From assembly GCF_030453185.1 (NCBI RefSeq), contig NZ_JAKDKW010000002.1, positions 22,229 to 86,228 on the forward strand: a stretch of 64,000 nucleotides of DNA. The letters are read 5' to 3'. Numbering within the stretch: the stretch's first letter is position 1; every line of letters starts with the position of its first letter. This document shows positions 1 through 64,000 of this stretch, piece after piece. This DNA comes from Yaniella sp. Lineage in GTDB: Bacteria > Actinomycetota > Actinomycetes > Actinomycetales > Micrococcaceae. A model generated the notes under the pieces. It searched no databases, was not told the origin of the DNA, and saw only the letters and a program-made list of their open reading frames with translations. The translations under genes and the position numbers were made by a program.

Positions 1-1
1 G

Positions 2-1807
2 TATCTCAACCCCCAAGCCGTGGTGCAAGCCGCGGTGGACACCGGCGCCGAAGCGATTCACCCTGGCTACGGCTTCATATCCGAAAACGTGGAGTTAGCA
101 CGTGCCTGCAAACGAGCCGGCATCACATTTATCGGGCCCAATGAACATGCGCTTGAAGTTATGGGCGACAAGATTCGATCCAAAAATCACGTGGCCAAGG
201 CCGGTGTGCCGATGGTAGACGGTGTCTCCGAGCCCGATCTTGGTGATACACAACTGATCGAAGCCACCAAAAATATGACGTTCCCGATGCTCATCAAGCC
301 CTCAGCCGGTGGCGGCGGTAAGGGTATGCACGTGGTGGAATCGCACGGAGAGCTTGCTGGCCAGTTGGAGACCGCCCGCCGTGTTGCAAAAGCAGCCTTC
401 GGCGACGATACCCTTCTGATTGAACAGCTCGTCCGAGCCCCGAGGCATATCGAAGTCCAGGTCTTGGCAGATACCCACGGCAATGTGATTCATCTAGGTG
501 AACGAGAGTGCTCTTTGCAGCGTCGTCATCAAAAGATTATTGAAGAAGCACCCTCGGTACTCCTGACTGAAGAAACGCGAGCCCGCATGGGAGAAGCTGC
601 CGTGGAAACGGCAAAATCTGTGAACTATGTTGGCGCCGGGACCGTAGAGTTTTTAGTGTCCGATACAGAACCAGACAAATTCTATTTCATGGAAATGAAC
701 ACCCGGTTGCAGGTGGAACACCCCGTCACCGAGGAAACCACCGGTGTCGATCTCGTGGAAGAACAGATTCGTATTGCCGCTGGGGAGACGCTGTCGTTAC
801 ATCAGGATGCGGTCGTATCGCAGGGCCACTCTATCGAAGCCCGCGTCTACGCGGAAACGCCGGCAGCGGGATTCATGCCATCCACTGGAACGGTGCTGCA
901 TCTTACCGAACCTACGGGTGATGGCGTCCGCGTCGACTCTGGGTTGCGAACCGGTTCCGAAATTGGTACCGAGTTTGACCCGATGGTGGCCAAGGTGATT
1001 GCGACCGGGAGCAATCGAGCACAGGCGCTGGCGCGATTAGATCAGGCGCTAGATGAGATGACCATTCTTGGGGTCAACACCAACCTCGAATACCTCCAGC
1101 ACCTCATTCGGGATCCAGATGTCGCAACAGGCGATATGGATACAACACTGGTAGAACAGCGGCTCCCCGGAATGGTATTTGATTCTCCCACACCCCAACA
1201 TGCCCAGATGGCAGCTCGCCTGGTGCATCACGGCACCAAGAGCCCCTCGCTGGCGTGGAACGACGACGGATTCAGACTAACCGGTGTTGTCGCCCCGACC
1301 TATACGGTCCATACTGTCGAGGAAGAACCCGAAGCATTCGAAGTGGCACTGTGTACAGAAGCCCAACTTCTACCCACCGATGTAGACCATGAGTTTGTGT
1401 ATCACGACGAGTCTGGGACACAAACGGTAACGCTCATTTCAGAAGCTCCGAAGCCCGAAGGCACCCGCATTTGGGTGGCCTCCAACAACTTCACCGGTGT
1501 GATGAGCGTACTGGACCACAGAGCCCAAGTACTTCATAACCTGGCCAGCCTGGAAGCTGAAGAACGTGGCGTGGATCCCCAGGTCCGTGCACCGCTTCCC
1601 GGCACGGTGACCGCGGTCCATGTTCCTGACGGGAGTCACGTCACCGCCGGCCAAACGGTCGTAACTATTGAAGCGATGAAAATGGAACACCCGCTCAAGG
1701 CCCCGCTGGATGGCACCGTGACAATTCACGTCGCCGATGCCCAGCAAGTCAGATTAGATCAGAACATTTTAACTGTCACCGCAGACGATACCGAAGATGG
1801 CGAGTAG
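2..1807 (+). CDS. Acetyl/propionyl/methylcrotonyl-CoA carboxylase alpha subunit (biotin carboxylase + BCCP), 5'-truncated by window edge
   Basis: Biotin carboxylase/ATP-grasp motifs (HPGYGFISEN, KPSAGGGGKGM, EMNTRLQVEHPVTE) and C-terminal biotinylation motif EAMKMEH; reading frame is open to the left edge (YLNPQAVVQAA...). Neighbours match the actinobacterial accA1-fadE19-MaoC-citE leucine catabolic order. Confidence 0.95.
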   Translation, partial: YLNPQAVVQAAVDTGAEAIHPGYGFISENVELARACKRAGITFIGPNEHALEVMGDKIRSKNHVAKAGVPMVDGVSEPDLGDTQLIEATKNMTFPMLIKPSAGGGGKGMHVVESHGELAGQLETARRVAKAAFGDDTLLIEQLVRAPRHIEVQVLADTHGNVIHLGERECSLQRRHQKIIEEAPSVLLTEETRARMGEAAVETAKSVNYVGAGTVEFLVSDTEPDKFYFMEMNTRLQVEHPVTEETTGVDLVEEQIRIAAGETLSLHQDAVVSQGHSIEARVYAETPAAGFMPSTGTVLHLTEPTGDGVRVDSGLRTGSEIGTEFDPMVAKVIATGSNRAQALARLDQALDEMTILGVNTNLEYLQHLIRDPDVATGDMDTTLVEQRLPGMVFDSPTPQHAQMAARLVHHGTKSPSLAWNDDGFRLTGVVAPTYTVHTVEEEPEAFEVALCTEAQLLPTDVDHEFVYHDESGTQTVTLISEAPKPEGTRIWVASNNFTGVMSVLDHRAQVLHNLASLEAEERGVDPQVRAPLPGTVTAVHVPDGSHVTAGQTVVTIEAMKMEHPLKAPLDGTVTIHVADAQQVRLDQNILTVTADDTEDGE

Positions 1808-1835
1808 AGCCGGTTCGGCGAAAGAAGGTTTATCT

Positions 1836-2975
1836 ATGTCAATCGATCACCTCCTGAATGAAGAGCAACTCGCCCTGGTTGAAGGGGTGCGCGAATTCAC
1901 CCAAGACGTGGTGGCTCCAGTTTCTGCCAAACACGACCAAGAAAAGTCATTCCCCTACGATGTCATCTCCCAGATGGGCGAAATGGGACTGTTCGGGCTG
2001 CCTATTCCCGAAGAGTACGGAGGCCAAGGGGGCGACTACTTCACCCTGTGTCTAGCACTCGAAGAGTTGGCGAAAGTCGACCAATCGGTTGCAATCACCC
2101 TGGAAGCGGGCGTATCGCTGGGCATGATGCCCATCCTGAAGTTCGGCACGGAGGAACAGAAACAACAATGGCTGCCGGCGCTCGCCGAAGCAAAACAGCT
2201 CGCCGGATTCGGGCTAACCGAACCCGCAGCAGGTTCCGACGCCGGTGGCACACAAACCAAGGCCACACTCGAAAATGGGATCTGGACGATTAACGGCAAC
2301 AAAGAGTTCATCACGAACTCGGGCACCGATATCACCTCGATGGTGACCGTCACCGCCGTGACCGGTCAGGATGAAATCTCAACGATTATAGTGCCAACAG
2401 ACACACCCGGCTTTACCGCGGAACCTGCCTATGACAAGGTCGGTTGGAATGCATCGGATACACATCCACTGACCCTTCAGGATGTCCAGGTTCCGGAGGA
2501 AAACCTACTGGGCGAACGCGGGCGCGGCTTCGCAAACTTTATGGGCATTCTAGATGAAGGACGCGTAGCGATTGCTGCTCTTGCCACCGGTGCGGCTCAA
2601 GGTTGTGTTGACGAGTCCGTACAGTACGCCAAGACTCGAACCACCTTTGGGCGACCCATCGGAGAAAACCAGGGCGTCTCGTTCAAAATCGCACGGATGC
2701 AAGCTCGGGCATATGCTGCACGTTCGGCATATTATGCAGCAGCTATGAAGATAATTGCCGGCCAACCGTTCAAAACCGAGGCTTCGATTGCCAAGATGGT
2801 AGCTTCCGAAGCTGCCATGGATAATGCGCGTGACGCAACTCAGATTTTCGGCGGTTATGGATTCATGAATGAAACCCTCGTGGCCCGCCACTACCGGGAT
2901 TCCAAGATCCTGGAAATCGGCGAAGGAACCACCGAAGTACAACTTATGCTCATCGCACGCTCATTGGGACTCTAG
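1836..2975 (+). CDS. Acyl-CoA dehydrogenase (FadE19/isovaleryl-CoA dehydrogenase-like)
   Basis: ACAD motifs: GFGLTEPAAGSDAGGTQTKA, QIFGGYGFMNE, EIGEGTTEVQLMLIAR; ATG at 1836 preferred over ORF start 1797. Confidence 0.93.
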   Translation: MSIDHLLNEEQLALVEGVREFTQDVVAPVSAKHDQEKSFPYDVISQMGEMGLFGLPIPEEYGGQGGDYFTLCLALEELAKVDQSVAITLEAGVSLGMMPILKFGTEEQKQQWLPALAEAKQLAGFGLTEPAAGSDAGGTQTKATLENGIWTINGNKEFITNSGTDITSMVTVTAVTGQDEISTIIVPTDTPGFTAEPAYDKVGWNASDTHPLTLQDVQVPEENLLGERGRGFANFMGILDEGRVAIAALATGAAQGCVDESVQYAKTRTTFGRPIGENQGVSFKIARMQARAYAARSAYYAAAMKIIAGQPFKTEASIAKMVASEAAMDNARDATQIFGGYGFMNETLVARHYRDSKILEIGEGTTEVQLMLIARSLGL

Positions 2976-2982
2976 GAGCGTT

Positions 2983-3483
2983 ATGACTGATTACCCAAAA
3001 ATCATTCAGCAACGTGGCCTCTATTACGATGAAATTGAAATCGGGGCCACCTATCGGCACGCACCTGGGCGTACGGTGACCGAATCCGACAACGTCAGCT
3101 TTACAACTCTTACGATGAATACGCAGTCGTTGCATCTAGATGCACACTGGTCATCTCAACAGGAATTCGGCCAGCCGCTGGTTAATTCGATGTTCACGTT
3201 ATCGACGATCGTTGGAGCATCTGTCGCCCAGCTCACCCAGGGCACCATCGTGGCGAACCTGGGATTTGAGAAGGTCAACTTTCCCAAACCGCTTTATCAC
3301 GGTGACACGCTATATACCGAAACAGAAATTGTAGATAAACGCTTGTCGTCGTCCCGCCCAGGTCAAGGCATCATCACGTTCCGGCATATCGGTCGCAATC
3401 AGCACGGCGACATCGTGGCCGAGTGCATCCGCTCGACACTGTTGTGGGAGTCGCAGGCCAAGCATCGCGAGGCCACCGTATGA
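2983..3483 (+). CDS. MaoC family dehydratase
   Basis: Hot-dog fold MaoC-like sequence (YDEIEIGATYRHAPGRTVTESDNVSFTTLTMNTQSLHLD...); start at ATG 2983 after GGAG. Confidence 0.85.
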   Translation: MTDYPKIIQQRGLYYDEIEIGATYRHAPGRTVTESDNVSFTTLTMNTQSLHLDAHWSSQQEFGQPLVNSMFTLSTIVGASVAQLTQGTIVANLGFEKVNFPKPLYHGDTLYTETEIVDKRLSSSRPGQGIITFRHIGRNQHGDIVAECIRSTLLWESQAKHREATV

Positions 3484-4340
3484 GTTCATTTAATATAGGC
3501 CCGGCGATACTCTTTGTCCCAGCGGACCGCCCCGAGCGCTATTCAAAGGCATATGAGCGTTCCGATGCCGTTATTATCGATCTCGAAGATGCTGTTGCTC
3601 CGAATGACCGGTCCAGTGCTCGAACCGCCCTGGCTGAACATTTAGCCCGCATGGACAAACCGACCACGGAAAGAACTATCGTCCGGGTCAATCCCGTGGC
3701 AGACCCAGATTTCTCCGAGGACGCGGGCCTCTTAACCAACACAGCTCTACGCTTTGTGATGGTCCCAAAAGTCGAAAGCATCGGCGATATCTCACAAGCT
3801 GCTTCGGCCCTGCCTGGCGTGAAGTTGATTGCGCTGTGCGAATCAGCGTCGGGAGTTATCGAGGCTCCGCAGATTGCCAAGCATCCATCGGTTGCTGCAC
3901 TGATGTGGGGAGCCGAGGACCTCATGGTATCCACCGGCGGATCAGCTTCGCGCTTTGCAGACGGTACGTATCGTGATGTGCCACGTTTTGCCCGAGCACA
4001 GGTGCTATTAGCTGCTGCTGCAGCGGGTAAGGCCAGCATCGATACAATTCATACGGACCTCTCCCCCACGGATCAGTTCATCGCAGAGGCGGAGGACGCC
4101 GTGGCGACCGGTTGGACAGCAAAGGCTTGTATTCATCCGGCACAGGTCCAAGTAATTCGTGACGCCTATACGCCCACCGAGGCGGAAAGCGAATATGCCC
4201 ACGCACTGCTAGCGGAAGTTAAACGGCAACGAGGAGTGTTCCAATTCCGCGGAACAATGGTTGACGGCCCTCTCATCGCGCACGCTCAGAACGTGGTGAA
4301 CCGCGCGGAGAAGCTTAAAGCTCAGTTACCTGGAGAGTAA
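3480..4340 (+). CDS. CoA ester lyase, HpcH/HpaI aldolase/citrate lyase (CitE-like)
   Basis: LFVPADRPERYSKAYERSDAVIIDLEDAVAP, KACIHPAQVQVI; ATGA overlap with the upstream gene. Confidence 0.9.
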   Translation: MSSFNIGPAILFVPADRPERYSKAYERSDAVIIDLEDAVAPNDRSSARTALAEHLARMDKPTTERTIVRVNPVADPDFSEDAGLLTNTALRFVMVPKVESIGDISQAASALPGVKLIALCESASGVIEAPQIAKHPSVAALMWGAEDLMVSTGGSASRFADGTYRDVPRFARAQVLLAAAAAGKASIDTIHTDLSPTDQFIAEAEDAVATGWTAKACIHPAQVQVIRDAYTPTEAESEYAHALLAEVKRQRGVFQFRGTMVDGPLIAHAQNVVNRAEKLKAQLPGE

Positions 4341-4379
4341 CAACCCACTTCGGTGGTTGGCCGCTCATTTTGTGAGCCA

Positions 4380-4396
4380 GCCACCATTGTGGTGGC
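4380..4396. terminator. Hairpin between convergent genes
   Basis: GCCACC-ATTGT-GGTGGC inverted repeat between the convergent CitE-like and NUDIX genes. Confidence 0.45.
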
Positions 4397-4399
4397 ATC

Positions 4400-4849
4400 C
4401 TAAACTGTGGTCGTGTGACCAGCTACTTTGGCTAGGATGGCATCAACAATCGGACGATCGGCCGGAATCCAGTCCAGCGCATGCATGTCGTCAGCATTCA
4501 GAGCTGTCCATTCCAGCTTATCGTGCTCAACCAGCGGCAACGGTTCACCCGAAGTCACAACAGCTGTAAAAACATGTAGGCGCATGCCATTGTCCAGGGG
4601 CCACCCAGTTTCATCTGGAGCTTGGATCAATTCCAGGATCTCTACATCGACACCGAGTTCCTCTTGGATCTCACGGAGGAGTCCACCCGTATGAGATTCA
4701 CCCGCTTCAACCTTGCCACCCGGAAACTCCCAGTATCCGGCCAAGGATTTGGGCGCTTTTCGTCGAGCCGCCAGCATTTTGGTCGGCTGAGAAGCGTGGT
4801 CAAAAATAGCGGCACCCACGACCACGGAGTTGGACAAGGTATTATTCAT
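4400..4849 (-). CDS. NUDIX hydrolase / MutT-like (8-oxo-dGTP diphosphatase-like)
   Basis: NUDIX box GGKVEAGESHTGGLLREIQEELGVDV. Confidence 0.92.
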   Translation of the reverse strand: MNNTLSNSVVVGAAIFDHASQPTKMLAARRKAPKSLAGYWEFPGGKVEAGESHTGGLLREIQEELGVDVEILELIQAPDETGWPLDNGMRLHVFTAVVTSGEPLPLVEHDKLEWTALNADDMHALDWIPADRPIVDAILAKVAGHTTTV

Positions 4850-4947
4850 GGCTTCTAGCTTATCGCGAAGCTCGAGATCCCCAGCAGAAGTTGATCCCGG
4901 TTCACGAAGAGCATGTCGCTCGGCGGCACAAACACCGGACCGCAGAT

Positions 4948-4967
4948 GTATTTCAGATTTGAAATAC
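4948..4967. promoter_or_regulatory. Palindromic operator site 1 (MarR-type candidate)
   Basis: Perfect 8-4-8 inverted repeat GTATTTCA-GATT-TGAAATAC, overlapping the candidate -35 box. Confidence 0.65.
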
Positions 4968-4987
4968 TTTTCATTGAGGGTTACACT
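4959..4987 (+). promoter_or_regulatory. Candidate promoter for the flavin monooxygenase operon
   Basis: -35 TTGAAA (4959-4964), 17-bp spacer, -10 TACACT (4982-4987). Confidence 0.6.
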
Positions 4988-4991
4988 TTAG

Positions 4992-5011
4992 GTAGTTCAG
5001 AATTGAAATAC
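4992..5011. promoter_or_regulatory. Palindromic operator site 2 (MarR-type candidate)
   Basis: GTAGTTCA-GAAT-TGAAATAC, one mismatch from a perfect 8-4-8 palindrome; copy of site 1, 44 bp centre to centre, at the predicted transcription start. Confidence 0.6.
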
Positions 5012-5029
5012 TTTATAAGGGGAAATCTT

Positions 5030-6190
5030 ATGCAGTTTGGTATTTTCACCATCGGTGATGTCACACCTGATCCACACACTGGAAAAGCTCCATCTGAGAA
5101 CCAGCGTATAAAGGATACGGTCAAGATTGCAAAGCATGCTGAACAAGCAGGCTTCGAGGTCTTTGCAACCGGCCAGCACCACAACCCGCCATTTGTTGCA
5201 CCTGGCAACCCGCCGGTCCTGCTGTCATACCTTGCGGCACAGACCGAGAATCTTATCCTATCCACATCAACCACGTTGATCACCACCATGGATCCTGTTC
5301 GTCTGGCAGAAGACTATGCCTATCTGCAGCACTTATCCGATGGTCGCATGGATCTGGCCATGGGTCGCGGCAATACCGGGCCGGTCTATCCATGGTTTGG
5401 CAAAGACATTCGCCAGGGCATTCCGCTGGCCGTCGAAAACTACAATCTCTTGTACCGTCTATGGCGTGAAGCCGAGGTCGATTGGGAAGGGCGCTTCCGC
5501 ACGCCCCTGCAGCAGTTCACCTCTACTCCGCGCCCACTTGATGATGTGCCACCATTCGTTTGGCACGGCTCTATTCGCTCGCCAGAAATTGCAGAACAGG
5601 CAGCTTACTACGGTGACGGTTTCTTCCATAACAATATTTTCTGGAACAAGGAACACGTTGTCCAGATGGTCCAGCTGTACCGTCAACGCTACGAGTACTA
5701 CGGTCATGGCAAAGCCCACCAGGCATACGTGGCCCTAGGCGGTCAGACCTTCATGCGCGAGAAGTCCCAGGATGCCTGGAACGAATTCCGCCCATACTTC
5801 GACAACGCCCCGGTCTACGGTCACGGCCCGTCAATGGAAGATTTCACAAAGATGACTCCTCTGACAGTCGGTTCGCCGGAGCAGGTCATTGAACGTACCT
5901 TGGAATTCCGTCAGTGGGTAGGAGATTACCAACGTCAGATGTTCCTTATCGACCACGCTGGTCTTCCGACCAAAGACGTCTTAGAACAGATCGACTTGTT
6001 CGGGGAGAAAGTTCTGCCGGCTTTGCGCAAAGAATTTGCAAAGGGTCGTCCAGACGACGTGCCGTCAGCTCCAACCCACGAGTTCCTCAAGGAACGCCAG
6101 GCGGCCGGTAATGCTCCAGTCGCAGGTGGTGGCGTAGGGTCTAAAGCTTACGAAGAGCGTCAAAAAGCTCAAGAGGATAAAGCTGAATAA
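5030..6190 (+). CDS. LLM-class FMN-dependent monooxygenase (CE1758-like luciferase family)
   Basis: MQFGIFTIGDVTPDPHTG..., LSDGRMDLAMGRGNTGPVYPWFG; luciferase-like TIM barrel motifs; ATG 5030 after AAGGGGAAA. Paired with a flavin reductase gene. Confidence 0.9.
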   Translation: MQFGIFTIGDVTPDPHTGKAPSENQRIKDTVKIAKHAEQAGFEVFATGQHHNPPFVAPGNPPVLLSYLAAQTENLILSTSTTLITTMDPVRLAEDYAYLQHLSDGRMDLAMGRGNTGPVYPWFGKDIRQGIPLAVENYNLLYRLWREAEVDWEGRFRTPLQQFTSTPRPLDDVPPFVWHGSIRSPEIAEQAAYYGDGFFHNNIFWNKEHVVQMVQLYRQRYEYYGHGKAHQAYVALGGQTFMREKSQDAWNEFRPYFDNAPVYGHGPSMEDFTKMTPLTVGSPEQVIERTLEFRQWVGDYQRQMFLIDHAGLPTKDVLEQIDLFGEKVLPALRKEFAKGRPDDVPSAPTHEFLKERQAAGNAPVAGGGVGSKAYEERQKAQEDKAE

Positions 6191-6243
6191 GGCCTTGTCG
6201 CAGCCGAGTATGGTAGCTTATCGGGAAATACACAAGGATTGAT

Positions 6244-6927
6244 ATGGAAGCATCATTTGAATCAACAGATCCGTTTACCCCGGACACCCTACACATAGCC
6301 GTCGTCGCGGCCGGTCTCAGCGACCCGAGTTCGACTTCCCTGCTAGGCAAACAGCTGGCCGACGCCACCGCTGATGCACTGTCACAACGCGGGTACCGAC
6401 CGGAGATGCACCAATTTGAACTTCGCGAAGTCGCAACAGACATCGCTGATTCTCTGGTGACATCAAGCCGCTCTGAGCGGTTGGACGAAATCATCAAAGA
6501 GGTCGAACAAGCCGATGGTATTATTGCCGTCTCCCCGGTCTTCAAAGCCTCTTATTCAGGTCTCTTCAAATCGTTCTGGGATCTGGTGGACAATGACGCA
6601 CTCACGGGCGTCCCAATCCAATTGGGGGCAACCGGCGGCAGCCCCCGTCATTCATTAGTGATCGATACTGCGATGCGCCCGCTATTTTCGTATCTACGAA
6701 TGCGTGTTATGCCCACCGGCGTGTACGCTGCCACTGAAGACTGGGGTACGGCCAAAACTGACTCGAATTCCAATGAGGCATATTTGAGTCGTCGAATAGT
6801 CCGCGCCGGAGATGATCTTACCGATGTCGTCACTCGTTTAGATCCGCGCCCACGCCGTGCACCATCACAGCCTAAAGAACTGGAAGTGATTCCCTTTGAA
6901 CAACTCCTCAACGGACCTGACAAGTGA
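6244..6927 (+). CDS. NAD(P)H-dependent FMN reductase (CE1759-like partner reductase)
   Basis: Flavodoxin-like NADPH-dependent FMN reductase sequence (VVAAGLSDPSSTSLLGKQLADA..., VSPVFKASYSGLFKSFWDLVD). Confidence 0.87.
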   Translation: MEASFESTDPFTPDTLHIAVVAAGLSDPSSTSLLGKQLADATADALSQRGYRPEMHQFELREVATDIADSLVTSSRSERLDEIIKEVEQADGIIAVSPVFKASYSGLFKSFWDLVDNDALTGVPIQLGATGGSPRHSLVIDTAMRPLFSYLRMRVMPTGVYAATEDWGTAKTDSNSNEAYLSRRIVRAGDDLTDVVTRLDPRPRRAPSQPKELEVIPFEQLLNGPDK

Positions 6928-7381
6928 TCAGCTGCGACAGCCCCTTGGCCCAGCATTTCGTGTCTATTTTGAGACCACTGCACGTCTTCTCGACAATTTA
7001 GAGAAACGACTGAAACAGCAAATGGGCCTTACCTTGAGTGAATACAACATGCTGTTGCTACTCTCAGAGGCTCCTGAAGGTCGTATGCGCATGGGGCAAC
7101 TTGCCGATGCAATCGTTTTTTCCCCATCGCGTTTGACCTACCAAGTAAAAGTGCTGTCTGAGCGTGGCCTCGTTAAACGGGTGAAGTGCCCCGAGGACGG
7201 TCGTGCATGGGAAGCAGAGCTCACGACCGAAGGCAGAACTATGTTTCGGCGCGCCTCAGTTATTCATGCAAAAGGAGTCAAAAACCTTTTCACCAACGCG
7301 GTGACCGACGAACAGCTAACAATGATTCACCGGATCTTTGCTCAGGTCGCGCAAAATCTCGATCAGGTACACGATGACTAA
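6896..7381 (+). CDS. MarR family transcriptional regulator
   Basis: wHTH: LSEYNMLLLLSEAPEGRMRMGQLADAIVFSPSRLTYQVKVLSERGLVKRVKCPEDGRAWEAELTTEGR; TTG start overlapping the reductase gene. Confidence 0.9.
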   Translation: MNNSSTDLTSDQLRQPLGPAFRVYFETTARLLDNLEKRLKQQMGLTLSEYNMLLLLSEAPEGRMRMGQLADAIVFSPSRLTYQVKVLSERGLVKRVKCPEDGRAWEAELTTEGRTMFRRASVIHAKGVKNLFTNAVTDEQLTMIHRIFAQVAQNLDQVHDD

Positions 7382-8305
7382 TTAGCCAGTGGAGCCGAGC
7401 ATGATTTCTACTGTATCGGCCCGCTGCGCTAGCAGCTCCTGATCTGCAATAAGCGTTTGCAGTGTCGACAGCATCAACTTATTGCCGATGGTGTCCGATG
7501 GATCATTCGGCGTGGCGACCAGCGCAAGCTCTGGTCCCGCTCCCCCACCAGCAACTACAGTGCCGTCAGTAGTCTGCGTTGCGACTCCTCGGCCTGGTGC
7601 CATGGCAAGCTGGGCTAGGCCCGGTATGAGGTCGGTCAATTCGGAAAGTTCTTGTGCAATTTGGACATCCTCATATGCGGGTGTCCATTGTTGTTGTTGG
7701 GCCAGGGCATATACAGCGGGACGGCGAACCACGTAGGTCAGCGTAGCGTCGGGGTCCACGACAACTAGTTCGTTTCCTTCGTCCACGGCGCTCAAGCAGG
7801 CTCGAGGCATCCACACAGCGACGGGCCTGGCTTCCTTATACCAAGCCGTCAGTTTCGGGATCGAGGTAAAGACCGGTAATGCACCGCGACCATCAGCTGA
7901 TGTCAGCGACACCAATGCCACATCCGACTCTTTGTCTGACTCCACTGTGTGTTCGTGCCCGTTGTGGTTTACGTGGGTGTGGTGGCTGGTTTCAGCGACG
8001 GTTGGGACAACAGCAGCAAAGACCCGAATCTTCTCCAAGACTTTGAACACGTCTTTTTCATCCGCGTTTCCGTCGATCAGATCTTGGCTGACTTTGGTCC
8101 AGGCGTCATCCGCTAGGCCATCATCGGTGTCGAATGCATGGAGTGGATTGGTTGATCCGTCTATGCCCGGACCAGAGAGGTCTCGTCCCTCCCACGTTGC
8201 ACCTGCTGAATCAGCGGGGCGGCCAAAGGCATCTCGATTTTGGCGCGCCAAATTTCGATCTATGGCTGCTTGAATATGGCCTGGCAGTTGAGGTTTATCA
8301 CGCAT
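7382..8305 (-). CDS. SseB family protein
   Basis: SseB N-terminal-like region (VFTSIPKLTAWYKEARPVAVWMPRACLSAVDEGNELVVVDP) and a position next to priA/hisA typical of actinobacteria. Confidence 0.75.
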   Translation of the reverse strand: MRDKPQLPGHIQAAIDRNLARQNRDAFGRPADSAGATWEGRDLSGPGIDGSTNPLHAFDTDDGLADDAWTKVSQDLIDGNADEKDVFKVLEKIRVFAAVVPTVAETSHHTHVNHNGHEHTVESDKESDVALVSLTSADGRGALPVFTSIPKLTAWYKEARPVAVWMPRACLSAVDEGNELVVVDPDATLTYVVRRPAVYALAQQQQWTPAYEDVQIAQELSELTDLIPGLAQLAMAPGRGVATQTTDGTVVAGGGAGPELALVATPNDPSDTIGNKLMLSTLQTLIADQELLAQRADTVEIMLGSTG

Positions 8306-8311
8306 TGTCGG

Positions 8312-9058
8312 TTAGACGTCTTTCACTGCGCTACCGTTTGCGACCTGTAGGGCCTGGTGCAGCGTGAATTGGCCAGCATATAGTGCTTTGCCGATAATGG
8401 CGCCTTCGATGCCGCGATCAACCATGCCGGTAAGTTTGGCAATATCGTCCAGAGTCGAGATCCCGCCAGAGGCAATCACAGGTTTTCCCGTTTTTTCGGC
8501 GATCTCGACAAGCAGGTCAGTATTTGGGCCGGTCAGGGTACCGTCTTTTGTGATGTCCGTGACGACATAACGTGCACAGCCAGCTTCTTCGAGCTGTTCG
8601 AGCACGTCCCAGATGTTGCCACCTTCTTCGACCCAACCGCGGGTCGCAAGCTTCTCGCCACGCACGTCGAGGCCTACAGCAATCTTGTCACCATATTTTT
8701 CGATCACTTGCGCGGTCCATGCCGGGTTTTCCAGGGCAGCAGTGCCAAGGTTGACGCGTGTGGCACCCATTTCGAGTGCTTCATCTAAGGAAGCGTCATC
8801 GCGCAAACCGCCTGATAATTCAATTTTGATGCCGAGTTCACTCGTGATGCGACGGATGATTTCTCGATTATGACCGTGCCCGAACGCAGCGTCCAGGTCA
8901 ACCAGGTGGAGCCATTCGGCACCCGCCTGTTGCCAACCAATTGCCGCTTCAAATGGGTCCCCGTAGTTAGTTGCGGTACCGTAAGCACCCTGAACGAGAC
9001 GCACGGCTTGGCCGTCCTGAACATCGACGGCGGGTAAAAGTTCTAGTGGTGTGGACAT
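8312..9058 (-). CDS. priA: Bifunctional phosphoribosyl isomerase PriA / HisA
   Basis: [50 protein letters not shown]; his gene context. Confidence 0.93.
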
Positions 9059-9070
9059 TTTTCTCCGTTG

Positions 9071-9235
9071 TTAGTCAGCCCATGGGATGGTAAAGAATGC
9101 CGCAATAATTGCAAGGGCGGCGAGGATGATAGCGGCAATGCGGACCCAAATCGGCGCTTTTTGTCTGTGCAGTGACCAGGCGCCACCCATCAAGATTCCG
9201 CCTAGTGCCAGTAGCAGTGTCGACCACCAAGGCAT
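9071..9235 (-). CDS. Small two-TM membrane protein (about 54 aa) between hisH and priA
   Basis: Translated by hand: MPWWSTLLLALGGILMGGAWSLHRQKAPIWVRIAAIILAALAIIAAFFTIPWAD*. ATG directly abuts the hisH TAA stop. Below the length cutoff of the ORF track. Confidence 0.7.
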   Translation of the reverse strand: MPWWSTLLLALGGILMGGAWSLHRQKAPIWVRIAAIILAALAIIAAFFTIPWAD

Positions 9236-9874
9236 TTATAGTGTTCCTAACCAATTTTTTAACAGTTGTATACCGGCGTGGCCGGAAAGTTCTGGATGAA
9301 ATTGCACACCAGTCAACGGTCCGTTTTCTACAGCAGCAATAAATTCTCCGCCGTGGTTAGACCACGAAACTTGTGGTGGCTCCATGACTTCCATACCTTG
9401 GTCAAAGTTCCATTCCAGCACCGCATACGAATGGGCGAAGTAGAAGCGTTCGTCATGCAGACCTGCGAATAGGGTGCTGTTTTCGGCAGGTCGTATGGTG
9501 CGCCACCCCAGGTGTGGAACGGTTTCCGCTCTGAGTTTTTCAACGGTACCTGGCCATTCGCCCAGGCCTTCATGGTTTCCAAATTCGGTCGAATCGTCAA
9601 AGAGGACTTGGTGCCCCACACATATCCCAAGCACTGGACGGCCGCCCGATACGCGCTGCCCGACCCAGCGTGAAATGCTAAGTTTGTCCATGGCTTGTTT
9701 GCATGCAGAAAACGCTCCGTTACCCGGTAACACCATTCCGTCAGCTGCTACGAGGTCAGCGCCACGAGATGTGATCACTACGTTGGCACCGATATAGGTG
9801 AAGGCATTAGCCAGTGATCCCAGGTTGCCTATGCCGTAGTCGGCAATTGCAATAGTTAATTCCTTGCTGGACAC
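9236..9874 (-). CDS. hisH: Imidazole glycerol phosphate synthase subunit HisH
   Basis: Class I glutamine amidotransferase: ADYGIGNLGSLANAF, GICVGHQVLF, GVQFHPELSG. Confidence 0.95.
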   Translation of the reverse strand: MSSKELTIAIADYGIGNLGSLANAFTYIGANVVITSRGADLVAADGMVLPGNGAFSACKQAMDKLSISRWVGQRVSGGRPVLGICVGHQVLFDDSTEFGNHEGLGEWPGTVEKLRAETVPHLGWRTIRPAENSTLFAGLHDERFYFAHSYAVLEWNFDQGMEVMEPPQVSWSNHGGEFIAAVENGPLTGVQFHPELSGHAGIQLLKNWLGTL

Positions 9875-10491
9875 TAGAGCGCACCCTTAGTGGAAGGAAT
9901 CCCATCAACTCTTGGGTCCTGCTCAATGGCTTGACGGAGCGCACGCGCGAATGCTTTGAACTGCACTTCAACAATGTGGTGGGGATCCCTGCCGCGCAGC
10001 AAATCGATGTGCACGTTGATGGCAGCGTGATGGCTGAAGGATTCGAAAACGTGACGAGTCATGGCACCGGTGAAGTGCCCCCCGATCAGGTGGTAGACCT
10101 GAGCCTCCGATTCTCCCTCATGCAGGAAATATGGTCGGCCGGAGAGGTCGACTACTGCGCGTGCTAGAGCTTCGTCCATTGGTATAGTGGCTTCCCCATA
10201 GCGACGAATGCCACGCTTATCGCCCAGGGCAACTTTGAATACCTCGCCCAATGTGATCGCGGTGTCTTCGACCGTATGGTGTACATCAATATGAGTATCA
10301 CCTGTTGCTTGAACGGTGAGGTCCATGAGCGAGTGACGGCTCAGAGCATCCAGCATGTGGTCAAAAAACGGTACGCCGGTCGAAATATCGGAGATACCGG
10401 TACCATCAAGGTCAAGTTCAACGTAGACGTCCGACTCGGAAGTCGTACGTCTCATCGACGCTTTTCGGCCCGAGATCAATTCAGCTGCCAT
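9874..10491 (-). CDS. hisB: Imidazoleglycerol-phosphate dehydratase HisB
   Basis: [32 protein letters not shown]-like motif ([18 protein letters not shown]), [11 protein letters not shown]. Confidence 0.95.
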
Positions 10492-10570
10492 AGAGGTCAG
10501 GAAACTCCTTATTAGGCGGATTTGGGTGCGACAATTCATTGTAATCGCCGCCGTATATTTTCAGGCCATT

Positions 10571-11686
10571 CTAGGCGCTGATTACCTCGCGAAGCGCAAC
10601 AAGGAACGCGGTGGTTTCTTCAGCGGTCCCTGCTGTTACACGCAGATGGTGTGGTATACCCACATCCCTGATCAAAACACCTCGGTCTAGCAGTCCTTGC
10701 CATACCGCGTGCGCGTCTTCGAACCAGCCAAAGAATACGAAGTTCGAATCGGAAACGGCGGGTTTCAGACCCATCTCTTGTAGTTCACTCACGATCCGAT
10801 CGCGCTGAGCTTTGATTTCGTCAACCGTTGCCAATAACACATCCACGTGCTCAAGGGCTGCGTTCGCTGCAGCCTGAGTGATCGACGACAGGTGGTATGG
10901 CAGACGCACCAGACGCAATGCGTCGGTGACTTGTGAGGATGTTGCTAAATATCCGAGACGGGCCCCTGCTAGAGCAAATGCTTTTGACATGGTGCGTGAA
11001 ACAATCAGACGCTCACGACTGTCAAGCAACGTTAAAGCTGATTCTGTACCCGAAAGTGAGAATTCCTCGTAGGCCTCGTCTACAACGACGATGGCGTTGA
11101 ACTGCTCGCCTGCTTGATAGACCGCTTCAACGACATCGAGTCCCAGTGCCGTCCCAGTGGGATTGTTGGGTGAGCATAAAAATACGATGTCTGGCGCAGT
11201 GTCTCGCACCTGGCGTGCGGCTTCTTCTGGTGTCAGTGTAAAATCATCAGCTCGCACACCGCTGATGTATTCGGTGTTTGTTCCGGAGGCAAGCAATGGA
11301 TACATGGAGTAGGTCGGCGGAAAACTGAGCACTGTCCGGCCCGGGCCGCCGAACGCCTGCAGGACCTGCTGTAGCACTTCGTTGGAGCCATTGGCCGCCC
11401 AAACGTTATTTTCGGTGAGGCCGTGTCCCAAATAGGCCGCCAAACGCTGCCGAAGTTCAGTAAATTCTCGATCGGGGTAGCGATTCAGCGAAGATGCTGC
11501 GGAATGCACCGCCTTGCCAATTGCGTCGACAACGCGTTGAGGCACCGGATGCGTATTCTCATTCGTGTTCAAAAGGTGCGTTACTTCAAGCTGTGGGGCA
11601 CCATAGGGAGATTGCCCACGCAAGTTGTCACGAAGTGGCAGCGCTTCTAGGGCAGCTGTTTTGGCTTGTTCTTGCTGATTAGTCAC
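10571..11686 (-). CDS. hisC: Histidinol-phosphate aminotransferase HisC
   Basis: PLP aminotransferase motifs: LNTNENTHPVP, CSPNNPTGTAL, SRTMSKAFALAGARLGYL. Confidence 0.95.
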   Translation of the reverse strand: MTNQQEQAKTAALEALPLRDNLRGQSPYGAPQLEVTHLLNTNENTHPVPQRVVDAIGKAVHSAASSLNRYPDREFTELRQRLAAYLGHGLTENNVWAANGSNEVLQQVLQAFGGPGRTVLSFPPTYSMYPLLASGTNTEYISGVRADDFTLTPEEAARQVRDTAPDIVFLCSPNNPTGTALGLDVVEAVYQAGEQFNAIVVVDEAYEEFSLSGTESALTLLDSRERLIVSRTMSKAFALAGARLGYLATSSQVTDALRLVRLPYHLSSITQAAANAALEHVDVLLATVDEIKAQRDRIVSELQEMGLKPAVSDSNFVFFGWFEDAHAVWQGLLDRGVLIRDVGIPHHLRVTAGTAEETTAFLVALREVISA

Positions 11687-11748
11687 GGCAACAGCTTAGC
11701 TGGGACTTCACGGATGCAGTGCTGAGTGACGCCCAAAACGTATACCGT

Positions 11749-12102
11749 CTACTCCGATACGGGGATGAATAAAACCTGGCCAACTTCCAACTCGGATGTT
11801 TCAAGATGGTTATACGTCAGAATCTTGTTGAGAACAGCTGATTGATCGTCATTGTCTGACAGACGCGTGGAAATACCCCACAGGGTGTCACCTGGCTGGA
11901 CCACGATCTGTTCGTAATTTGCTGTCCCCTCGTGATCAGCAGCGACAGCGGAGGACATCGGTTGTTGAGGCGCAAAAGCTGCTATCGACACGGCTGTCAA
12001 CACAACAACTACTAGGCCAACGGTCAGCTGAAGTACACAACGACCTCTCGAGGTCAATTTGGGAATCGGTGTTGCACTGCGGATATTCGTCGTCGTAGCC
12101 AT
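11749..12102 (-). CDS. LysM domain membrane-anchored protein (ChiZ/YneA-like position)
   Basis: TM segment followed by a LysM domain: EQIVVQPGDTLWGISTRLSDNDDQSAVLNKILTYNHLETSELEVGQVLFIP. Confidence 0.82.
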   Translation of the reverse strand: MATTTNIRSATPIPKLTSRGRCVLQLTVGLVVVVLTAVSIAAFAPQQPMSSAVAADHEGTANYEQIVVQPGDTLWGISTRLSDNDDQSAVLNKILTYNHLETSELEVGQVLFIPVSE

Positions 12103-12249
12103 CGCAAGTTCCTTCCGTTGTTCTTTTCGAATGTTCGATACATTCATTGAACCAACGGGGTGGGACATGATAAGCCAGGGAAGATGACGGTCAGCATGAC
12201 CGAGAATTTCCTTACACAACATAACGCCGATGGCATCGTAGGCAGGACC

Positions 12250-14292
12250 CTAGATTTCGGCGGATAACCGTTTTAGGCTCGAGAGCGCTTGCTCAGTAGA
12301 CCGAGTCGCCCAAAATTCGGGCATAGAAGCTTTCAAGAATCCGCCGTATCCGGCGGTCGCTAGTCTCGAATCCAATATGGCAACAACTCCGCGATCCGAG
12401 GTTGACCGAATAAGTCGTCCGGCACCCTGCGCCAGACGTACCGCAGCGTGGTTTGCTGACACAGCCATGAAACCGTTACCGCCTCGCTGGCTGATATATC
12501 GAGACCTAGCGGAGGCCAGAGGATCATCCGGGCGTGGGAACGGAATTCGGTCTATGGTGACCAACCGCAGAGCATCACCGGGCACGTCAACTCCCTGCCA
12601 AAGTGTGAGAGTCCCGAAGAGACACGTGCGCGCGTCTTCTGTGAACTCATCGATAAGTCCGGATAGCGTTGATTCACCTTGCAAAAGGATGTTCAGTTTA
12701 TCGCCAAAACGGCGTCGCATTTCTTCAGCTGCAGATTTAGCTGCGCTGCGTGATGAAAAGAGGCAGAGCGCACCTCCCTTGGATGCCTCAAGAAGTTGTT
12801 CGAGACGTTCATGGGTTAGAGCCGAGGGCTGTGGGCCCGGCTTGGGCAGATCTTGAGCCACGTAGAGGATGCCCTGTTTTGGGTAATCAAAGGGGCTACC
12901 AACATCCAAAGTTTTGTACTTCGCTCCACCGTTGAGTGTGAAGCCCAAATCGCCAACAATTGCATCAAATTTTCCACCAACGGCTAATGTCGCTGACGTC
13001 AGGATGGTGGTGGATACGTTGAGCAGTTTGTCTCGAAATTTCCCGGCGATTGAAAGGGGCGCAGCATACAGTAGCGGCGCGCTGTACGGGTCGGCTTCAA
13101 CCCACCCTTGGCCTGGTTCGAAATGGGATGGCCTGGTCGCCCAGACGACGGTATCCCCTTTGGGCTGCGAACCGGCTGAAATAAGTAACTCCGAAGTTTC
13201 GAGAATTTCGCTCAACCGATTTTTCACCAGCTGCCGGTCAGAATCTTCGGCTTCTTTAGCACCTGGTTCTTTCAGATCGCTCATCATCTGTCGTGTCTCA
13301 TCCCGCACTGATTCGAGCGCAGTGAGCTGATGCTCATTAAGTCCCTGGGCAAACCAGCCGGTTGGTGCCGGAGTAAACGCAGCTTCCAGCCCCGCTGCAG
13401 CATCCGTGAGATCAGAGGCCACGACCGAAGCCTCTTGACGCGCTTGCTTGGCGACATTACGAATCATCGGACCTGACAAATGCGAGGTAACTGCCGAGGT
13501 CACCCGATCAGTGAGCTCGTGTGCTTCGTCAATAACGATTGCATCCGTTTCGGGCATAAGGTTTAAATCTTCGAAAGCAGCAATCGCCAACATGGCATGA
13601 TTCGTAACGACAATGTCTGCTTTTCCTGCAGCCTCACGGGCAAGTTCAGAAAAACATTCTTCTGCGAAGGGGCATTTGGATGCACCGATACATTCACGCG
13701 CTGTCACCGAAATTTGACGCCACGCTTCATCGGTCACACCAGGTTTTAGATCATCCCGGTCCCCCGAGTCGGTGTCTTCGGCCCAGTTACGCAAGCGAAC
13801 AACCTCTTCACCTAACTGAGATAAGGGTTGACCGGTTACATCCGTCGACCCAAGCAGGCTCTCGTCATCGGCCTCGGTCGCAGCACCGTGTAATTTATGT
13901 TTGCACACATAATTTGCCCGACCTTTTAGTAATGCCACATCAACGGTTCTTGGCAATGATGGGCCAAGCGTGTCTAACAGGCGCGGCAAATCGCGGTTGA
14001 TAATCTGGGTTTGAAGCGCCAACGTCGCCGTTGCAATCACGACTGGTGAGTCGTTACCCAGCGCATAGTCGACGGCAGGTACTAAATACGCTAAAGACTT
14101 TCCGGTGCCGGTGCCTGCCTGCACCAGTAAATGGGTGCCTGTTTCAAACGCATTGGTGACCTCTTGGGCCATTTGCTGTTGCCCCGGACGCGTTTGCCCA
14201 CCAAGTGCGTCGACGGCGTCAGCCAGCCACGTTCCAACTTGGGTTTGCGCTTGGCTAGATTGCTTGGTGTCTACCGGTTGATTACCGGACAT
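12250..14292 (-). CDS. ATP-dependent DNA helicase, DinG/XPD-like
   Basis: Walker A VQAGTGTGKSLAYLVP, DEAH (VIDEAHELTD), motif VI RLAQGAGRLIRS; Fe-S type cysteines (CKH, CIGASKCPFAEEC). Confidence 0.93.
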   Translation of the reverse strand: MSGNQPVDTKQSSQAQTQVGTWLADAVDALGGQTRPGQQQMAQEVTNAFETGTHLLVQAGTGTGKSLAYLVPAVDYALGNDSPVVIATATLALQTQIINRDLPRLLDTLGPSLPRTVDVALLKGRANYVCKHKLHGAATEADDESLLGSTDVTGQPLSQLGEEVVRLRNWAEDTDSGDRDDLKPGVTDEAWRQISVTARECIGASKCPFAEECFSELAREAAGKADIVVTNHAMLAIAAFEDLNLMPETDAIVIDEAHELTDRVTSAVTSHLSGPMIRNVAKQARQEASVVASDLTDAAAGLEAAFTPAPTGWFAQGLNEHQLTALESVRDETRQMMSDLKEPGAKEAEDSDRQLVKNRLSEILETSELLISAGSQPKGDTVVWATRPSHFEPGQGWVEADPYSAPLLYAAPLSIAGKFRDKLLNVSTTILTSATLAVGGKFDAIVGDLGFTLNGGAKYKTLDVGSPFDYPKQGILYVAQDLPKPGPQPSALTHERLEQLLEASKGGALCLFSSRSAAKSAAEEMRRRFGDKLNILLQGESTLSGLIDEFTEDARTCLFGTLTLWQGVDVPGDALRLVTIDRIPFPRPDDPLASARSRYISQRGGNGFMAVSANHAAVRLAQGAGRLIRSTSDRGVVAILDSRLATAGYGGFLKASMPEFWATRSTEQALSSLKRLSAEI

Positions 14293-15820
14293 AGCTTAGG
14301 TACTGGTCCTTATCTTCAGGGTAGACGACGACCGTCATCGCCGTACCTTCTGCCTCATATGTTTCAGCCAGAATTTCAGTGTCATCCGAGTGTAGCCGGT
14401 GTACAACGTCGCCCTCGGTATATGGCACCAAGAGATCCATGTGCACAGAAGGTCGTGGTAATGCTGCTGCGATAGTTGATTCAAGTTCAGCAAAACCCTC
14501 GCCGGAGGCAGCAGATACTATGACAGCGTTGGGGTAACGACGTCGTAACCGCACCAACACGAGAGGATCTGCCGCATCGGCTTTATTGAAAATAATGACT
14601 TCAGTCATGTCGTTGATCTGTGTATCCGCAAATACCTTATGTACCGCTTCAATCTGCGCCTCGGGCTCCGGGTGGGAGGCGTCAACAACGTGCAAAATGA
14701 GATCTGCTTCTTCGACTTCTTCCAAGGTTGATCGAAACGCTTCAACCAACTGAGTTGGTAATTGCCGAACGAAGCCAACAGTATCGGTCAGTGTGTAGGC
14801 AACACCATCTTCAGTTTGCGTACCACGGACCGTGGGATCCAACGTGGCAAACAGCGCGTTTTCGACAAGAACGCCTGCCTTGGTCAACCGATTGAGAATT
14901 GAAGACTTGCCAGCGTTGGTGTATCCGGCAATAGCAACGGAAGGCACCTGGTTACGACGGCGTCGAGCACGTTTTGTAACACGCGCATTCTTCATGTGTT
15001 TGATGTCGCGCCGCAGTTTCGCCATTCGGTCACGAATACGACGGCGGTCAAGTTCAATCTTCGTTTCACCTGGCCCACGTGAGCCAATACCGGCACCGCC
15101 GGCGGCCTGACCACCAGCCTGGCGTGACATCGATTCACCCCAACCACGCAGACGCGGCAGCAAGTATTCAAGCTGGGCCAGCTCGACTTGAGCTTTCCCC
15201 TCTTTTGATTGCGCATGCTGAGCGAAGATATCCAAAATCAAGGCTGTGCGGTCAATAACTTTGACCCCAACAACGTCCTCGAGGCCCCTGCGCTGCGATG
15301 GTGCTAACTCAGTATCAACGATAACCGTATCAGCGCCGTGTTCGCGAACCACGTCAGCAAGCTGCCGAGCTTTACCTCGCCCCAGGAACGTTGCAGGATC
15401 TGGGGCATGGCGGCGCTGGATAATCCCATCGAGCACTGTTGATCCTGCCGTGCTGGCCAATGCTGCTAGCTCGCGCAGAGAATGTTCTGCTTCGACGACG
15501 GAACCTTCCGTCCACAAGCCTGCAAGTACCACATGTTCCAGCCGAAGTTTTCGGTATTCAACTTCGCTAACGTCTTCGAGTTCGGTCGAAAGTCCTGCAA
15601 CTCGGCGGAGTGCTTGGCGTTGTTCTAACTCAAATTGGTCACCATCAAACTCAGTATGGTTTGATGCTCCGTCATCGAGCGCTTGAGCACCTGCCGCTAC
15701 ATCTGGTAGGGCAGCGCTGCTGCGCGATGGCTGGGCATCATCGGCAGATAGAATTCGATCGATCAACGCTTTGACTTGCTGATCGACGTGCGGCTCAGAG
15801 GGCTCGTATTGACTGACCAT
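14282..15820 (-). CDS. hflX: GTPase HflX
   Basis: GAGIGSRGPGETKIELDRRRIRDR, G1 AGYTNAGKSSILN, DTVGFVRQLP. Confidence 0.96.
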   Translation of the reverse strand: MVSQYEPSEPHVDQQVKALIDRILSADDAQPSRSSAALPDVAAGAQALDDGASNHTEFDGDQFELEQRQALRRVAGLSTELEDVSEVEYRKLRLEHVVLAGLWTEGSVVEAEHSLRELAALASTAGSTVLDGIIQRRHAPDPATFLGRGKARQLADVVREHGADTVIVDTELAPSQRRGLEDVVGVKVIDRTALILDIFAQHAQSKEGKAQVELAQLEYLLPRLRGWGESMSRQAGGQAAGGAGIGSRGPGETKIELDRRRIRDRMAKLRRDIKHMKNARVTKRARRRRNQVPSVAIAGYTNAGKSSILNRLTKAGVLVENALFATLDPTVRGTQTEDGVAYTLTDTVGFVRQLPTQLVEAFRSTLEEVEEADLILHVVDASHPEPEAQIEAVHKVFADTQINDMTEVIIFNKADAADPLVLVRLRRRYPNAVIVSAASGEGFAELESTIAAALPRPSVHMDLLVPYTEGDVVHRLHSDDTEILAETYEAEGTAMTVVVYPEDKDQYLSYVR

Positions 15821-16045
15821 TTTCTCCTTGTTCAGAGGCTAAATCCTTATCTAGCAGTATCTCATATATGTCTTTCCCAGGCCCGCCATCATAGGTCGGT
15901 GCTGGTGAATGTTCATTGCTTTTCGGCAACTCGCTGTTATCTGGAACAACGCATTTCCAGCATCCTGTATTCCAAAGCGCAACGCTGCACTATGGCCTAC
16001 CGTGCCTGCAAATACTCCGGTGAGAAAGTATTAGACTGGCTGGTA

Positions 16046-16690
16046 ATGAACGAGCATTACTTTTCCGCTGCCCCTACAGGTGAAGAGCGCCGCCGCCGCA
16101 TTGATGTACAGATTGCCGGTGAAGCTTTCACAGTCGACACTGCCGGCAACATTTTCTCTCCCGATGGTCTTGATCGTGGCACCGAAGTTTTATTGGACAC
16201 CGTGCCGGCTCCTCCCCAAGAGGGAAGTTTTCTAGACATCGGTTCAGGCTGGGGGCCTATTGCTCTCACACTTGGCATGCTTGCGCCAAATGCAGACGTT
16301 CTGGCCATAGAGGTCAACGAACGTGCCGCCAAGTTAACAGAAAAAAACGCTAGCCAGCTTGGCATATCGAATATTACTGTCAAACATCCCGATGAAGTGA
16401 ACGCGGATACAGGTTTCGACCTGATCTGGTCTAATCCTCCGATTCGCATTGGGAAGAAGGCCCTCCACGAACTATTAATTCGTTGGTTGCCTACACTGAA
16501 TCCCGGCGGAGATGCTTGGTTGGTGGTTGCTAAAAAACTCGGGGCCGATTCACTGATGCCGTGGATCGACAAAATGCTTCAGGAAGAGAGTCCTGACCAA
16601 TTCACCGTACGCCGTGCTGCGACACACAAAGGTTTTCGTGTGCTTCATATTGCAAGAGAATTAGAGCTTCCCAAAGAATACAGCCGTTAA
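16046..16690 (+). CDS. Class I SAM-dependent methyltransferase (RsmC-like small domain)
   Basis: MNEHYFSAAPTGEERRRRIDVQIAGEAFTVDTAGNIFSPDGLD, LDIGSGWGPIALTL, DLIWSNPPIRIGK; start could also be upstream at 15992. Confidence 0.88.
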   Translation: MNEHYFSAAPTGEERRRRIDVQIAGEAFTVDTAGNIFSPDGLDRGTEVLLDTVPAPPQEGSFLDIGSGWGPIALTLGMLAPNADVLAIEVNERAAKLTEKNASQLGISNITVKHPDEVNADTGFDLIWSNPPIRIGKKALHELLIRWLPTLNPGGDAWLVVAKKLGADSLMPWIDKMLQEESPDQFTVRRAATHKGFRVLHIARELELPKEYSR

Positions 16691-17572
16691 TTTCGCAAAA
16701 GTCGACAGCCTATCCTGATCATGGATCTGTACAACAATATCCCCGTGTTGGGTCGCGACGTTCCAAACGTTCAGTTGGTCTAAGCTAGTCCAGTTTTGTA
16801 AAGCGACGGAGGCTGCCGCTGCCGCCGATGCAAGGTCGTGCCCATGTTGTTTTCCTGTATAGTTACGCAAACGTAATTGTCCCATGCCACTTGTCATCAG
16901 CGGGTCTTGAGGAATGACGAAATTGATGCTTGTGAGCCTGGGAGCTGGCGGCTCAATTGAGGGTTGCTGCTCCAGATCAATAGTCTCGAGTTCCTCGAGC
17001 GTTTCTACAGCAACGGTCACGTGGTTGCTCTGAATATGAATGCTCAGCCCAGGACGAGGATCCAGAAGTCCGGCCGCCATAACTAAGACATCAGACCCCG
17101 CGGCAACGGCTGTTTCTGCGTCTGAAAATTTCCAACTTCCAATGTCAACACCAATATATGAGGGTGTGTAGACCGTGGTGATCGGGCCAAAATCTGTTTC
17201 GAATATGTGATGGCTGGTCTCCTCAGACGCGATCTTCTTTAGCACAGCCAAGATACAGGTTGCCATACGTGCCGGTTCGGTCATGTTTGAAGCAGGTTGT
17301 CCGTCTGCTTGCCAGGCCATGAGCCGGTACTCTGCGGCTGTTGCGCTGGACTGTTCGAGTGCTGGTTTCACAGCAACGATGCCCGTAGCACCAACACCGG
17401 CAATGCGGTCGCACAATGTCACTGCCTGGGTATCTGTTATTTGCACACTATCGGTCGGATCGTAGAATACGACCCAGTCCCCTACCGGTCCGGTAATTTT
17501 TACAAACCGGGTACCGTCGAGGTCATGACTTGCGCGGTTCTGGTCTTGGGTGGATTGAGGAGCGGCGGTCAT
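16661..17572 (-). CDS. Diaminopimelate epimerase-like protein lacking catalytic cysteines (DapF pseudoenzyme candidate)
   Basis: Alignable by eye with DapF: RFVKITGPVGDWVVFYD (FxKxHGxxNDFVxxxD), TLCDRIAGVGATGIVAV (LCDRxxGxGADG), WQADGQPASNMTEPARM where DapF has NADGSxAxMCGNGxR, and LRLRNYTGKQHGHDLASAAAAASVAL where DapF has MRVxERGxGETxxCGTG. Locus is miaA-[this]-methyltransferase-hflX. Confidence 0.75.
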   Translation of the reverse strand: MTAAPQSTQDQNRASHDLDGTRFVKITGPVGDWVVFYDPTDSVQITDTQAVTLCDRIAGVGATGIVAVKPALEQSSATAAEYRLMAWQADGQPASNMTEPARMATCILAVLKKIASEETSHHIFETDFGPITTVYTPSYIGVDIGSWKFSDAETAVAAGSDVLVMAAGLLDPRPGLSIHIQSNHVTVAVETLEELETIDLEQQPSIEPPAPRLTSINFVIPQDPLMTSGMGQLRLRNYTGKQHGHDLASAAAAASVALQNWTSLDQLNVWNVATQHGDIVVQIHDQDRLSTFAKLTAVFFGKL

Positions 17573-17581
17573 ATGATCACC

Positions 17582-18502
17582 TTAACTGGATTCTATGATT
17601 TCCAATGCTTGGGTCTTGAGGTCCGAGTCTTCTGCATCGATCCAATGTACTCGTGGATCGGCTTTGAACCAGGTTTCCTGGCGACGAGCAAACCGTCGGG
17701 TCGCTACTATCGTAGAATCAATTGCCGCTTGTTGGGTCGTAGCGCCCGCAAGATAACCCATCATCTGCCGATATCCTATTGCACGTGAAGCTGTAGGCGC
17801 ATCGGCTAATCCTGCTGCTAGTAACTTTTCGACCTCAGCAACCCAGCCAGTCTCGACCATAGCTGCGACGCGTTGTTCAATGCGTTCGTGTAGCCGTGCC
17901 CGATCAATGCGTAAGCCAATTTGTACCACGGGAGTCATGTCCGGATCATATTGGCGTCTCGGCATATATGAGCTAAATGGTCTTCCTGTCAGCCGGTAGA
18001 CTTCCACGGCACGAATGATACGGCGATCGTCTTTAAGTCGACGCGCAGCATCTGGATCGACGGCACGGAGTTCTGCAGCAAGATGTGCAACGCCAAATTG
18101 ATTAACCTGACTGGTAAGTCGTTCTCTCAGGTCGTCATCGGTTGGTGGAAATTCCAAGATGTCCAGTGCTGCCCTGACGTACAAACCAGAACCACCGGTA
18201 AGGATTGGCGTTTTTGCACGAGAGCGTATTTCGCGAATTTTATCGCGTGCCAAGCGCTGGAACTCTGCGACGCTAGCTTCCATACTGAGGTCGTAAATAT
18301 CTAGAAGGTGGTGAACGATGCCATCGCGTTCGGCAAGTGGGGCCTTAGCTGTACCTATATCCATGCCTTTGTAGAACTGCATGGAGTCTGCATTGACCAC
18401 TTCGCCGTCGAGCGCGTGAGCCAGACCAACAGCAAGACGAGTTTTACCTGTTGCGGTTGCGCCGACAAGGGCGATGACCGGAGTATTAGTTTGCACCGAC
18501 AC
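17582..18502 (-). CDS. miaA: tRNA dimethylallyltransferase MiaA
   Basis: [48 protein letters not shown]. Confidence 0.96.
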
Positions 18503-20003
18503 GCAAGCTTGGTAGCCCTAGATTCACGCCATTTGCAGGTGCTCCAGTGGATGTACCGCACGATTCAGCTTGTGCCCGATCCCATGCATCTCCAGCGCGA
18601 GAACGACGGAGCACATACTGTTCGGCAGCGTTCGGGTCCGCGATGAGGTGATATGAGTGCGATTCGGTAATAGGCACCGTAACGAAATCACCTGGACGCG
18701 GCCGTTCCACTCCGTCGGGCATACTGAAGTGGACGAGACGGTTATCTGGTGCTCTACCGGTTAACCTACCGGTCTTGTCATCTCGAGCACCCGAGTCATT
18801 GGTCACCAGCAATTCCTGACGGGTACCAACCAACTTGGCAGATTCTTCTGCTGCAATCCGGTCTTGGAGCGCAACGAGACGCTCGAAGCGTTCTTGTACG
18901 ACCTCTTTTGGTATCTGGTCTTCCATCTCAGCTGCGGGAGTGCCTTCCCTAGGTGAATATTGGAACGTGTATGCCATCGAAAAGCGAGACGCTTGGACAA
19001 CATCTAACGTCTGTTGGAAGTCGTCTTCGGTTTCACCAGGGAATCCCACGATAATATCTGTCGTAACGGCTGCATGTGGGATCCGTTCCCGGACTTTATC
19101 CAGGATGCCCAGGAAGCGTTTTGAACGATAAGAGCGTCGCATAGACTTCAAGATCGTGTCTGAGCCCGACTGTAACGGCATATGGAGTTGGGGCATGACG
19201 TTCGGTGTTTCAGCCATTGCATCAATGACATCGTCAGTAAATGATGCCGGGTGAGGACTGGTAAAACGAACGCGTTCGAGTCCGTCAATTTCGCCTGTTG
19301 CCCTCAACAGCTTCGAGAACGCTTGACGATCTCGAAACTCGACTCCGTAGGTGTTGACGTTTTGGCCAAGCAACGTTACTTCTGCAGCACCGTCATCAAC
19401 TAGCGCTTGAACTTCTGCCAGGATGTCGCCCGGACGACGATCTTTTTCTTTTCCACGCAGCGAAGGAACAATACAAAAGGTACAAGTATTGTTACATCCA
19501 ACAGAGATAGAGACCCATCCGGAATAACTCGACTCACGCTTTGTTGGCAGCGTGGAGGGGAATGTTTCCAAAGCCTCCAAGAGCTCAACTTGAGCCTCGT
19601 CGTTATGGAGTGATCGATTGAGCAAGACGGGTAAAGAGCCAATGTTATGCGTGCCAAAGACCACGTCTACCCAGGGGGCCCGTTCCACGATCCTGTTTTG
19701 GTCTTTTTGCGCCAGACAGCCCCCAACAGCAATTTGCATGCCGGGATGTTCATCTTTCGTCGCTTTGAGGTTCCCAAGGTGACCGTATAGTCGATTTGAA
19801 GCATTCTCTCGCACAGCACAAGTATTAAAGACCACAAGGTCGGGGGTAGATTCTTCAACCGCCGCAAGATATCCATTGGACTCAAGAAGGCCAGAGATAC
19901 GCTCCGAGTCGTGAACGTTCATCTGACATCCAAAAGTGCGGATCTCGTATGAACGTGGTGTTGCAAGTTCGGTTACTGCTTCAGTCACGGTGCTCGTTTT
20001 CAT
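18486..20003 (-). CDS. miaB: tRNA-2-methylthio-N6-dimethylallyladenosine synthase MiaB
   Basis: Radical SAM/MTTase: [38 protein letters not shown] region. Confidence 0.96.
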
Positions 20004-20536
20004 TCGTTGAGGGGGTCGAGGTCGTCGGCATTCAGAACATCCTTTACAACGCTGAATGCCATTCCAGGCGGGTAGCCTTTTCTGGATAACATGCCCACCA
20101 GGCGTCGCACCATTCTATCGCGTTGTTTGCGGTCTTTCGGATCTGTTGATGAAGGCACGGCAGTACGTGATAATTTACGCGCTACAAGTTCATTCGCTTT
20201 ATTCCATTCATCGTCATCAGACACTTGTTCCAAGGCAATCTCGGCCTCGTGTTCGTCGACGCCTCTTTTACGAAGTTCCATGCTTAGCGCTCGACGTGCT
20301 AAACCCTTAGAAAAGTGCCTGGAACGAACCCAACTGTCGGCAAACGCCGCATCGTCAATGAGTTGAACTTCTTCAAAACGATCTAGCACCTGGTCAATGA
20401 TGTCTTCTGGAAGTTCTCTCTGCATCAACTTTTCGGCAAGCTGGTGCCGCGTTTTAGGCGCGGCAGACAGTTGGCGCAACACGATATTTCGTGCCTTCTG
20501 GCTCAGGTCTGCTCCATCAGCTTCCTGTTCCACCAT
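20000..20536 (-). CDS. recX: Regulatory protein RecX
   Basis: RecX three-helix repeats, directly downstream of recA. Confidence 0.9.
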
Positions 20537-20541
20537 CTGAC

Positions 20542-21594
20542 TTAGGCGTCCTCTACAGCTTTCAGAGCGACTTCTTCGTCATCGGCTTCTTGATTCTCTG
20601 CACCGACACCAAGGGTGGATTTGATACGCTCTTCAATTTCGACTGCCAGGTCTGGATTATCTTTCAAGAAACGACGGGAATTTTCTTTCCCTTGACCAAG
20701 CTGATCACCATCGTAGGTGTACCAAGCACCAGATTTACGGACGATGCTGTGTTCCACGCCCATATCTAACAAGCCACCTTCACGTGAAATACCTTCACCG
20801 TAAAGAATATCGAACTCTGCCTGCTTGAACGGTGGCGCCATCTTGTTCTTCACGATCTTAGCGCGAGTCCGGTTACCAACAGGATCGCCGGCCTGTTTGA
20901 GTGTCTCAATACGACGAATGTCGATGCGCACCGAGGAATAGAACTTCAGGGCCTTACCACCGGTAGTGGTTTCTGGCGACCCAAAGAACACGCCCACTTT
21001 CTCACGCAGCTGGTTGATGAAAACGGCAGTGGTCTTTGACTGAGCCAAACGTCCGGTTATCTTACGTAGTGCTTGCGACATCAGCCGTGCTTGGAGGCCG
21101 ACGTGGGTATCCCCCATTTCACCTTCGATTTCAGCGCGCGGAACCAAGGCTGCAACCGAGTCAATAACGACAATGTCCAGTGCACCAGAGCCAATGAGCA
21201 TGTCCATGATTTCTAGCGCTTGTTCCCCAGTATCTGGCTGAGAAACAAGTAGGGCATCAGTGTCGACCCCGAGCTTCTTCGCGTATTCCGGATCGAGTGC
21301 GTGTTCCGCGTCGATGAACGCAGCAATGCCGCCTTTACGCTGAGCCTCGGCTACTGCGTGCAGAGCCACGGTTGTTTTACCCGAAGATTCTGGTCCGTAA
21401 ATTTCAACAACGCGGCCGCGCGGCAAGCCACCAATGCCCAAGGCAATGTCCAGTGCAACAGAGCCCGTCGGAACCACTTCGAGTGGCGCCCGCACTTCAT
21501 CGCCAAGACGCATGATCGAACCCTTGCCGTAATTCTTATCGATTTGTGCAAGCGCTGCGTCCAGTGCTTTATCGCGATTATTTGTTGAAGCCAT
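20542..21594 (-). CDS. recA: Recombinase RecA
   Basis: [69 protein letters not shown] at 21594 preferred. Confidence 0.98.
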
Positions 21595-21697
21595 ACTCTG
21601 TTCTCCTTGAATTGTAGATGGCAAGCCGTATTAGCTTGCTGCCATGCTCAAAAGTTTATGATGCTGCGAGGACACGATAAGCCACCTAAATTCGTAT

Positions 21698-21706
21698 TGT
21701 GGAAAA
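21698..21706 (-). promoter_or_regulatory. DnaA-box-like 9-mer TTTTCCACA
   Basis: Fits TTWTNCACA on the minus strand, in the recA upstream region. Confidence 0.35.
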
Positions 21707-21737
21707 CCCTTGAGATACTACGACCTTCGTGGCAACC

Positions 21738-21746
21738 TGTGGATAA
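21738..21746 (-). promoter_or_regulatory. DnaA box TTATCCACA
   Basis: Perfect match to the canonical TTATCCACA 9-mer, same orientation and 40 bp from the other box. Confidence 0.45.
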
Positions 21747-21766
21747 TTCTACAAACTTAGAATTAT
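21743..21766. promoter_or_regulatory. Perfect 9-6-9 inverted repeat upstream of recA
   Basis: ATAATTCTA-CAAACT-TAGAATTAT. Confidence 0.5.
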
Positions 21767-21798
21767 ATATCGAGCACCTTTTAGCGTGTCGGTGGGTC

Positions 21799-22029
21799 TT
21801 ACAACGCTCCGGTGTCGCGAGGTTCAATGTCTTTGCCTAGTCGCTGGTGGAGTGGAATATCGTGCAAATCACAGACGGCCGCCCATACTGTCCGGGGGTC
21901 AATGCCCTTGGCCAAAGCGTCCTGTGCGGTTGCGTTCAGCCCAGGTAATTCAAGCGATGACGCAATCACACCAGCATTTGCGGACCCAAATTCATCCTGG
22001 ATAAGGGCCCAGAAATGTGATTCTCTCAT
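21799..22029 (-). CDS. DUF3046 domain-containing protein
   Basis: MRESHFWALIQDEFGSANAGVIASSLELPGL..GIDPRTVWAAVCDLHDIP; typical position upstream of recA in actinobacteria. Confidence 0.85.
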   Translation of the reverse strand: MRESHFWALIQDEFGSANAGVIASSLELPGLNATAQDALAKGIDPRTVWAAVCDLHDIPLHQRLGKDIEPRDTGAL

Positions 22030-22064
22030 GTATCGTCCTCTACGCCAGAAAAGTGCAGACAAGT

Positions 22065-22106
22065 TAGGCCGCAAGCCTCTAGCTATCGTAGAGGGCTTGC
22101 GGCCTA
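22065..22106. terminator. Strong hairpin between the XRE regulator and DUF3046 gene
   Basis: TAGGCCGCAAGCC-TCTA...TAGA-GGGCTTGCGGCCTA long inverted repeat. Confidence 0.6.
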
Positions 22107-22137
22107 GTTCAAAGCTTCTGAACGTCTCGCAGACTGA

Positions 22138-22485
22138 CTAGCGGTTAGCTAGTTGATCGCCACGGCTGAAACCATCGCCTTGCTGCTGCTGTTGTTGTTG
22201 GGCGTAACGATGTGCCAGCTCGGCGGGAATAGTGTCAGGAATCTGCACTGCTTCTTCAACGGCAATGCGATCGGACACTTCGCGGAGCATCACAGATAGT
22301 GGAATATCGAGTGCTGCGGTGATAGCACTCAGCAGTTCAGAGGATGCTTCCTTCTGACCGCGTTCCACTTCGGAGAGGTATCCCAGAGATACGCGTGCGT
22401 CGTGCGACACTTCGCGCAGGGTGCGTCCCTGGCGTTGACGAACGTCACGTAGAACGTATCCAATCTCTTCACGCAGCACTGGCAT
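22138..22485 (-). CDS. XRE family regulator, ClgR-like
   Basis: [73 protein letters not shown]; good SD (AAGGAG) at 22485; an alternative upstream start ([10 protein letters not shown]...) near 22578 is possible. Confidence 0.88.
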
Positions 22486-22792
22486 GGTGGGCTCCTTGGA
22501 CTCGTTTTGCTGGCTCAAGGATTCGCCAGCCTTCAGCCAACGAGTCACACCATTTACGACAACCGGTTCTCTCATCATATTTAACCACCATCTCCTGTAT
22601 GTACATGAATCCCTGCTGGAGGAGCATAGGATTCTAAGACCTTCCACCATTACACAACACATGTGTTGTCGAATTTGTTCCCGGAGGGATCAAATTATTC
22701 ATAATTTCTTTCAAATTGGCGCCCTGTGTGCTATAGCACACATAAATCCGGTCTTTCGAACACCACCACATATGTGCCCCGTGAAGACATGC

Positions 22793-23275
22793 TTAACCGT
22801 ATCGTTCTAGCCATTCTGCCATTAGCTTGAGGCTTGCGGCTACCGTCGAACGGCGTATTTTCTCCCGGTTCCCGCCAAAACGTAGCAACTTGGCGGATGT
22901 CTCCTCAGCTGTGGCGAGAGCGATAAATACGATCCCTACGGCCTTCCCCTCTGACGGGTCGGGTCCTGCAACACCGGTGGTTGCGATACCAAGGTCTGCG
23001 TTCAGGCGTTCTCGTGCGCCTCGAGCCATTTGTTTGGCAGTTTCAGCATCTACGGCGCCCCGTGCCGCAAGAGTATCTGCGGAGACTCCCAGCAGTCGAT
23101 GTTTTATAGCGTTGTTGTACGCGATGATTCCACCATGCAAGACTGTCGAGGCTCCAGATACATCAGCAATGGCTGAACTCAACATACCGGCTGTAAGGGA
23201 TTCTGCCGTGGCTACGGTCAAATTATTTTGCCTTAACTGTGCAACAATCTGTTCGGCATTATAGCTATCAGTCAC
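22793..23275 (-). CDS. cinA: CinA C-terminal domain protein (nicotinamide-nucleotide amidohydrolase family)
   Basis: LTVATAESLTAGMLSSAIADVSGAS, GIATTGVAGPDPSEGKAVGIVF. Confidence 0.93.
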   Translation of the reverse strand: MTDSYNAEQIVAQLRQNNLTVATAESLTAGMLSSAIADVSGASTVLHGGIIAYNNAIKHRLLGVSADTLAARGAVDAETAKQMARGARERLNADLGIATTGVAGPDPSEGKAVGIVFIALATAEETSAKLLRFGGNREKIRRSTVAASLKLMAEWLERYG

Positions 23276-23287
23276 AATCCGCTCGAT

Positions 23288-23887
23288 TCACTTTTCAGTT
23301 TGGGACTCTTCCTTCGGCGCAGTAGCGGCTTTGATCACGTAGTCCAAACCGGTCACCAACGTGACAAATAGGGCAGCAATCACGATGGCCCAACCGAACC
23401 ACAGCCACCACTCACCTATAAAGGGTGCTAATGGCAGCAGGAGTGCAAGAATCGCAGCTGTCTGAAGCACAGTCTTGATTTTGCCGCCACGGCTCGCTGG
23501 CAGTACGCGGGTACGCAGCATCATGAGGCGCATTATGGTTATACCCCATTCACGGAGCAGAATCACGATCGTGATCCACCACCAAATCTCGCCTAAGAGA
23601 GACATAGTGATCCAAGCGGCACCGGTCAGGAACTTGTCTGCAATTGGATCCGCAATTTTGCCGAAGTTCGTTACTAGTCCTCTAGCCCGGGCAATGTCAC
23701 CATCAAGTTTGTCGGTGTACATAGCGACGGAGAATATTACCACCGCTAGCCAACGAGCCTGCATGGACTCGTCGCCAAACGTACCTGACTGCCAGAGGGC
23801 CCAGACAAAAAATGGGACCAACAGTATGCGAATACTGGTGAGCACATTGGGGAGATTGAATGCGCTTACCTGCCCGTTAGCTGCCAT
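23288..23887 (-). CDS. pgsA: CDP-diacylglycerol-glycerol-3-phosphate 3-phosphatidyltransferase
   Basis: CDP-alcohol PT motif DKLDGDIARARGLVTNFGKIADPIADKFL. Confidence 0.92.
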   Translation of the reverse strand: MAANGQVSAFNLPNVLTSIRILLVPFFVWALWQSGTFGDESMQARWLAVVIFSVAMYTDKLDGDIARARGLVTNFGKIADPIADKFLTGAAWITMSLLGEIWWWITIVILLREWGITIMRLMMLRTRVLPASRGGKIKTVLQTAAILALLLPLAPFIGEWWLWFGWAIVIAALFVTLVTGLDYVIKAATAPKEESQTEK

Positions 23888-26778
23888 GCGTCCTCGGATT
23901 CACTGTCATCAGTTGGATCATAATAGTCTGGGATATCAGCCTCGACAGGGCTGTCGAACGCCTGCGAACTGCTGTGGTCTACGTGATTAGCCTTCGGCTG
24001 GGTATCTTCGCCCTTGATGTTGCCCATTACTTCGGCCAATTCATCGGGCTTGACGAGCACGTCTCGCGCTTTGGACCCTTCTGAAGGACCAACGACGCCT
24101 CGAGATTCCATGAGGTCCATCAATCGGCCGGCACGAGCAAATCCAACACGTAGCTTTCGTTGCAGCATTGAGGTTGACCCAAATTGTGAGGTGACCACAA
24201 GTTCCACTGCCTGTAGCAAGTCTTCGAGGTCATCACCGATATCTTCGTCAATAACTTTCGCCTGCTTCTCAGGCAAGACATCTTCTCGGTATTGAACCTG
24301 CATCTGTGACTTAACGTGTTCGACAACATCGCGAATCTCAGATTCGTTCACCCAGGCGCCCTGGACGCGCATAGGCTTGGACATACCCATTGGCAGGAAT
24401 AAGGCGTCACCTTGCCCCAACAATTTTTCGGCGCCAGGTTGGTCCAGTACCACTCGTGAGTCCGTCACCGAAGAGGTAGAGAAAGCCATTCGTGATGGGA
24501 CGTTTGCTTTAATCAAACCAGTCACGACATCGACAGACGGCCGCTGGGTAGCCAGAACAAGGTGGATTCCGGCTGCACGTGCCAACTGCGTGATACGTAC
24601 GACGGCATCTTCAACGTCGCGTGGTGCAACCATCATGAGGTCTGCCAGTTCATCAATGATGACTAACAAGTACGGATATGGCTTGAGCTTCCGCTTGGAA
24701 TCCGGTGGAAGTACGACTTTGCCAGCACGCACAGCATTGTTGAAATCGTCAATGTGCTTAAAACCAAAATACGCGAGGTCATCGTAACGAGTATCCATTT
24801 CGTCAACAACCCACTGGAGCACTTCAGAGGCTTTTTTGGGGTCCGTGATAATCGGGGTCACCAGGTGTGGGACACCCTGATAGGCGGTGAGTTCTACGCG
24901 TTTTGGATCCACCAGCACCATGCGAACGTCATCCGGGGTGGCACGCATCAGAATCGATGTGATCAGAGAGTTGACGAATGCCGATTTACCGGCGCCGGTT
25001 GCACCTGCAACCAAGAGGTGCGGCATTTTGGCCAGGTTGGCCATTACGTAACCGCCTTCGACGTCTTTACCCACGCCCATGACCATTGAGTGCTCGGTCT
25101 TACGTGCTGCGTTCGAACGCAGCACATCACCCAGGGCAACAATTTCCTTATCGGTGTTGGGAATTTCGACACCGATCGCAGATTTACCTGGGATTGGTGA
25201 CAGAACCCGAACATCGGTTGAGGCAACCGCATAGGCAATGTTGCGTTCCAGATTGGTAACTTTTTCTACCTTGGTCCCAGGGGAAACTTCGACTTCATAG
25301 CGTGTAACCGTCGGACCGCGTGAAAACCCGGTGACCTCGGCTTCTACTTTGAATTGACTAAAAACTGTGTCCAGGGCGGCAACTACACGGTCATTGACCG
25401 CAGACCGGTCTTTGGCAGGCGGTCCCTGAGGCAGCATATCCATGCCAGGCAGAGTGTAGGTGACATCGCCGTCGAGTTCTAGCTGTTCAGAGCGGGCAGG
25501 AATCGTTGGCAAGTTTTGCGCAGGTTTTGCAACTTCAGTAGCCGGTACTTCGGGCGTTTCTTCCCCAAGTCCTGCATTATCACGTGCCTGCTGTAGGGCA
25601 ATTTCATCTGCGGTTGGACGTCGTACGCCCGGTCGTACAGCGGGCTCTTCCGATTCATCGGAGCCTGCTTGTTCTTCCCCCACAACCTCAGTCGCAGAGT
25701 CAGCCGCTTCTTCGCCCTCGAAGAGCGACCCAAAATCCATGACTTGGGTTTGCTTATTGGCCTGGGGACGCGACACAGGAGCCGGTCCCTCTTCGACATC
25801 GCCGAGTATTTCCACGGCGGGAACAGGTTCTTCGTCGTCAATGATCGCAGAAGCGAATGCTTCGTCACCGACCAGAGGTTGGCCCTCGTCGTCAGTTTTC
25901 TGCGCGGATTTTGTACCAAATAGCCGTGCGAAGAAGCCGGGCTGTTTAGGAGCGGCTTTCGGCTGACGTTCGTGCTGGTGTAGGTACGATTGATCGTGAC
26001 CAGTGTTTGGATGCTCTGACTCTGCTTCGTCGATCGCGCGGTTTGCGTTACTGGCCCCAGAGTCTTGGCCGGTTAACCAATGATAAGAGCCCACCAGGCG
26101 ACTGGGAATCTTCCCGACCGGAGTAGCGGTGATGACGAGCACGGAGAAAAAGGCAATAAGGATGGTGAGTATCCACACCGGTACGGGGGTCACCAACGTA
26201 GCTAGTGGATCCACAATGAGATACCCGACGACGCCGCCAGAGGTAAGTTTCTCTTCGAGCGCTGCACCCATAGAAGGGTTTTCAAAGACCAGCTGGCTGA
26301 TGCTCGAGCCTGAAATCGTTGCAAAGAGCAAGCCGAAAAAGATGCGCCCGTTTGCGCTGTGTTCCTGTGGAAAACGGAAAAATCGCACAGCGATGACCAT
26401 TAAGACCAGTGGTAGCAGGATGGAAAACCAACCAAATGTACCGGCAACGACGTGGTAAATAAAGGATCCTACAGCCGGATCGCTGGCTGGCGCCCACCAG
26501 AAGGTCCAGGCGATAATCATTGCGAGAATGAGAACGAAGAATCCGGTGCCATCACGGCGTTTATCAACCGGGATGGCAACGTCTGGTCCCATTTTCCGCA
26601 CGGCACCGCCGAACGGAGTGGCTAGGGCAGACCAGAATCGCGTGACCGCCCGGACCACCCACGGTTGGGTGGTCTCAGTTACGTTATACGGGGTCTCTTC
26701 CGTTGTCGCAGTCGTCTTTTTCGATTTCGAATTAGACTTCTTGTTCGACGAACGGGCAGGGGAAGTACGTGTCGCCAT
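23866..26778 (-). CDS. ftsK: DNA translocase FtsK/SpoIIIE
   Basis: N-terminal TM helices, Walker A LLVAGATGAGKSAFVNSL, gamma winged helix (STSMLQRKLRVGFARAGRLMDLMESRGVVGPSEGSKARDVLV). Confidence 0.96.
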   Translation of the reverse strand: MATRTSPARSSNKKSNSKSKKTTATTEETPYNVTETTQPWVVRAVTRFWSALATPFGGAVRKMGPDVAIPVDKRRDGTGFFVLILAMIIAWTFWWAPASDPAVGSFIYHVVAGTFGWFSILLPLVLMVIAVRFFRFPQEHSANGRIFFGLLFATISGSSISQLVFENPSMGAALEEKLTSGGVVGYLIVDPLATLVTPVPVWILTILIAFFSVLVITATPVGKIPSRLVGSYHWLTGQDSGASNANRAIDEAESEHPNTGHDQSYLHQHERQPKAAPKQPGFFARLFGTKSAQKTDDEGQPLVGDEAFASAIIDDEEPVPAVEILGDVEEGPAPVSRPQANKQTQVMDFGSLFEGEEAADSATEVVGEEQAGSDESEEPAVRPGVRRPTADEIALQQARDNAGLGEETPEVPATEVAKPAQNLPTIPARSEQLELDGDVTYTLPGMDMLPQGPPAKDRSAVNDRVVAALDTVFSQFKVEAEVTGFSRGPTVTRYEVEVSPGTKVEKVTNLERNIAYAVASTDVRVLSPIPGKSAIGVEIPNTDKEIVALGDVLRSNAARKTEHSMVMGVGKDVEGGYVMANLAKMPHLLVAGATGAGKSAFVNSLITSILMRATPDDVRMVLVDPKRVELTAYQGVPHLVTPIITDPKKASEVLQWVVDEMDTRYDDLAYFGFKHIDDFNNAVRAGKVVLPPDSKRKLKPYPYLLVIIDELADLMMVAPRDVEDAVVRITQLARAAGIHLVLATQRPSVDVVTGLIKANVPSRMAFSTSSVTDSRVVLDQPGAEKLLGQGDALFLPMGMSKPMRVQGAWVNESEIRDVVEHVKSQMQVQYREDVLPEKQAKVIDEDIGDDLEDLLQAVELVVTSQFGSTSMLQRKLRVGFARAGRLMDLMESRGVVGPSEGSKARDVLVKPDELAEVMGNIKGEDTQPKANHVDHSSSQAFDSPVEADIPDYYDPTDDSESEDAWQLTGR

Positions 26779-26840
26779 ACCGTCTAGGCTACCGCTTTTG
26801 ACCGATTAAGGTCGCATCGAGGCAAGTTTTGGCTAAAAAT

Positions 26841-28529
26841 TTACGCTTCGATGACGATCGGAACGATCATCGAGCGACGTCGTAGCTTACGCGCAACCCA
26901 CGATCCCAGTGTTCGACGCATCATTTGCTGGAGCTGGTGGGTGGAGTGTTCTTTATCCGATGAGGCAGCATCTTCGAGCGCCTTAACAAGCTTTGGTTTG
27001 ATCGCGGCAAACACACCATCGTCCTCCGCCACACCACGGGAGTGGATTTCGGGACCAGAAACGACCGTTCGTGTATCACGATCAATGACCGCAATGACAG
27101 AGATAAAGCCTTCTTCGCCCAACACCTGGCGGTCTTTCAGATCATCCTCAGTGACGGCCCCAATAGAGCGTCCATCGACATACACGTATTCTGAAGCGAC
27201 TTCGCCCACTTGGCGTGCAACGCCGTCGACGAGATCGATGACACCACCGTCTCCGGTCACGATCACCTGGTCTTTGGCCACACCGGTGGCTTCGGCAATT
27301 CTGGCGTTGGCCATCAGGTGACGGTATTCACCGTGAATGGGCATCACATTTTTGGGTTTGACGATGTTGTAGCAGTACAGTAATTCGCCTTCGGATGCAT
27401 GTCCCGAGACGTGCACGTGGGCATTGCCTTTATGGATCACGTTGGCGCCGAGCTTCATCAGACCGTTAATAATGCGGGTGATAGCGTTTTCGTTGCCCGG
27501 GATCATCGAGGAAGCCAGAATGACGAGGTCGTCTTCTTGGATGGTAATTTGGCGGTGTTCATCGTTCGCCATACGCGACAGCGCTGCCATGGGTTCGCCT
27601 TGCGAACCAGTCGACATGAGTACCACTTCGTGATCTTCATAGTTGTTGACATGCTTGAGCTCGATCACGGTATTCGCAGGGATGTCCAGGTAGCCCAATT
27701 TGGAAGCGATGCCCATGTTGTTGACCATCGACCGACCGACGAAGGCAACTTTACGTCCGTGCTTTACCGCGGCATTGAGCACTTGCTGCACTCGGTGAAT
27801 ATGCGATGCGAACGAGGCAACAATGACACGACGTTGTGCTTGACCGATATATTGCTCAATAACCGGTCCGATATCTTTTTCCGTTGGGGTAAACCCGGGA
27901 ACTTCCGCATTCGTGGAGTCGGTCATGAATAAATCCACGCCCTCTTCGCCAAGTCTGGCGAAGGCACGCAGGTCCGTAATACGACCATCAAGGGGTAGCT
28001 GATCCATTTTAAAGTCACCGGTGTGCAGAATCGTGCCCGCTTCGGTACGGATAGCAATCGCGAGAGAGTCCGGGATTGAGTGGTTGACCGCCACGAATTC
28101 CAGATCAAATGGGCCAAGTTGTTCTCGGCCACCATCGTGAGCTTCCAGGGTCAGAGGCTTGATCCGATGCTGTTGCAGTTTGGATTCCACGAGCGCCAGG
28201 GTAAGTTGCGAACCGATAAGCGGGATATCCGGGTTGAGACGCAACAGGTATGGCACGGCACCAATATGGTCTTCGTGCCCGTGAGTCAGCACGATCGCTA
28301 CGATGTCGTGTAAACGCTGCTTGATGTAATCAAAGTCCGGCAGAATCAGATCGATACCGGGCTGAACTTCTTCGGGGAACAAGACCCCGGCATCAACAAT
28401 GAGCAGTTTGCCATTGAGCTCGAAGACCGTCATATTGCGACCAATATCGCCAAGTCCTCCCAGCGGCACGATACGACAGGTACCGTTTGGCAGTTTCGGT
28501 GGCTGGGCTAGTTCTTGGATTTCGGTCAT
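26841..28529 (-). CDS. rnj: Ribonuclease J
   Basis: Metallo-beta-lactamase/beta-CASP: LTHGHEDHIGAVPYLL, MTDSTNAEVPGFTPTE, HVSGHASEGEL. Confidence 0.95.
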   Translation of the reverse strand: MTEIQELAQPPKLPNGTCRIVPLGGLGDIGRNMTVFELNGKLLIVDAGVLFPEEVQPGIDLILPDFDYIKQRLHDIVAIVLTHGHEDHIGAVPYLLRLNPDIPLIGSQLTLALVESKLQQHRIKPLTLEAHDGGREQLGPFDLEFVAVNHSIPDSLAIAIRTEAGTILHTGDFKMDQLPLDGRITDLRAFARLGEEGVDLFMTDSTNAEVPGFTPTEKDIGPVIEQYIGQAQRRVIVASFASHIHRVQQVLNAAVKHGRKVAFVGRSMVNNMGIASKLGYLDIPANTVIELKHVNNYEDHEVVLMSTGSQGEPMAALSRMANDEHRQITIQEDDLVILASSMIPGNENAITRIINGLMKLGANVIHKGNAHVHVSGHASEGELLYCYNIVKPKNVMPIHGEYRHLMANARIAEATGVAKDQVIVTGDGGVIDLVDGVARQVGEVASEYVYVDGRSIGAVTEDDLKDRQVLGEEGFISVIAVIDRDTRTVVSGPEIHSRGVAEDDGVFAAIKPKLVKALEDAASSDKEHSTHQLQQMMRRTLGSWVARKLRRRSMIVPIVIEA

Positions 28530-28593
28530 GGTCGCGAATTTCCTCCGTGAAAGTTTAGTGAAGTAAAGATCAGAGCGGTTTACCGTGCAAGCA

Positions 28594-29484
28594 TCATACT
28601 GTGATGCCGCCTTCGGCAAGGTCGGCTTTGATAGCGGCCTGCTCTTCAGCCGTTGCAGCTACAAGTGGCAACCGTACGCGTGCCGACGGGATGATGCCCT
28701 GCCATTGCAGCACGGTTTTGGCTGCGACAGCTCCTTGGGTATGAGTCATGACGGCGCGCTGGATCGGATCCAGTTCAAAGTGTTTTTGACGTGCGGTGGC
28801 GAAATCTCCGGCACTCGCTGCATCAACTAACTCTCGATAGGTGCGCGGTGCAGCATGTCCAGACACTGAGACAACTCCGACAGCCCCGGCAGCCATGAGC
28901 GGCAGAGTCATGCCGTCGTCCCCCGAGTAGACCGCTAGATCGGTATTAGCTAAAACCAACGTGGTCGACTGGTAGTCGGATTTGGCGTCTTTGAGCGCTA
29001 CGATATTTTGATGCTGGGCCAGTGCAATGATGGTCTCGGGCTCGATAGGCATCGTAGACCGGCCCGGAATGTCATACATCATCACCGGAAGATCGGTTGC
29101 GGACGCAATGTATTCGAAGTGCGCCTTGATACCAGCCTGATTTGGTTTGTTGTAATACGGTGTGACGAGAAGTAGACCGTCGGCCCCTGCGGCTTCGGCG
29201 CGTTTAGACAACTCAGCTGAATGCACAGTGTCATTCATTCCGGTGCCAGCGATCACTTTTGCTCGCGCACCCACTGCTTCAACGACGGCTTCAAAAACTT
29301 TGATATTCTCGTCATCGGTTAGTGTTGATGTTTCACCTGTTGTGCCGGTCACGACGAGGCCGTCAGCACCGTTATCCACCAGATAATTGGCAAGCGACTG
29401 CGCTGCATCAAGATCCAAAGCGCCGTCATCCGCAAAAGGGGTGACCATAGCTGGAACCATGGTGCCAAAAATTGGTTCTGTCAT
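28594..29484 (-). CDS. dapA: 4-hydroxy-tetrahydrodipicolinate synthase DapA
   Basis: GTTGETSTLTDDE, LVTPYYNKPNQ, MYDIPGRS, ALKDAK. Confidence 0.95.
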   Translation of the reverse strand: MTEPIFGTMVPAMVTPFADDGALDLDAAQSLANYLVDNGADGLVVTGTTGETSTLTDDENIKVFEAVVEAVGARAKVIAGTGMNDTVHSAELSKRAEAAGADGLLLVTPYYNKPNQAGIKAHFEYIASATDLPVMMYDIPGRSTMPIEPETIIALAQHQNIVALKDAKSDYQSTTLVLANTDLAVYSGDDGMTLPLMAAGAVGVVSVSGHAAPRTYRELVDAASAGDFATARQKHFELDPIQRAVMTHTQGAVAAKTVLQWQGIIPSARVRLPLVAATAEEQAAIKADLAEGGITV

Positions 29485-29619
29485 CTTTACCTCACCGCTA
29501 CTTGTTCGTAGGTTGTCTGAACTTCTAGTCCTCAGCTTACCTGTGACAATAGATGAAAACACCATAGGTCACACGAATGTGATTCGTGTTAACCAACGTT
29601 CGTCAGAAAGTTGCACCGC

Positions 29620-30846
29620 ATGCGTCCTTTTGATGCGCCAGGTCGGATTACCGGCCTCGATACAGCTCGCGCTGTTGCGATATTGGGCATGATTGCCACT
29701 CACATTTTCCCACTCTTGCAATCGGAACCCGACGGTACACTGTTGCCGACGTGGGTGGGTACAAGTTTGACAGGCGTATCCTCTGCATTGTTTGTTGTGT
29801 TGGCCGGTGTTGGCCTGACGTTGCTAACTAAGAATACAACCGATGTATTCACATCAAGGATGCAGCTCTCCTTGCGGGCACTCGCCCTGATAATGATTGG
29901 CCTATTGCTAGGTCATGCTGGCTCGAATGTAGCCATCATTCTGGTGCACTATGGCGTATTGTTCTTCCTCGCCATGTGGTGCATCCAGTTGTCATCACGG
30001 GCCTTGACCGTCATGGCTGTTTCTTGGGTGGTCCTGTCACCGATACTGCACGGGGTTCTGACCCGGTTCATGCAGCTTCAAGCTGGCGGAACCACAAGCT
30101 ATGTAGAGAACTGGAGGCTGTGGACCTCTCCGACCCTGTTGGACGTTGTACAGCAACCGGTACTGATGCTGTGGGACATCTTCTTTACCGGGTACTATCC
30201 GGTGATTTCATTTTTCGGGTATGTGCTGCTCGGAATGGCGATCGGTCGCACCAATATGCACAAATGGTCGATCGGTGTGCGTCTTCTGGCCATCGGTGGC
30301 TTGAGCTATGGTGTGTGTCGCGGACTCGCTGCGTGGTTACTCACCGATTCAGCCTTCGCGAATCGCATTGCGCATGCAACGGGGGTACCGGTGGAGCAGC
30401 TGCCGGCCATGAGTACGACGGGTGCGAGTGTTAACACTGACTTAGCCATGGGGGCTCCCCACTGGTATGGCCTTGCTGTCCCCCATTCTGGAGCACCCTT
30501 GGATATCTATTCGACAGCCGGGGCGGCGATGGCGGTTATCGGATTCTTCCTGCTCATAACCCGGATGGGACTGGTGCGCAAGATCCTCTTCCCGCTCAGC
30601 GCCGCTGGCAGGGTTGCTTTGACTGCCTACGTCGTGCATGTCCTCGTGACCGGATTATGGCCGACCAACTGGAGCCAGACTCTGCACGTTGATGACCCGA
30701 TGTTCACCGATGCGTGGATCATGCTGATCGTGCACTGGGTGATAGTGGTGGCAATCGGTGTCACCGTGCATTTTGCCGGAGTTCGAGGACCCTTGGAGTC
30801 CCTACTACGGAAGGTTTCTAGCGTCGGATCGGCCGCGAAACGTTAG
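29620..30846 (+). CDS. DUF418/DUF1624-type polytopic membrane protein (putative acyltransferase-like)
   Basis: MRPFDAPGRITGLDTARAVAILGMIATHIFPLL... about 10 hydrophobic segments; C-terminal RVALTAYVVHVLV... Confidence 0.7.
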   Translation: MRPFDAPGRITGLDTARAVAILGMIATHIFPLLQSEPDGTLLPTWVGTSLTGVSSALFVVLAGVGLTLLTKNTTDVFTSRMQLSLRALALIMIGLLLGHAGSNVAIILVHYGVLFFLAMWCIQLSSRALTVMAVSWVVLSPILHGVLTRFMQLQAGGTTSYVENWRLWTSPTLLDVVQQPVLMLWDIFFTGYYPVISFFGYVLLGMAIGRTNMHKWSIGVRLLAIGGLSYGVCRGLAAWLLTDSAFANRIAHATGVPVEQLPAMSTTGASVNTDLAMGAPHWYGLAVPHSGAPLDIYSTAGAAMAVIGFFLLITRMGLVRKILFPLSAAGRVALTAYVVHVLVTGLWPTNWSQTLHVDDPMFTDAWIMLIVHWVIVVAIGVTVHFAGVRGPLESLLRKVSSVGSAAKR

Positions 30847-31286
30847 GCGCTGTGATACATACTGATAGCGTCGCGTAGGGCTGCTCGGGCACGTTTACGA
30901 TCGCCGGCGGCATCGTAGGCAAGGCCAAGGCGGTACCAGCTGCGCCAATTATCCGGGTCGGCTTCCGTTTCGAGTCGATAAATTTCAAATTCTTGGTCTG
31001 CGGAGTCACGATCAATTCGACCCCGTACTCGGGGCAGATTATCTTCGGGAAGTTTGCCTTCGGTATCGAGAATTCCGGCCAATTTTTCTGTATTGGCTCC
31101 GAAACGGATCTCGCGAATGAGCGCCCAAATGCCGAAGATCACGATCGCTACGACCGCGAATCCCAGCACTTTAGCGATCCAGTTATCCGCGATAATAAAA
31201 GCGAGGGCGGACCATAGTGCCAAAAATGCGAAGAGCAGTGTCAGCGCCGTCAGCAGTGCAACAGCTATTTTGTTTTTCATCTGCAT
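30843..31286 (-). CDS. Membrane protein with a TPR-like C-terminus
   Basis: Two TM segments, then YRLETEADPDNWRSWYRLGLAYDAAGDRKRARAALRDAI. Confidence 0.7.
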   Translation of the reverse strand: MQMKNKIAVALLTALTLLFAFLALWSALAFIIADNWIAKVLGFAVVAIVIFGIWALIREIRFGANTEKLAGILDTEGKLPEDNLPRVRGRIDRDSADQEFEIYRLETEADPDNWRSWYRLGLAYDAAGDRKRARAALRDAISMYHSA

Positions 31287-32062
31287 TAGTCCAAGTCGAG
31301 ATAAGCGTCTAGGCCATAAGACAGGCCAGGACGAGAGGCAACGGTTCGCAGGCCAAGCAGGACACCCGGCATGTAGGACGAACGGTCAAAAGCATCATGC
31401 CGTAGCACTAGCTGCTGGCCGGGCGTACCCATGAGTACTTCTTGATGCGCTTCTAAACCTGCCAGGCGTACCGCATGCACGTTGATACCTGAGACCTTTG
31501 CGCCACGTGCATGGTCTGGATCATGTTCCGTAGCGTCAGGCGAAAGACCGACACCCGCCTGTTCGCGAGCATCAGCAATCATCTCGGCAGTGCGCACTGC
31601 GGTCCCTGATGGGGCATCGATTTTGTTCGGGTGGTGCATCTCAATGACTTCAACCGACTCGAAATACGGGGCCGCTTGGGCAGCGAATCGGGTCGCGAGA
31701 ACGGAGCCAATCGAAAAATTGGGCGCAATTAATACGCCGACGTTCGGGTGTTCAGCGAGGTGATCTTCTAAAACCGACCGCTTATCCGGGGTCCAACCGG
31801 ACGTACCGATCACGGTATGGAGCCCGTTATTGACCGCAAATTGTACAACCTTGGAAGAAACATCGGGCACTGTCAGGTCGAGAACGTGGGTTGCACCAGC
31901 TGCGCTGATATCGTCTAGCGGATGCTTCGAGGAAAGTTTGGCTACCAGTGCCATATCATCAGCCGCGTTGACGGCGTCGATGGCGAACTGTCCCATTTTC
32001 CCGGTGGCGCCTACCAGCGCTACTTTGACGGGGTCTTGTGCAGGATTTTTTTCAGAGGACAT
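31286..32062 (-). CDS. dapB: 4-hydroxy-tetrahydrodipicolinate reductase DapB
   Basis: VKVALVGATGKMGQFAIDAV, EMHHPNKIDAPSGTAVRTAEMI. Confidence 0.95.
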   Translation of the reverse strand: MSSEKNPAQDPVKVALVGATGKMGQFAIDAVNAADDMALVAKLSSKHPLDDISAAGATHVLDLTVPDVSSKVVQFAVNNGLHTVIGTSGWTPDKRSVLEDHLAEHPNVGVLIAPNFSIGSVLATRFAAQAAPYFESVEVIEMHHPNKIDAPSGTAVRTAEMIADAREQAGVGLSPDATEHDPDHARGAKVSGINVHAVRLAGLEAHQEVLMGTPGQQLVLRHDAFDRSSYMPGVLLGLRTVASRPGLSYGLDAYLDLD

Positions 32063-32130
32063 ATGGCCTAGCTTAGTCAATGTTGTGAGCGCCGCACCGA
32101 GTGCTGCAGCAGAGGTTTGTTTTGCACGGC

Positions 32131-32169
32131 AAAACGCCGGACCAAACGGTCTGTTCGGTCCGGCGTTTT
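32131..32169. terminator. Rho-independent-like terminator downstream of pnp
   Basis: AAAACGCCGGACC...GGTCCGGCGTTTT inverted repeat with A/T tracts on both sides. Confidence 0.8.
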
Positions 32170-32185
32170 ATGCTGTCAAAAGGCT

Positions 32186-34411
32186 TTAGCCTTCTTCACC
32201 GTCTTCATCAATGACGGGTACCAGCGAAAGTTTGCCGCGGTCATCAACCTTGGCGATTTCAACTTGAAGTTTGCTACCGACTGCAACAATGTCGTCAACT
32301 TCGTCAACACGTTTGCCATCGTTGAGTTTGCGCAACTCGGAGATGTGTAGCAGGCCATCTTTACCCGGGGTCAGCGAAATGAAGGCGCCGAAACTCGTGG
32401 TCTTGACCACGGTGCCCAAATAGCGTTCACCTGCTTCTGGAACCTGTGGGTTCGCGATGGCATTGATGGTATCGCGAGCCTCTTCAGCTGCTTTACCTTC
32501 GGTCGAACCAATCAACACGGTGCCGTCATCTTCAATGCTGATGTCCGCTCCGGTGTCTTCTTGGATCTGGTTGATCATTTTACCCTTCGGCCCAATGACC
32601 TCACCGATCTTATCTACCGGGATCTTGACCGAGAGGATACGTGGAGCGGTTGGGCTCATGTCGTCGGCTTCATCAATGACCGAGTCCATGACCGACAGGA
32701 TGTGAAGACGTGCTTCACGAGCCTGAGTCAAGGCGGCTGCCAAGACATCGGCTGGAATACCATCAAGTTTGGTGTCCAGCTGAATGGCGGTGATGAAGTC
32801 CTTGGTACCGGCGACCTTGAAGTCCATATCGCCCATGGCGTCTTCAGCACCCAGGATGTCAGTCAACGCAGCATAACGTGTTTCGTTGTCCACGGTGTCG
32901 GATACCAGGCCCATAGCAATGCCTGCAACGGATGCACGCAATGGCACACCAGAGTTGAACAGGGACAGCGTTGAGGCACAGACCGAGCCCATGGAGGTCG
33001 AGCCGTTAGAAGCCAGCGCTTCGGATACCTGACGAATCGCGTAAGGAAATTCCTCGCGAGATGGAAGCACCGGCAAGATGGCGCGCTCAGCCAATGCACC
33101 GTGACCAATTTCGCGACGTTTTGGTGAACCAACGCGTCCGGTCTCACCCACCGAGTATGGCGGGAAGTTGTAGTGGTGCATGTAGCGTTTGGAGGTTTCT
33201 GGGCTCAGGGAGTCCAGTTGCTGCTCCATTTTGAGCATGTTCAGGGTAGTGACACCCATAATCTGTGTTTCGCCACGTTCGAAGATTGCCGAACCGTGAA
33301 CGCGTGGCAGAACTTCTACCTCAGCGGTCAGCTGGCGAATATCGGTTAGACCACGACCATCAATGCGCACCTGTTCGGTCAAAACGCGCTGACGCACGAT
33401 GTGACGAGTGACCGCACCGTAGGCCTTGACGATTTCGTCATGGCGCTCGGCGTATGGCTTCCCTTCACCGGCTAGTGCCTCAACGACTTCTTGATGGTAT
33501 TCATCAGAGGCCGCTTCGCGTTCCTGTTTATCGGCAATCGAGAAGATTTCAGTCAAACGTGTTTCGGCGTAATCCTTGACGGCGTCGAAAGCATCCTGCT
33601 GGAATGCCACGAACAGTGGGATTTCAACCGGTGCTTTTGCAGCACGGTCGGCTAGGTCTGCCTGGGTGTCGCAGAGGACCTTGATGAACGGTTTTGCCGC
33701 TTCGAGGCCTTCAGCAACGATTTCTTCGGTTGGAGCGGAGACGCCCTTACCGTTGATCATTTCCCATGCGCCTTCAGGTGCTTCGGCTTCAACCATCATG
33801 ACGGCGATGTCGCCATCGTCAGAAACGCGACCGGCGACTGCCATGTTGAACACAGCATTTTGGAGCTGCGAGTGCTTCGGGAAGGCTACCCACTGGGTAT
33901 CGCCGTTCTCGTCAGCAACCAGAGCAACACGTACGGCACCGATTGGGCCGGCAAAGTCCATGCCGGAAAGTGTGGTCGACATCGACGCTGCGTTAATTGC
34001 GACGGTGTCATAAACCTCGTCTGGTGCAATCGAAGTCACGGTGATAACAACTTGGACCTCGTTGCGAATGCCATCGGCAAAAGCCGGGCGCAATGGGCGG
34101 TCAATCAGACGTGCCGTCAAAATAGCATCTGTCGGTGGACGGGCTTCACGACGGAAGAATGAACCCGGGATCTTACCGGCTGCATACTGACGTTCTTCAA
34201 CATCAACGGTCAGCGGGAAGAAGTCGAAACCTTCACGTGGGTTTTTGCCAAAGGTGGTGGTCGATAACATCGATGTGTCTTCGTCAATCGACACCATCGT
34301 TGCGCCAGCGGCCTGCTTGGCCAGACGACCGGTTTCGAAACGTACGGTACGAGTACCGTATTTGCCATTATCAATAACGGCTTCTGCAAATTGAATTTCT
34401 GGACCTTCCAT
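32186..34411 (-). CDS. pnp: Polyribonucleotide nucleotidyltransferase
   Basis: Two RNase PH domains, KH ([27 protein letters not shown]) and S1 domain. Confidence 0.97.
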
Positions 34412-34579
34412 AGGTCTCCTTTCATACAATCTGCATCAAACCTGAAGGTCGGTCTTCGATCGAAGCCTCCGCAACGTGTGCTCCGGAGGCCACTGTCGAG
34501 GACCGGGTCTCGGAACAGGCTTGATGCAAAATATCTCCGGTACCGTTTGGTACCGACTTCTAGTCTAGTTAAACTTCAA

Positions 34580-34612
34580 GGCGGCGTCCGGTAATTTTCC
34601 GGAGCGCCGCCC
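34580..34612. terminator. Hairpin downstream of rpsO
   Basis: GGCGGCGTCCGG-TAATTTT-CCGGAGCGCCGCC. Confidence 0.6.
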
Positions 34613-34628
34613 CAATGTGTGTCTCACC

Positions 34629-34898
34629 TTATTTGCGCAGACCCAAACGTTCGATCAATGAACGGTAGCGTTCAATATTTTCGGAGTAGAGATACTGCAA
34701 CATACGACGACGGCGACCAACCAGAGCCATCAGGCCACGGCGGGTGTGGTGGTCGTGTGGGTGATCCTTGAGGTGCGCAGTCAGATTCGAAATACGACGA
34801 GAAAGTACAGCAACCTGTACCTCCGGTGATCCGGTGTCACCTTCATGGGTGGCGTATTCGTCAATAATCTGCTGTTTTACTTCACGGGAAATCGACAT
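34629..34898 (-). CDS. rpsO: 30S ribosomal protein S15
   Basis: [50 protein letters not shown]. Confidence 0.98.
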
Positions 34899-35002
34899 GA
34901 GAAACTCCTTGAGAGTTGTACCGCGTTCATTCAGAGGCCGAGTGTTCGGCCGGTGCCGCCACCGCGGACCGCAGCGTACACCAACGCTCTACGCTACCAC
35001 CT

Positions 35003-35797
35003 TCACCCCGAAGCACCCAACTCAGTTCGCTCCATGCGCCACGCAGCTGTGACATAGGGAAGGCGAATACTCGCAGAGTGTCCATAACCCAGGTGTTCCA
35101 ACAGGTACCAATTGAGGTTGTCATGCATACGTTTTCGTTGCTTGTCGTGTGTGCGAAGGTAGAACGCCCGGGACATCATTAGGTGATGAATTTGTTCAAC
35201 GGTCAGCTTTTGTTCCCAGCGCCACCACTCCCCCACAGGCTGGGTAAAGCTCGAGCTCAGCTCGGGTGGCTGTTCCACGGGGTGAATGTCTCCGGAGTGC
35301 ATTATTTTGCACAGTCGCAGCACCCATGCTTGAGATGTATCGATTTGATGATGCACGATGCCGAAGACACCATCGTCGGCAAGCAATTTGGATACTTTCC
35401 GACTACCTTGCGGCGTGTCGATCCAATGCCAAGACTGAGCCGCCACCACCAGGTGTGCTCGAGATTCCCACTTAGCAATGTCGAGGTTCTCGATTTTGGA
35501 CACCACGGTTTCGACTTCTGGGTGTTCATTTGCTAAGACGGTCAGCATGTTAGCCGCTGGATCAACGGCCACCACCTCCCAGCCCGCAGCGACCAGTTGT
35601 GCTGTAAACAGCCCTGTACCGGCGCCAAGGTCTATAGCAAGTCCTGGTTGACGTTGGCTCAGAAAATCTAGAATTTCGGACTGATAACCGGGCCGCACAC
35701 CGTGATAGAGGTCAGCCTGATCGGTGTCAAAGGCCAATGTGTATCGGTGACGGGTGTCCTGGCTGAGCTTTAGGGCGACAGTGGGACGGTTGGACAA
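35003..35797 (-). CDS. Class I SAM-dependent methyltransferase
   Basis: AIDLGAGTGLFTAQLVAAGWEVVAVDPAANML. Confidence 0.85.
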   Translation of the reverse strand: MSNRPTVALKLSQDTRHRYTLAFDTDQADLYHGVRPGYQSEILDFLSQRQPGLAIDLGAGTGLFTAQLVAAGWEVVAVDPAANMLTVLANEHPEVETVVSKIENLDIAKWESRAHLVVAAQSWHWIDTPQGSRKVSKLLADDGVFGIVHHQIDTSQAWVLRLCKIMHSGDIHPVEQPPELSSSFTQPVGEWWRWEQKLTVEQIHHLMMSRAFYLRTHDKQRKRMHDNLNWYLLEHLGYGHSASIRLPYVTAAWRMERTELGASG

Positions 35798-35803
35798 TGA
35801 CTT

Positions 35804-36784
35804 TTATCTCCGAGGTTGGGGTGCATCAATTTCAGGGGCTTTGCCGGATAAGATCTCGCCGGCTTGGCCGACGTCTGCATCCATTTGTTCAATGAGATCG
35901 TCAATCCCCGTGAAGGCTTTCATACCCCGTAGACGTGCGACAAATTCAACTGCACAGTGCTGGCCATATAAGTTGAAGTCTTCGAGCACTTCTCCGTCGG
36001 GCCGATCAAAAATATGTGCTTCCACGGTCCGTACGATGTCATTAAACGTTGGGTTACTCCCCACCGATATGGCGGCGGGGAGTTGATTGCCACGTTCATC
36101 GGTGAACCAACCGGCGTATACTCCGTCCGCAGGGATCATGCCTTGTGAGTCTGAGGCAAAATTGGCGGTTGGAAAGCCGAGCTCGCGACCGCGGGCATGA
36201 CCGTGGACGATTTCTCCTTCAACAGTATGGTAGCGACCAAGAATACGGCTAGCCTGAGCGACCTTGCCCGCTTCGAGGGTATCCCGCACCCACGTTGACG
36301 ACCATCGCTCGGTTTCTCCGACGTCATCAACTTGGACGACGTCAAAGTTATGGGCCTTACCGAGTTTGCGCAGGGTGTTAATATCTCCGGTATTGCCGGC
36401 GCCGAAGCGGGTGTCCGAGCCGACTACGACAATACGTGCGTTGAGGGCCTCGACCAGAATATTCTCGACAAACTCTTGGGCGGTTTGCGTGGCAAAGTCT
36501 AGGGTGTAGTGGATGACCAGAGTGGCGTCCAAGTTGCAGGATTCCAGTAGTCGGATTTTCTGCGGCAGTGACACGATCGGCACCAATGGTTCTTCGGGCA
36601 AGTGCACGAGCCGCGGGTGCGGGTCAAAGGTGACAGCGACCGATTGCAGGTCATGCTGTTTGGCGGTGTCGTCCACGAGTTTAAGCACTGCTCGGTGCCC
36701 TCGATGTACGCCGTCGAAGTTGCCTAGCGTCACCACAGACGGCGATGGGTGGCCGATTGCGGCGGTACCTGCCCAATATTGCAC
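35804..36784 (-). CDS. ribF: Bifunctional riboflavin kinase/FAD synthetase
   Basis: VTLGNFDGVHRGHRAVLK, GFPTANFASDSQGMIPADGVYAGW. Confidence 0.95.
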   Translation of the reverse strand: MQYWAGTAAIGHPSPSVVTLGNFDGVHRGHRAVLKLVDDTAKQHDLQSVAVTFDPHPRLVHLPEEPLVPIVSLPQKIRLLESCNLDATLVIHYTLDFATQTAQEFVENILVEALNARIVVVGSDTRFGAGNTGDINTLRKLGKAHNFDVVQVDDVGETERWSSTWVRDTLEAGKVAQASRILGRYHTVEGEIVHGHARGRELGFPTANFASDSQGMIPADGVYAGWFTDERGNQLPAAISVGSNPTFNDIVRTVEAHIFDRPDGEVLEDFNLYGQHCAVEFVARLRGMKAFTGIDDLIEQMDADVGQAGEILSGKAPEIDAPQPRR

Positions 36785-36818
36785 TTGCTGTCTTCCTTTG
36801 CTTCGCGAGCGGTTGACT

Positions 36819-37226
36819 CTAGGTTAGCCGTTTTGGCCGGTGCTTATACAACCAATACAGGCCGATAATGGGCAAGATCAACGGGATGAATCCGTAACCT
36901 ACCCCAAACGTAGACCACACGGTCGGCTGGGGGAACATTTCGGGAGCGAGCAACGACCACGCTCCAACGATTATCACCCCAAGTAGTTCAAACCAGACGG
37001 CCAGGTGCGCGATCTGCCACGCTCGACGACCGGGTGTTGCCAGGGCGAAGGTTGCGATGATGTACACCAGACCGGATAAGCCGGAAAGCATAAATGCAAC
37101 GGGCGCTTCATCGAATTTTGATAACAGCTGGAATCCAGAGCGCCACGAGGCGGCCAACGCCAATATGGCGTACACCATAACGAGAATGCGTCCGACTCCT
37201 GTGGTACGGCCTGAGGGCTCAGCCAT
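36819..37226 (-). CDS. Hypothetical membrane protein
   Basis: Four predicted hydrophobic helices; overlaps the next ORF. Confidence 0.65.
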   Translation of the reverse strand: MAEPSGRTTGVGRILVMVYAILALAASWRSGFQLLSKFDEAPVAFMLSGLSGLVYIIATFALATPGRRAWQIAHLAVWFELLGVIIVGAWSLLAPEMFPQPTVWSTFGVGYGFIPLILPIIGLYWLYKHRPKRLT

Positions 37227-37572
37227 GCCAAATCACCTGCAATCTGTGAATCATGACCAATACGGTGGGGCCAACAGCGGCCATGACCAGATTGGACCAG
37301 CGAGTTTTGTCGGTAATCCCCCAGAAGAACGCTATCGGGGGCAAGATCATGGCGGTGAAGATATAACCCCAGAATTCCCAGCCCGGTCCGTTTAACGGGA
37401 TGGGTGAGATCAGGGCATACACAGCATACACCGCGAGATACAGTTCAACTGCGGCCAATGAGAGGATCGAAGAGTCTGCCGGGTGATTCCGGAAAATGGT
37501 AGCGATAATGCATATGACCGCTGAGAGAGCGCCAATAGTCGCGCCGGTAATGAACCAGCCGTTGAGAATCAT
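37219..37572 (-). CDS. Hypothetical membrane protein
   Basis: Hydrophobic helices; overlaps neighbours on both sides as in an operon. Confidence 0.65.
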   Translation of the reverse strand: MILNGWFITGATIGALSAVICIIATIFRNHPADSSILSLAAVELYLAVYAVYALISPIPLNGPGWEFWGYIFTAMILPPIAFFWGITDKTRWSNLVMAAVGPTVLVMIHRLQVIWHG

Positions 37573-38489
37573 GCCGGTGCTCCGGTGATATCTTCCATTG
37601 TGGAGAATACAATTTCCGGTTTGGACTCTATCTTGCCAGCGCGTTCGGCATCTGTAATCAAGGCAATGACCTTGCCTTTGTCCAAATGCGCCGCAAGAAG
37701 TTCTGTGGAATCCGACGCGGTAATACGCCGACCGTGTACGAGATCTGTTGCTTCGGCTTCGCTGACAGTCCGCGTTGGAAATAGTTTTGCGGCCGCCGTA
37801 GAAATATCGGTGTAGCGGAATTCTTTTCCGAGTTGTTCTAGAGTAACAGCGTTATCGACATGGTAGGGGCCGACCGCTGTACGTCGTAGGGCGGTCAGGT
37901 AGCCACCGGTTTGTAATGCTTCACCAATGTCTCTGGCTAACGCACGGATGTATGTTCCAGGTGTGCAGACCACTTCGACATCGACGTCTATGGTCTTGCC
38001 ATCGTGGGCTCTACGAATCGCTTCGATATCAAAGCACTGGATGGTGACTTCACGAGATGGGATTTCAACGGTCTCACCGTCGCGCACCCGCTGATAGGCA
38101 CGTTTACCATCGATTTTGATAGCCGAAACTGCTGACGGCACCTGCTGAATGGTCCCGGTGAGGTCGTTGATGGCGCGTTCAATGTCGTCGACGGTGACGG
38201 CATTTGCTAGTCGAGTTTGAACGATCTCGCCGTCAGCGTCGTCTGTCGAGGTGTTGTGTCCAAGGCGAATCGTTGCCCGGTACGTTTTGGTGGTTTCCAC
38301 GATGTAGGTGAGCAGACGGGTGGCCTTGTTGAACCCGATGACCAACATTCCTGTAGCCATCGGGTCCAGCGTGCCGGCATGGCCCACTTTTCGGGTACCG
38401 GCAATTTTGCGGGTGCGAGACACCACATCGTGGGATGTCCAACCCGCAGGTTTGTCTACCAGTATCAGTCCCGAAACGAGTCCAGCCAT
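37569..38489 (-). CDS. truB: tRNA pseudouridine(55) synthase TruB
   Basis: LVDKPAGWTSHDVVSRTRK, KVGHAGTLDPMATGML. Confidence 0.95.
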   Translation of the reverse strand: MAGLVSGLILVDKPAGWTSHDVVSRTRKIAGTRKVGHAGTLDPMATGMLVIGFNKATRLLTYIVETTKTYRATIRLGHNTSTDDADGEIVQTRLANAVTVDDIERAINDLTGTIQQVPSAVSAIKIDGKRAYQRVRDGETVEIPSREVTIQCFDIEAIRRAHDGKTIDVDVEVVCTPGTYIRALARDIGEALQTGGYLTALRRTAVGPYHVDNAVTLEQLGKEFRYTDISTAAAKLFPTRTVSEAEATDLVHGRRITASDSTELLAAHLDKGKVIALITDAERAGKIESKPEIVFSTMEDITGAPA

Positions 38490-38493
38490 GTTG

Positions 38494-38907
38494 TTATTCC
38501 TTGTAAGGGTCTTCGTCGCCCGCATAGGTTGCGGAATCGCGTTGAGCAGCGATTTCTGCATCCCGTGCTTTGGCTTCGCGCAATACTTCTTCTAGTTGTG
38601 CTGCACTTTCGGGAACCGTGTCGCGGATGAGTTCCAAGGTTGGAACCAAACGGATGTTGAGGCCTCGACCCATTTCACGGCGTAACAGGCCACGGTTTTC
38701 TTCCATTGCACGGTGTGCACTGGCTACCGCTTCTTCATCGCCAAAGACGGTGTAGTACACGGTTGCCTGCTGCAGGTCGTTGGTGACACGAGCCTCGGTG
38801 AGGGTTACGTTGTCAATACGATCGTCCTTGATCGTTTTCTGCAAGGCTTCAGCGAGGATAACTTTGATCCGTTGTGCCAAGCGTGCGGCACGTGTGTGAT
38901 CTGCCAT
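38494..38907 (-). CDS. rbfA: 30S ribosome-binding factor RbfA
   Basis: RAARLAQRIKVILAEALQKTIKDDRIDNVTLTEARVTNDLQQATVYYTVFG. Confidence 0.93.
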   Translation of the reverse strand: MADHTRAARLAQRIKVILAEALQKTIKDDRIDNVTLTEARVTNDLQQATVYYTVFGDEEAVASAHRAMEENRGLLRREMGRGLNIRLVPTLELIRDTVPESAAQLEEVLREAKARDAEIAAQRDSATYAGDEDPYKE

Positions 38908-38968
38908 TGTAGATCTCCTGAGGTATGGGCCCGCGGCGCCCCGGTCTGGAGCGCCGCGGGTGTGCAAA

Positions 38969-41788
38969 TTAGTCGCGTGGCTTCTCTTGCATCTCGTAGT
39001 TTTCGATGATGTCGCCTTCGCGGATGTCGTTGATCTTGCCAAGTCCAATACCGCATTCGAAGCCCTCGCGAACTTCGGTGACATCGTCGGTGAAACGACG
39101 TAGCGAGGTAACCGTCACGTTATCGCCGACCACCTTGCCGTCACGCAGCAAGCGCGCCTGAGTGTTGCGGCGCATGATGCCCGATGAAACCATCGAACCG
39201 GCAATAGTACCGGCCTTCGATGAACGGAAGATCTCGCGGACTTCGGCGCGGCCGAGGACCACTTCTTCGTAGATCGGCTTGAGCATGCCCTTGAGTGCCA
39301 GTTCGATGTCGTCAATGACGTCGTAGATGACATTGTAGAAGCGCATATCGACGCCTTCTTCATCCGCGATTTCGTTGACGCGCTCAGCTGGACGCACGTT
39401 GAACCCGATGATAATAGCGTTATCAACGGTTGCCAGGTTGACGTCGTTCTGTGTGATTGCACCGACACCGCGGTGGATAACACGTAATTGAACTTCGTCT
39501 TCTCCGCCAACATCGACCTGCATGAGCGAATCTTCGAGTGCTTCAACAGGACCGGATGCGTCACCTTTGATAATGAGGTTGAGCGTATCCAGTTTGCCTT
39601 CGGCAACTGCCTGATCGAACTCTTCCAGAGTGATGCGTTTACGACGACGAGCCAGTGTTGCGTTGCGCTTGACTGTTTCACGACGCTCCGCAATCTGACG
39701 TGCAGTGCGTTCGTCGTTGGTTACCAAGAAGACGTCGCCTGCACGTGGCACGCTGGACAGGCCGAGGACCTGCACCGGACGTGATGGGAGGGCTTCGCTG
39801 ACGGTTTCGCCATATTCGTCGAACATCGCACGAACACGACCGTGTGCATCTCCGACTACCACGGTATCGCCAACACGCAGCGTACCGGTTTGGACAAGCA
39901 CCGTAGCCACAGGACCGCGGCCACGATCGAGGTTGGCTTCAATAGCCACACCGCGTGCGTCACGATCTGGGTTTGCGTTGAGTTCAAGTGCGGCGTCTGC
40001 CGTCAGGAGGACCGACTCAAGCAGACCGTCAATATTCTGGTTCTGGAGGGCCGATATTTCCACGAACATGGTGTCGCCACCGTATTCTTCAGGAACCAGG
40101 CCGTATTCGGAGAGCTCAGCGCGGATACGATCCGGGTTCGCGCCTTCCTTGTCGACCTTGTTAATGGCCACCACGATCGGTACTTCAGCGGCTTTGGCAT
40201 GGTTGAGCGCTTCAATTGTCTGCGGCATAACGCCGTCATCAGCTGCTACTACCAGCACGGCAATGTCAGTGACTTTGGCACCGCGGGCACGCATGGCGGT
40301 AAACGCCTCGTGGCCCGGAGTATCAATGATTGTCACCGCACGGTCTTTACCTTCGTGTTGAACATCAACCTGGTAAGCACCGATGTGCTGGGTAATACCG
40401 CCGGCTTCAGATTCGCGAACCCGTGCTTTACGAATCGCATCCAAAGTACGGGTTTTACCGTGGTCAACGTGACCCATTACAGTCACCACGGCAGGACGAG
40501 CGATCATGTCTTCTGCAGCGTCTTTGTCATCCAAATCGATGTCAAAGTCGTCAAGAATTTCACGGTCTTCATCTTCTGGGGAGACGATCTCGACTTTATA
40601 GCCGATCTCAGCGCCCAATACCTCAAAGGTGGCCTCATCCAGCGACTGGTTCGTGGTAGCCATTTCACCAAGGTGGAATAGCACAGTCACCAGTGCTGCC
40701 GGGTCTGCCTTAATTTTGTCGGCAAGATCAGCAATGGAAGAACCACGGCGAAGACGAATAACAGTATTGCCGTCGCCCCTAGGGACGTTCACGCCACCGA
40801 TTACCGGTGCCTGCTGATGCTGATCGTCATTACGCTGACGTCTCTTCGAACGGCGACGACGACCAGTCTGCGGGCCGCGACCGAATGCACCCTGAGGTGA
40901 ACCGCGACCAGGACCACGGCGTGGACCTCCGCCACCGCGACGTGGGCCGCCACGGCCTGCGTCTGCTGGTGTAGGTTTCTGGATCTGGTCCGGCATCATT
41001 GCTGGTGTTGGGCGTGGGCCAGACTCGCGTGGCTGCTGTGGCTTCGCACCAGGCTTTTGACCTGGTTTAGGTCCTGCCTTGGCAGGGCCTTTACTTGGCC
41101 CTGGCTTCGGCGCTCCACGACCAGCGGGACGTGGGCCTCCACCGCGTTCTTGACGCATGCCCTGTTGTGGGGCGAACGGGTTGTTCCCCGGACGTGGCCC
41201 CCCACCGCGTGGGCCAGGACGTGGCGCTGTGGTGTCTTGTTTGGCTTGGAAAGGATTGTTGCCTGGGCGTGCTGCTCCTGGTTTTGGAGCAGCCTTTGGA
41301 CCTGGTTTTGGAGCTGCCGGCTTTGCGGCAGGCTTCGGGGTGGCAGGCTTTGCCTCAGGTTCTGGTTCCACGGGCTGTGGTTCTGCAGGTTTGGGTTCTG
41401 CAGGTTTGGGTTCGGCAGGTTTCGCAGCTGGTTTTGGCGCTTTTTCTTCGGGCGCTTCAGCTTGCGGTTCAGGTTTCGGTGCTGCGGCCTTCGGCTCTTC
41501 AGCCGGCGCTTTGGCTTGTTCCGCTTTCGGTGCAGCAGGCTTTGCCGGCTTAGGTTTCGGAGCGGCAGGCTTAGCTGGCTGCGGTTTTGCAGCCGGTTTT
41601 GCAGCCGGTTTTGGCTTCTCCTCAGGTGCCGCATTTTCAAATTCGGCACGCAGGCGTTTCACCACTGGTGGTTCAATAGTTGAGGAAGCTGAAGATACAA
41701 ACTCGCCAATTTCTTCGAGTTTGCTCAGCGCCTCGCGGGAAGGAATCCCAAGTTGCTTGGCAACTTCGTGGACGCGCAATTTCGCCAC
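38969..41788 (-). CDS. infB: Translation initiation factor IF-2
   Basis: [39 protein letters not shown]; low-complexity Pro/Lys/Ala N-terminus. Confidence 0.97.
41272..41629 (-). repeat. Degenerate KPAxPKP/AEPKP repeats in the infB N-terminal linker
   Basis: [19 protein letters not shown] and [11 protein letters not shown] protein repeats visible as repeated DNA. Confidence 0.7.
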
Positions 41789-41967
41789 GATTCTCCTGTT
41801 CTGGCTGAATCGTGGCCTGCACTATTTAGTACACAACCGCGATTCTGGCCGGTCGAATGTATGCTCTGTCGTCATACGCACAAGACCGCCTAACAGGTGG
41901 CTCATGCGTCGTGAGCTGACTTTGATATTCATCGTTGGGCACTCATCGTGTGCTCACCGGGTATCCA

Positions 41968-42282
41968 TCAGTTCTCTGACCCGCTTTCATCATTGTTCGG
42001 TGTGTTGGTGTCATCTTCACGACACTTGAGCAGTGCCGCTTCGAGCTTTTCGGTATCGACTTGATTGCGAAAAGCACGATTGAACGCACGCCTTTGTAGC
42101 GCCGTAGATAAACACCCCGGCTCGCGATGCACCCATGCACCCCGTCCCGGCAATACGCTGCGCTCATCGATCACCAATGATCGGGAATCAACGGTTCTGT
42201 CATACGCAACACGTACTAGGTTTGTAGTCATTTCGCGCGTGCGACATCCGATACATAATCGCATCGGTTTATGGTTGGCCAT
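41968..42282 (-). CDS. YlxR family (DUF448) protein
   Basis: MRLCIGCRTREMTTNLVRV, VLPGRGAWVHREPGCLSTALQRRAFNRAFR. Confidence 0.9.
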   Translation of the reverse strand: MANHKPMRLCIGCRTREMTTNLVRVAYDRTVDSRSLVIDERSVLPGRGAWVHREPGCLSTALQRRAFNRAFRNQVDTEKLEAALLKCREDDTNTPNNDESGSEN

Positions 42283-42356
42283 AGCCCTCCAGATCTATCA
42301 AACGCGCGTCGACCTGTACTAGTCTAACTCAATTCGGCTCATTGACGCCAAAGCGC

Positions 42357-43361
42357 TTAGTCGTCAGCGGATGTTTGGGCCGCAACCTGCTGTTCGTAGA
42401 CCGACTCCCCCATAATATCGATACGCCATCCTGTGAGTTTTGCTGCCAAGCGAGCATTCTGTCCTTCCTTACCGATGGCCAGCGATAGCTGATAATCGGG
42501 GACAACGACAGATGCTGATCTCGTGGCTTCGTCGACACCGTACACTTTGACTACTTTTGAAGGCGATAGCGCTGCCGTTATGAATTTCACAGGATCTGCG
42601 GAGTGGTCGACGATATCAATTTTCTCATCATTGAGTTCAGTCATGACAGCACGCACACGAGCACCCATCTCACCGATGCATGCGCCCTTCGCGTTGATGC
42701 CGGGTTCGTTTGCGCTGACCGCAATCTTGGTGCGGTGACCCGCTTCGCGTGCTATCGCTGATATCTCTACTGTGCCGTTGGCAATTTCGGGGACTTCAAA
42801 TTCAAAGAGTTTCCGGACAAGACCGGGGTGAGAACGCGATAGCGTTACTGATGGTCCCTTGTTGCCGCGGCCTACTGATACCACGTAAGAACGCAAACGT
42901 GTGCCATGAGAATAATTTTCGCCAGGGACCTGTTCGGCCGGTGGAAGAACCGCCTCCACGCTGCCCAGGTCTACCTGGATCATGTGAGGGTTTGTGCCCT
43001 GTTGAATCACACCGGACACAAGCTGATCTTGTTTGTCTCGGAACTCTCCTAAGACTTGATCATCTTCGGCGTCTCTCAAACGCTGCACGATAACTTGTCG
43101 TGCCGTTGAAGCAGCCACTCGCCCAAAGCCCGAAGGAGTGTCGTCGAATTCCCCGATCGGTTCGTCATCCTCACCATATTCTGTTGCCCAGATGGTGACT
43201 TTTCCCGATTTTGTATCGAGTTCGGCACGAGACTGCGGAATCGCGCCTGGAGATTTGTGGTAGGCCAACAAGAGCGCCTGTTCTATTGTTGGGATGAGCT
43301 GCGCCAACGGAACCTCATGTTCCGTCTCGAGCATTCGAAGCAAGGAAATATCGATGTCCAC
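42357..43361 (-). CDS. nusA: Transcription termination/antitermination protein NusA
   Basis: S1/KH domains; EPGINAKGACIGEMGARVRAVMTELNDEKIDIV; GTG start (VDIDISLL). Confidence 0.95.
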   Translation of the reverse strand: MDIDISLLRMLETEHEVPLAQLIPTIEQALLLAYHKSPGAIPQSRAELDTKSGKVTIWATEYGEDDEPIGEFDDTPSGFGRVAASTARQVIVQRLRDAEDDQVLGEFRDKQDQLVSGVIQQGTNPHMIQVDLGSVEAVLPPAEQVPGENYSHGTRLRSYVVSVGRGNKGPSVTLSRSHPGLVRKLFEFEVPEIANGTVEISAIAREAGHRTKIAVSANEPGINAKGACIGEMGARVRAVMTELNDEKIDIVDHSADPVKFITAALSPSKVVKVYGVDEATRSASVVVPDYQLSLAIGKEGQNARLAAKLTGWRIDIMGESVYEQQVAAQTSADD

Positions 43362-43440
43362 CAGGTTCCTCCGTGTGTTCATTCACTTGTGATTCTGTTA
43401 TACGTTCAATTATTTTCTGAATACTGTCAGAGTATCCTGG

Positions 43441-44010
43441 CTATTTTAGCTGAACTTGCACGATTGCGTTAGAAAGCTGCTCGTACCGATAGTGTTCTGG
43501 ATCAGAATATTTGACCGGCATGCCCTTCTTCGCCCCCGGAATGATTTGCACCAGCTCAACACCATCGTCGTCAACACTGTGGATCTTGGCGTCGTCAGGC
43601 TCACCGCCGTCAAGCATGACATTTACTACACGTCCAAGATTCTTATCCCAGTGGTGCTGACGGACCAGGGGCCGATCAATGCCTGGCGTCGAGACTTCAA
43701 GCGTGTACGTCTCTGTTCCGATTTCAGGGATGTAGTCTCCCTGCGCATCAAGGGCGGCCGAAATCTCGTGAGTTACTTCGGCGATTGAGTCAAGAATGAC
43801 ACCGTCAGAGTCATCGACACGGTCTACAAATACTGATAGCACCCGGTCGCCAGGTGCTCCCCCAACGACGACTTCTTCGCACCACAGTCCATGACCTTCA
43901 ACTATGGCACCGATGAGGGCTTGTAGCTCGGATCGCTCCATAGAGTCCAGTTCAGATACAGCTGGTTTTGATTCAGATGAATTTGTTGCGAAACTACGAC
44001 GGTTAGCCAT
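43441..44010 (-). CDS. rimP: Ribosome maturation factor RimP
   Basis: YTLEVSTPGIDRPLVRQHHWDKNLGRVV; upstream of nusA. Confidence 0.93.
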   Translation of the reverse strand: MANRRSFATNSSESKPAVSELDSMERSELQALIGAIVEGHGLWCEEVVVGGAPGDRVLSVFVDRVDDSDGVILDSIAEVTHEISAALDAQGDYIPEIGTETYTLEVSTPGIDRPLVRQHHWDKNLGRVVNVMLDGGEPDDAKIHSVDDDGVELVQIIPGAKKGMPVKYSDPEHYRYEQLSNAIVQVQLK

Positions 44011-44112
44011 AATGCGTTGATGCACTCCTTGTAGTGTTGGTAATACAGTTGTACCAACCTCGGGGACGTCTTGGTGTTGTTGAAGATAACTGTGACACAA
44101 TACTGTGATGTG

Positions 44113-44802
44113 ATGGAACTGAATTCGACCGCCCCTACGGAGAAGTCTCGTCCACGAGTGCTTCGTGGACTGGTTGCAATAGTTGTGACCGCCGCTCTTG
44201 TTGGACTTGGAATCTGGGTTGGGTCCAGTTATTTCCGAGGGGCGGAAGGGGTCGCACCTTCAGATAGTGAGCTGTCAGCCTCGCAACATACAAGTCATCT
44301 AGTTCGGTCGCTGCGTATTTCAGCAGCTTCCAATACAACGCCGCCCAACATTGCTTCTATTCCCGAGGCTGCAGCTGGAGTTGAACCGTTTGAATGCGGA
44401 ACTCGATTTTCAACGGCTTTAGAAGATGCGGTTGTTGACCTGGTCGGTGTCGATTATTTATCGACCGTTGCTGGATCTCGCTCGCTCGATGTAGAGCCCT
44501 GGCGGGTTCAGCAAACGCAAGCTCATACTGGCGCCATTGCACTTAAGCAGTTATTTCCTGAAGAGTGTACCCCCCAAGTTCCGATAGTGTACTCGCTGGA
44601 TGCCGATATGCGTTTCGCCGATGCCATCAGTGTTCGTCAGATGCTCCTGGGGTCGGATGAACTCGTCGAGGAATGGTCACAGCTCTACTTGCTCGCGGAA
44701 ACCGAAGAGGAACGAGAGATCGCTTTATCGGGGCTCTGGCAGGTTGTGAATTGGGAAGCCTCGGCGTCTCCCGGGCGCTCCCCTTTCTCTCTGGTTTGGT
44801 AA
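44113..44802 (+). CDS. Hypothetical membrane-anchored protein
   Basis: Single N-terminal TM (VLRGLVAIVVTAALVGLGIWVG) and extracytoplasmic domain; divergent from rimP. Confidence 0.65.
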   Translation: MELNSTAPTEKSRPRVLRGLVAIVVTAALVGLGIWVGSSYFRGAEGVAPSDSELSASQHTSHLVRSLRISAASNTTPPNIASIPEAAAGVEPFECGTRFSTALEDAVVDLVGVDYLSTVAGSRSLDVEPWRVQQTQAHTGAIALKQLFPEECTPQVPIVYSLDADMRFADAISVRQMLLGSDELVEEWSQLYLLAETEEEREIALSGLWQVVNWEASASPGRSPFSLVW

Positions 44803-44840
44803 TTTCCAAGCAGCATCTCTGAATCAGTCTGTGTGCACGA

Positions 44841-44874
44841 AAAAACGGCCAACACGTGCTGGTTGGCCGTTTTT
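44841..44874. terminator. Bidirectional terminator between convergent proS and hypothetical gene
   Basis: AAAAACGGCCAAC-ACGTGCT-GGTTGGCCGTTTTT. Confidence 0.85.
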
Positions 44875-44893
44875 CAATATCTGCGATGAAAGC

Positions 44894-46720
44894 CTATCCT
44901 TGGCTGTTTTGGTACTTGCGTACCAGGGCCACCACATGATCTAATGCATCGTCGAGCGGAATATCTTCACGGGTGTCCGCATGGCGGTCCTTAAGTTCCA
45001 AAGTGCCTTTGGCCAGGCCACGTCCGACAATCAAATGCAGGGGCACACCGATGAGTTCTGCATCGGAGAACTTCACGCCGGCTTGTGCTTTTCGACGGTC
45101 GTCGTAGAGTACTTCTACTCCGGCGGCTTCCAGTTTCGTTGCGAACTCTTCTGCAGCTTCAAAAATCTCATCGTCTTTACCAGTTGCAACAATATGCACG
45201 TGAGCCGGTGCTACATTCATAGGCCAAATCAGGCCCTTATCGTCGTGGTGTGCTTCAGCAAGGGCGGCGACCGCACGAGATATTCCGATACCGTAGGACC
45301 CCATGGTGACTACGACTTGTTTGCCATGTTCATCCAGCACCTTTAAGTCCAGTGCTTCGGCATATTTACGTCCGAGTTGGAAGATATGCCCCATCTCCAT
45401 ACCGCGGCGCGTCGCAAGTGGGCCGGAACCATCTGGCGCCGGATCCCCATCACGAACAGCCGTTGCTTCAATAACTGCATCCCAGGTGAAGTCCCTATCG
45501 GCGACCAAACCAAAAACGTGCTTTTGATCTTGGTTGGCACCGGTGACCCAGCTGGAACCGCTCACGATCCGAGGATCTACAAAGAACGGTATTCCGGTCT
45601 GAGACTTCGTGCCCAGCATTGGAATGGCATTGCCATCCTGCAACAAGGTCGGGCCGATGTATCCAGGCACCAGATTGGCGTGTTTGGCAATGTCATCATG
45701 GGTGGCCGGTTCAACTTCAGGTTCACCAGCCACGCCGAGTGCATCGGGGATGAACGCTTCAAGTCGTTTAACGTCGACCTCGCGGTCTCCTGGCACCGCG
45801 ACGACGAATAGTTGACGCTCACCACCATCCAGGACGGCAGTTAGCACCACACATTTCAGCGTTTCGGAGGCTTCCCAGCTGCCGTTGTCTTTCGGAGCGA
45901 GTTCGTTGGCGACTTCTACGAGTGCAGCAATGGTAGTTGAGACGGGAGTGTCTTTGACTTCGGCAGCAGGTGCTTCGGTGTAGTCGATGGTTTCCGGCAC
46001 AACGGTGTCAACGGCTTCAACATTTGCTCGGTATCCGCCTGGAGATTCAACGAAGGTATCCTCACCGGCAGCGGACGGGTGCAGGAACTCCTCAGACCGC
46101 GATCCACCCATGGCACCAGCCATTGCTTGAACTGCCACGACTTCAAGACCGAGACGTTCGAATATACGAACGTAGGCCAGACGGTGCTTATCGTAAGCTT
46201 CGTTCAAACCATCTTGGTCAATGGTGAAGGAGTAGGAGTCCTTCATGATGAATTCACGAACGCGAAGTAAACCGGCCCGTGGGCGGGCTTCATCACGGTA
46301 TTTCGTCTGGATCTGGTACAGGTACACTGGCAGATCTTTGTATGACGAATAGTGGTCTTTGACCAGCAAGGTGAACAACTCTTCGTGCGTTGGCGCTAGC
46401 AGAAAATCTGAGCCAGAGCGGTCTTGCAAACGGAAAATGCCGTCCCCATAATCTTCCCAGCGACCAGTTGCCTCATACGGTTCTTTTGGCAATAATGCGG
46501 GGAAGTGCACCTCTTGGCCGCCGATGGCGTTCATTTCTTCACGAACGATATTCTCGACCTTATTTTTCACTCGCAGGCCAAGCGGCAACCAGGTGTAGCC
46601 ACCAGGGGCTGCACGGCGAATATAACCAGCACGGACTAGCAGTTTATGGCTGGCGACTTCGGCATCGGCCGGATCATCACGCAGGGTGCGGAGGAATAAG
46701 CTTGACATGCGCAAGGGCAC
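44894..46720 (-). CDS. proS: Proline--tRNA ligase
   Basis: Class II aa[56 protein letters not shown]. Confidence 0.97.
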
Positions 46721-46765
46721 TCGGGGCTCCGTTCGTTAACAAATTTTTGGGTATCTCGATGTATT

Positions 46766-47398
46766 CTACCGCAGCATTTCTTGCAGCTGATCGGTCAGTG
46801 TCAGTGATAGGGCAACATCTACTGGTGGTGTGGATGATGCCACAAGGACAGTGTTTTCATCACGCGAGATCACTACTGATGATGCCGTATCATCGTCGCG
46901 TTCAATCTGCACTTCGAAAGCATCGTCGGTGTGGTGGTTCAGTGGCTCGACTTCAGCTTTCAGCACTGGGCAATTTTCCACGAAGTCTTGTAGCTCGGTG
47001 GTGAAAGCATCGGCTTCGTCCACCGTGGGGAAGCCAAAAACCCCCAGGGACTGTGATTCTTCTTCGTCATCATCATTTGGGGTGGTCATCTGACCGAATC
47101 CGGCAATTTCTGGGGCTGTTTCCGGCACCCGTGGGCAGTGTGAGCCGTCCCCGGCCTGCTTCGGCAACACGAGGGTGGTGAAGGCTTCCAATGCGCTATC
47201 ACCGGTGGGGAGTTCTGCAGGTTGGGGGTGTTCCAAAACTTCGGCAATATTGGCGGTAACCAACTCATCAGTTATTGCCGTCTCGGATACCTCCGGAGAG
47301 CTGGAAGCACTAACCGATGCTTCCGGCGGCAAGGGCTGATCAGTACAGGCTGTCAACGCAAGAGCAGCGACAAAGATCAAAACGTTGCGACGTTTCAT
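46766..47398 (-). CDS. Putative lipoprotein
   Basis: Signal peptide with lipobox: MKRRNVLIFVAALALTACTDQ. Confidence 0.75.
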   Translation of the reverse strand: MKRRNVLIFVAALALTACTDQPLPPEASVSASSSPEVSETAITDELVTANIAEVLEHPQPAELPTGDSALEAFTTLVLPKQAGDGSHCPRVPETAPEIAGFGQMTTPNDDDEEESQSLGVFGFPTVDEADAFTTELQDFVENCPVLKAEVEPLNHHTDDAFEVQIERDDDTASSVVISRDENTVLVASSTPPVDVALSLTLTDQLQEMLR

Positions 47399-48204
47399 GA
47401 TGCTTCCTGCACCGCCTGGGTAATCTCGGCAAGGGTGTCGGCTGCGCTCTCGACATCGCTACCCGGTTCTACCAGAATCCAAAATACCTGTGTGTCGAAT
47501 CGGACAATAATGGTCGATGATGTCACGGCAATATTTTCGGATTCGGGTTCCGGAATATCATCGGGGGAAATCACGTAGTCTGGCAGCGCGCCCGGGTCCG
47601 AGATGGCCATATCTGCCCCTTCCAGTTCACCGGACAATTCGCCGGACGAACTCAGAACCAGGTCCTGGTCAGCTGCTTCTAAAGACTCCGGAACGTTGAT
47701 TCCCTCGGCTTCTGACATAGATGTTGCCGTATAGTCCAAGGTTAAAACGTTCGTGTCATCGATGGTGAGATCAACGGAATCGCAGTCCCTCCAAGCCGCG
47801 GTGCGTGCGTTGAAGTAGTTCTTGGCATCTTCGGAGGTGTCGAATGCGGCAGCAACAACGGTCTGGGCTGCATGGGTGTTCTCGCCACTTTGCGAACTAA
47901 ACCCGACGACGAGGTCATTGGTGGTGTAGTACTGCGGGTCCACGGTGCCCGCGCATTCCGCAGGTTCGGGATCATACTGGGCCAGACTGTCATCTGCGGA
48001 TTGTAGTGTGTTCACTGCGGGAACACCGGTAGAGATGATCGCATCGTCGTCCATGGCCACACTTATGGCCTGGTGGTAAAGAGTCTGTGCAGGCACTTCG
48101 ACCTCTGGCGGCGGTGTCACATCCACCGAAGACTGCTCGCGCGGCTCAGCGCAGCCGGTAAATACCAGCACGCCAGCGACGATCAAAGCCAGGTGATTGC
48201 GCAT
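47395..48204 (-). CDS. Putative lipoprotein (PknH-sensor-like architecture)
   Basis: Signal peptide with lipobox MRNHLALIVAGVLVFTGCAEP; same layout as the neighbouring lipoprotein. Confidence 0.72.
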   Translation of the reverse strand: MRNHLALIVAGVLVFTGCAEPREQSSVDVTPPPEVEVPAQTLYHQAISVAMDDDAIISTGVPAVNTLQSADDSLAQYDPEPAECAGTVDPQYYTTNDLVVGFSSQSGENTHAAQTVVAAAFDTSEDAKNYFNARTAAWRDCDSVDLTIDDTNVLTLDYTATSMSEAEGINVPESLEAADQDLVLSSSGELSGELEGADMAISDPGALPDYVISPDDIPEPESENIAVTSSTIIVRFDTQVFWILVEPGSDVESAADTLAEITQAVQEAS

Positions 48205-48227
48205 GCCTGCTTGTCCTCTCACGGTGG

Positions 48228-49145
48228 TTAAAACAATACGGTAGCGAAGTGGTCAACGGTAGCAAAGCCAACGCGTTCATACGTTCTGATGGCGGCGGTA
48301 TTGTAATCGTTGACGTAGAGCGACACCACTGGGACGAGTTTCAGTGCACGGTTAACGACGGAGGCCATGGCCGGTGCAGCGCGCCCCTGCCCGCGTGCGT
48401 CGGGACGTATCCAGACACCTTGAATTTGAATGGCTTCAGAAGTGACGATACCGAAGTCGGCTTTAAACCTGACCGATTGTTGCTCCGTTTCGATCATGGT
48501 ATGACCCTTGGCGATGAGTTGACGAACGCGCAGGCGGTATCCATTCGAGCCATCTGCCAGGGGTGAGTACCCAAGTTCTTCGGTGAACATGGATACGGAT
48601 GCAGGTAGGACGAGGTCGTAGTCGGCCTCGGTTGCCGTGCGGATATTCGGGTTGTCCAAGACCGAGGAGTGTTCGGTGATGGTCATAAAGGGCTGGTCGT
48701 TTCGTATTTCGCGAGCAGATTGAGGGCCGTGTTGCAACGATTCCCACACACCAGTGACCGCGGGTTGGGGGCCGAAAATGGAACCGAAATGTTCGTCGAG
48801 TGCCACAAGGGCTTGGCCGAAGTAGGCACCATGTTCAGGGTCGTTGGTTATAGGGACGATGTTTGCCCCAGCCCAGCACGCTGCCAGAAGTTGACCGGGT
48901 TGAGCAGGGTCGAAAATTCCAAGAAATATACCCCGGGCAAAACCACCGATAGGTCCTGCACGGCGACCCGTGTCCAGGATGGATTGGACGTACGCGCTGG
49001 TGATGGGCTGTTTGCTGACGAGTTTTCCCAGCGCTGCGGTATCCGAATTAGCTAGGATACGCACCGTATCGCCGGTGGCACGTGCCACAGCGTCTTCGGC
49101 GTCCAGCAGCCAGCGCAGCGTACGGGTCAGATGCCGCAAGGTCAC
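48228..49145 (-). CDS. GNAT family N-acetyltransferase with DUF4081 N-terminus
   Basis: GVWIRPDARGQGRAAPAMASVVNRAL...VSLYVNDYNTAAIRTYERVGF; position next to RseP matches Rv2867c. Confidence 0.87.
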   Translation of the reverse strand: MTLRHLTRTLRWLLDAEDAVARATGDTVRILANSDTAALGKLVSKQPITSAYVQSILDTGRRAGPIGGFARGIFLGIFDPAQPGQLLAACWAGANIVPITNDPEHGAYFGQALVALDEHFGSIFGPQPAVTGVWESLQHGPQSAREIRNDQPFMTITEHSSVLDNPNIRTATEADYDLVLPASVSMFTEELGYSPLADGSNGYRLRVRQLIAKGHTMIETEQQSVRFKADFGIVTSEAIQIQGVWIRPDARGQGRAAPAMASVVNRALKLVPVVSLYVNDYNTAAIRTYERVGFATVDHFATVLF

Positions 49146-49166
49146 CCTTTCTAAAAATCCAGTCTT

Positions 49167-50501
49167 TTAAAACAGTGTCACAGGTTTGATGAGGTCGGCA
49201 ATGATCAACAATACTGCCATGCTTAATAATAGGCCGAACACCACAATGGTGAGTGGGAACATTTGGGCGATGTCGAATGGGCCAGGATCTGGTTTACCAC
49301 GGAGTTTGGCCCAGCCACGTCGAATCCATTCCCAGAGGCCGCCAAGTACGTGACCACCGTCCAGTGGGAGCAGTGGAATCAGGTTGAACACCATGAGGGC
49401 AACGTTCAGCCCTGCAATCAGTGACAACAGCATTGCGCCGCGATCAGCAAGCGGGATGTCCTGTTGTGCAGCCGCTTCCCCTGCGATTCGCCCAACGCCG
49501 ACGACCGAAACCGGTCCGGTGGGATCACGTTCGCCGTCTGTTAGCAGGACCTTGGCAGTGTCCCAGAGTTTGGCCGGCAGCACGGTGATGACGGAGAAGG
49601 TTCCGGAGATTTGGTCGCCGAGCACGCCAAAGGCAGCCGTGACGGGCTGCTCAACATTTTCGATCTGCGATGACATCCCGATAAATCCCACTGACGTAGT
49701 CTCGACGTCGCCGGAGGCATCGGTAACCGACTGGTTGAAACGGTCGAGTTGAGGACGTTCGGTGAGTACCGGGGTGATGGTTGAGCTCAGAGTCTCACCG
49801 TCTCGTACGTATGTGATATTCGTCTGAGCATTGGCCCGCTTACGGATAGCCCCCGAAAGCTCATCCCAGTCCGACACTTCTTGGTTATTGAAGTGTGTAA
49901 CGGTGTCGCCGGGACGTAAACCCGCTTCCCACGCAGGGGAAGGTTCGTCGTCCGCACCGCAATCGGCCTGCAGGGCGGCAGCGTCAGTCGTTTCGGTCAT
50001 ACATTCGAAGACGTCACTGACTTTGGTGGTGGGCGTTGCAACACCAAAAGAGGTGACCAGGATAGCTGTGATGACGAGCGCGATGATCAGGTTCATGAAT
50101 GGGCCGCCCAGCATGATGATGATGCGTTTCCACACGGGCAGCGAGATAAAGGTGCGTCCTTCATCCTGGGCGGTAAGTTCTGCTGCAGCGTCTTCGCGCG
50201 CTTGCTGCGCCATTGTTTGAAAGTAGCGTCGGCGAGACTTCGAGACTTTCTCACCTGGTGTATTGGGCGGCAGCATACCGATCATGGAAACATAGCCACC
50301 CAGTGGGATGGCTTTGACGCCGTATTCTGTTTCACCTTTTCTCGTCGACCAGAGGGTTTTGCCGAACCCGATCATGTACTGGGTGACCCGTACATTGAAC
50401 AGTTTGGCGGGGACCAGGTGGCCGATCTCGTGGAGGGCGATGGATACAGCGATCGCGATCACCATGATGAGGATGCCGGCCACGGCGAGGAGAATCGTCA
50501 T
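49167..50501 (-). CDS. Site-2 intramembrane zinc metalloprotease, M50 family (RseP/Rip1)
   Basis: IALHEIGHLVPAKLF (HExxH), PDZ region, LIPLLPLDGGHVLGGL. Confidence 0.93.
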   Translation of the reverse strand: MTILLAVAGILIMVIAIAVSIALHEIGHLVPAKLFNVRVTQYMIGFGKTLWSTRKGETEYGVKAIPLGGYVSMIGMLPPNTPGEKVSKSRRRYFQTMAQQAREDAAAELTAQDEGRTFISLPVWKRIIIMLGGPFMNLIIALVITAILVTSFGVATPTTKVSDVFECMTETTDAAALQADCGADDEPSPAWEAGLRPGDTVTHFNNQEVSDWDELSGAIRKRANAQTNITYVRDGETLSSTITPVLTERPQLDRFNQSVTDASGDVETTSVGFIGMSSQIENVEQPVTAAFGVLGDQISGTFSVITVLPAKLWDTAKVLLTDGERDPTGPVSVVGVGRIAGEAAAQQDIPLADRGAMLLSLIAGLNVALMVFNLIPLLPLDGGHVLGGLWEWIRRGWAKLRGKPDPGPFDIAQMFPLTIVVFGLLLSMAVLLIIADLIKPVTLF

Positions 50502-50509
50502 GCAGGCAC

Positions 50510-51070
50510 CTAGTCGAGGACCACGAGCAGCTCAATGACAGCTTGCAGGAATGCATCGACCTGAGCCTCATCGTAGCCTTGTGGTCCTTTTTCGTTGCTA
50601 AAAGTCACGTTGCGTATATCTTTGAGACGCACATGTTCTTCGTCATTGAGGTGGCTTGTGACGCGCGCCATGCAAACGTCGACCTCATCCACGTTATAGC
50701 CTGGAGTACCGGTTGTTGCAGAGCGAAACTTCTCACCACGCGGACGCTCAAGCCGGGCGGTGAGCTCTTCGAGCCGAGTGATCAGCTGGAGGTCCCATGC
50801 CTGTTGTCCACGGGAAACAATGTAGTCATCACGTTCGGCTTTCCGCAGGGCATCTTCAAGACGTTCCAGCACCTGGTCTACTTGGTCTGTGCGGTAGCCG
50901 CCTCGGACCAAGTCAAACGTTTTCTCTTGGACAATGTCGGCGGTAATGCCCGAATCTGTTTCGTAGGCCTGCCGTGAATGGTCGATAAATTCATCAACTT
51001 GCCCGGGGTGATATCCATAGTCGCGTTTGGCCACAGAGTTAAATGGTGAGGCCGTTTGAGTTTTTGACAC
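50510..51070 (-). CDS. DivIVA domain-containing protein
   Basis: FNSVAKRDYGYHPGQVDEFIDHSRQAYE and repeated GYxxxQVDxxLxRL motifs. Confidence 0.85.
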   Translation of the reverse strand: MSKTQTASPFNSVAKRDYGYHPGQVDEFIDHSRQAYETDSGITADIVQEKTFDLVRGGYRTDQVDQVLERLEDALRKAERDDYIVSRGQQAWDLQLITRLEELTARLERPRGEKFRSATTGTPGYNVDEVDVCMARVTSHLNDEEHVRLKDIRNVTFSNEKGPQGYDEAQVDAFLQAVIELLVVLD

Positions 51071-51087
51071 TGTGCTTCCTTTGACGT

Positions 51088-52272
51088 TTAGCCCATGATT
51101 GTGGGCAGAACAACCACGAACAAGGTATATCCAACAGGGATGGCAAATACGATCGAGTCTAGTCGATCCATAACTCCACCGTGGCCTGGAAGGGTGTTCC
51201 CCATGTCCTTGACGCCGAAGTCACGTTTAACCATCGAGGCCGCGAAGTCTCCTGCTGTGGCTGCAATCATGACTACGGTACCGATGATGATCCCAACCCA
51301 CCAGTCGTATTCCAGCCAGTAGTGGGTGACAATGACAGAAACGACAATAGCTCCAAGTAAGGACCCGAAGAATCCTTCCCAAGATTTTTTCGGTGAAATC
51401 TTGGGGGCCATGCGGTGTTTACCAAGCGTGACCCCCACTAAGTAACCAAACGTGTCGGAGGCAACGATGCCCAGCACCGTGATGGCGACCAGCCAGGCAC
51501 CATCCTCAACGTGCAAGAGAGTAATACCGAACGATAGGAAAAAGGGCAGCCAAAGGATAGCTAAGAGTGTGGTCGCCATTGATGCCGCCGGCTTGTCTGG
51601 CTCTCCGACCGCGGTCCAGAACACTGTCAGCAGGATACCGCCAAACAATGCGAACACCATGGCGTCGACCCCACCAAACCAGGCGGCGATTGGTATTCCG
51701 AGCCCAGCAACCCAGGCGGGTGTGAGGGCTAGGTGAATGTTTTTCGTCTCGGCGACTTGCGCGAGTTCCCAAATACCAAGAGGAACTAATACTGCAATGA
51801 GTATTGCCAGCACGATGGGATAAAAGAAAATACCGACGACGGCGGCACCCAGCAATATTAAGCCGACAACAATCGCAGCTGGCAGGTTGCGGCCGGCTCG
51901 AGACTCTTTTGGTTGCGCGACGCGTGCCGGTTGCGGCTCGGGTGTCGCTACTTCTACGTGGTCGACGTGGGTCACCGTGAGGATGGTGGACTCTTCCGGA
52001 TCGAGGTCGTATGCCGGGTCAGACCCAAAATCCAAGTCTTCAATTCCGACCATATCGCTATGGTCGGCTGTCGGCTCGGGTTGAGGTTGCTGCTTTTGTT
52101 GACGGGCAGCTTTTCTCCGAATCACCGTTGCTTGGGCATCTTCGAGCGCCCGACGTTCACGGCGGGTTTGAGGGACAATCATCCCGGTCTCTGGGTCCCG
52201 TACTGGATCGGGGTACCCCTGTAGTTGCTGAATGACCGGTAACTGTTCGGATTCTGGGTCTGAGTTGGACAT
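51088..52272 (-). CDS. cdsA: Phosphatidate cytidylyltransferase
   Basis: C-terminal CDS signature: KRDFGVKDMGNTLPGHGGVMDRLDSIVFAIPV. Confidence 0.94.
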   Translation of the reverse strand: MSNSDPESEQLPVIQQLQGYPDPVRDPETGMIVPQTRRERRALEDAQATVIRRKAARQQKQQPQPEPTADHSDMVGIEDLDFGSDPAYDLDPEESTILTVTHVDHVEVATPEPQPARVAQPKESRAGRNLPAAIVVGLILLGAAVVGIFFYPIVLAILIAVLVPLGIWELAQVAETKNIHLALTPAWVAGLGIPIAAWFGGVDAMVFALFGGILLTVFWTAVGEPDKPAASMATTLLAILWLPFFLSFGITLLHVEDGAWLVAITVLGIVASDTFGYLVGVTLGKHRMAPKISPKKSWEGFFGSLLGAIVVSVIVTHYWLEYDWWVGIIIGTVVMIAATAGDFAASMVKRDFGVKDMGNTLPGHGGVMDRLDSIVFAIPVGYTLFVVVLPTIMG

Positions 52273-52293
52273 GCGAGCTGAGGCTTCGTGAGC

Positions 52294-52851
52294 CTAGACC
52301 TCCATTAGTTCGTCTTCTTTATTCTTCGCCATTTCGTCAATCTGGTCGACGTAATTGCGTGTCAGGTCATCGAGGTCTTTTTCGGACCGGCGGCCTTCGT
52401 CTTCACCGATGTCGCCGTCGTCCACCATTTTGTCAATGGATTCCTTTGCACTACGACGTGCGTTTCGCACCGAGACACGGTGATCTTCCGCCTTGGATTT
52501 AATCAGTTTGACGTACTCCTGCCGGCGCTCTTTTGTGAGTTCTGGCATAACGACCCGAATGACTTTGCCGTCGTTCGAAGGGTTAGCACCGATTTCTGAT
52601 GATGATAAGGCCACTTCGATCTCACGCAATGCGGTGACATCGAACGGTGAGATCAGGATGGTTCGGGCATCCTGGACCGCAAATGAGGCCAGCTGCTGCA
52701 GTGGCGTTGGGCTGCCGTAGTAGTTGACCAGGACTTTCGCGTAGAGACCGGGGTTTGCACGTCCGGTACGAACCGCGGCGAAATCCTCGCGGGTTGCTTC
52801 TAAAGTGCGCTCCATCGCCTTTTTGGCGTCTGATAATACGGATGCGGTCAC
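52294..52851 (-). CDS. frr: Ribosome recycling factor
   Basis: FAAVRTGRANPGLYAKVLVNYYGSPTPLQQLASF. Confidence 0.97.
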   Translation of the reverse strand: MTASVLSDAKKAMERTLEATREDFAAVRTGRANPGLYAKVLVNYYGSPTPLQQLASFAVQDARTILISPFDVTALREIEVALSSSEIGANPSNDGKVIRVVMPELTKERRQEYVKLIKSKAEDHRVSVRNARRSAKESIDKMVDDGDIGEDEGRRSEKDLDDLTRNYVDQIDEMAKNKEDELMEV

Positions 52852-52914
52852 AGGTTCTCCTTATTTAAGATCTGAGGTGTGGACTAAGTCTAAAACACGC
52901 TTGAAGGTGCGGAC

Positions 52915-53691
52915 TTATGGTGTGACGACGGTACCGGTGGAATCGCCCAAGAGCGCTCGTGTCACGTTGCCGTCACCTTCCATTCCAAATACCAACATAT
53001 CTAAGTTGTTGTCTTTACACATTGTCATGGCGGTGAGGTCCATGACTCGAATGTTTTTGACGATCGCTTCATCGTAGGTGAGGTGATCGAATTTTTTGGC
53101 GTCCGGATCCACCTTGGGGTCGGAAGTATAGACACCATCTACCCCGGATTTTGCCATGAGTACTTGATCTGCACGAATTTCCAGCGCACGCTGAGCTGCG
53201 ACTGTATCAGTAGAGAAAAATGGGAGGCCGGTTCCGGCGCCGAAAATCACGACCCGGTCTTTTTCCATATGTCGTATGGCACGTTGTGGAATATACGGTT
53301 CTGCCACCTGGGACATGTGGATAGCTGATTGCACACGGGTATCTACGCCTGCTTGGGTCAGGAAATCTTGGAGTGCTAGCGCATTCATGACGGTGCCCAG
53401 CATACCCATGTAGTCAGCGCGACGACGGTCCATTCCATTGATGGAGAGCTCTGCTCCACGGAAGAAGTTGCCACCGCCCACGACAATCGCGATTTCGACT
53501 TGGCCAGCGGCTGCAGCAATTTGTTCGGCGACTGACCGAACGGTGTCTGGGTCGATACCGATGGAACCGCCACCAAATACTTCACCTGAGAGTTTCAGCA
53601 ACACCCTGCGACGCGTCACTTCGTCTTCCTGTGCATCTCTCGGGCCGTCTTGTAGCCCGCCGGGGGTATTGATGGCTGGAGTGTCTGACAC
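52915..53691 (-). CDS. pyrH: UMP kinase
   Basis: [36 protein letters not shown] start (VSDTPAIN) preferred. Confidence 0.95.
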
Positions 53692-53733
53692 GGCAATGCT
53701 CCTGTTAGTGCTGATGATCGATAGACATAAAGA

Positions 53734-53768
53734 AGGGGTGATCACCGGTTGTGGTGATCACCCCCTTG
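53734..53768. terminator. Hairpin terminator between tsf and pyrH
   Basis: AAGGGGTGATCACC-...-GGTGATCACCCCCTT. Confidence 0.75.
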
Positions 53769-53832
53769 TGTTAGGTAGAAACGATGCTGGTTTTACCTAG
53801 TTCATACGACACATAATGTGCCGATAAACTGA

Positions 53833-54669
53833 CTAGGCTCCAACACGGAAGCGTGCAAATGAAACTGCTTTTGTGCCGGCTTCTTCCAGAACACCACCCA
53901 CGGTGTTCTTGGTATCTTTGGCGAATGGCTGGTCCAACAGGACAACGTCTTTGAAGTAGCCGGTCAAACGGCCTTCAATGATGTTTTGCATGGCGCGTTC
54001 AGGCTTGCCTTCAGCACGAGCTGTTTCTTCTGCGATGCGACGCTCGTCCGTAACGATGTCTTCTGGGACTTCGTCACGGTTGAGGTATGTCGGGCTCATT
54101 GCAGCAATGTGGACGGCAACATCGTGTGCTGCGGTTTGGGCTGCTTCGCTGTCTGCATCCACGGCAAACAGAACGCCAACCTGGGCTGGCAGATCTGCCG
54201 AAGTGCGGTGCAGGTACGGGTCAACGTAGGCACCTTCGAGACGTGCCAAACGACGAACTTCGACCTTTTCGCCGAGCAGCGCGCCTTCTTCTTTAACGTA
54301 TTCACTCAGTGGGTTGCCGTTGTAGTCGGCAGCCAGCAAGGCGTCTACGTTGTCTACACCGGAGGAAACAGCAACGTTCAAGACGGTGTTGCTGAGTTCG
54401 ATAAATTTATCGGATTTAGCAACGAAGTCAGTTTCAGAGTTCACTTCGATCATGATGCCGACACCGTCATTGACGGTGGCAGCAATCAAACCTTCTGCAG
54501 CTGCACGACCTTCGCGTTTGGAAGCGCCCTGCAGGCCTTTGACACGAATGATTTCCATGGCCTTGTCGACATCGCCATCAGCTTCGTCGAGAGCCTTCTT
54601 GACGTCCATCATGCCCGCGCCGGTACGCTCGCGCAGGGCCTGGATGTCCTTGACTGTGTAGTTCGCCAT
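53833..54669 (-). CDS. tsf: Elongation factor Ts
   Basis: VKDIQALRERTGAGMMDVKKALDEADGD, NSETDFVAKSDKF. Confidence 0.98.
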   Translation of the reverse strand: MANYTVKDIQALRERTGAGMMDVKKALDEADGDVDKAMEIIRVKGLQGASKREGRAAAEGLIAATVNDGVGIMIEVNSETDFVAKSDKFIELSNTVLNVAVSSGVDNVDALLAADYNGNPLSEYVKEEGALLGEKVEVRRLARLEGAYVDPYLHRTSADLPAQVGVLFAVDADSEAAQTAAHDVAVHIAAMSPTYLNRDEVPEDIVTDERRIAEETARAEGKPERAMQNIIEGRLTGYFKDVVLLDQPFAKDTKNTVGGVLEEAGTKAVSFARFRVGA

Positions 54670-54744
54670 TACAGATATCCCATTCCTTGGATGTTCGTTG
54701 CGGGAGTCACCCGCGAGTCTAAAAACGAAACGTAGTTGTGTGGA

Positions 54745-55647
54745 CTAGTGGTCTTCCTTGGCTACAGGCTGCTCGCCTTCAGGTGTGGCGCCAACTTCTT
54801 CTGCAATTTCCACAGTTTCTTCGTCAACTGGAGCTGCCGTCTGATCTGCAGCTTCTTCAGTCTGTTCTGTGGCTTCTTCGGCCTGTCCGGATTCCAACAG
54901 TTCGCGCTCCCACTCAGCCATTGGCTCTTCGGCCGCACCGGCTTTGCCCTTGCCCTGGTTGCGAACCATGAGACCGTCTGCAACAGCATCGGCAATGACG
55001 CGTGTCAACAGGGCGACGGAGCGGATCGCGTCGTCGTTACCTGGGATCGGGTAGGTGACTTCGTCTGGATCAGCGTTGGTGTCTAGGATCGCTACAACAG
55101 GAATACCGAGCTTGACGGCCTCGTCGATTGCCAGGTGTTCCTTCTTGGTGTCAATGACCCACACAGCAGACGGTGTGCGAGTCATATTGCGGATGCCGCC
55201 CAAGTTGGACTGCAGTTTGTCGAGCTCACGACGAAGCAGCAACAGTTCCTTCTTAGTATGGCCAGAGCCAGCTACGTCGTCGAAGTCAATTTCTTCGAGC
55301 TCTTTCATTCGCTCAACGCGCTTGGAAACGGTTGCGAAGTTGGTGAGCATACCGCCCAACCAGCGGTGGTTGACGTACGGCATGCCGACGCGCGTAGCTT
55401 GTTCGGCGATTGCTTCTTGAGCCTGCTTCTTAGTCCCTACGAACAGGATGTTCCCACCGTGTGCGACAGTTTCTTTGACAAACTCGTATGCACGGTCAAT
55501 GAATGACAGGGACTGCTGCAGGTCAATAATGTAAATGCCGTTGCGCTCGGTGAAGATGAAGCGTTTCATCTTCGGGTTCCAACGACGAGTCTGGTGGCCG
55601 AAGTGGACACCAGAGTCCAGCATTTCACGCATAGTTACGACTGACAT
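54745..55647 (-). CDS. rpsB: 30S ribosomal protein S2 (canonical copy, next to tsf)
   Basis: [51 protein letters not shown]-like [22 protein letters not shown]. Confidence 0.97.
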
Positions 55648-55870
55648 GGTCGCTCCTTCAAGGTTAATCCGCGTGCGGATTGGCCTTCTAGTTATCGGTT
55701 CAATATCAACAGCTGATTTTCTCAGCTTCCTAGCGTGAGAGCGATCTTCTCGGGGATCACCGTTGACCGGAATATTCCGGACCGAAAGGTGTCACTGCAG
55801 CCCTAAGGTGCACACCTCACGCGCGTAGTCAATTAGGCGCCCACACAGTAGGCGCATAATTGCTTCACCC
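55648..55870 (-). promoter_or_regulatory. Long structured 5' leader of the canonical rpsB
   Basis: Several inverted repeats: AATCCGC-GT-GCGGATT (55666-55681) next to the SD, AGCTGA...TCAGCT (55711-55727), CCGGAATATTCCGG (55767-55780), AGGTGT...ACACCT (55787-55817); candidate -10 TATGCT at about 55871-55876. Confidence 0.5.
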
Positions 55871-55963
55871 AGCATACCCTATTGTGCAAACGCTTTTGCA
55901 CCTTCTGTGATGCTTTGCACACCAGATTATTCCTCGGTTCAGACCATCACGTCACAGGGCCAT

Positions 55964-57148
55964 TCAGGGATTGCTCATTGCTGGCAGATCAAACTCGATA
56001 TCGCTTCCTCGTTTATTCTTCAACTCGACTTCCCAAAATAACTCACCGTTCTTTTCCTCAAGCTCGATCGATTCGAAGACGGCGGTGGGGTGCAATCCAC
56101 GTGCCTGTTGCACGGCCGCAGCCAGAGAGACGGATACCCGTTGTGATCGACCGATCTCCTCGTCATCATCCTCGGTCTCGCCAAGAGCAATTTCGCCGCT
56201 CGTTGTCACCTCGAGCTCGTACAAAATCCCAGTCGAAACCACTTCGACCTCATATTCGGATCCGTCGTCCTCTCGTTCAACTTCAACAATGACACCCTGG
56301 CGATACTGCTTTAAGACAGCTTCAATAATGTCGAGAACTTCTTGGTAGCTCTCATGATGTGTGCTTGAAGTCGGGACTTGCATCTTGCCTGGCGCCAACA
56401 GTTCGCGTTCCCATTCAGTCATGGGCTCTTCAGCGGCACCGGTTTCGCCCTTGCCCTGGTTGCGGGCTATCAGGCCGTCAGCAACAGCATCGGCAATCAC
56501 CCGGGTCAATAGCTCGACAGAGAGAATCGCGTCATCATTACCCGGGATCGGGTATGAGACCTCGTCTGGGTCAGCGTTGGTATCCAAGATGGCCACAATA
56601 GGAATGCCTAGTTTATTGGCTTCTTTGACCGCTAGGTGTTCGCGTTCTGTGTCAACAATCCAAACAGCAGACGGTGTACGCGTCATGTTGCGGATACCGC
56701 CAAGGTTGGCGCGCAGTTTGGTCAGTTCACGCTTGAGCAGCAGCAGTTCTTTCTTGGTGCGGCCGGAACCAGCTACGTCGTCGAAGTCAATTTCTTCCAG
56801 CTCTTTCATCCGCTCAACACGTTTGGAAACAGTGGCGAAGTTGGTGAGCATACCGCCCAACCAACGATGGTCTACGTATGGCATGCCAACACGTGTAGCT
56901 TGCTCAACGATCGAGCTTTGAGCTTGCCTCTTGGTGCCCACAAAGGCAATAGTTCCACCGTGCGCAACGGTTTCTTTGACGAACTCATAGGCACGGTCAA
57001 TGAACGACAAGGACTGCTGCAGGTCAATAATATAAATGCCATTGCGTTCTGTCAGGATAAAACGTTGCATCTTCGGGTTCCAGCGACTTGTCTGGTGGCC
57101 GAAGTGGACACCGGTATTCAACATTTCCCGCAGGGTTATGACAGCCAT
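55964..57148 (-). CDS. Second ribosomal protein S2 paralogue fused to a C-terminal region resembling two PepSY repeats
   Basis: N-terminal about 255 aa nearly colinear with rpsB ([30 protein letters not shown]...TEWERELL); then [58 protein letters not shown] and [63 protein letters not shown] upstream of ATG 57148. Confidence 0.9.
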
Positions 57149-57326
57149 CTTCGCTCCTCCAGCAGCCGGCACGGTCGCTGAGTAGTTATATATCCGAGTA
57201 GTTTTATAGAATTCGCAAAATTCACTCCCCAGCATACTGTGTTCACAAGACATGCGGCTTTGAAAACTTTTCCACAATTGGCCAGTTCAAGTCCCACACT
57301 TCTTGCCGGACTAGCAAAGTAAGAGC

Positions 57327-57941
57327 ATGCAATACACTTCAACAGCGGCATCACCACCCGATCCTCGTGTCTCCAGGTCACTGGTGGTCGTCATGCTCCA
57401 AGCATTGCTGCTGGGGCTCTTCTTTCAGCCGATTCCCGCAGCCAATGCTTCAGGCATACACACGGATGCATCACATACCACTGGCGCGTGGGTGCCGCCC
57501 GTCGAAGGGGCTGATGAGTCTGCTGTGCAGGAAGCATTCATTCCACCAAGTATGCCGTGGTCGGCCGCTCACCGTGGCATCGACATCGCCGCACCGACGG
57601 CGGAAGTCGTTGCTCCTGGCGGTGGTGAAGTCACCTTTGCTGGTGTCGTCGTCGACCGGCCTGTCATCAGCATTCGCCATGACAACGGGCTCATCTCATC
57701 CTTGGAACCGATTGAATCCGACCTAGCCGTTGGAGACCCAGTATCGCAAGGTCAGGTTGTTGGCAATATCTCCGCTAACCAGCAACACTGTGACAACCAG
57801 TGTGTGCACTGGGGTGTTCGGAAACCGGACGCCTGGCAAATTGGCTCGACCCTGCGGGATTTATATATCGACCCGGCCTTCCTCCTGGGCTGGAGTAAGC
57901 CGTCAATTTTATGGCCGGTACATTCTGATCCGCCGTCCTAG
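57327..57941 (+). CDS. M23 family metallopeptidase (secreted)
   Basis: Signal peptide; HRGIDIAAPTAEVVAPGGGEVTFAGVVVDRPVISIRHDNG...CVHWGVR. Confidence 0.88.
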   Translation: MQYTSTAASPPDPRVSRSLVVVMLQALLLGLFFQPIPAANASGIHTDASHTTGAWVPPVEGADESAVQEAFIPPSMPWSAAHRGIDIAAPTAEVVAPGGGEVTFAGVVVDRPVISIRHDNGLISSLEPIESDLAVGDPVSQGQVVGNISANQQHCDNQCVHWGVRKPDAWQIGSTLRDLYIDPAFLLGWSKPSILWPVHSDPPS

Positions 57942-59056
57942 GAGGTCCGACGGGTACGACGTTGATGAATGTCTTCAGCTAAGTCCACAAGCACTTTGGC
58001 GGAGTCATCCCAACGAAAGGTCTGGGCCTGCCGTACAGCACCGATAGATGCGCGGACAAATGCTTTGTCATCCTCTAACGCAAGGACTGCATCCGCTACT
58101 TGACGGCTAACGTGTTCAGACTCGATATCTACAAACTGCGCGCCAGGATTGGTACGGCCACCAATCTCCTGAAATATTTCTAAGTTCGATAGAACTACAG
58201 GGGTCCCCTCTGCCATGGCCTCGGCTACGGGCAGCCCGTAGCCTTCAGACCGCGACGTCGTGACTAACGCAGTGGCCTCTCGGAGCAGGTTTCGGTATCC
58301 AATATCATCGATACCGTCATGGAAATACAGCTGGCCTGTTTCAACCCCATGAGCATGAGCGAAGTCGAGGTATTCCTGTCGCCGTTCCTCGGTTATACGG
58401 GAGCACAAATGCAGCTGATACTCCGGAAGATATTGCAGTGCACTAATCACGGTTTCCACGTTTTTGTACTCCATGAAGGAGCCCATGTAGATCAACGTTT
58501 TTTCTCGTGGCCCAGCAGGATCGCGTGCATGATCAAGCTCTGGTGGCGCATTGGAAATCACGTGTACAGGCCGGCTAGTCAGATGATGTTTGCGAATCAA
58601 CCGTTGCGACGTTTTGGAGACGGTGGCGACGGCATCAGCCCCATTAAGCAATAGACGTTGCGGCGCGTAGGTGAGGTGATACAAGTACCAGAGCCCTCGC
58701 ACTGGCTGGGAAAGATTCCGCGGAGGGCTCCGGTGCTGGTAGTAAATCAGATCATGTAGCGTTAAAATCAGCCCAAAGTCACGGCCGGCGGAACCCATCG
58801 TTTGCATCGGAGAAAAGACTACGTCCGGCTGATAAGCGTTAAGTTTCAACGCTGCCATGGGTTCGCTCACGGATGTCGGGGCGTGGAACTCTACGACATC
58901 CACGTTCTGGGGCAAGAGATCACGCTGCGCCGAATCGTGGATGATTATCGTGGGGTTTGTCAGTTGTGCCACTGCATGGATCAATGAGTGGCTAAAGCGT
59001 GAGATTCCGTCATGAAAGTCGGTTCTGATATACCGGCCATCCATGAAAAATCTCAT
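57938..59056 (-). CDS. Glycosyltransferase family 4/1
   Basis: MRFFMDGRYIRTDFHDGISRFSHSLI..., IYMGSFMEYKNVETVISAL, SRSEGYGLPVAEAMAEGTPVVLSN. Confidence 0.9.
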   Translation of the reverse strand: MRFFMDGRYIRTDFHDGISRFSHSLIHAVAQLTNPTIIIHDSAQRDLLPQNVDVVEFHAPTSVSEPMAALKLNAYQPDVVFSPMQTMGSAGRDFGLILTLHDLIYYQHRSPPRNLSQPVRGLWYLYHLTYAPQRLLLNGADAVATVSKTSQRLIRKHHLTSRPVHVISNAPPELDHARDPAGPREKTLIYMGSFMEYKNVETVISALQYLPEYQLHLCSRITEERRQEYLDFAHAHGVETGQLYFHDGIDDIGYRNLLREATALVTTSRSEGYGLPVAEAMAEGTPVVLSNLEIFQEIGGRTNPGAQFVDIESEHVSRQVADAVLALEDDKAFVRASIGAVRQAQTFRWDDSAKVLVDLAEDIHQRRTRRTS

Positions 59057-59178
59057 CGTTACTCCCCCAGAATTCTCTTCCGCTGCGGCATTCCGACAGG
59101 GGGGAACAACACAGCGGAGATGGAAACATGTTCTGTTCCCACGTATGTTCAACCAGCTCAGATAGACCGATCCAATCG

Positions 59179-59252
59179 TAGGGTGTACCGGACTTGAACC
59201 GGTGACCAAAGGATTATGAGTCCTCTGCTCTAACCAACTGAGCTAACACCCC
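59179..59252 (-). tRNA. tRNA with CAU anticodon (elongator Met or Ile2)
   Basis: GGGGTGTTAGCTCAGTTGGTTAGAGCAGAGGACTCATAATCCTTTGGTCACCGGTTCAAGTCCGGTACACCCTA; cloverleaf with anticodon loop CTCATAA; no encoded CCA. Confidence 0.92.
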
Positions 59253-59318
59253 TCGCGTGTCTCTACACAGCGCAAGTTAACATTTGCAGCCAACGCTGTA
59301 GGGACACGATCACACAGT

Positions 59319-60536
59319 CTAGCGCAGCTTGGCTTCAGAAATCATTACTGAGACTTCGTCTGACGTAGCGCCGTGATATATCTTGTGAAGAATATCCATA
59401 ATTCTTTCATGATCGTGCTGAGACGCAAAATAGTGCGAGGCTTGCCCCATAGCTAGTTGTTCCTCCCGACTCGCACCAAGAACTGTATTCATTTTCCTGG
59501 CCATGTCTTCCGGATTATTCGGCTGAAATAAGTAGCCATTGACCCCTTCAGAGACTAAGTGTGGCAGTGCCATGGCATCAGTAAGCACAACCGGAGTTGA
59601 AGCGCTCATGGCTTCTAAAGAAGCGAGCGACTGCAACTCTGCTGTACAAGGTTGGGTAAAAACGTCTGCCCGAAGATACGCTTCACGGAGTTCTTCATCC
59701 GAGACCAGTCCTCGAAAAACAACACGATCCGCTACGCCGAGTTGATCTGCCAGTCGGCGTAAAGAATCTCGTAGTTCTCCGTCACCGATGATTTCGGCGT
59801 GAACGTTCAGATCGGGGTCTGTCATCGTCAAAGCCTTGAGCAAGACATCTACATTTTTCTCCACGGCGAGACGTCCGACGAACAGCGCCGTCGGGTGTGG
59901 GTGCCGGACAATAGATTCCTGTTCCTCCAGTTCGTATTTTACGACATCAATGCCGTTTGAAACAGGCACAACGTAATCCAGTCGCGCCTTGTCATTCATG
60001 TTGTCGGCCGATAGACGCGTGGGCGTCGTCACGACATTAGCTTTGCGCATCAGCCGTCCCATGTCGTACCAAGACCGCTTCGACACGATGTTTTTAAAGA
60101 ATTGCGGGCCGGGGATAAATGGATCCAAGTTTTCTGGCATGAAGTGATTAGTGCAGATGAGGCGAATACGACGACGTTCGGCTGAACTAATCGCAGCATC
60201 TCCGATCATGTAGTGACACTGGGCATGCACGACATCTGGCGACAGCTCCGAGACGAGGTTATCGATCACACGATTTGCATGCCGTGGCATGACCAATCGG
60301 TAGAACTCGTGTGTCGGTGCGGCATAGGACTTCAGCCGGTGCACGGTAGCTTCGTCATGATATTCAACAGTATCGGGGCCTCCTGTGTGATGAGGCGAAA
60401 CAACGTGAACATCGTAGCCACGTGCCGTAAGATTGGTGGCGAGTCGATAGCAGGACTTCGCCGCACCGTTCACATGCGGCGGGTAAGTATCGGCTGCGAT
60501 CAGCACACGAAACTTCGCTTTTTGGCCGTGAGACAC
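59319..60536 (-). CDS. Glycosyltransferase family 4
   Basis: DTYPPHVNGAAKSCYRLATNLTARGYDVHVVSP, LFVGRLAVEKNVDVLLKAL, SLASLEAMSASTPVVLTDAMALPHLV. Confidence 0.92.
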   Translation of the reverse strand: MSHGQKAKFRVLIAADTYPPHVNGAAKSCYRLATNLTARGYDVHVVSPHHTGGPDTVEYHDEATVHRLKSYAAPTHEFYRLVMPRHANRVIDNLVSELSPDVVHAQCHYMIGDAAISSAERRRIRLICTNHFMPENLDPFIPGPQFFKNIVSKRSWYDMGRLMRKANVVTTPTRLSADNMNDKARLDYVVPVSNGIDVVKYELEEQESIVRHPHPTALFVGRLAVEKNVDVLLKALTMTDPDLNVHAEIIGDGELRDSLRRLADQLGVADRVVFRGLVSDEELREAYLRADVFTQPCTAELQSLASLEAMSASTPVVLTDAMALPHLVSEGVNGYLFQPNNPEDMARKMNTVLGASREEQLAMGQASHYFASQHDHERIMDILHKIYHGATSDEVSVMISEAKLR

Positions 60537-60671
60537 TACTGCACAACTCCTATGAATTTTAAAGCGTAATAACGATCATAAACCAGGATGATCCCGCAAC
60601 AATGCGTTTTGCCGAAGCCCAGCCGCGTGTTATCAACATTTCACCCAAACGTCGGAAGTCAGCATTGGTTC

Positions 60672-61331
60672 TTAGATCGATTGGAAAAACTTCTCCCTAT
60701 CCATCTTATTTCGTGGGTTTAGACCGGTCTTCCGCATTTTATGCGCCGCACGAATGCCTTGCGCAGCATAGTCGATGCAGGCCACAATATGTCCGCCGGC
60801 CCCGACCGCAAGAACGCCCGTTGCGATTGCACACCACAAGTCAGCATCGGCAAAGGGGGCCTCGGCAACGAGCAGGAGTGGTGCCCCTAGCATGAGGGCG
60901 GCGGTACGGGCCTTCCCGAGCATCGTAACTTGCATTTGAGGAGTGCCTGCGTACACAGTCAGCATCAACCCGGCCAGCACGAGATCCGGTACAACGAGCG
61001 CGAACACCAGCCAAAGCGGAGCTAGGCCAGACAACACGATGGTAATGATAACGACCCAGAGTGAGAGCCGGTCGGCCAGCGGGTCCAACCATTTGCCAAC
61101 CGCAGAAACTTGATTGAGTTTTCTCGCAAGAAAACCATCGATCCAGTCTGTTGAGAACAGCACAATCAGGGTGATGAGTGCATCCCAATATTCGTCATGA
61201 AACATCAACCACACAAACACCGGGACCAATAGAAACCTGACAAAGGTCACCAGGTTGGGAATGGTCAGCCAGTCATCGCTGTCAGTGACTTCAGGGGCAT
61301 TGCCCGACTCTGAGTTCACTGGCCGATCCAT
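60672..61331 (-). CDS. CDP-alcohol phosphatidyltransferase family protein
   Basis: STDWIDGFLARKLNQVSAVGKWLDPLADRLSLW. Confidence 0.9.
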   Translation of the reverse strand: MDRPVNSESGNAPEVTDSDDWLTIPNLVTFVRFLLVPVFVWLMFHDEYWDALITLIVLFSTDWIDGFLARKLNQVSAVGKWLDPLADRLSLWVVIITIVLSGLAPLWLVFALVVPDLVLAGLMLTVYAGTPQMQVTMLGKARTAALMLGAPLLLVAEAPFADADLWCAIATGVLAVGAGGHIVACIDYAAQGIRAAHKMRKTGLNPRNKMDREKFFQSI

Positions 61332-61369
61332 ATCAACCTCAAAACAAATTTTCCCTGCATCCCCACATG

Positions 61370-62257
61370 CTAACGGCGTCGTAGGCGACGCAACAAGACG
61401 GCTGCAGTCGTCACGGAAGCGCCCAAGACGGTAAGCGGCTGCCAGCGGCCTTTCACGTATTCAACACCGCCATTGACTCGCTCACCAGCGCGGGCTGCAG
61501 AGTGGTGCGGTGCCAGCGGTGAAGTCGCGTGTTCGACATTGTCCTGGGGAACATTGCCCGTTGCGTGGCGGGTGAATGTATTGAACTGTCCACGGTAGTC
61601 GGTCTTTTCGTCTACTCCGGAACGGATGTCGCCAAGGTGTCGACGGCGCAGTTCCATCCGGTGGCGAATTTGAGCTTCGGTTGGCTCAGTTTTCGGCAAG
61701 GACTCCGCAGCTTCGCCACGACGTACAGCACGCTTCTGTTCCTTCTTAGCTCGTTTGGCCTGCACTTTACGACGTTGAGCTTCTACAAGTTTTTGCTGAC
61801 GACGCTCTTCTTCAAGTCGATCAAATTCAACAGGGTCGAATGCGTTGCCTTTCAGCACGTAGCCGATGTCATGTTTGACGCCACGAATAATTTCAGGTTG
61901 CAAGAGAGGAAATCCGGAACGGACGACCATCGCTCCAACACCCAGCAGAATGAGCATGACAACGAATGCACCCAGCGCTACCCAAAGCGATGTTTGCCAA
62001 AGCGGCGCTTCTGACATAAATGCACCGATCAACGCCGTAACGAGCGCGATGAAAGTGATGGATCCAAAAACTAATCCGATGACGGCAATACCTACGCCGG
62101 CACCTGCACGGATTCCTTTGGCCTTGAGTTGACTACTCAGCAGCGACAGGTTGTCGCTCAACTGCTTTGGAACCAACCGGAAAATGGTCGATAACAGGTC
62201 AAGCAGCGAACTCATCCGAGTTTTCGTCGTCACCTGTGGTGAGCCGTTGATGGTCAT
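61370..62257 (-). CDS. Phage holin family/membrane protein with charged C-terminal tail
   Basis: Two TM helices plus Lys/Arg/Glu-rich coiled region and C-terminal hydrophobic segment. Confidence 0.65.
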   Translation of the reverse strand: MTINGSPQVTTKTRMSSLLDLLSTIFRLVPKQLSDNLSLLSSQLKAKGIRAGAGVGIAVIGLVFGSITFIALVTALIGAFMSEAPLWQTSLWVALGAFVVMLILLGVGAMVVRSGFPLLQPEIIRGVKHDIGYVLKGNAFDPVEFDRLEEERRQQKLVEAQRRKVQAKRAKKEQKRAVRRGEAAESLPKTEPTEAQIRHRMELRRRHLGDIRSGVDEKTDYRGQFNTFTRHATGNVPQDNVEHATSPLAPHHSAARAGERVNGGVEYVKGRWQPLTVLGASVTTAAVLLRRLRRR

Positions 62258-62437
62258 TAGTCACTACCTTCGTACGTGTAATGCGGGCGAATCTATGATG
62301 CTATCTCCGACCAGTATAAACCGGACGATAACCATCTTTATATCTGTTCTAGTTTATTAGCCTGATGCTTCCAGTTTGTCAGAGCAACCTTTGAAGTTCG
62401 AGTCACCGTTCCACTCCAGCAGAAACATCGAGCCCCA

Positions 62438-62734
62438 CTAGAAGTCGGTGGACTGCACAATCCGCAATTTGGAGGACAGCAACTCAATCTCAGGCCTATT
62501 GGCCACGAGGCGTTCTACCTTGTTCAGCGTCTCCTCTAGATGAAGGCGATCACCGCTCACAGCCGAAACGCCCAAGCGAGAACGTCGATGCAAGGAAGCG
62601 TCTTCTACCTCAGCCGCAGATATCTGAAACTGTTTCCGGATGTCAGCGATTATTGGACGCACCATAGACCGCTTGCTCTTCAAAGAATGTACGTCCCCAA
62701 GCAAGATGTCGAATTCGTTCCAACCAATCCACAT
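62438..62734 (-). CDS. DUF503 domain-containing protein (YlxP-like)
   Basis: DILLGDVHSLKSKRSMVRPIIADIRKQFQISAAEVEDASLHRRSRLGVSAVSGD. Confidence 0.87.
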   Translation of the reverse strand: MWIGWNEFDILLGDVHSLKSKRSMVRPIIADIRKQFQISAAEVEDASLHRRSRLGVSAVSGDRLHLEETLNKVERLVANRPEIELLSSKLRIVQSTDF

Positions 62735-63120
62735 AGCTACAGCTTTCCCCAGATTCCCACATTCAGCAATAGCTTCTTCTTCCCGTGCTGTTGTCGATAA
62801 AGTTGTTCAAAGAACCGACGCCACGACACACCATAATTGCTGAGAGTTCCATCAGAGGTTGGTGACCACGAGCTGATTACTTTCCAGGGCTTGAGCGGGG
62901 CATCAAGTGAGTGTATCCGAGCCATTAATCGGTGCGAACAGCTATTCTGAGCACCAACTACTCGCATACTCCGCGACCGCAAAAAGACGGCACCGGGGAC
63001 AAGAATTCTGCTGAGCCAGAGACCGATCGCGGGTTAAGGCCCAAATTGTGTGTACAGGATTGTAGTCTTCACGTTGTAACCGCTGACAACTAGGGGCTAG
63101 CACTTGCTGATAAAGCATGT

Positions 63121-64000
63121 GTGGTGAAAAAACTTGATAATTCCCCGCGGTGTGGGATATGTGAAACGAAGCTGGTCAAAAACGGCAAAACCAGTGCCGG
63201 TAAGACTCGATGGCGGTGTAAACACTGCGGCGCGTCCACCACCCAAAGTCGACCAGATATTGTCGCCAAAGCCCAGTTCACCATGTGGCTAGAGTGGCTG
63301 CTGTCGAAGAACACTCAACGCGATCTGACGGTGTCCAGATCAACGTTTAAACGCAGCACCGCGTGGTGCTGGAGCGTGATCCCGCAAGCGGAGTCCACCG
63401 GTGAAATTCACCGGTGGATCATGCTGGATGGCACCTACTACAACGGTATGTGCGTGCTGATCGCCATCACAGAAGACCATGTCATCGATTGGCAGCATTG
63501 TGACCGCGAGAAAACCGTGGCATGGGAAGCCCTGCTGCGTAAAATTCCGGCTCCCGATATTGCCATCGTGGACGGCCAACGCGGTCTGATAGCCGCCATT
63601 GAAAACATCTGGCCCGACACCAAAATCCAGCGCTGCTATTTCCATATCCAACTCACCGGCACCAAGTACCTGACCCGCCGGCCCGTGCTGGAAGCCAACA
63701 AGACCTTACGGGCCCTCTACACATCGCTCACCGACGTCGACAGCCTCGCCGCCGCGACCACATGGCTCACGGCATTTCACGCCTGGTACCAGCAATACCA
63801 AGACTTCCTCAAGCACCGCAGCCACCTGGCCAACACGCGGCCAGACCAACGTCCCAAACGACTGCGGGCTGGTCAGAAATCCTGGTTTACCCATCAACGC
63901 ACCCGGTCGGCTTATTTCGCCTTGAAACGCTTAGTCACCCATGATCAGCTGTTCATCTGGCTCACAGAACGCGACCACCCTGACGAGTCGCTGCCCCGGG
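63121..64000 (+). mobile_element. Insertion sequence transposase (IS1249/IS256-like), truncated by window edge
   Basis: Hand translation from GTG 63121: VVKKLDNSPRCGICETKLVKNGKTSAGKTRWRCKHCGASTTQ...RWIMLDGTYYNG..., AIVDGQRGLIAAIENIWPDTKIQRCYFHIQ; open to the window end. N-terminal Cys4 zinc ribbon plus mutator-type transposase core. Confidence 0.85.

Follow-up and report, generated by a model that had tools for sequence, protein, structure and literature searches.

The closest described relative of the protein reported here is diaminopimelate (DAP) epimerase itself, DapF (TIGR00652, PF01678; e.g., M. tuberculosis Rv2726c and C. glutamicum 5H2G/5M47), in which Asn11, Asn66, Asn157, Asn190, Glu208, and Arg209 are ligands of DAP (PMC12039745; DapF ligand numbering is H. 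influenzae-style). DapF is also known in a role that does not need its cysteines: in E. coli it forms a complex with RppH (6d13), and the DapF(C73&217A) protein still binds and activates this partner (PMC4227774). In Fusobacterium, whose genome is without the DAP pathway, a DapF relative has become HisR, a fast histidine racemase that keeps both cysteines (PMC11602996). Corynebacterium glutamicum, an actinobacterium, runs a split lysine pathway (ddh together with dapD/dapE/dapF); Ddh converts tetrahydrodipicolinate to meso-DAP in one step, without LL-DAP (PMC6382763). The protein described below, which we call pDapF, resembles DapF in locus, length, and predicted fold, but it has neither the cysteines nor the DAP ligands, it scores below both profile cut-offs, and dapD and dapE are absent from its genomes. 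Its likeness to E. coli DapF would lie in a role independent of the cysteines, although the E. coli protein is also an active epimerase, whereas in pDapF, by this analogy, only the scaffold may be left. Like HisR, it is a retained DapF relative, but without the two catalytic cysteines, and its genomes share the Ddh shunt with C. glutamicum, where the succinylase branch also persists and DapF is active, whereas pDapF genomes have the shunt only. No description of a dead DapF was found in the literature searched, where the only study joining diaminopimelate epimerase with the term pseudoenzyme concerned a non-photosynthetic alga.

The window (the whole 64,000-nucleotide stretch analyzed) comes from a genome that is 97% complete in 156 contigs. 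pDapF is the last gene in a recA-recX-miaB-miaA-pDapF run on the minus strand, and its immediate surroundings are as follows.

14282-15820, minus strand: hflX, a conserved neighbor
15776-16690, plus strand: methyltransferase-like ORF, convergent with pDapF
16661-17572, minus strand: pDapF, putative DapF-derived pseudoenzyme, 303 aa, ATG start (ORF list and profile matches)
17582-18502, minus strand: miaA, a conserved neighbor, 9 bp upstream of pDapF

The frame runs its full length without interruption, as had been noted in a sequence-only reading of this DNA. The methyltransferase-like ORF and the 3' end of pDapF share 30 bp, and the real start of this ORF is probably downstream of 15776. The slot order recA-recX-miaB-miaA-X-methyltransferase-hflX-dinG is common to the genus of the window (g1), to two further genera with degenerate proteins (g17 and g12), and to genera with intact DapF, which bears out the miaA-dapF-(methyltransferase)-hflX position proposed earlier. 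Elsewhere the window carries two rpsB (ribosomal protein S2) genes in a row (54745-55647 and 55964-57277, both on the minus strand; 81% identity; each passes the TIGR01011 cut-off), the second of which is extended upstream by 43 aa, probably through a wrong start; a bifunctional hisA-trpF isomerase of the PriA type (8312-9058, minus strand; 364.7 bits); and an IS1249-family transposase (63121-63999, plus strand; 311 bits, cut-off 300) that reaches the window end.

The homology of pDapF to DapF is real but, judged by its scores, weak. The TIGR00652 match spans residues 22-289 and scores 40.7 bits (E 1.8e-10), below the equivalog cut-off of 114.65, and Pfam DAP_epimerase (PF01678) gives 23.1 bits against a gathering score of 34.7; identity to DapFs of the same family is ~30%, and the best solved relatives found by sequence are all DAP epimerases. 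AlphaFold2, run with the window protein and 14 active DapFs in the alignment, returned a model with mean pLDDT 89.3 and pTM 0.85, for which the top PDB match in Foldseek was DapF (E. coli RppH-DapF complex 6d13, E 1.5e-18; TM 0.6-0.7), followed by PhzF and proline racemase-like folds. A retained DapF fold is thus predicted; because the alignment consisted of active DapFs, the model is support for that fold and not independent proof of it. The TIGR00652 match and the predicted fold both agree with the earlier alignment by eye over the length of DapF and give no sign of a different family. With the DapF fold predicted and the conserved dapF slot occupied, pDapF is a dapF orthologue by descent. 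Chance or an assembly error can be excluded because the protein recurs in eight further genomes of the genus, at 55-84% identity to the window copy, so that it is present in all nine.

What pDapF does not share with DapF is the active site. The old motifs map as follows, all on the minus strand.

17267-17290: first catalytic block, E-M-C73-G-N75-G-V-R in DapF, now S-N-M-T-E-P-A-R
17021-17032: GNPH motif (with the Asn157 ligand), now QSNH, residues 181-184
16853-16858: Glu208-Arg209 substrate ligands (HERG in DapF), now Thr239-Gly240
16817-16843: second catalytic block, T-x-S-C217-G-T-G-A in DapF, now G-H-D-L-A-S-A-A-A

Both blocks and the loss of Asn-Pro-His had been read correctly from the letters of the window. 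In register, Cys73 is replaced by Met97 and Cys217 by Leu247; GNG of the first block has become T-E-P, so that Asn75 is now Glu99, and the remaining side-chain ligands Asn11, Asn66, Asn157, and Asn190 are Gly31, Gln88, Ser182, and Ser215. The histidine of GNPH, at position 184, is retained. Across 18 active-site columns that are invariant, bar isolated single-residue exceptions, in 40 active DapFs drawn from the family and the order, the window protein is without both catalytic cysteines and every DAP ligand checked. No genome of the genus, g17, or g12 has a cysteine at either catalytic position, and the g12 and g17 proteins, whose sequences were read, are without the catalytic cysteines and most ligands. 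In the genus, the two positions hold Met/Leu and Leu, hydrophobic residues that would suit a sealed inter-domain cleft. Two conserved cysteines in register elsewhere were not found: the only cysteine common to all genus copies is Cys54, in an LCDR motif and not catalytic, and in three of them (G005, G006, and G008) it is the single cysteine of the whole protein. By residues and scores, then, pDapF is predicted not to be a functional DapF, having neither the catalytic cysteines nor the DAP ligands and lying below the curated equivalog cut-off; the earlier statement that it cannot epimerize LL-DAP stands as far as sequence can show.

The lysine pathway of these genomes gives the lost site a context. 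Two of its upstream genes lie in the window.

28594-29565, minus strand: dapA, intact, over its cut-off
31286-32080, minus strand: dapB, over its cut-off

Both had been called intact in the sequence-only reading. Elsewhere in the same genome, with no linkage to pDapF, are ddh (a PF16654 match; TIGR01921 411 bits, cut-off 180.6) and an intact lysA (433.9 bits, cut-off 297.9). Thirteen of the 14 degenerate-DapF genomes in the family have ddh by PF16654 (eight genus genomes that are at least 88% complete, g17, and all four of g12), the sole one without a match being 71% complete. None of the 14 has a match to dapD (TIGR03535), which is over the cut-off in 16/16 comparison genomes, and dapE (TIGR01900) is over its cut-off in 0/14 versus 15/16. 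The comparison genome below the dapE cut-off is G020 (genus g13), where TIGR01900 reaches 59.7 bits at best; it carries dapD and an intact DapF and has no match to ddh, and another desuccinylase may take the place of dapE there. The succinylase branch and the DapF active site are lost together, but the counts are not independent, owing to the shared ancestry of the species, and represent two independent events in the family. ddh accompanies dapD and intact DapF in six of the 16 comparison genomes (G015, G029, G030, G031, G063, and G151), and 33 of the 200 family genomes combine ddh with a DapF over the cut-off; therefore ddh came first or is permissive. The pDapF genomes show a Ddh-only lysine route, with ddh and lysA present and dapD and dapE absent, and LL-DAP is for that reason probably not made and an epimerase not needed.

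Three explanations had been offered for how lysine might be made, or not made, in this organism. A route through meso-DAP dehydrogenase is the one that agrees with the genes found. With dapA, dapB, ddh, and lysA all present, the organism is unlikely to be a lysine auxotroph. A second dapF was not detected in the window genome with PF01678 or TIGR00652; since both genome searches also missed pDapF itself, more weight is given to a protein query, and this did not support a second copy either. Its sole other match, a partial one at C55:14161-14550 (32% over 125 residues, E 2.5e-4), was judged unrelated; it lies in a 476-aa ORF that we take, by eye, to be MutY. We give next to no credence to the idea that pDapF is itself a working DAP epimerase using other residues: its fold and locus are of course those of DapF, but both cysteines and all ligands are lost, cysteine mutants of E. 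coli DapF are inactive (PMC4227774), no LL-DAP is expected where dapD and dapE have been lost, and Ddh gives meso-DAP directly.

TIGR00652 is over its cut-off in 184 of 200 family genomes. The 16 below it comprise nine of g1, four of g12, one of g17, and two (G155 and G173) with no TIGR00652 match at all in this search, which may be assembly gaps. A species tree was made from five neighboring proteins, RecA, MiaB, MiaA, HflX, and DinG; loci named for Nesterenkonia, Rothia, Pseudarthrobacter, and Sinomonas fall in the same family. In this tree, g1 and g17 are sisters (100), and g12 is joined with g11 (100), whose DapF motifs are intact; therefore, two origins are needed, and on the species tree dead DapF arose at least twice in the family. 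A single origin of all pseudo-DapFs was rejected on the same placement of g12 beside g11 and apart from g1 and g17. In the DapF protein tree itself, g1, g17, and g12 fall together (98/98), but the branches involved are very long (5.07 and 3.42) and were flagged as unreliable. When g1 and g17 were left out, g12 was still not drawn beside g11, and a tree uniting the two was not rejected (p-AU 0.33). Horizontal transfer of pDapF is not formally excluded.

Over the order, DapF exceeds the TIGR00652 cut-off in 366 of 396 genomes. A profile built from pseudo and active DapFs, run on 29 selected genomes of the order, recovered four further degenerate DapFs from two other families.

L238:7345-8322, minus strand: degenerate DapF of G415 (family f13), ~325 aa
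L239:7625-8647, minus strand: degenerate DapF of G054 (f3), ~340 aa
L237:1483-2325, plus strand: degenerate DapF of G372 (f3), 281 aa
L236: degenerate DapF of G451 (f3), truncated, ~175 aa

None of the four has the catalytic cysteines, and each lies next to miaA in the miaA-hflX slot. In 16 other order genomes without a TIGR00652 match, the same profile found no DapF, and about a score of genomes in the order have lost dapF altogether. The order thus shows both outcomes, loss of dapF and its retention without catalysis.

The obvious question is whether pDapF is simply a relic, a non-functional pseudogene yet to decay. Its pathway role is gone, the gene is truncated in G451 of another family, and the genomes of the order that have lost it speak for this reading too. 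Nevertheless, pairwise dN/dS within the genus is 0.085, 0.132, 0.123, and 0.098, equal to that of the adjacent MiaA over the same pairs (0.115, 0.130, 0.120, and 0.066) and of active DapF pairs from other genera (0.084-0.33); in most genus pairs dS is near or above 1, so the ratios are rough, though far below 1. The g12 copies, 81-92% identical among species, give 0.12-0.22. There are no stops or frameshifts, all complete genus copies keep full-length frames while synonymous sites are near saturation, and 100 columns are invariant among the eight aligned genus proteins. Polar effects would not preserve pDapF, as no gene follows it in its strand run. pDapF is under strong purifying selection, comparable to that on active DapF; a relic is very improbable, and for the genus this reading is largely refuted. 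With its catalytic residues lost and the protein nonetheless maintained by selection, pDapF is, on the residue and codon patterns, a pseudoenzyme, and the repurposing suggested in the sequence-only reading gains support from the same ratios.

In active DapFs, column entropy is 0.00 at the ligand sites and 1.28 elsewhere; in the genus, it is 0.94 for the 14 old ligand sites against 0.88 for the other columns (permutation P 0.60). In pDapF the special constraint on the pocket is gone, but that on the remainder of the protein persists. Active DapFs have 83 near-invariant columns, of which the genus preserves 29, chiefly fold residues (e.g., Gly59, Gly61, Gly64, Trp147, Asp161, Arg173, Arg236, Trp261, and Trp270), several of them common to all pseudo lineages. 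The main rival to a non-catalytic reading is that pDapF is a new enzyme using the DapF fold and a new acid/base pair, Glu99 and Asp/Glu246, on some other small molecule, much as PhzF employs acids within this fold. In the eight aligned genus genomes, Glu99 never varies and residue 246 is always acidic (Asp or Glu), both sites lying where the old helices start, which leaves room for new chemistry; PhzF and related folds are among the structure-search matches, and an orphan DapF has been repurposed elsewhere, as the histidine racemase HisR (PMC11602996). HisR, however, retains both cysteines, the pocket columns of pDapF are no better conserved than the rest, and the columns of the old distal ligands (88, 182, 215, 239, and 240) are among the most variable. 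Moreover, the acid at 246 gives way to Thr in g17 and to Ser in g12, and the Glu99 and Asp/Glu246 pair is not conserved in g12. We therefore regard a new enzyme as unlikely, but as the alternative most worth keeping in mind. A second proposal is that pDapF is a ligand sensor binding meso-DAP or lysine and regulating Ddh, DapA, or cell-wall enzymes. The lysine route of the host does run via Ddh, and Actinobacteria offer a dead cell-wall enzyme turned regulator in CwlM (PMC4946905), but no DAP side-chain ligand is left in the genus, several of those positions are hypervariable, and the gene is linked to neither ddh nor lysA; a sensor seems to us distinctly improbable.

The account that we favor, and consider probable by analogy with E. 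coli, is that pDapF is a non-epimerizing dapF orthologue kept for a scaffold job independent of catalysis, likely modulation of a partner protein. In this scheme, ddh and lysA would carry tetrahydrodipicolinate to meso-DAP and lysine without LL-DAP; loss of dapD and dapE would have taken both substrate and purpose from the epimerase step; and the DAP-binding site would then have been lost while the protein was retained at its locus under purifying selection. The retained scaffold may bind and modulate a partner as E. coli DapF does RppH, and this type of job can be considered known because E. coli DapF mutated at both catalytic cysteines stimulates RppH. A function shared by all of the pseudo-DapF lineages has against it that they have little in common beyond the fold residues.

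What is unusual here is that a dead DapF has been retained repeatedly and under selection, and this points to a second role of DapF, so far undescribed in these bacteria. As a drug target DapF is regarded as having one purpose only, and its annotation at the dapF locus is automatic; automated reconstruction of the lysine pathway would misread pDapF genomes in either direction. The replacement of a branch by a one-step shunt, Ddh, can be followed here gene by gene, dapD and dapE being lost, whereas dapF was kept. Genomes that are free of the epimerase but hold DapF under selection separate the two possible jobs of the protein without mutagenesis, and a second role in Actinobacteria becomes directly testable through gene removal. 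More tentatively, and with the odds in our judgment somewhat against it, DapF of the Actinomycetales may have an ancestral, conserved function independent of catalysis, so that once Ddh relieves it of epimerization, the site erodes while the scaffold survives, in several families independently. If so, the pDapF genomes would expose a job hidden in all genomes where DapF is an essential epimerase as well.
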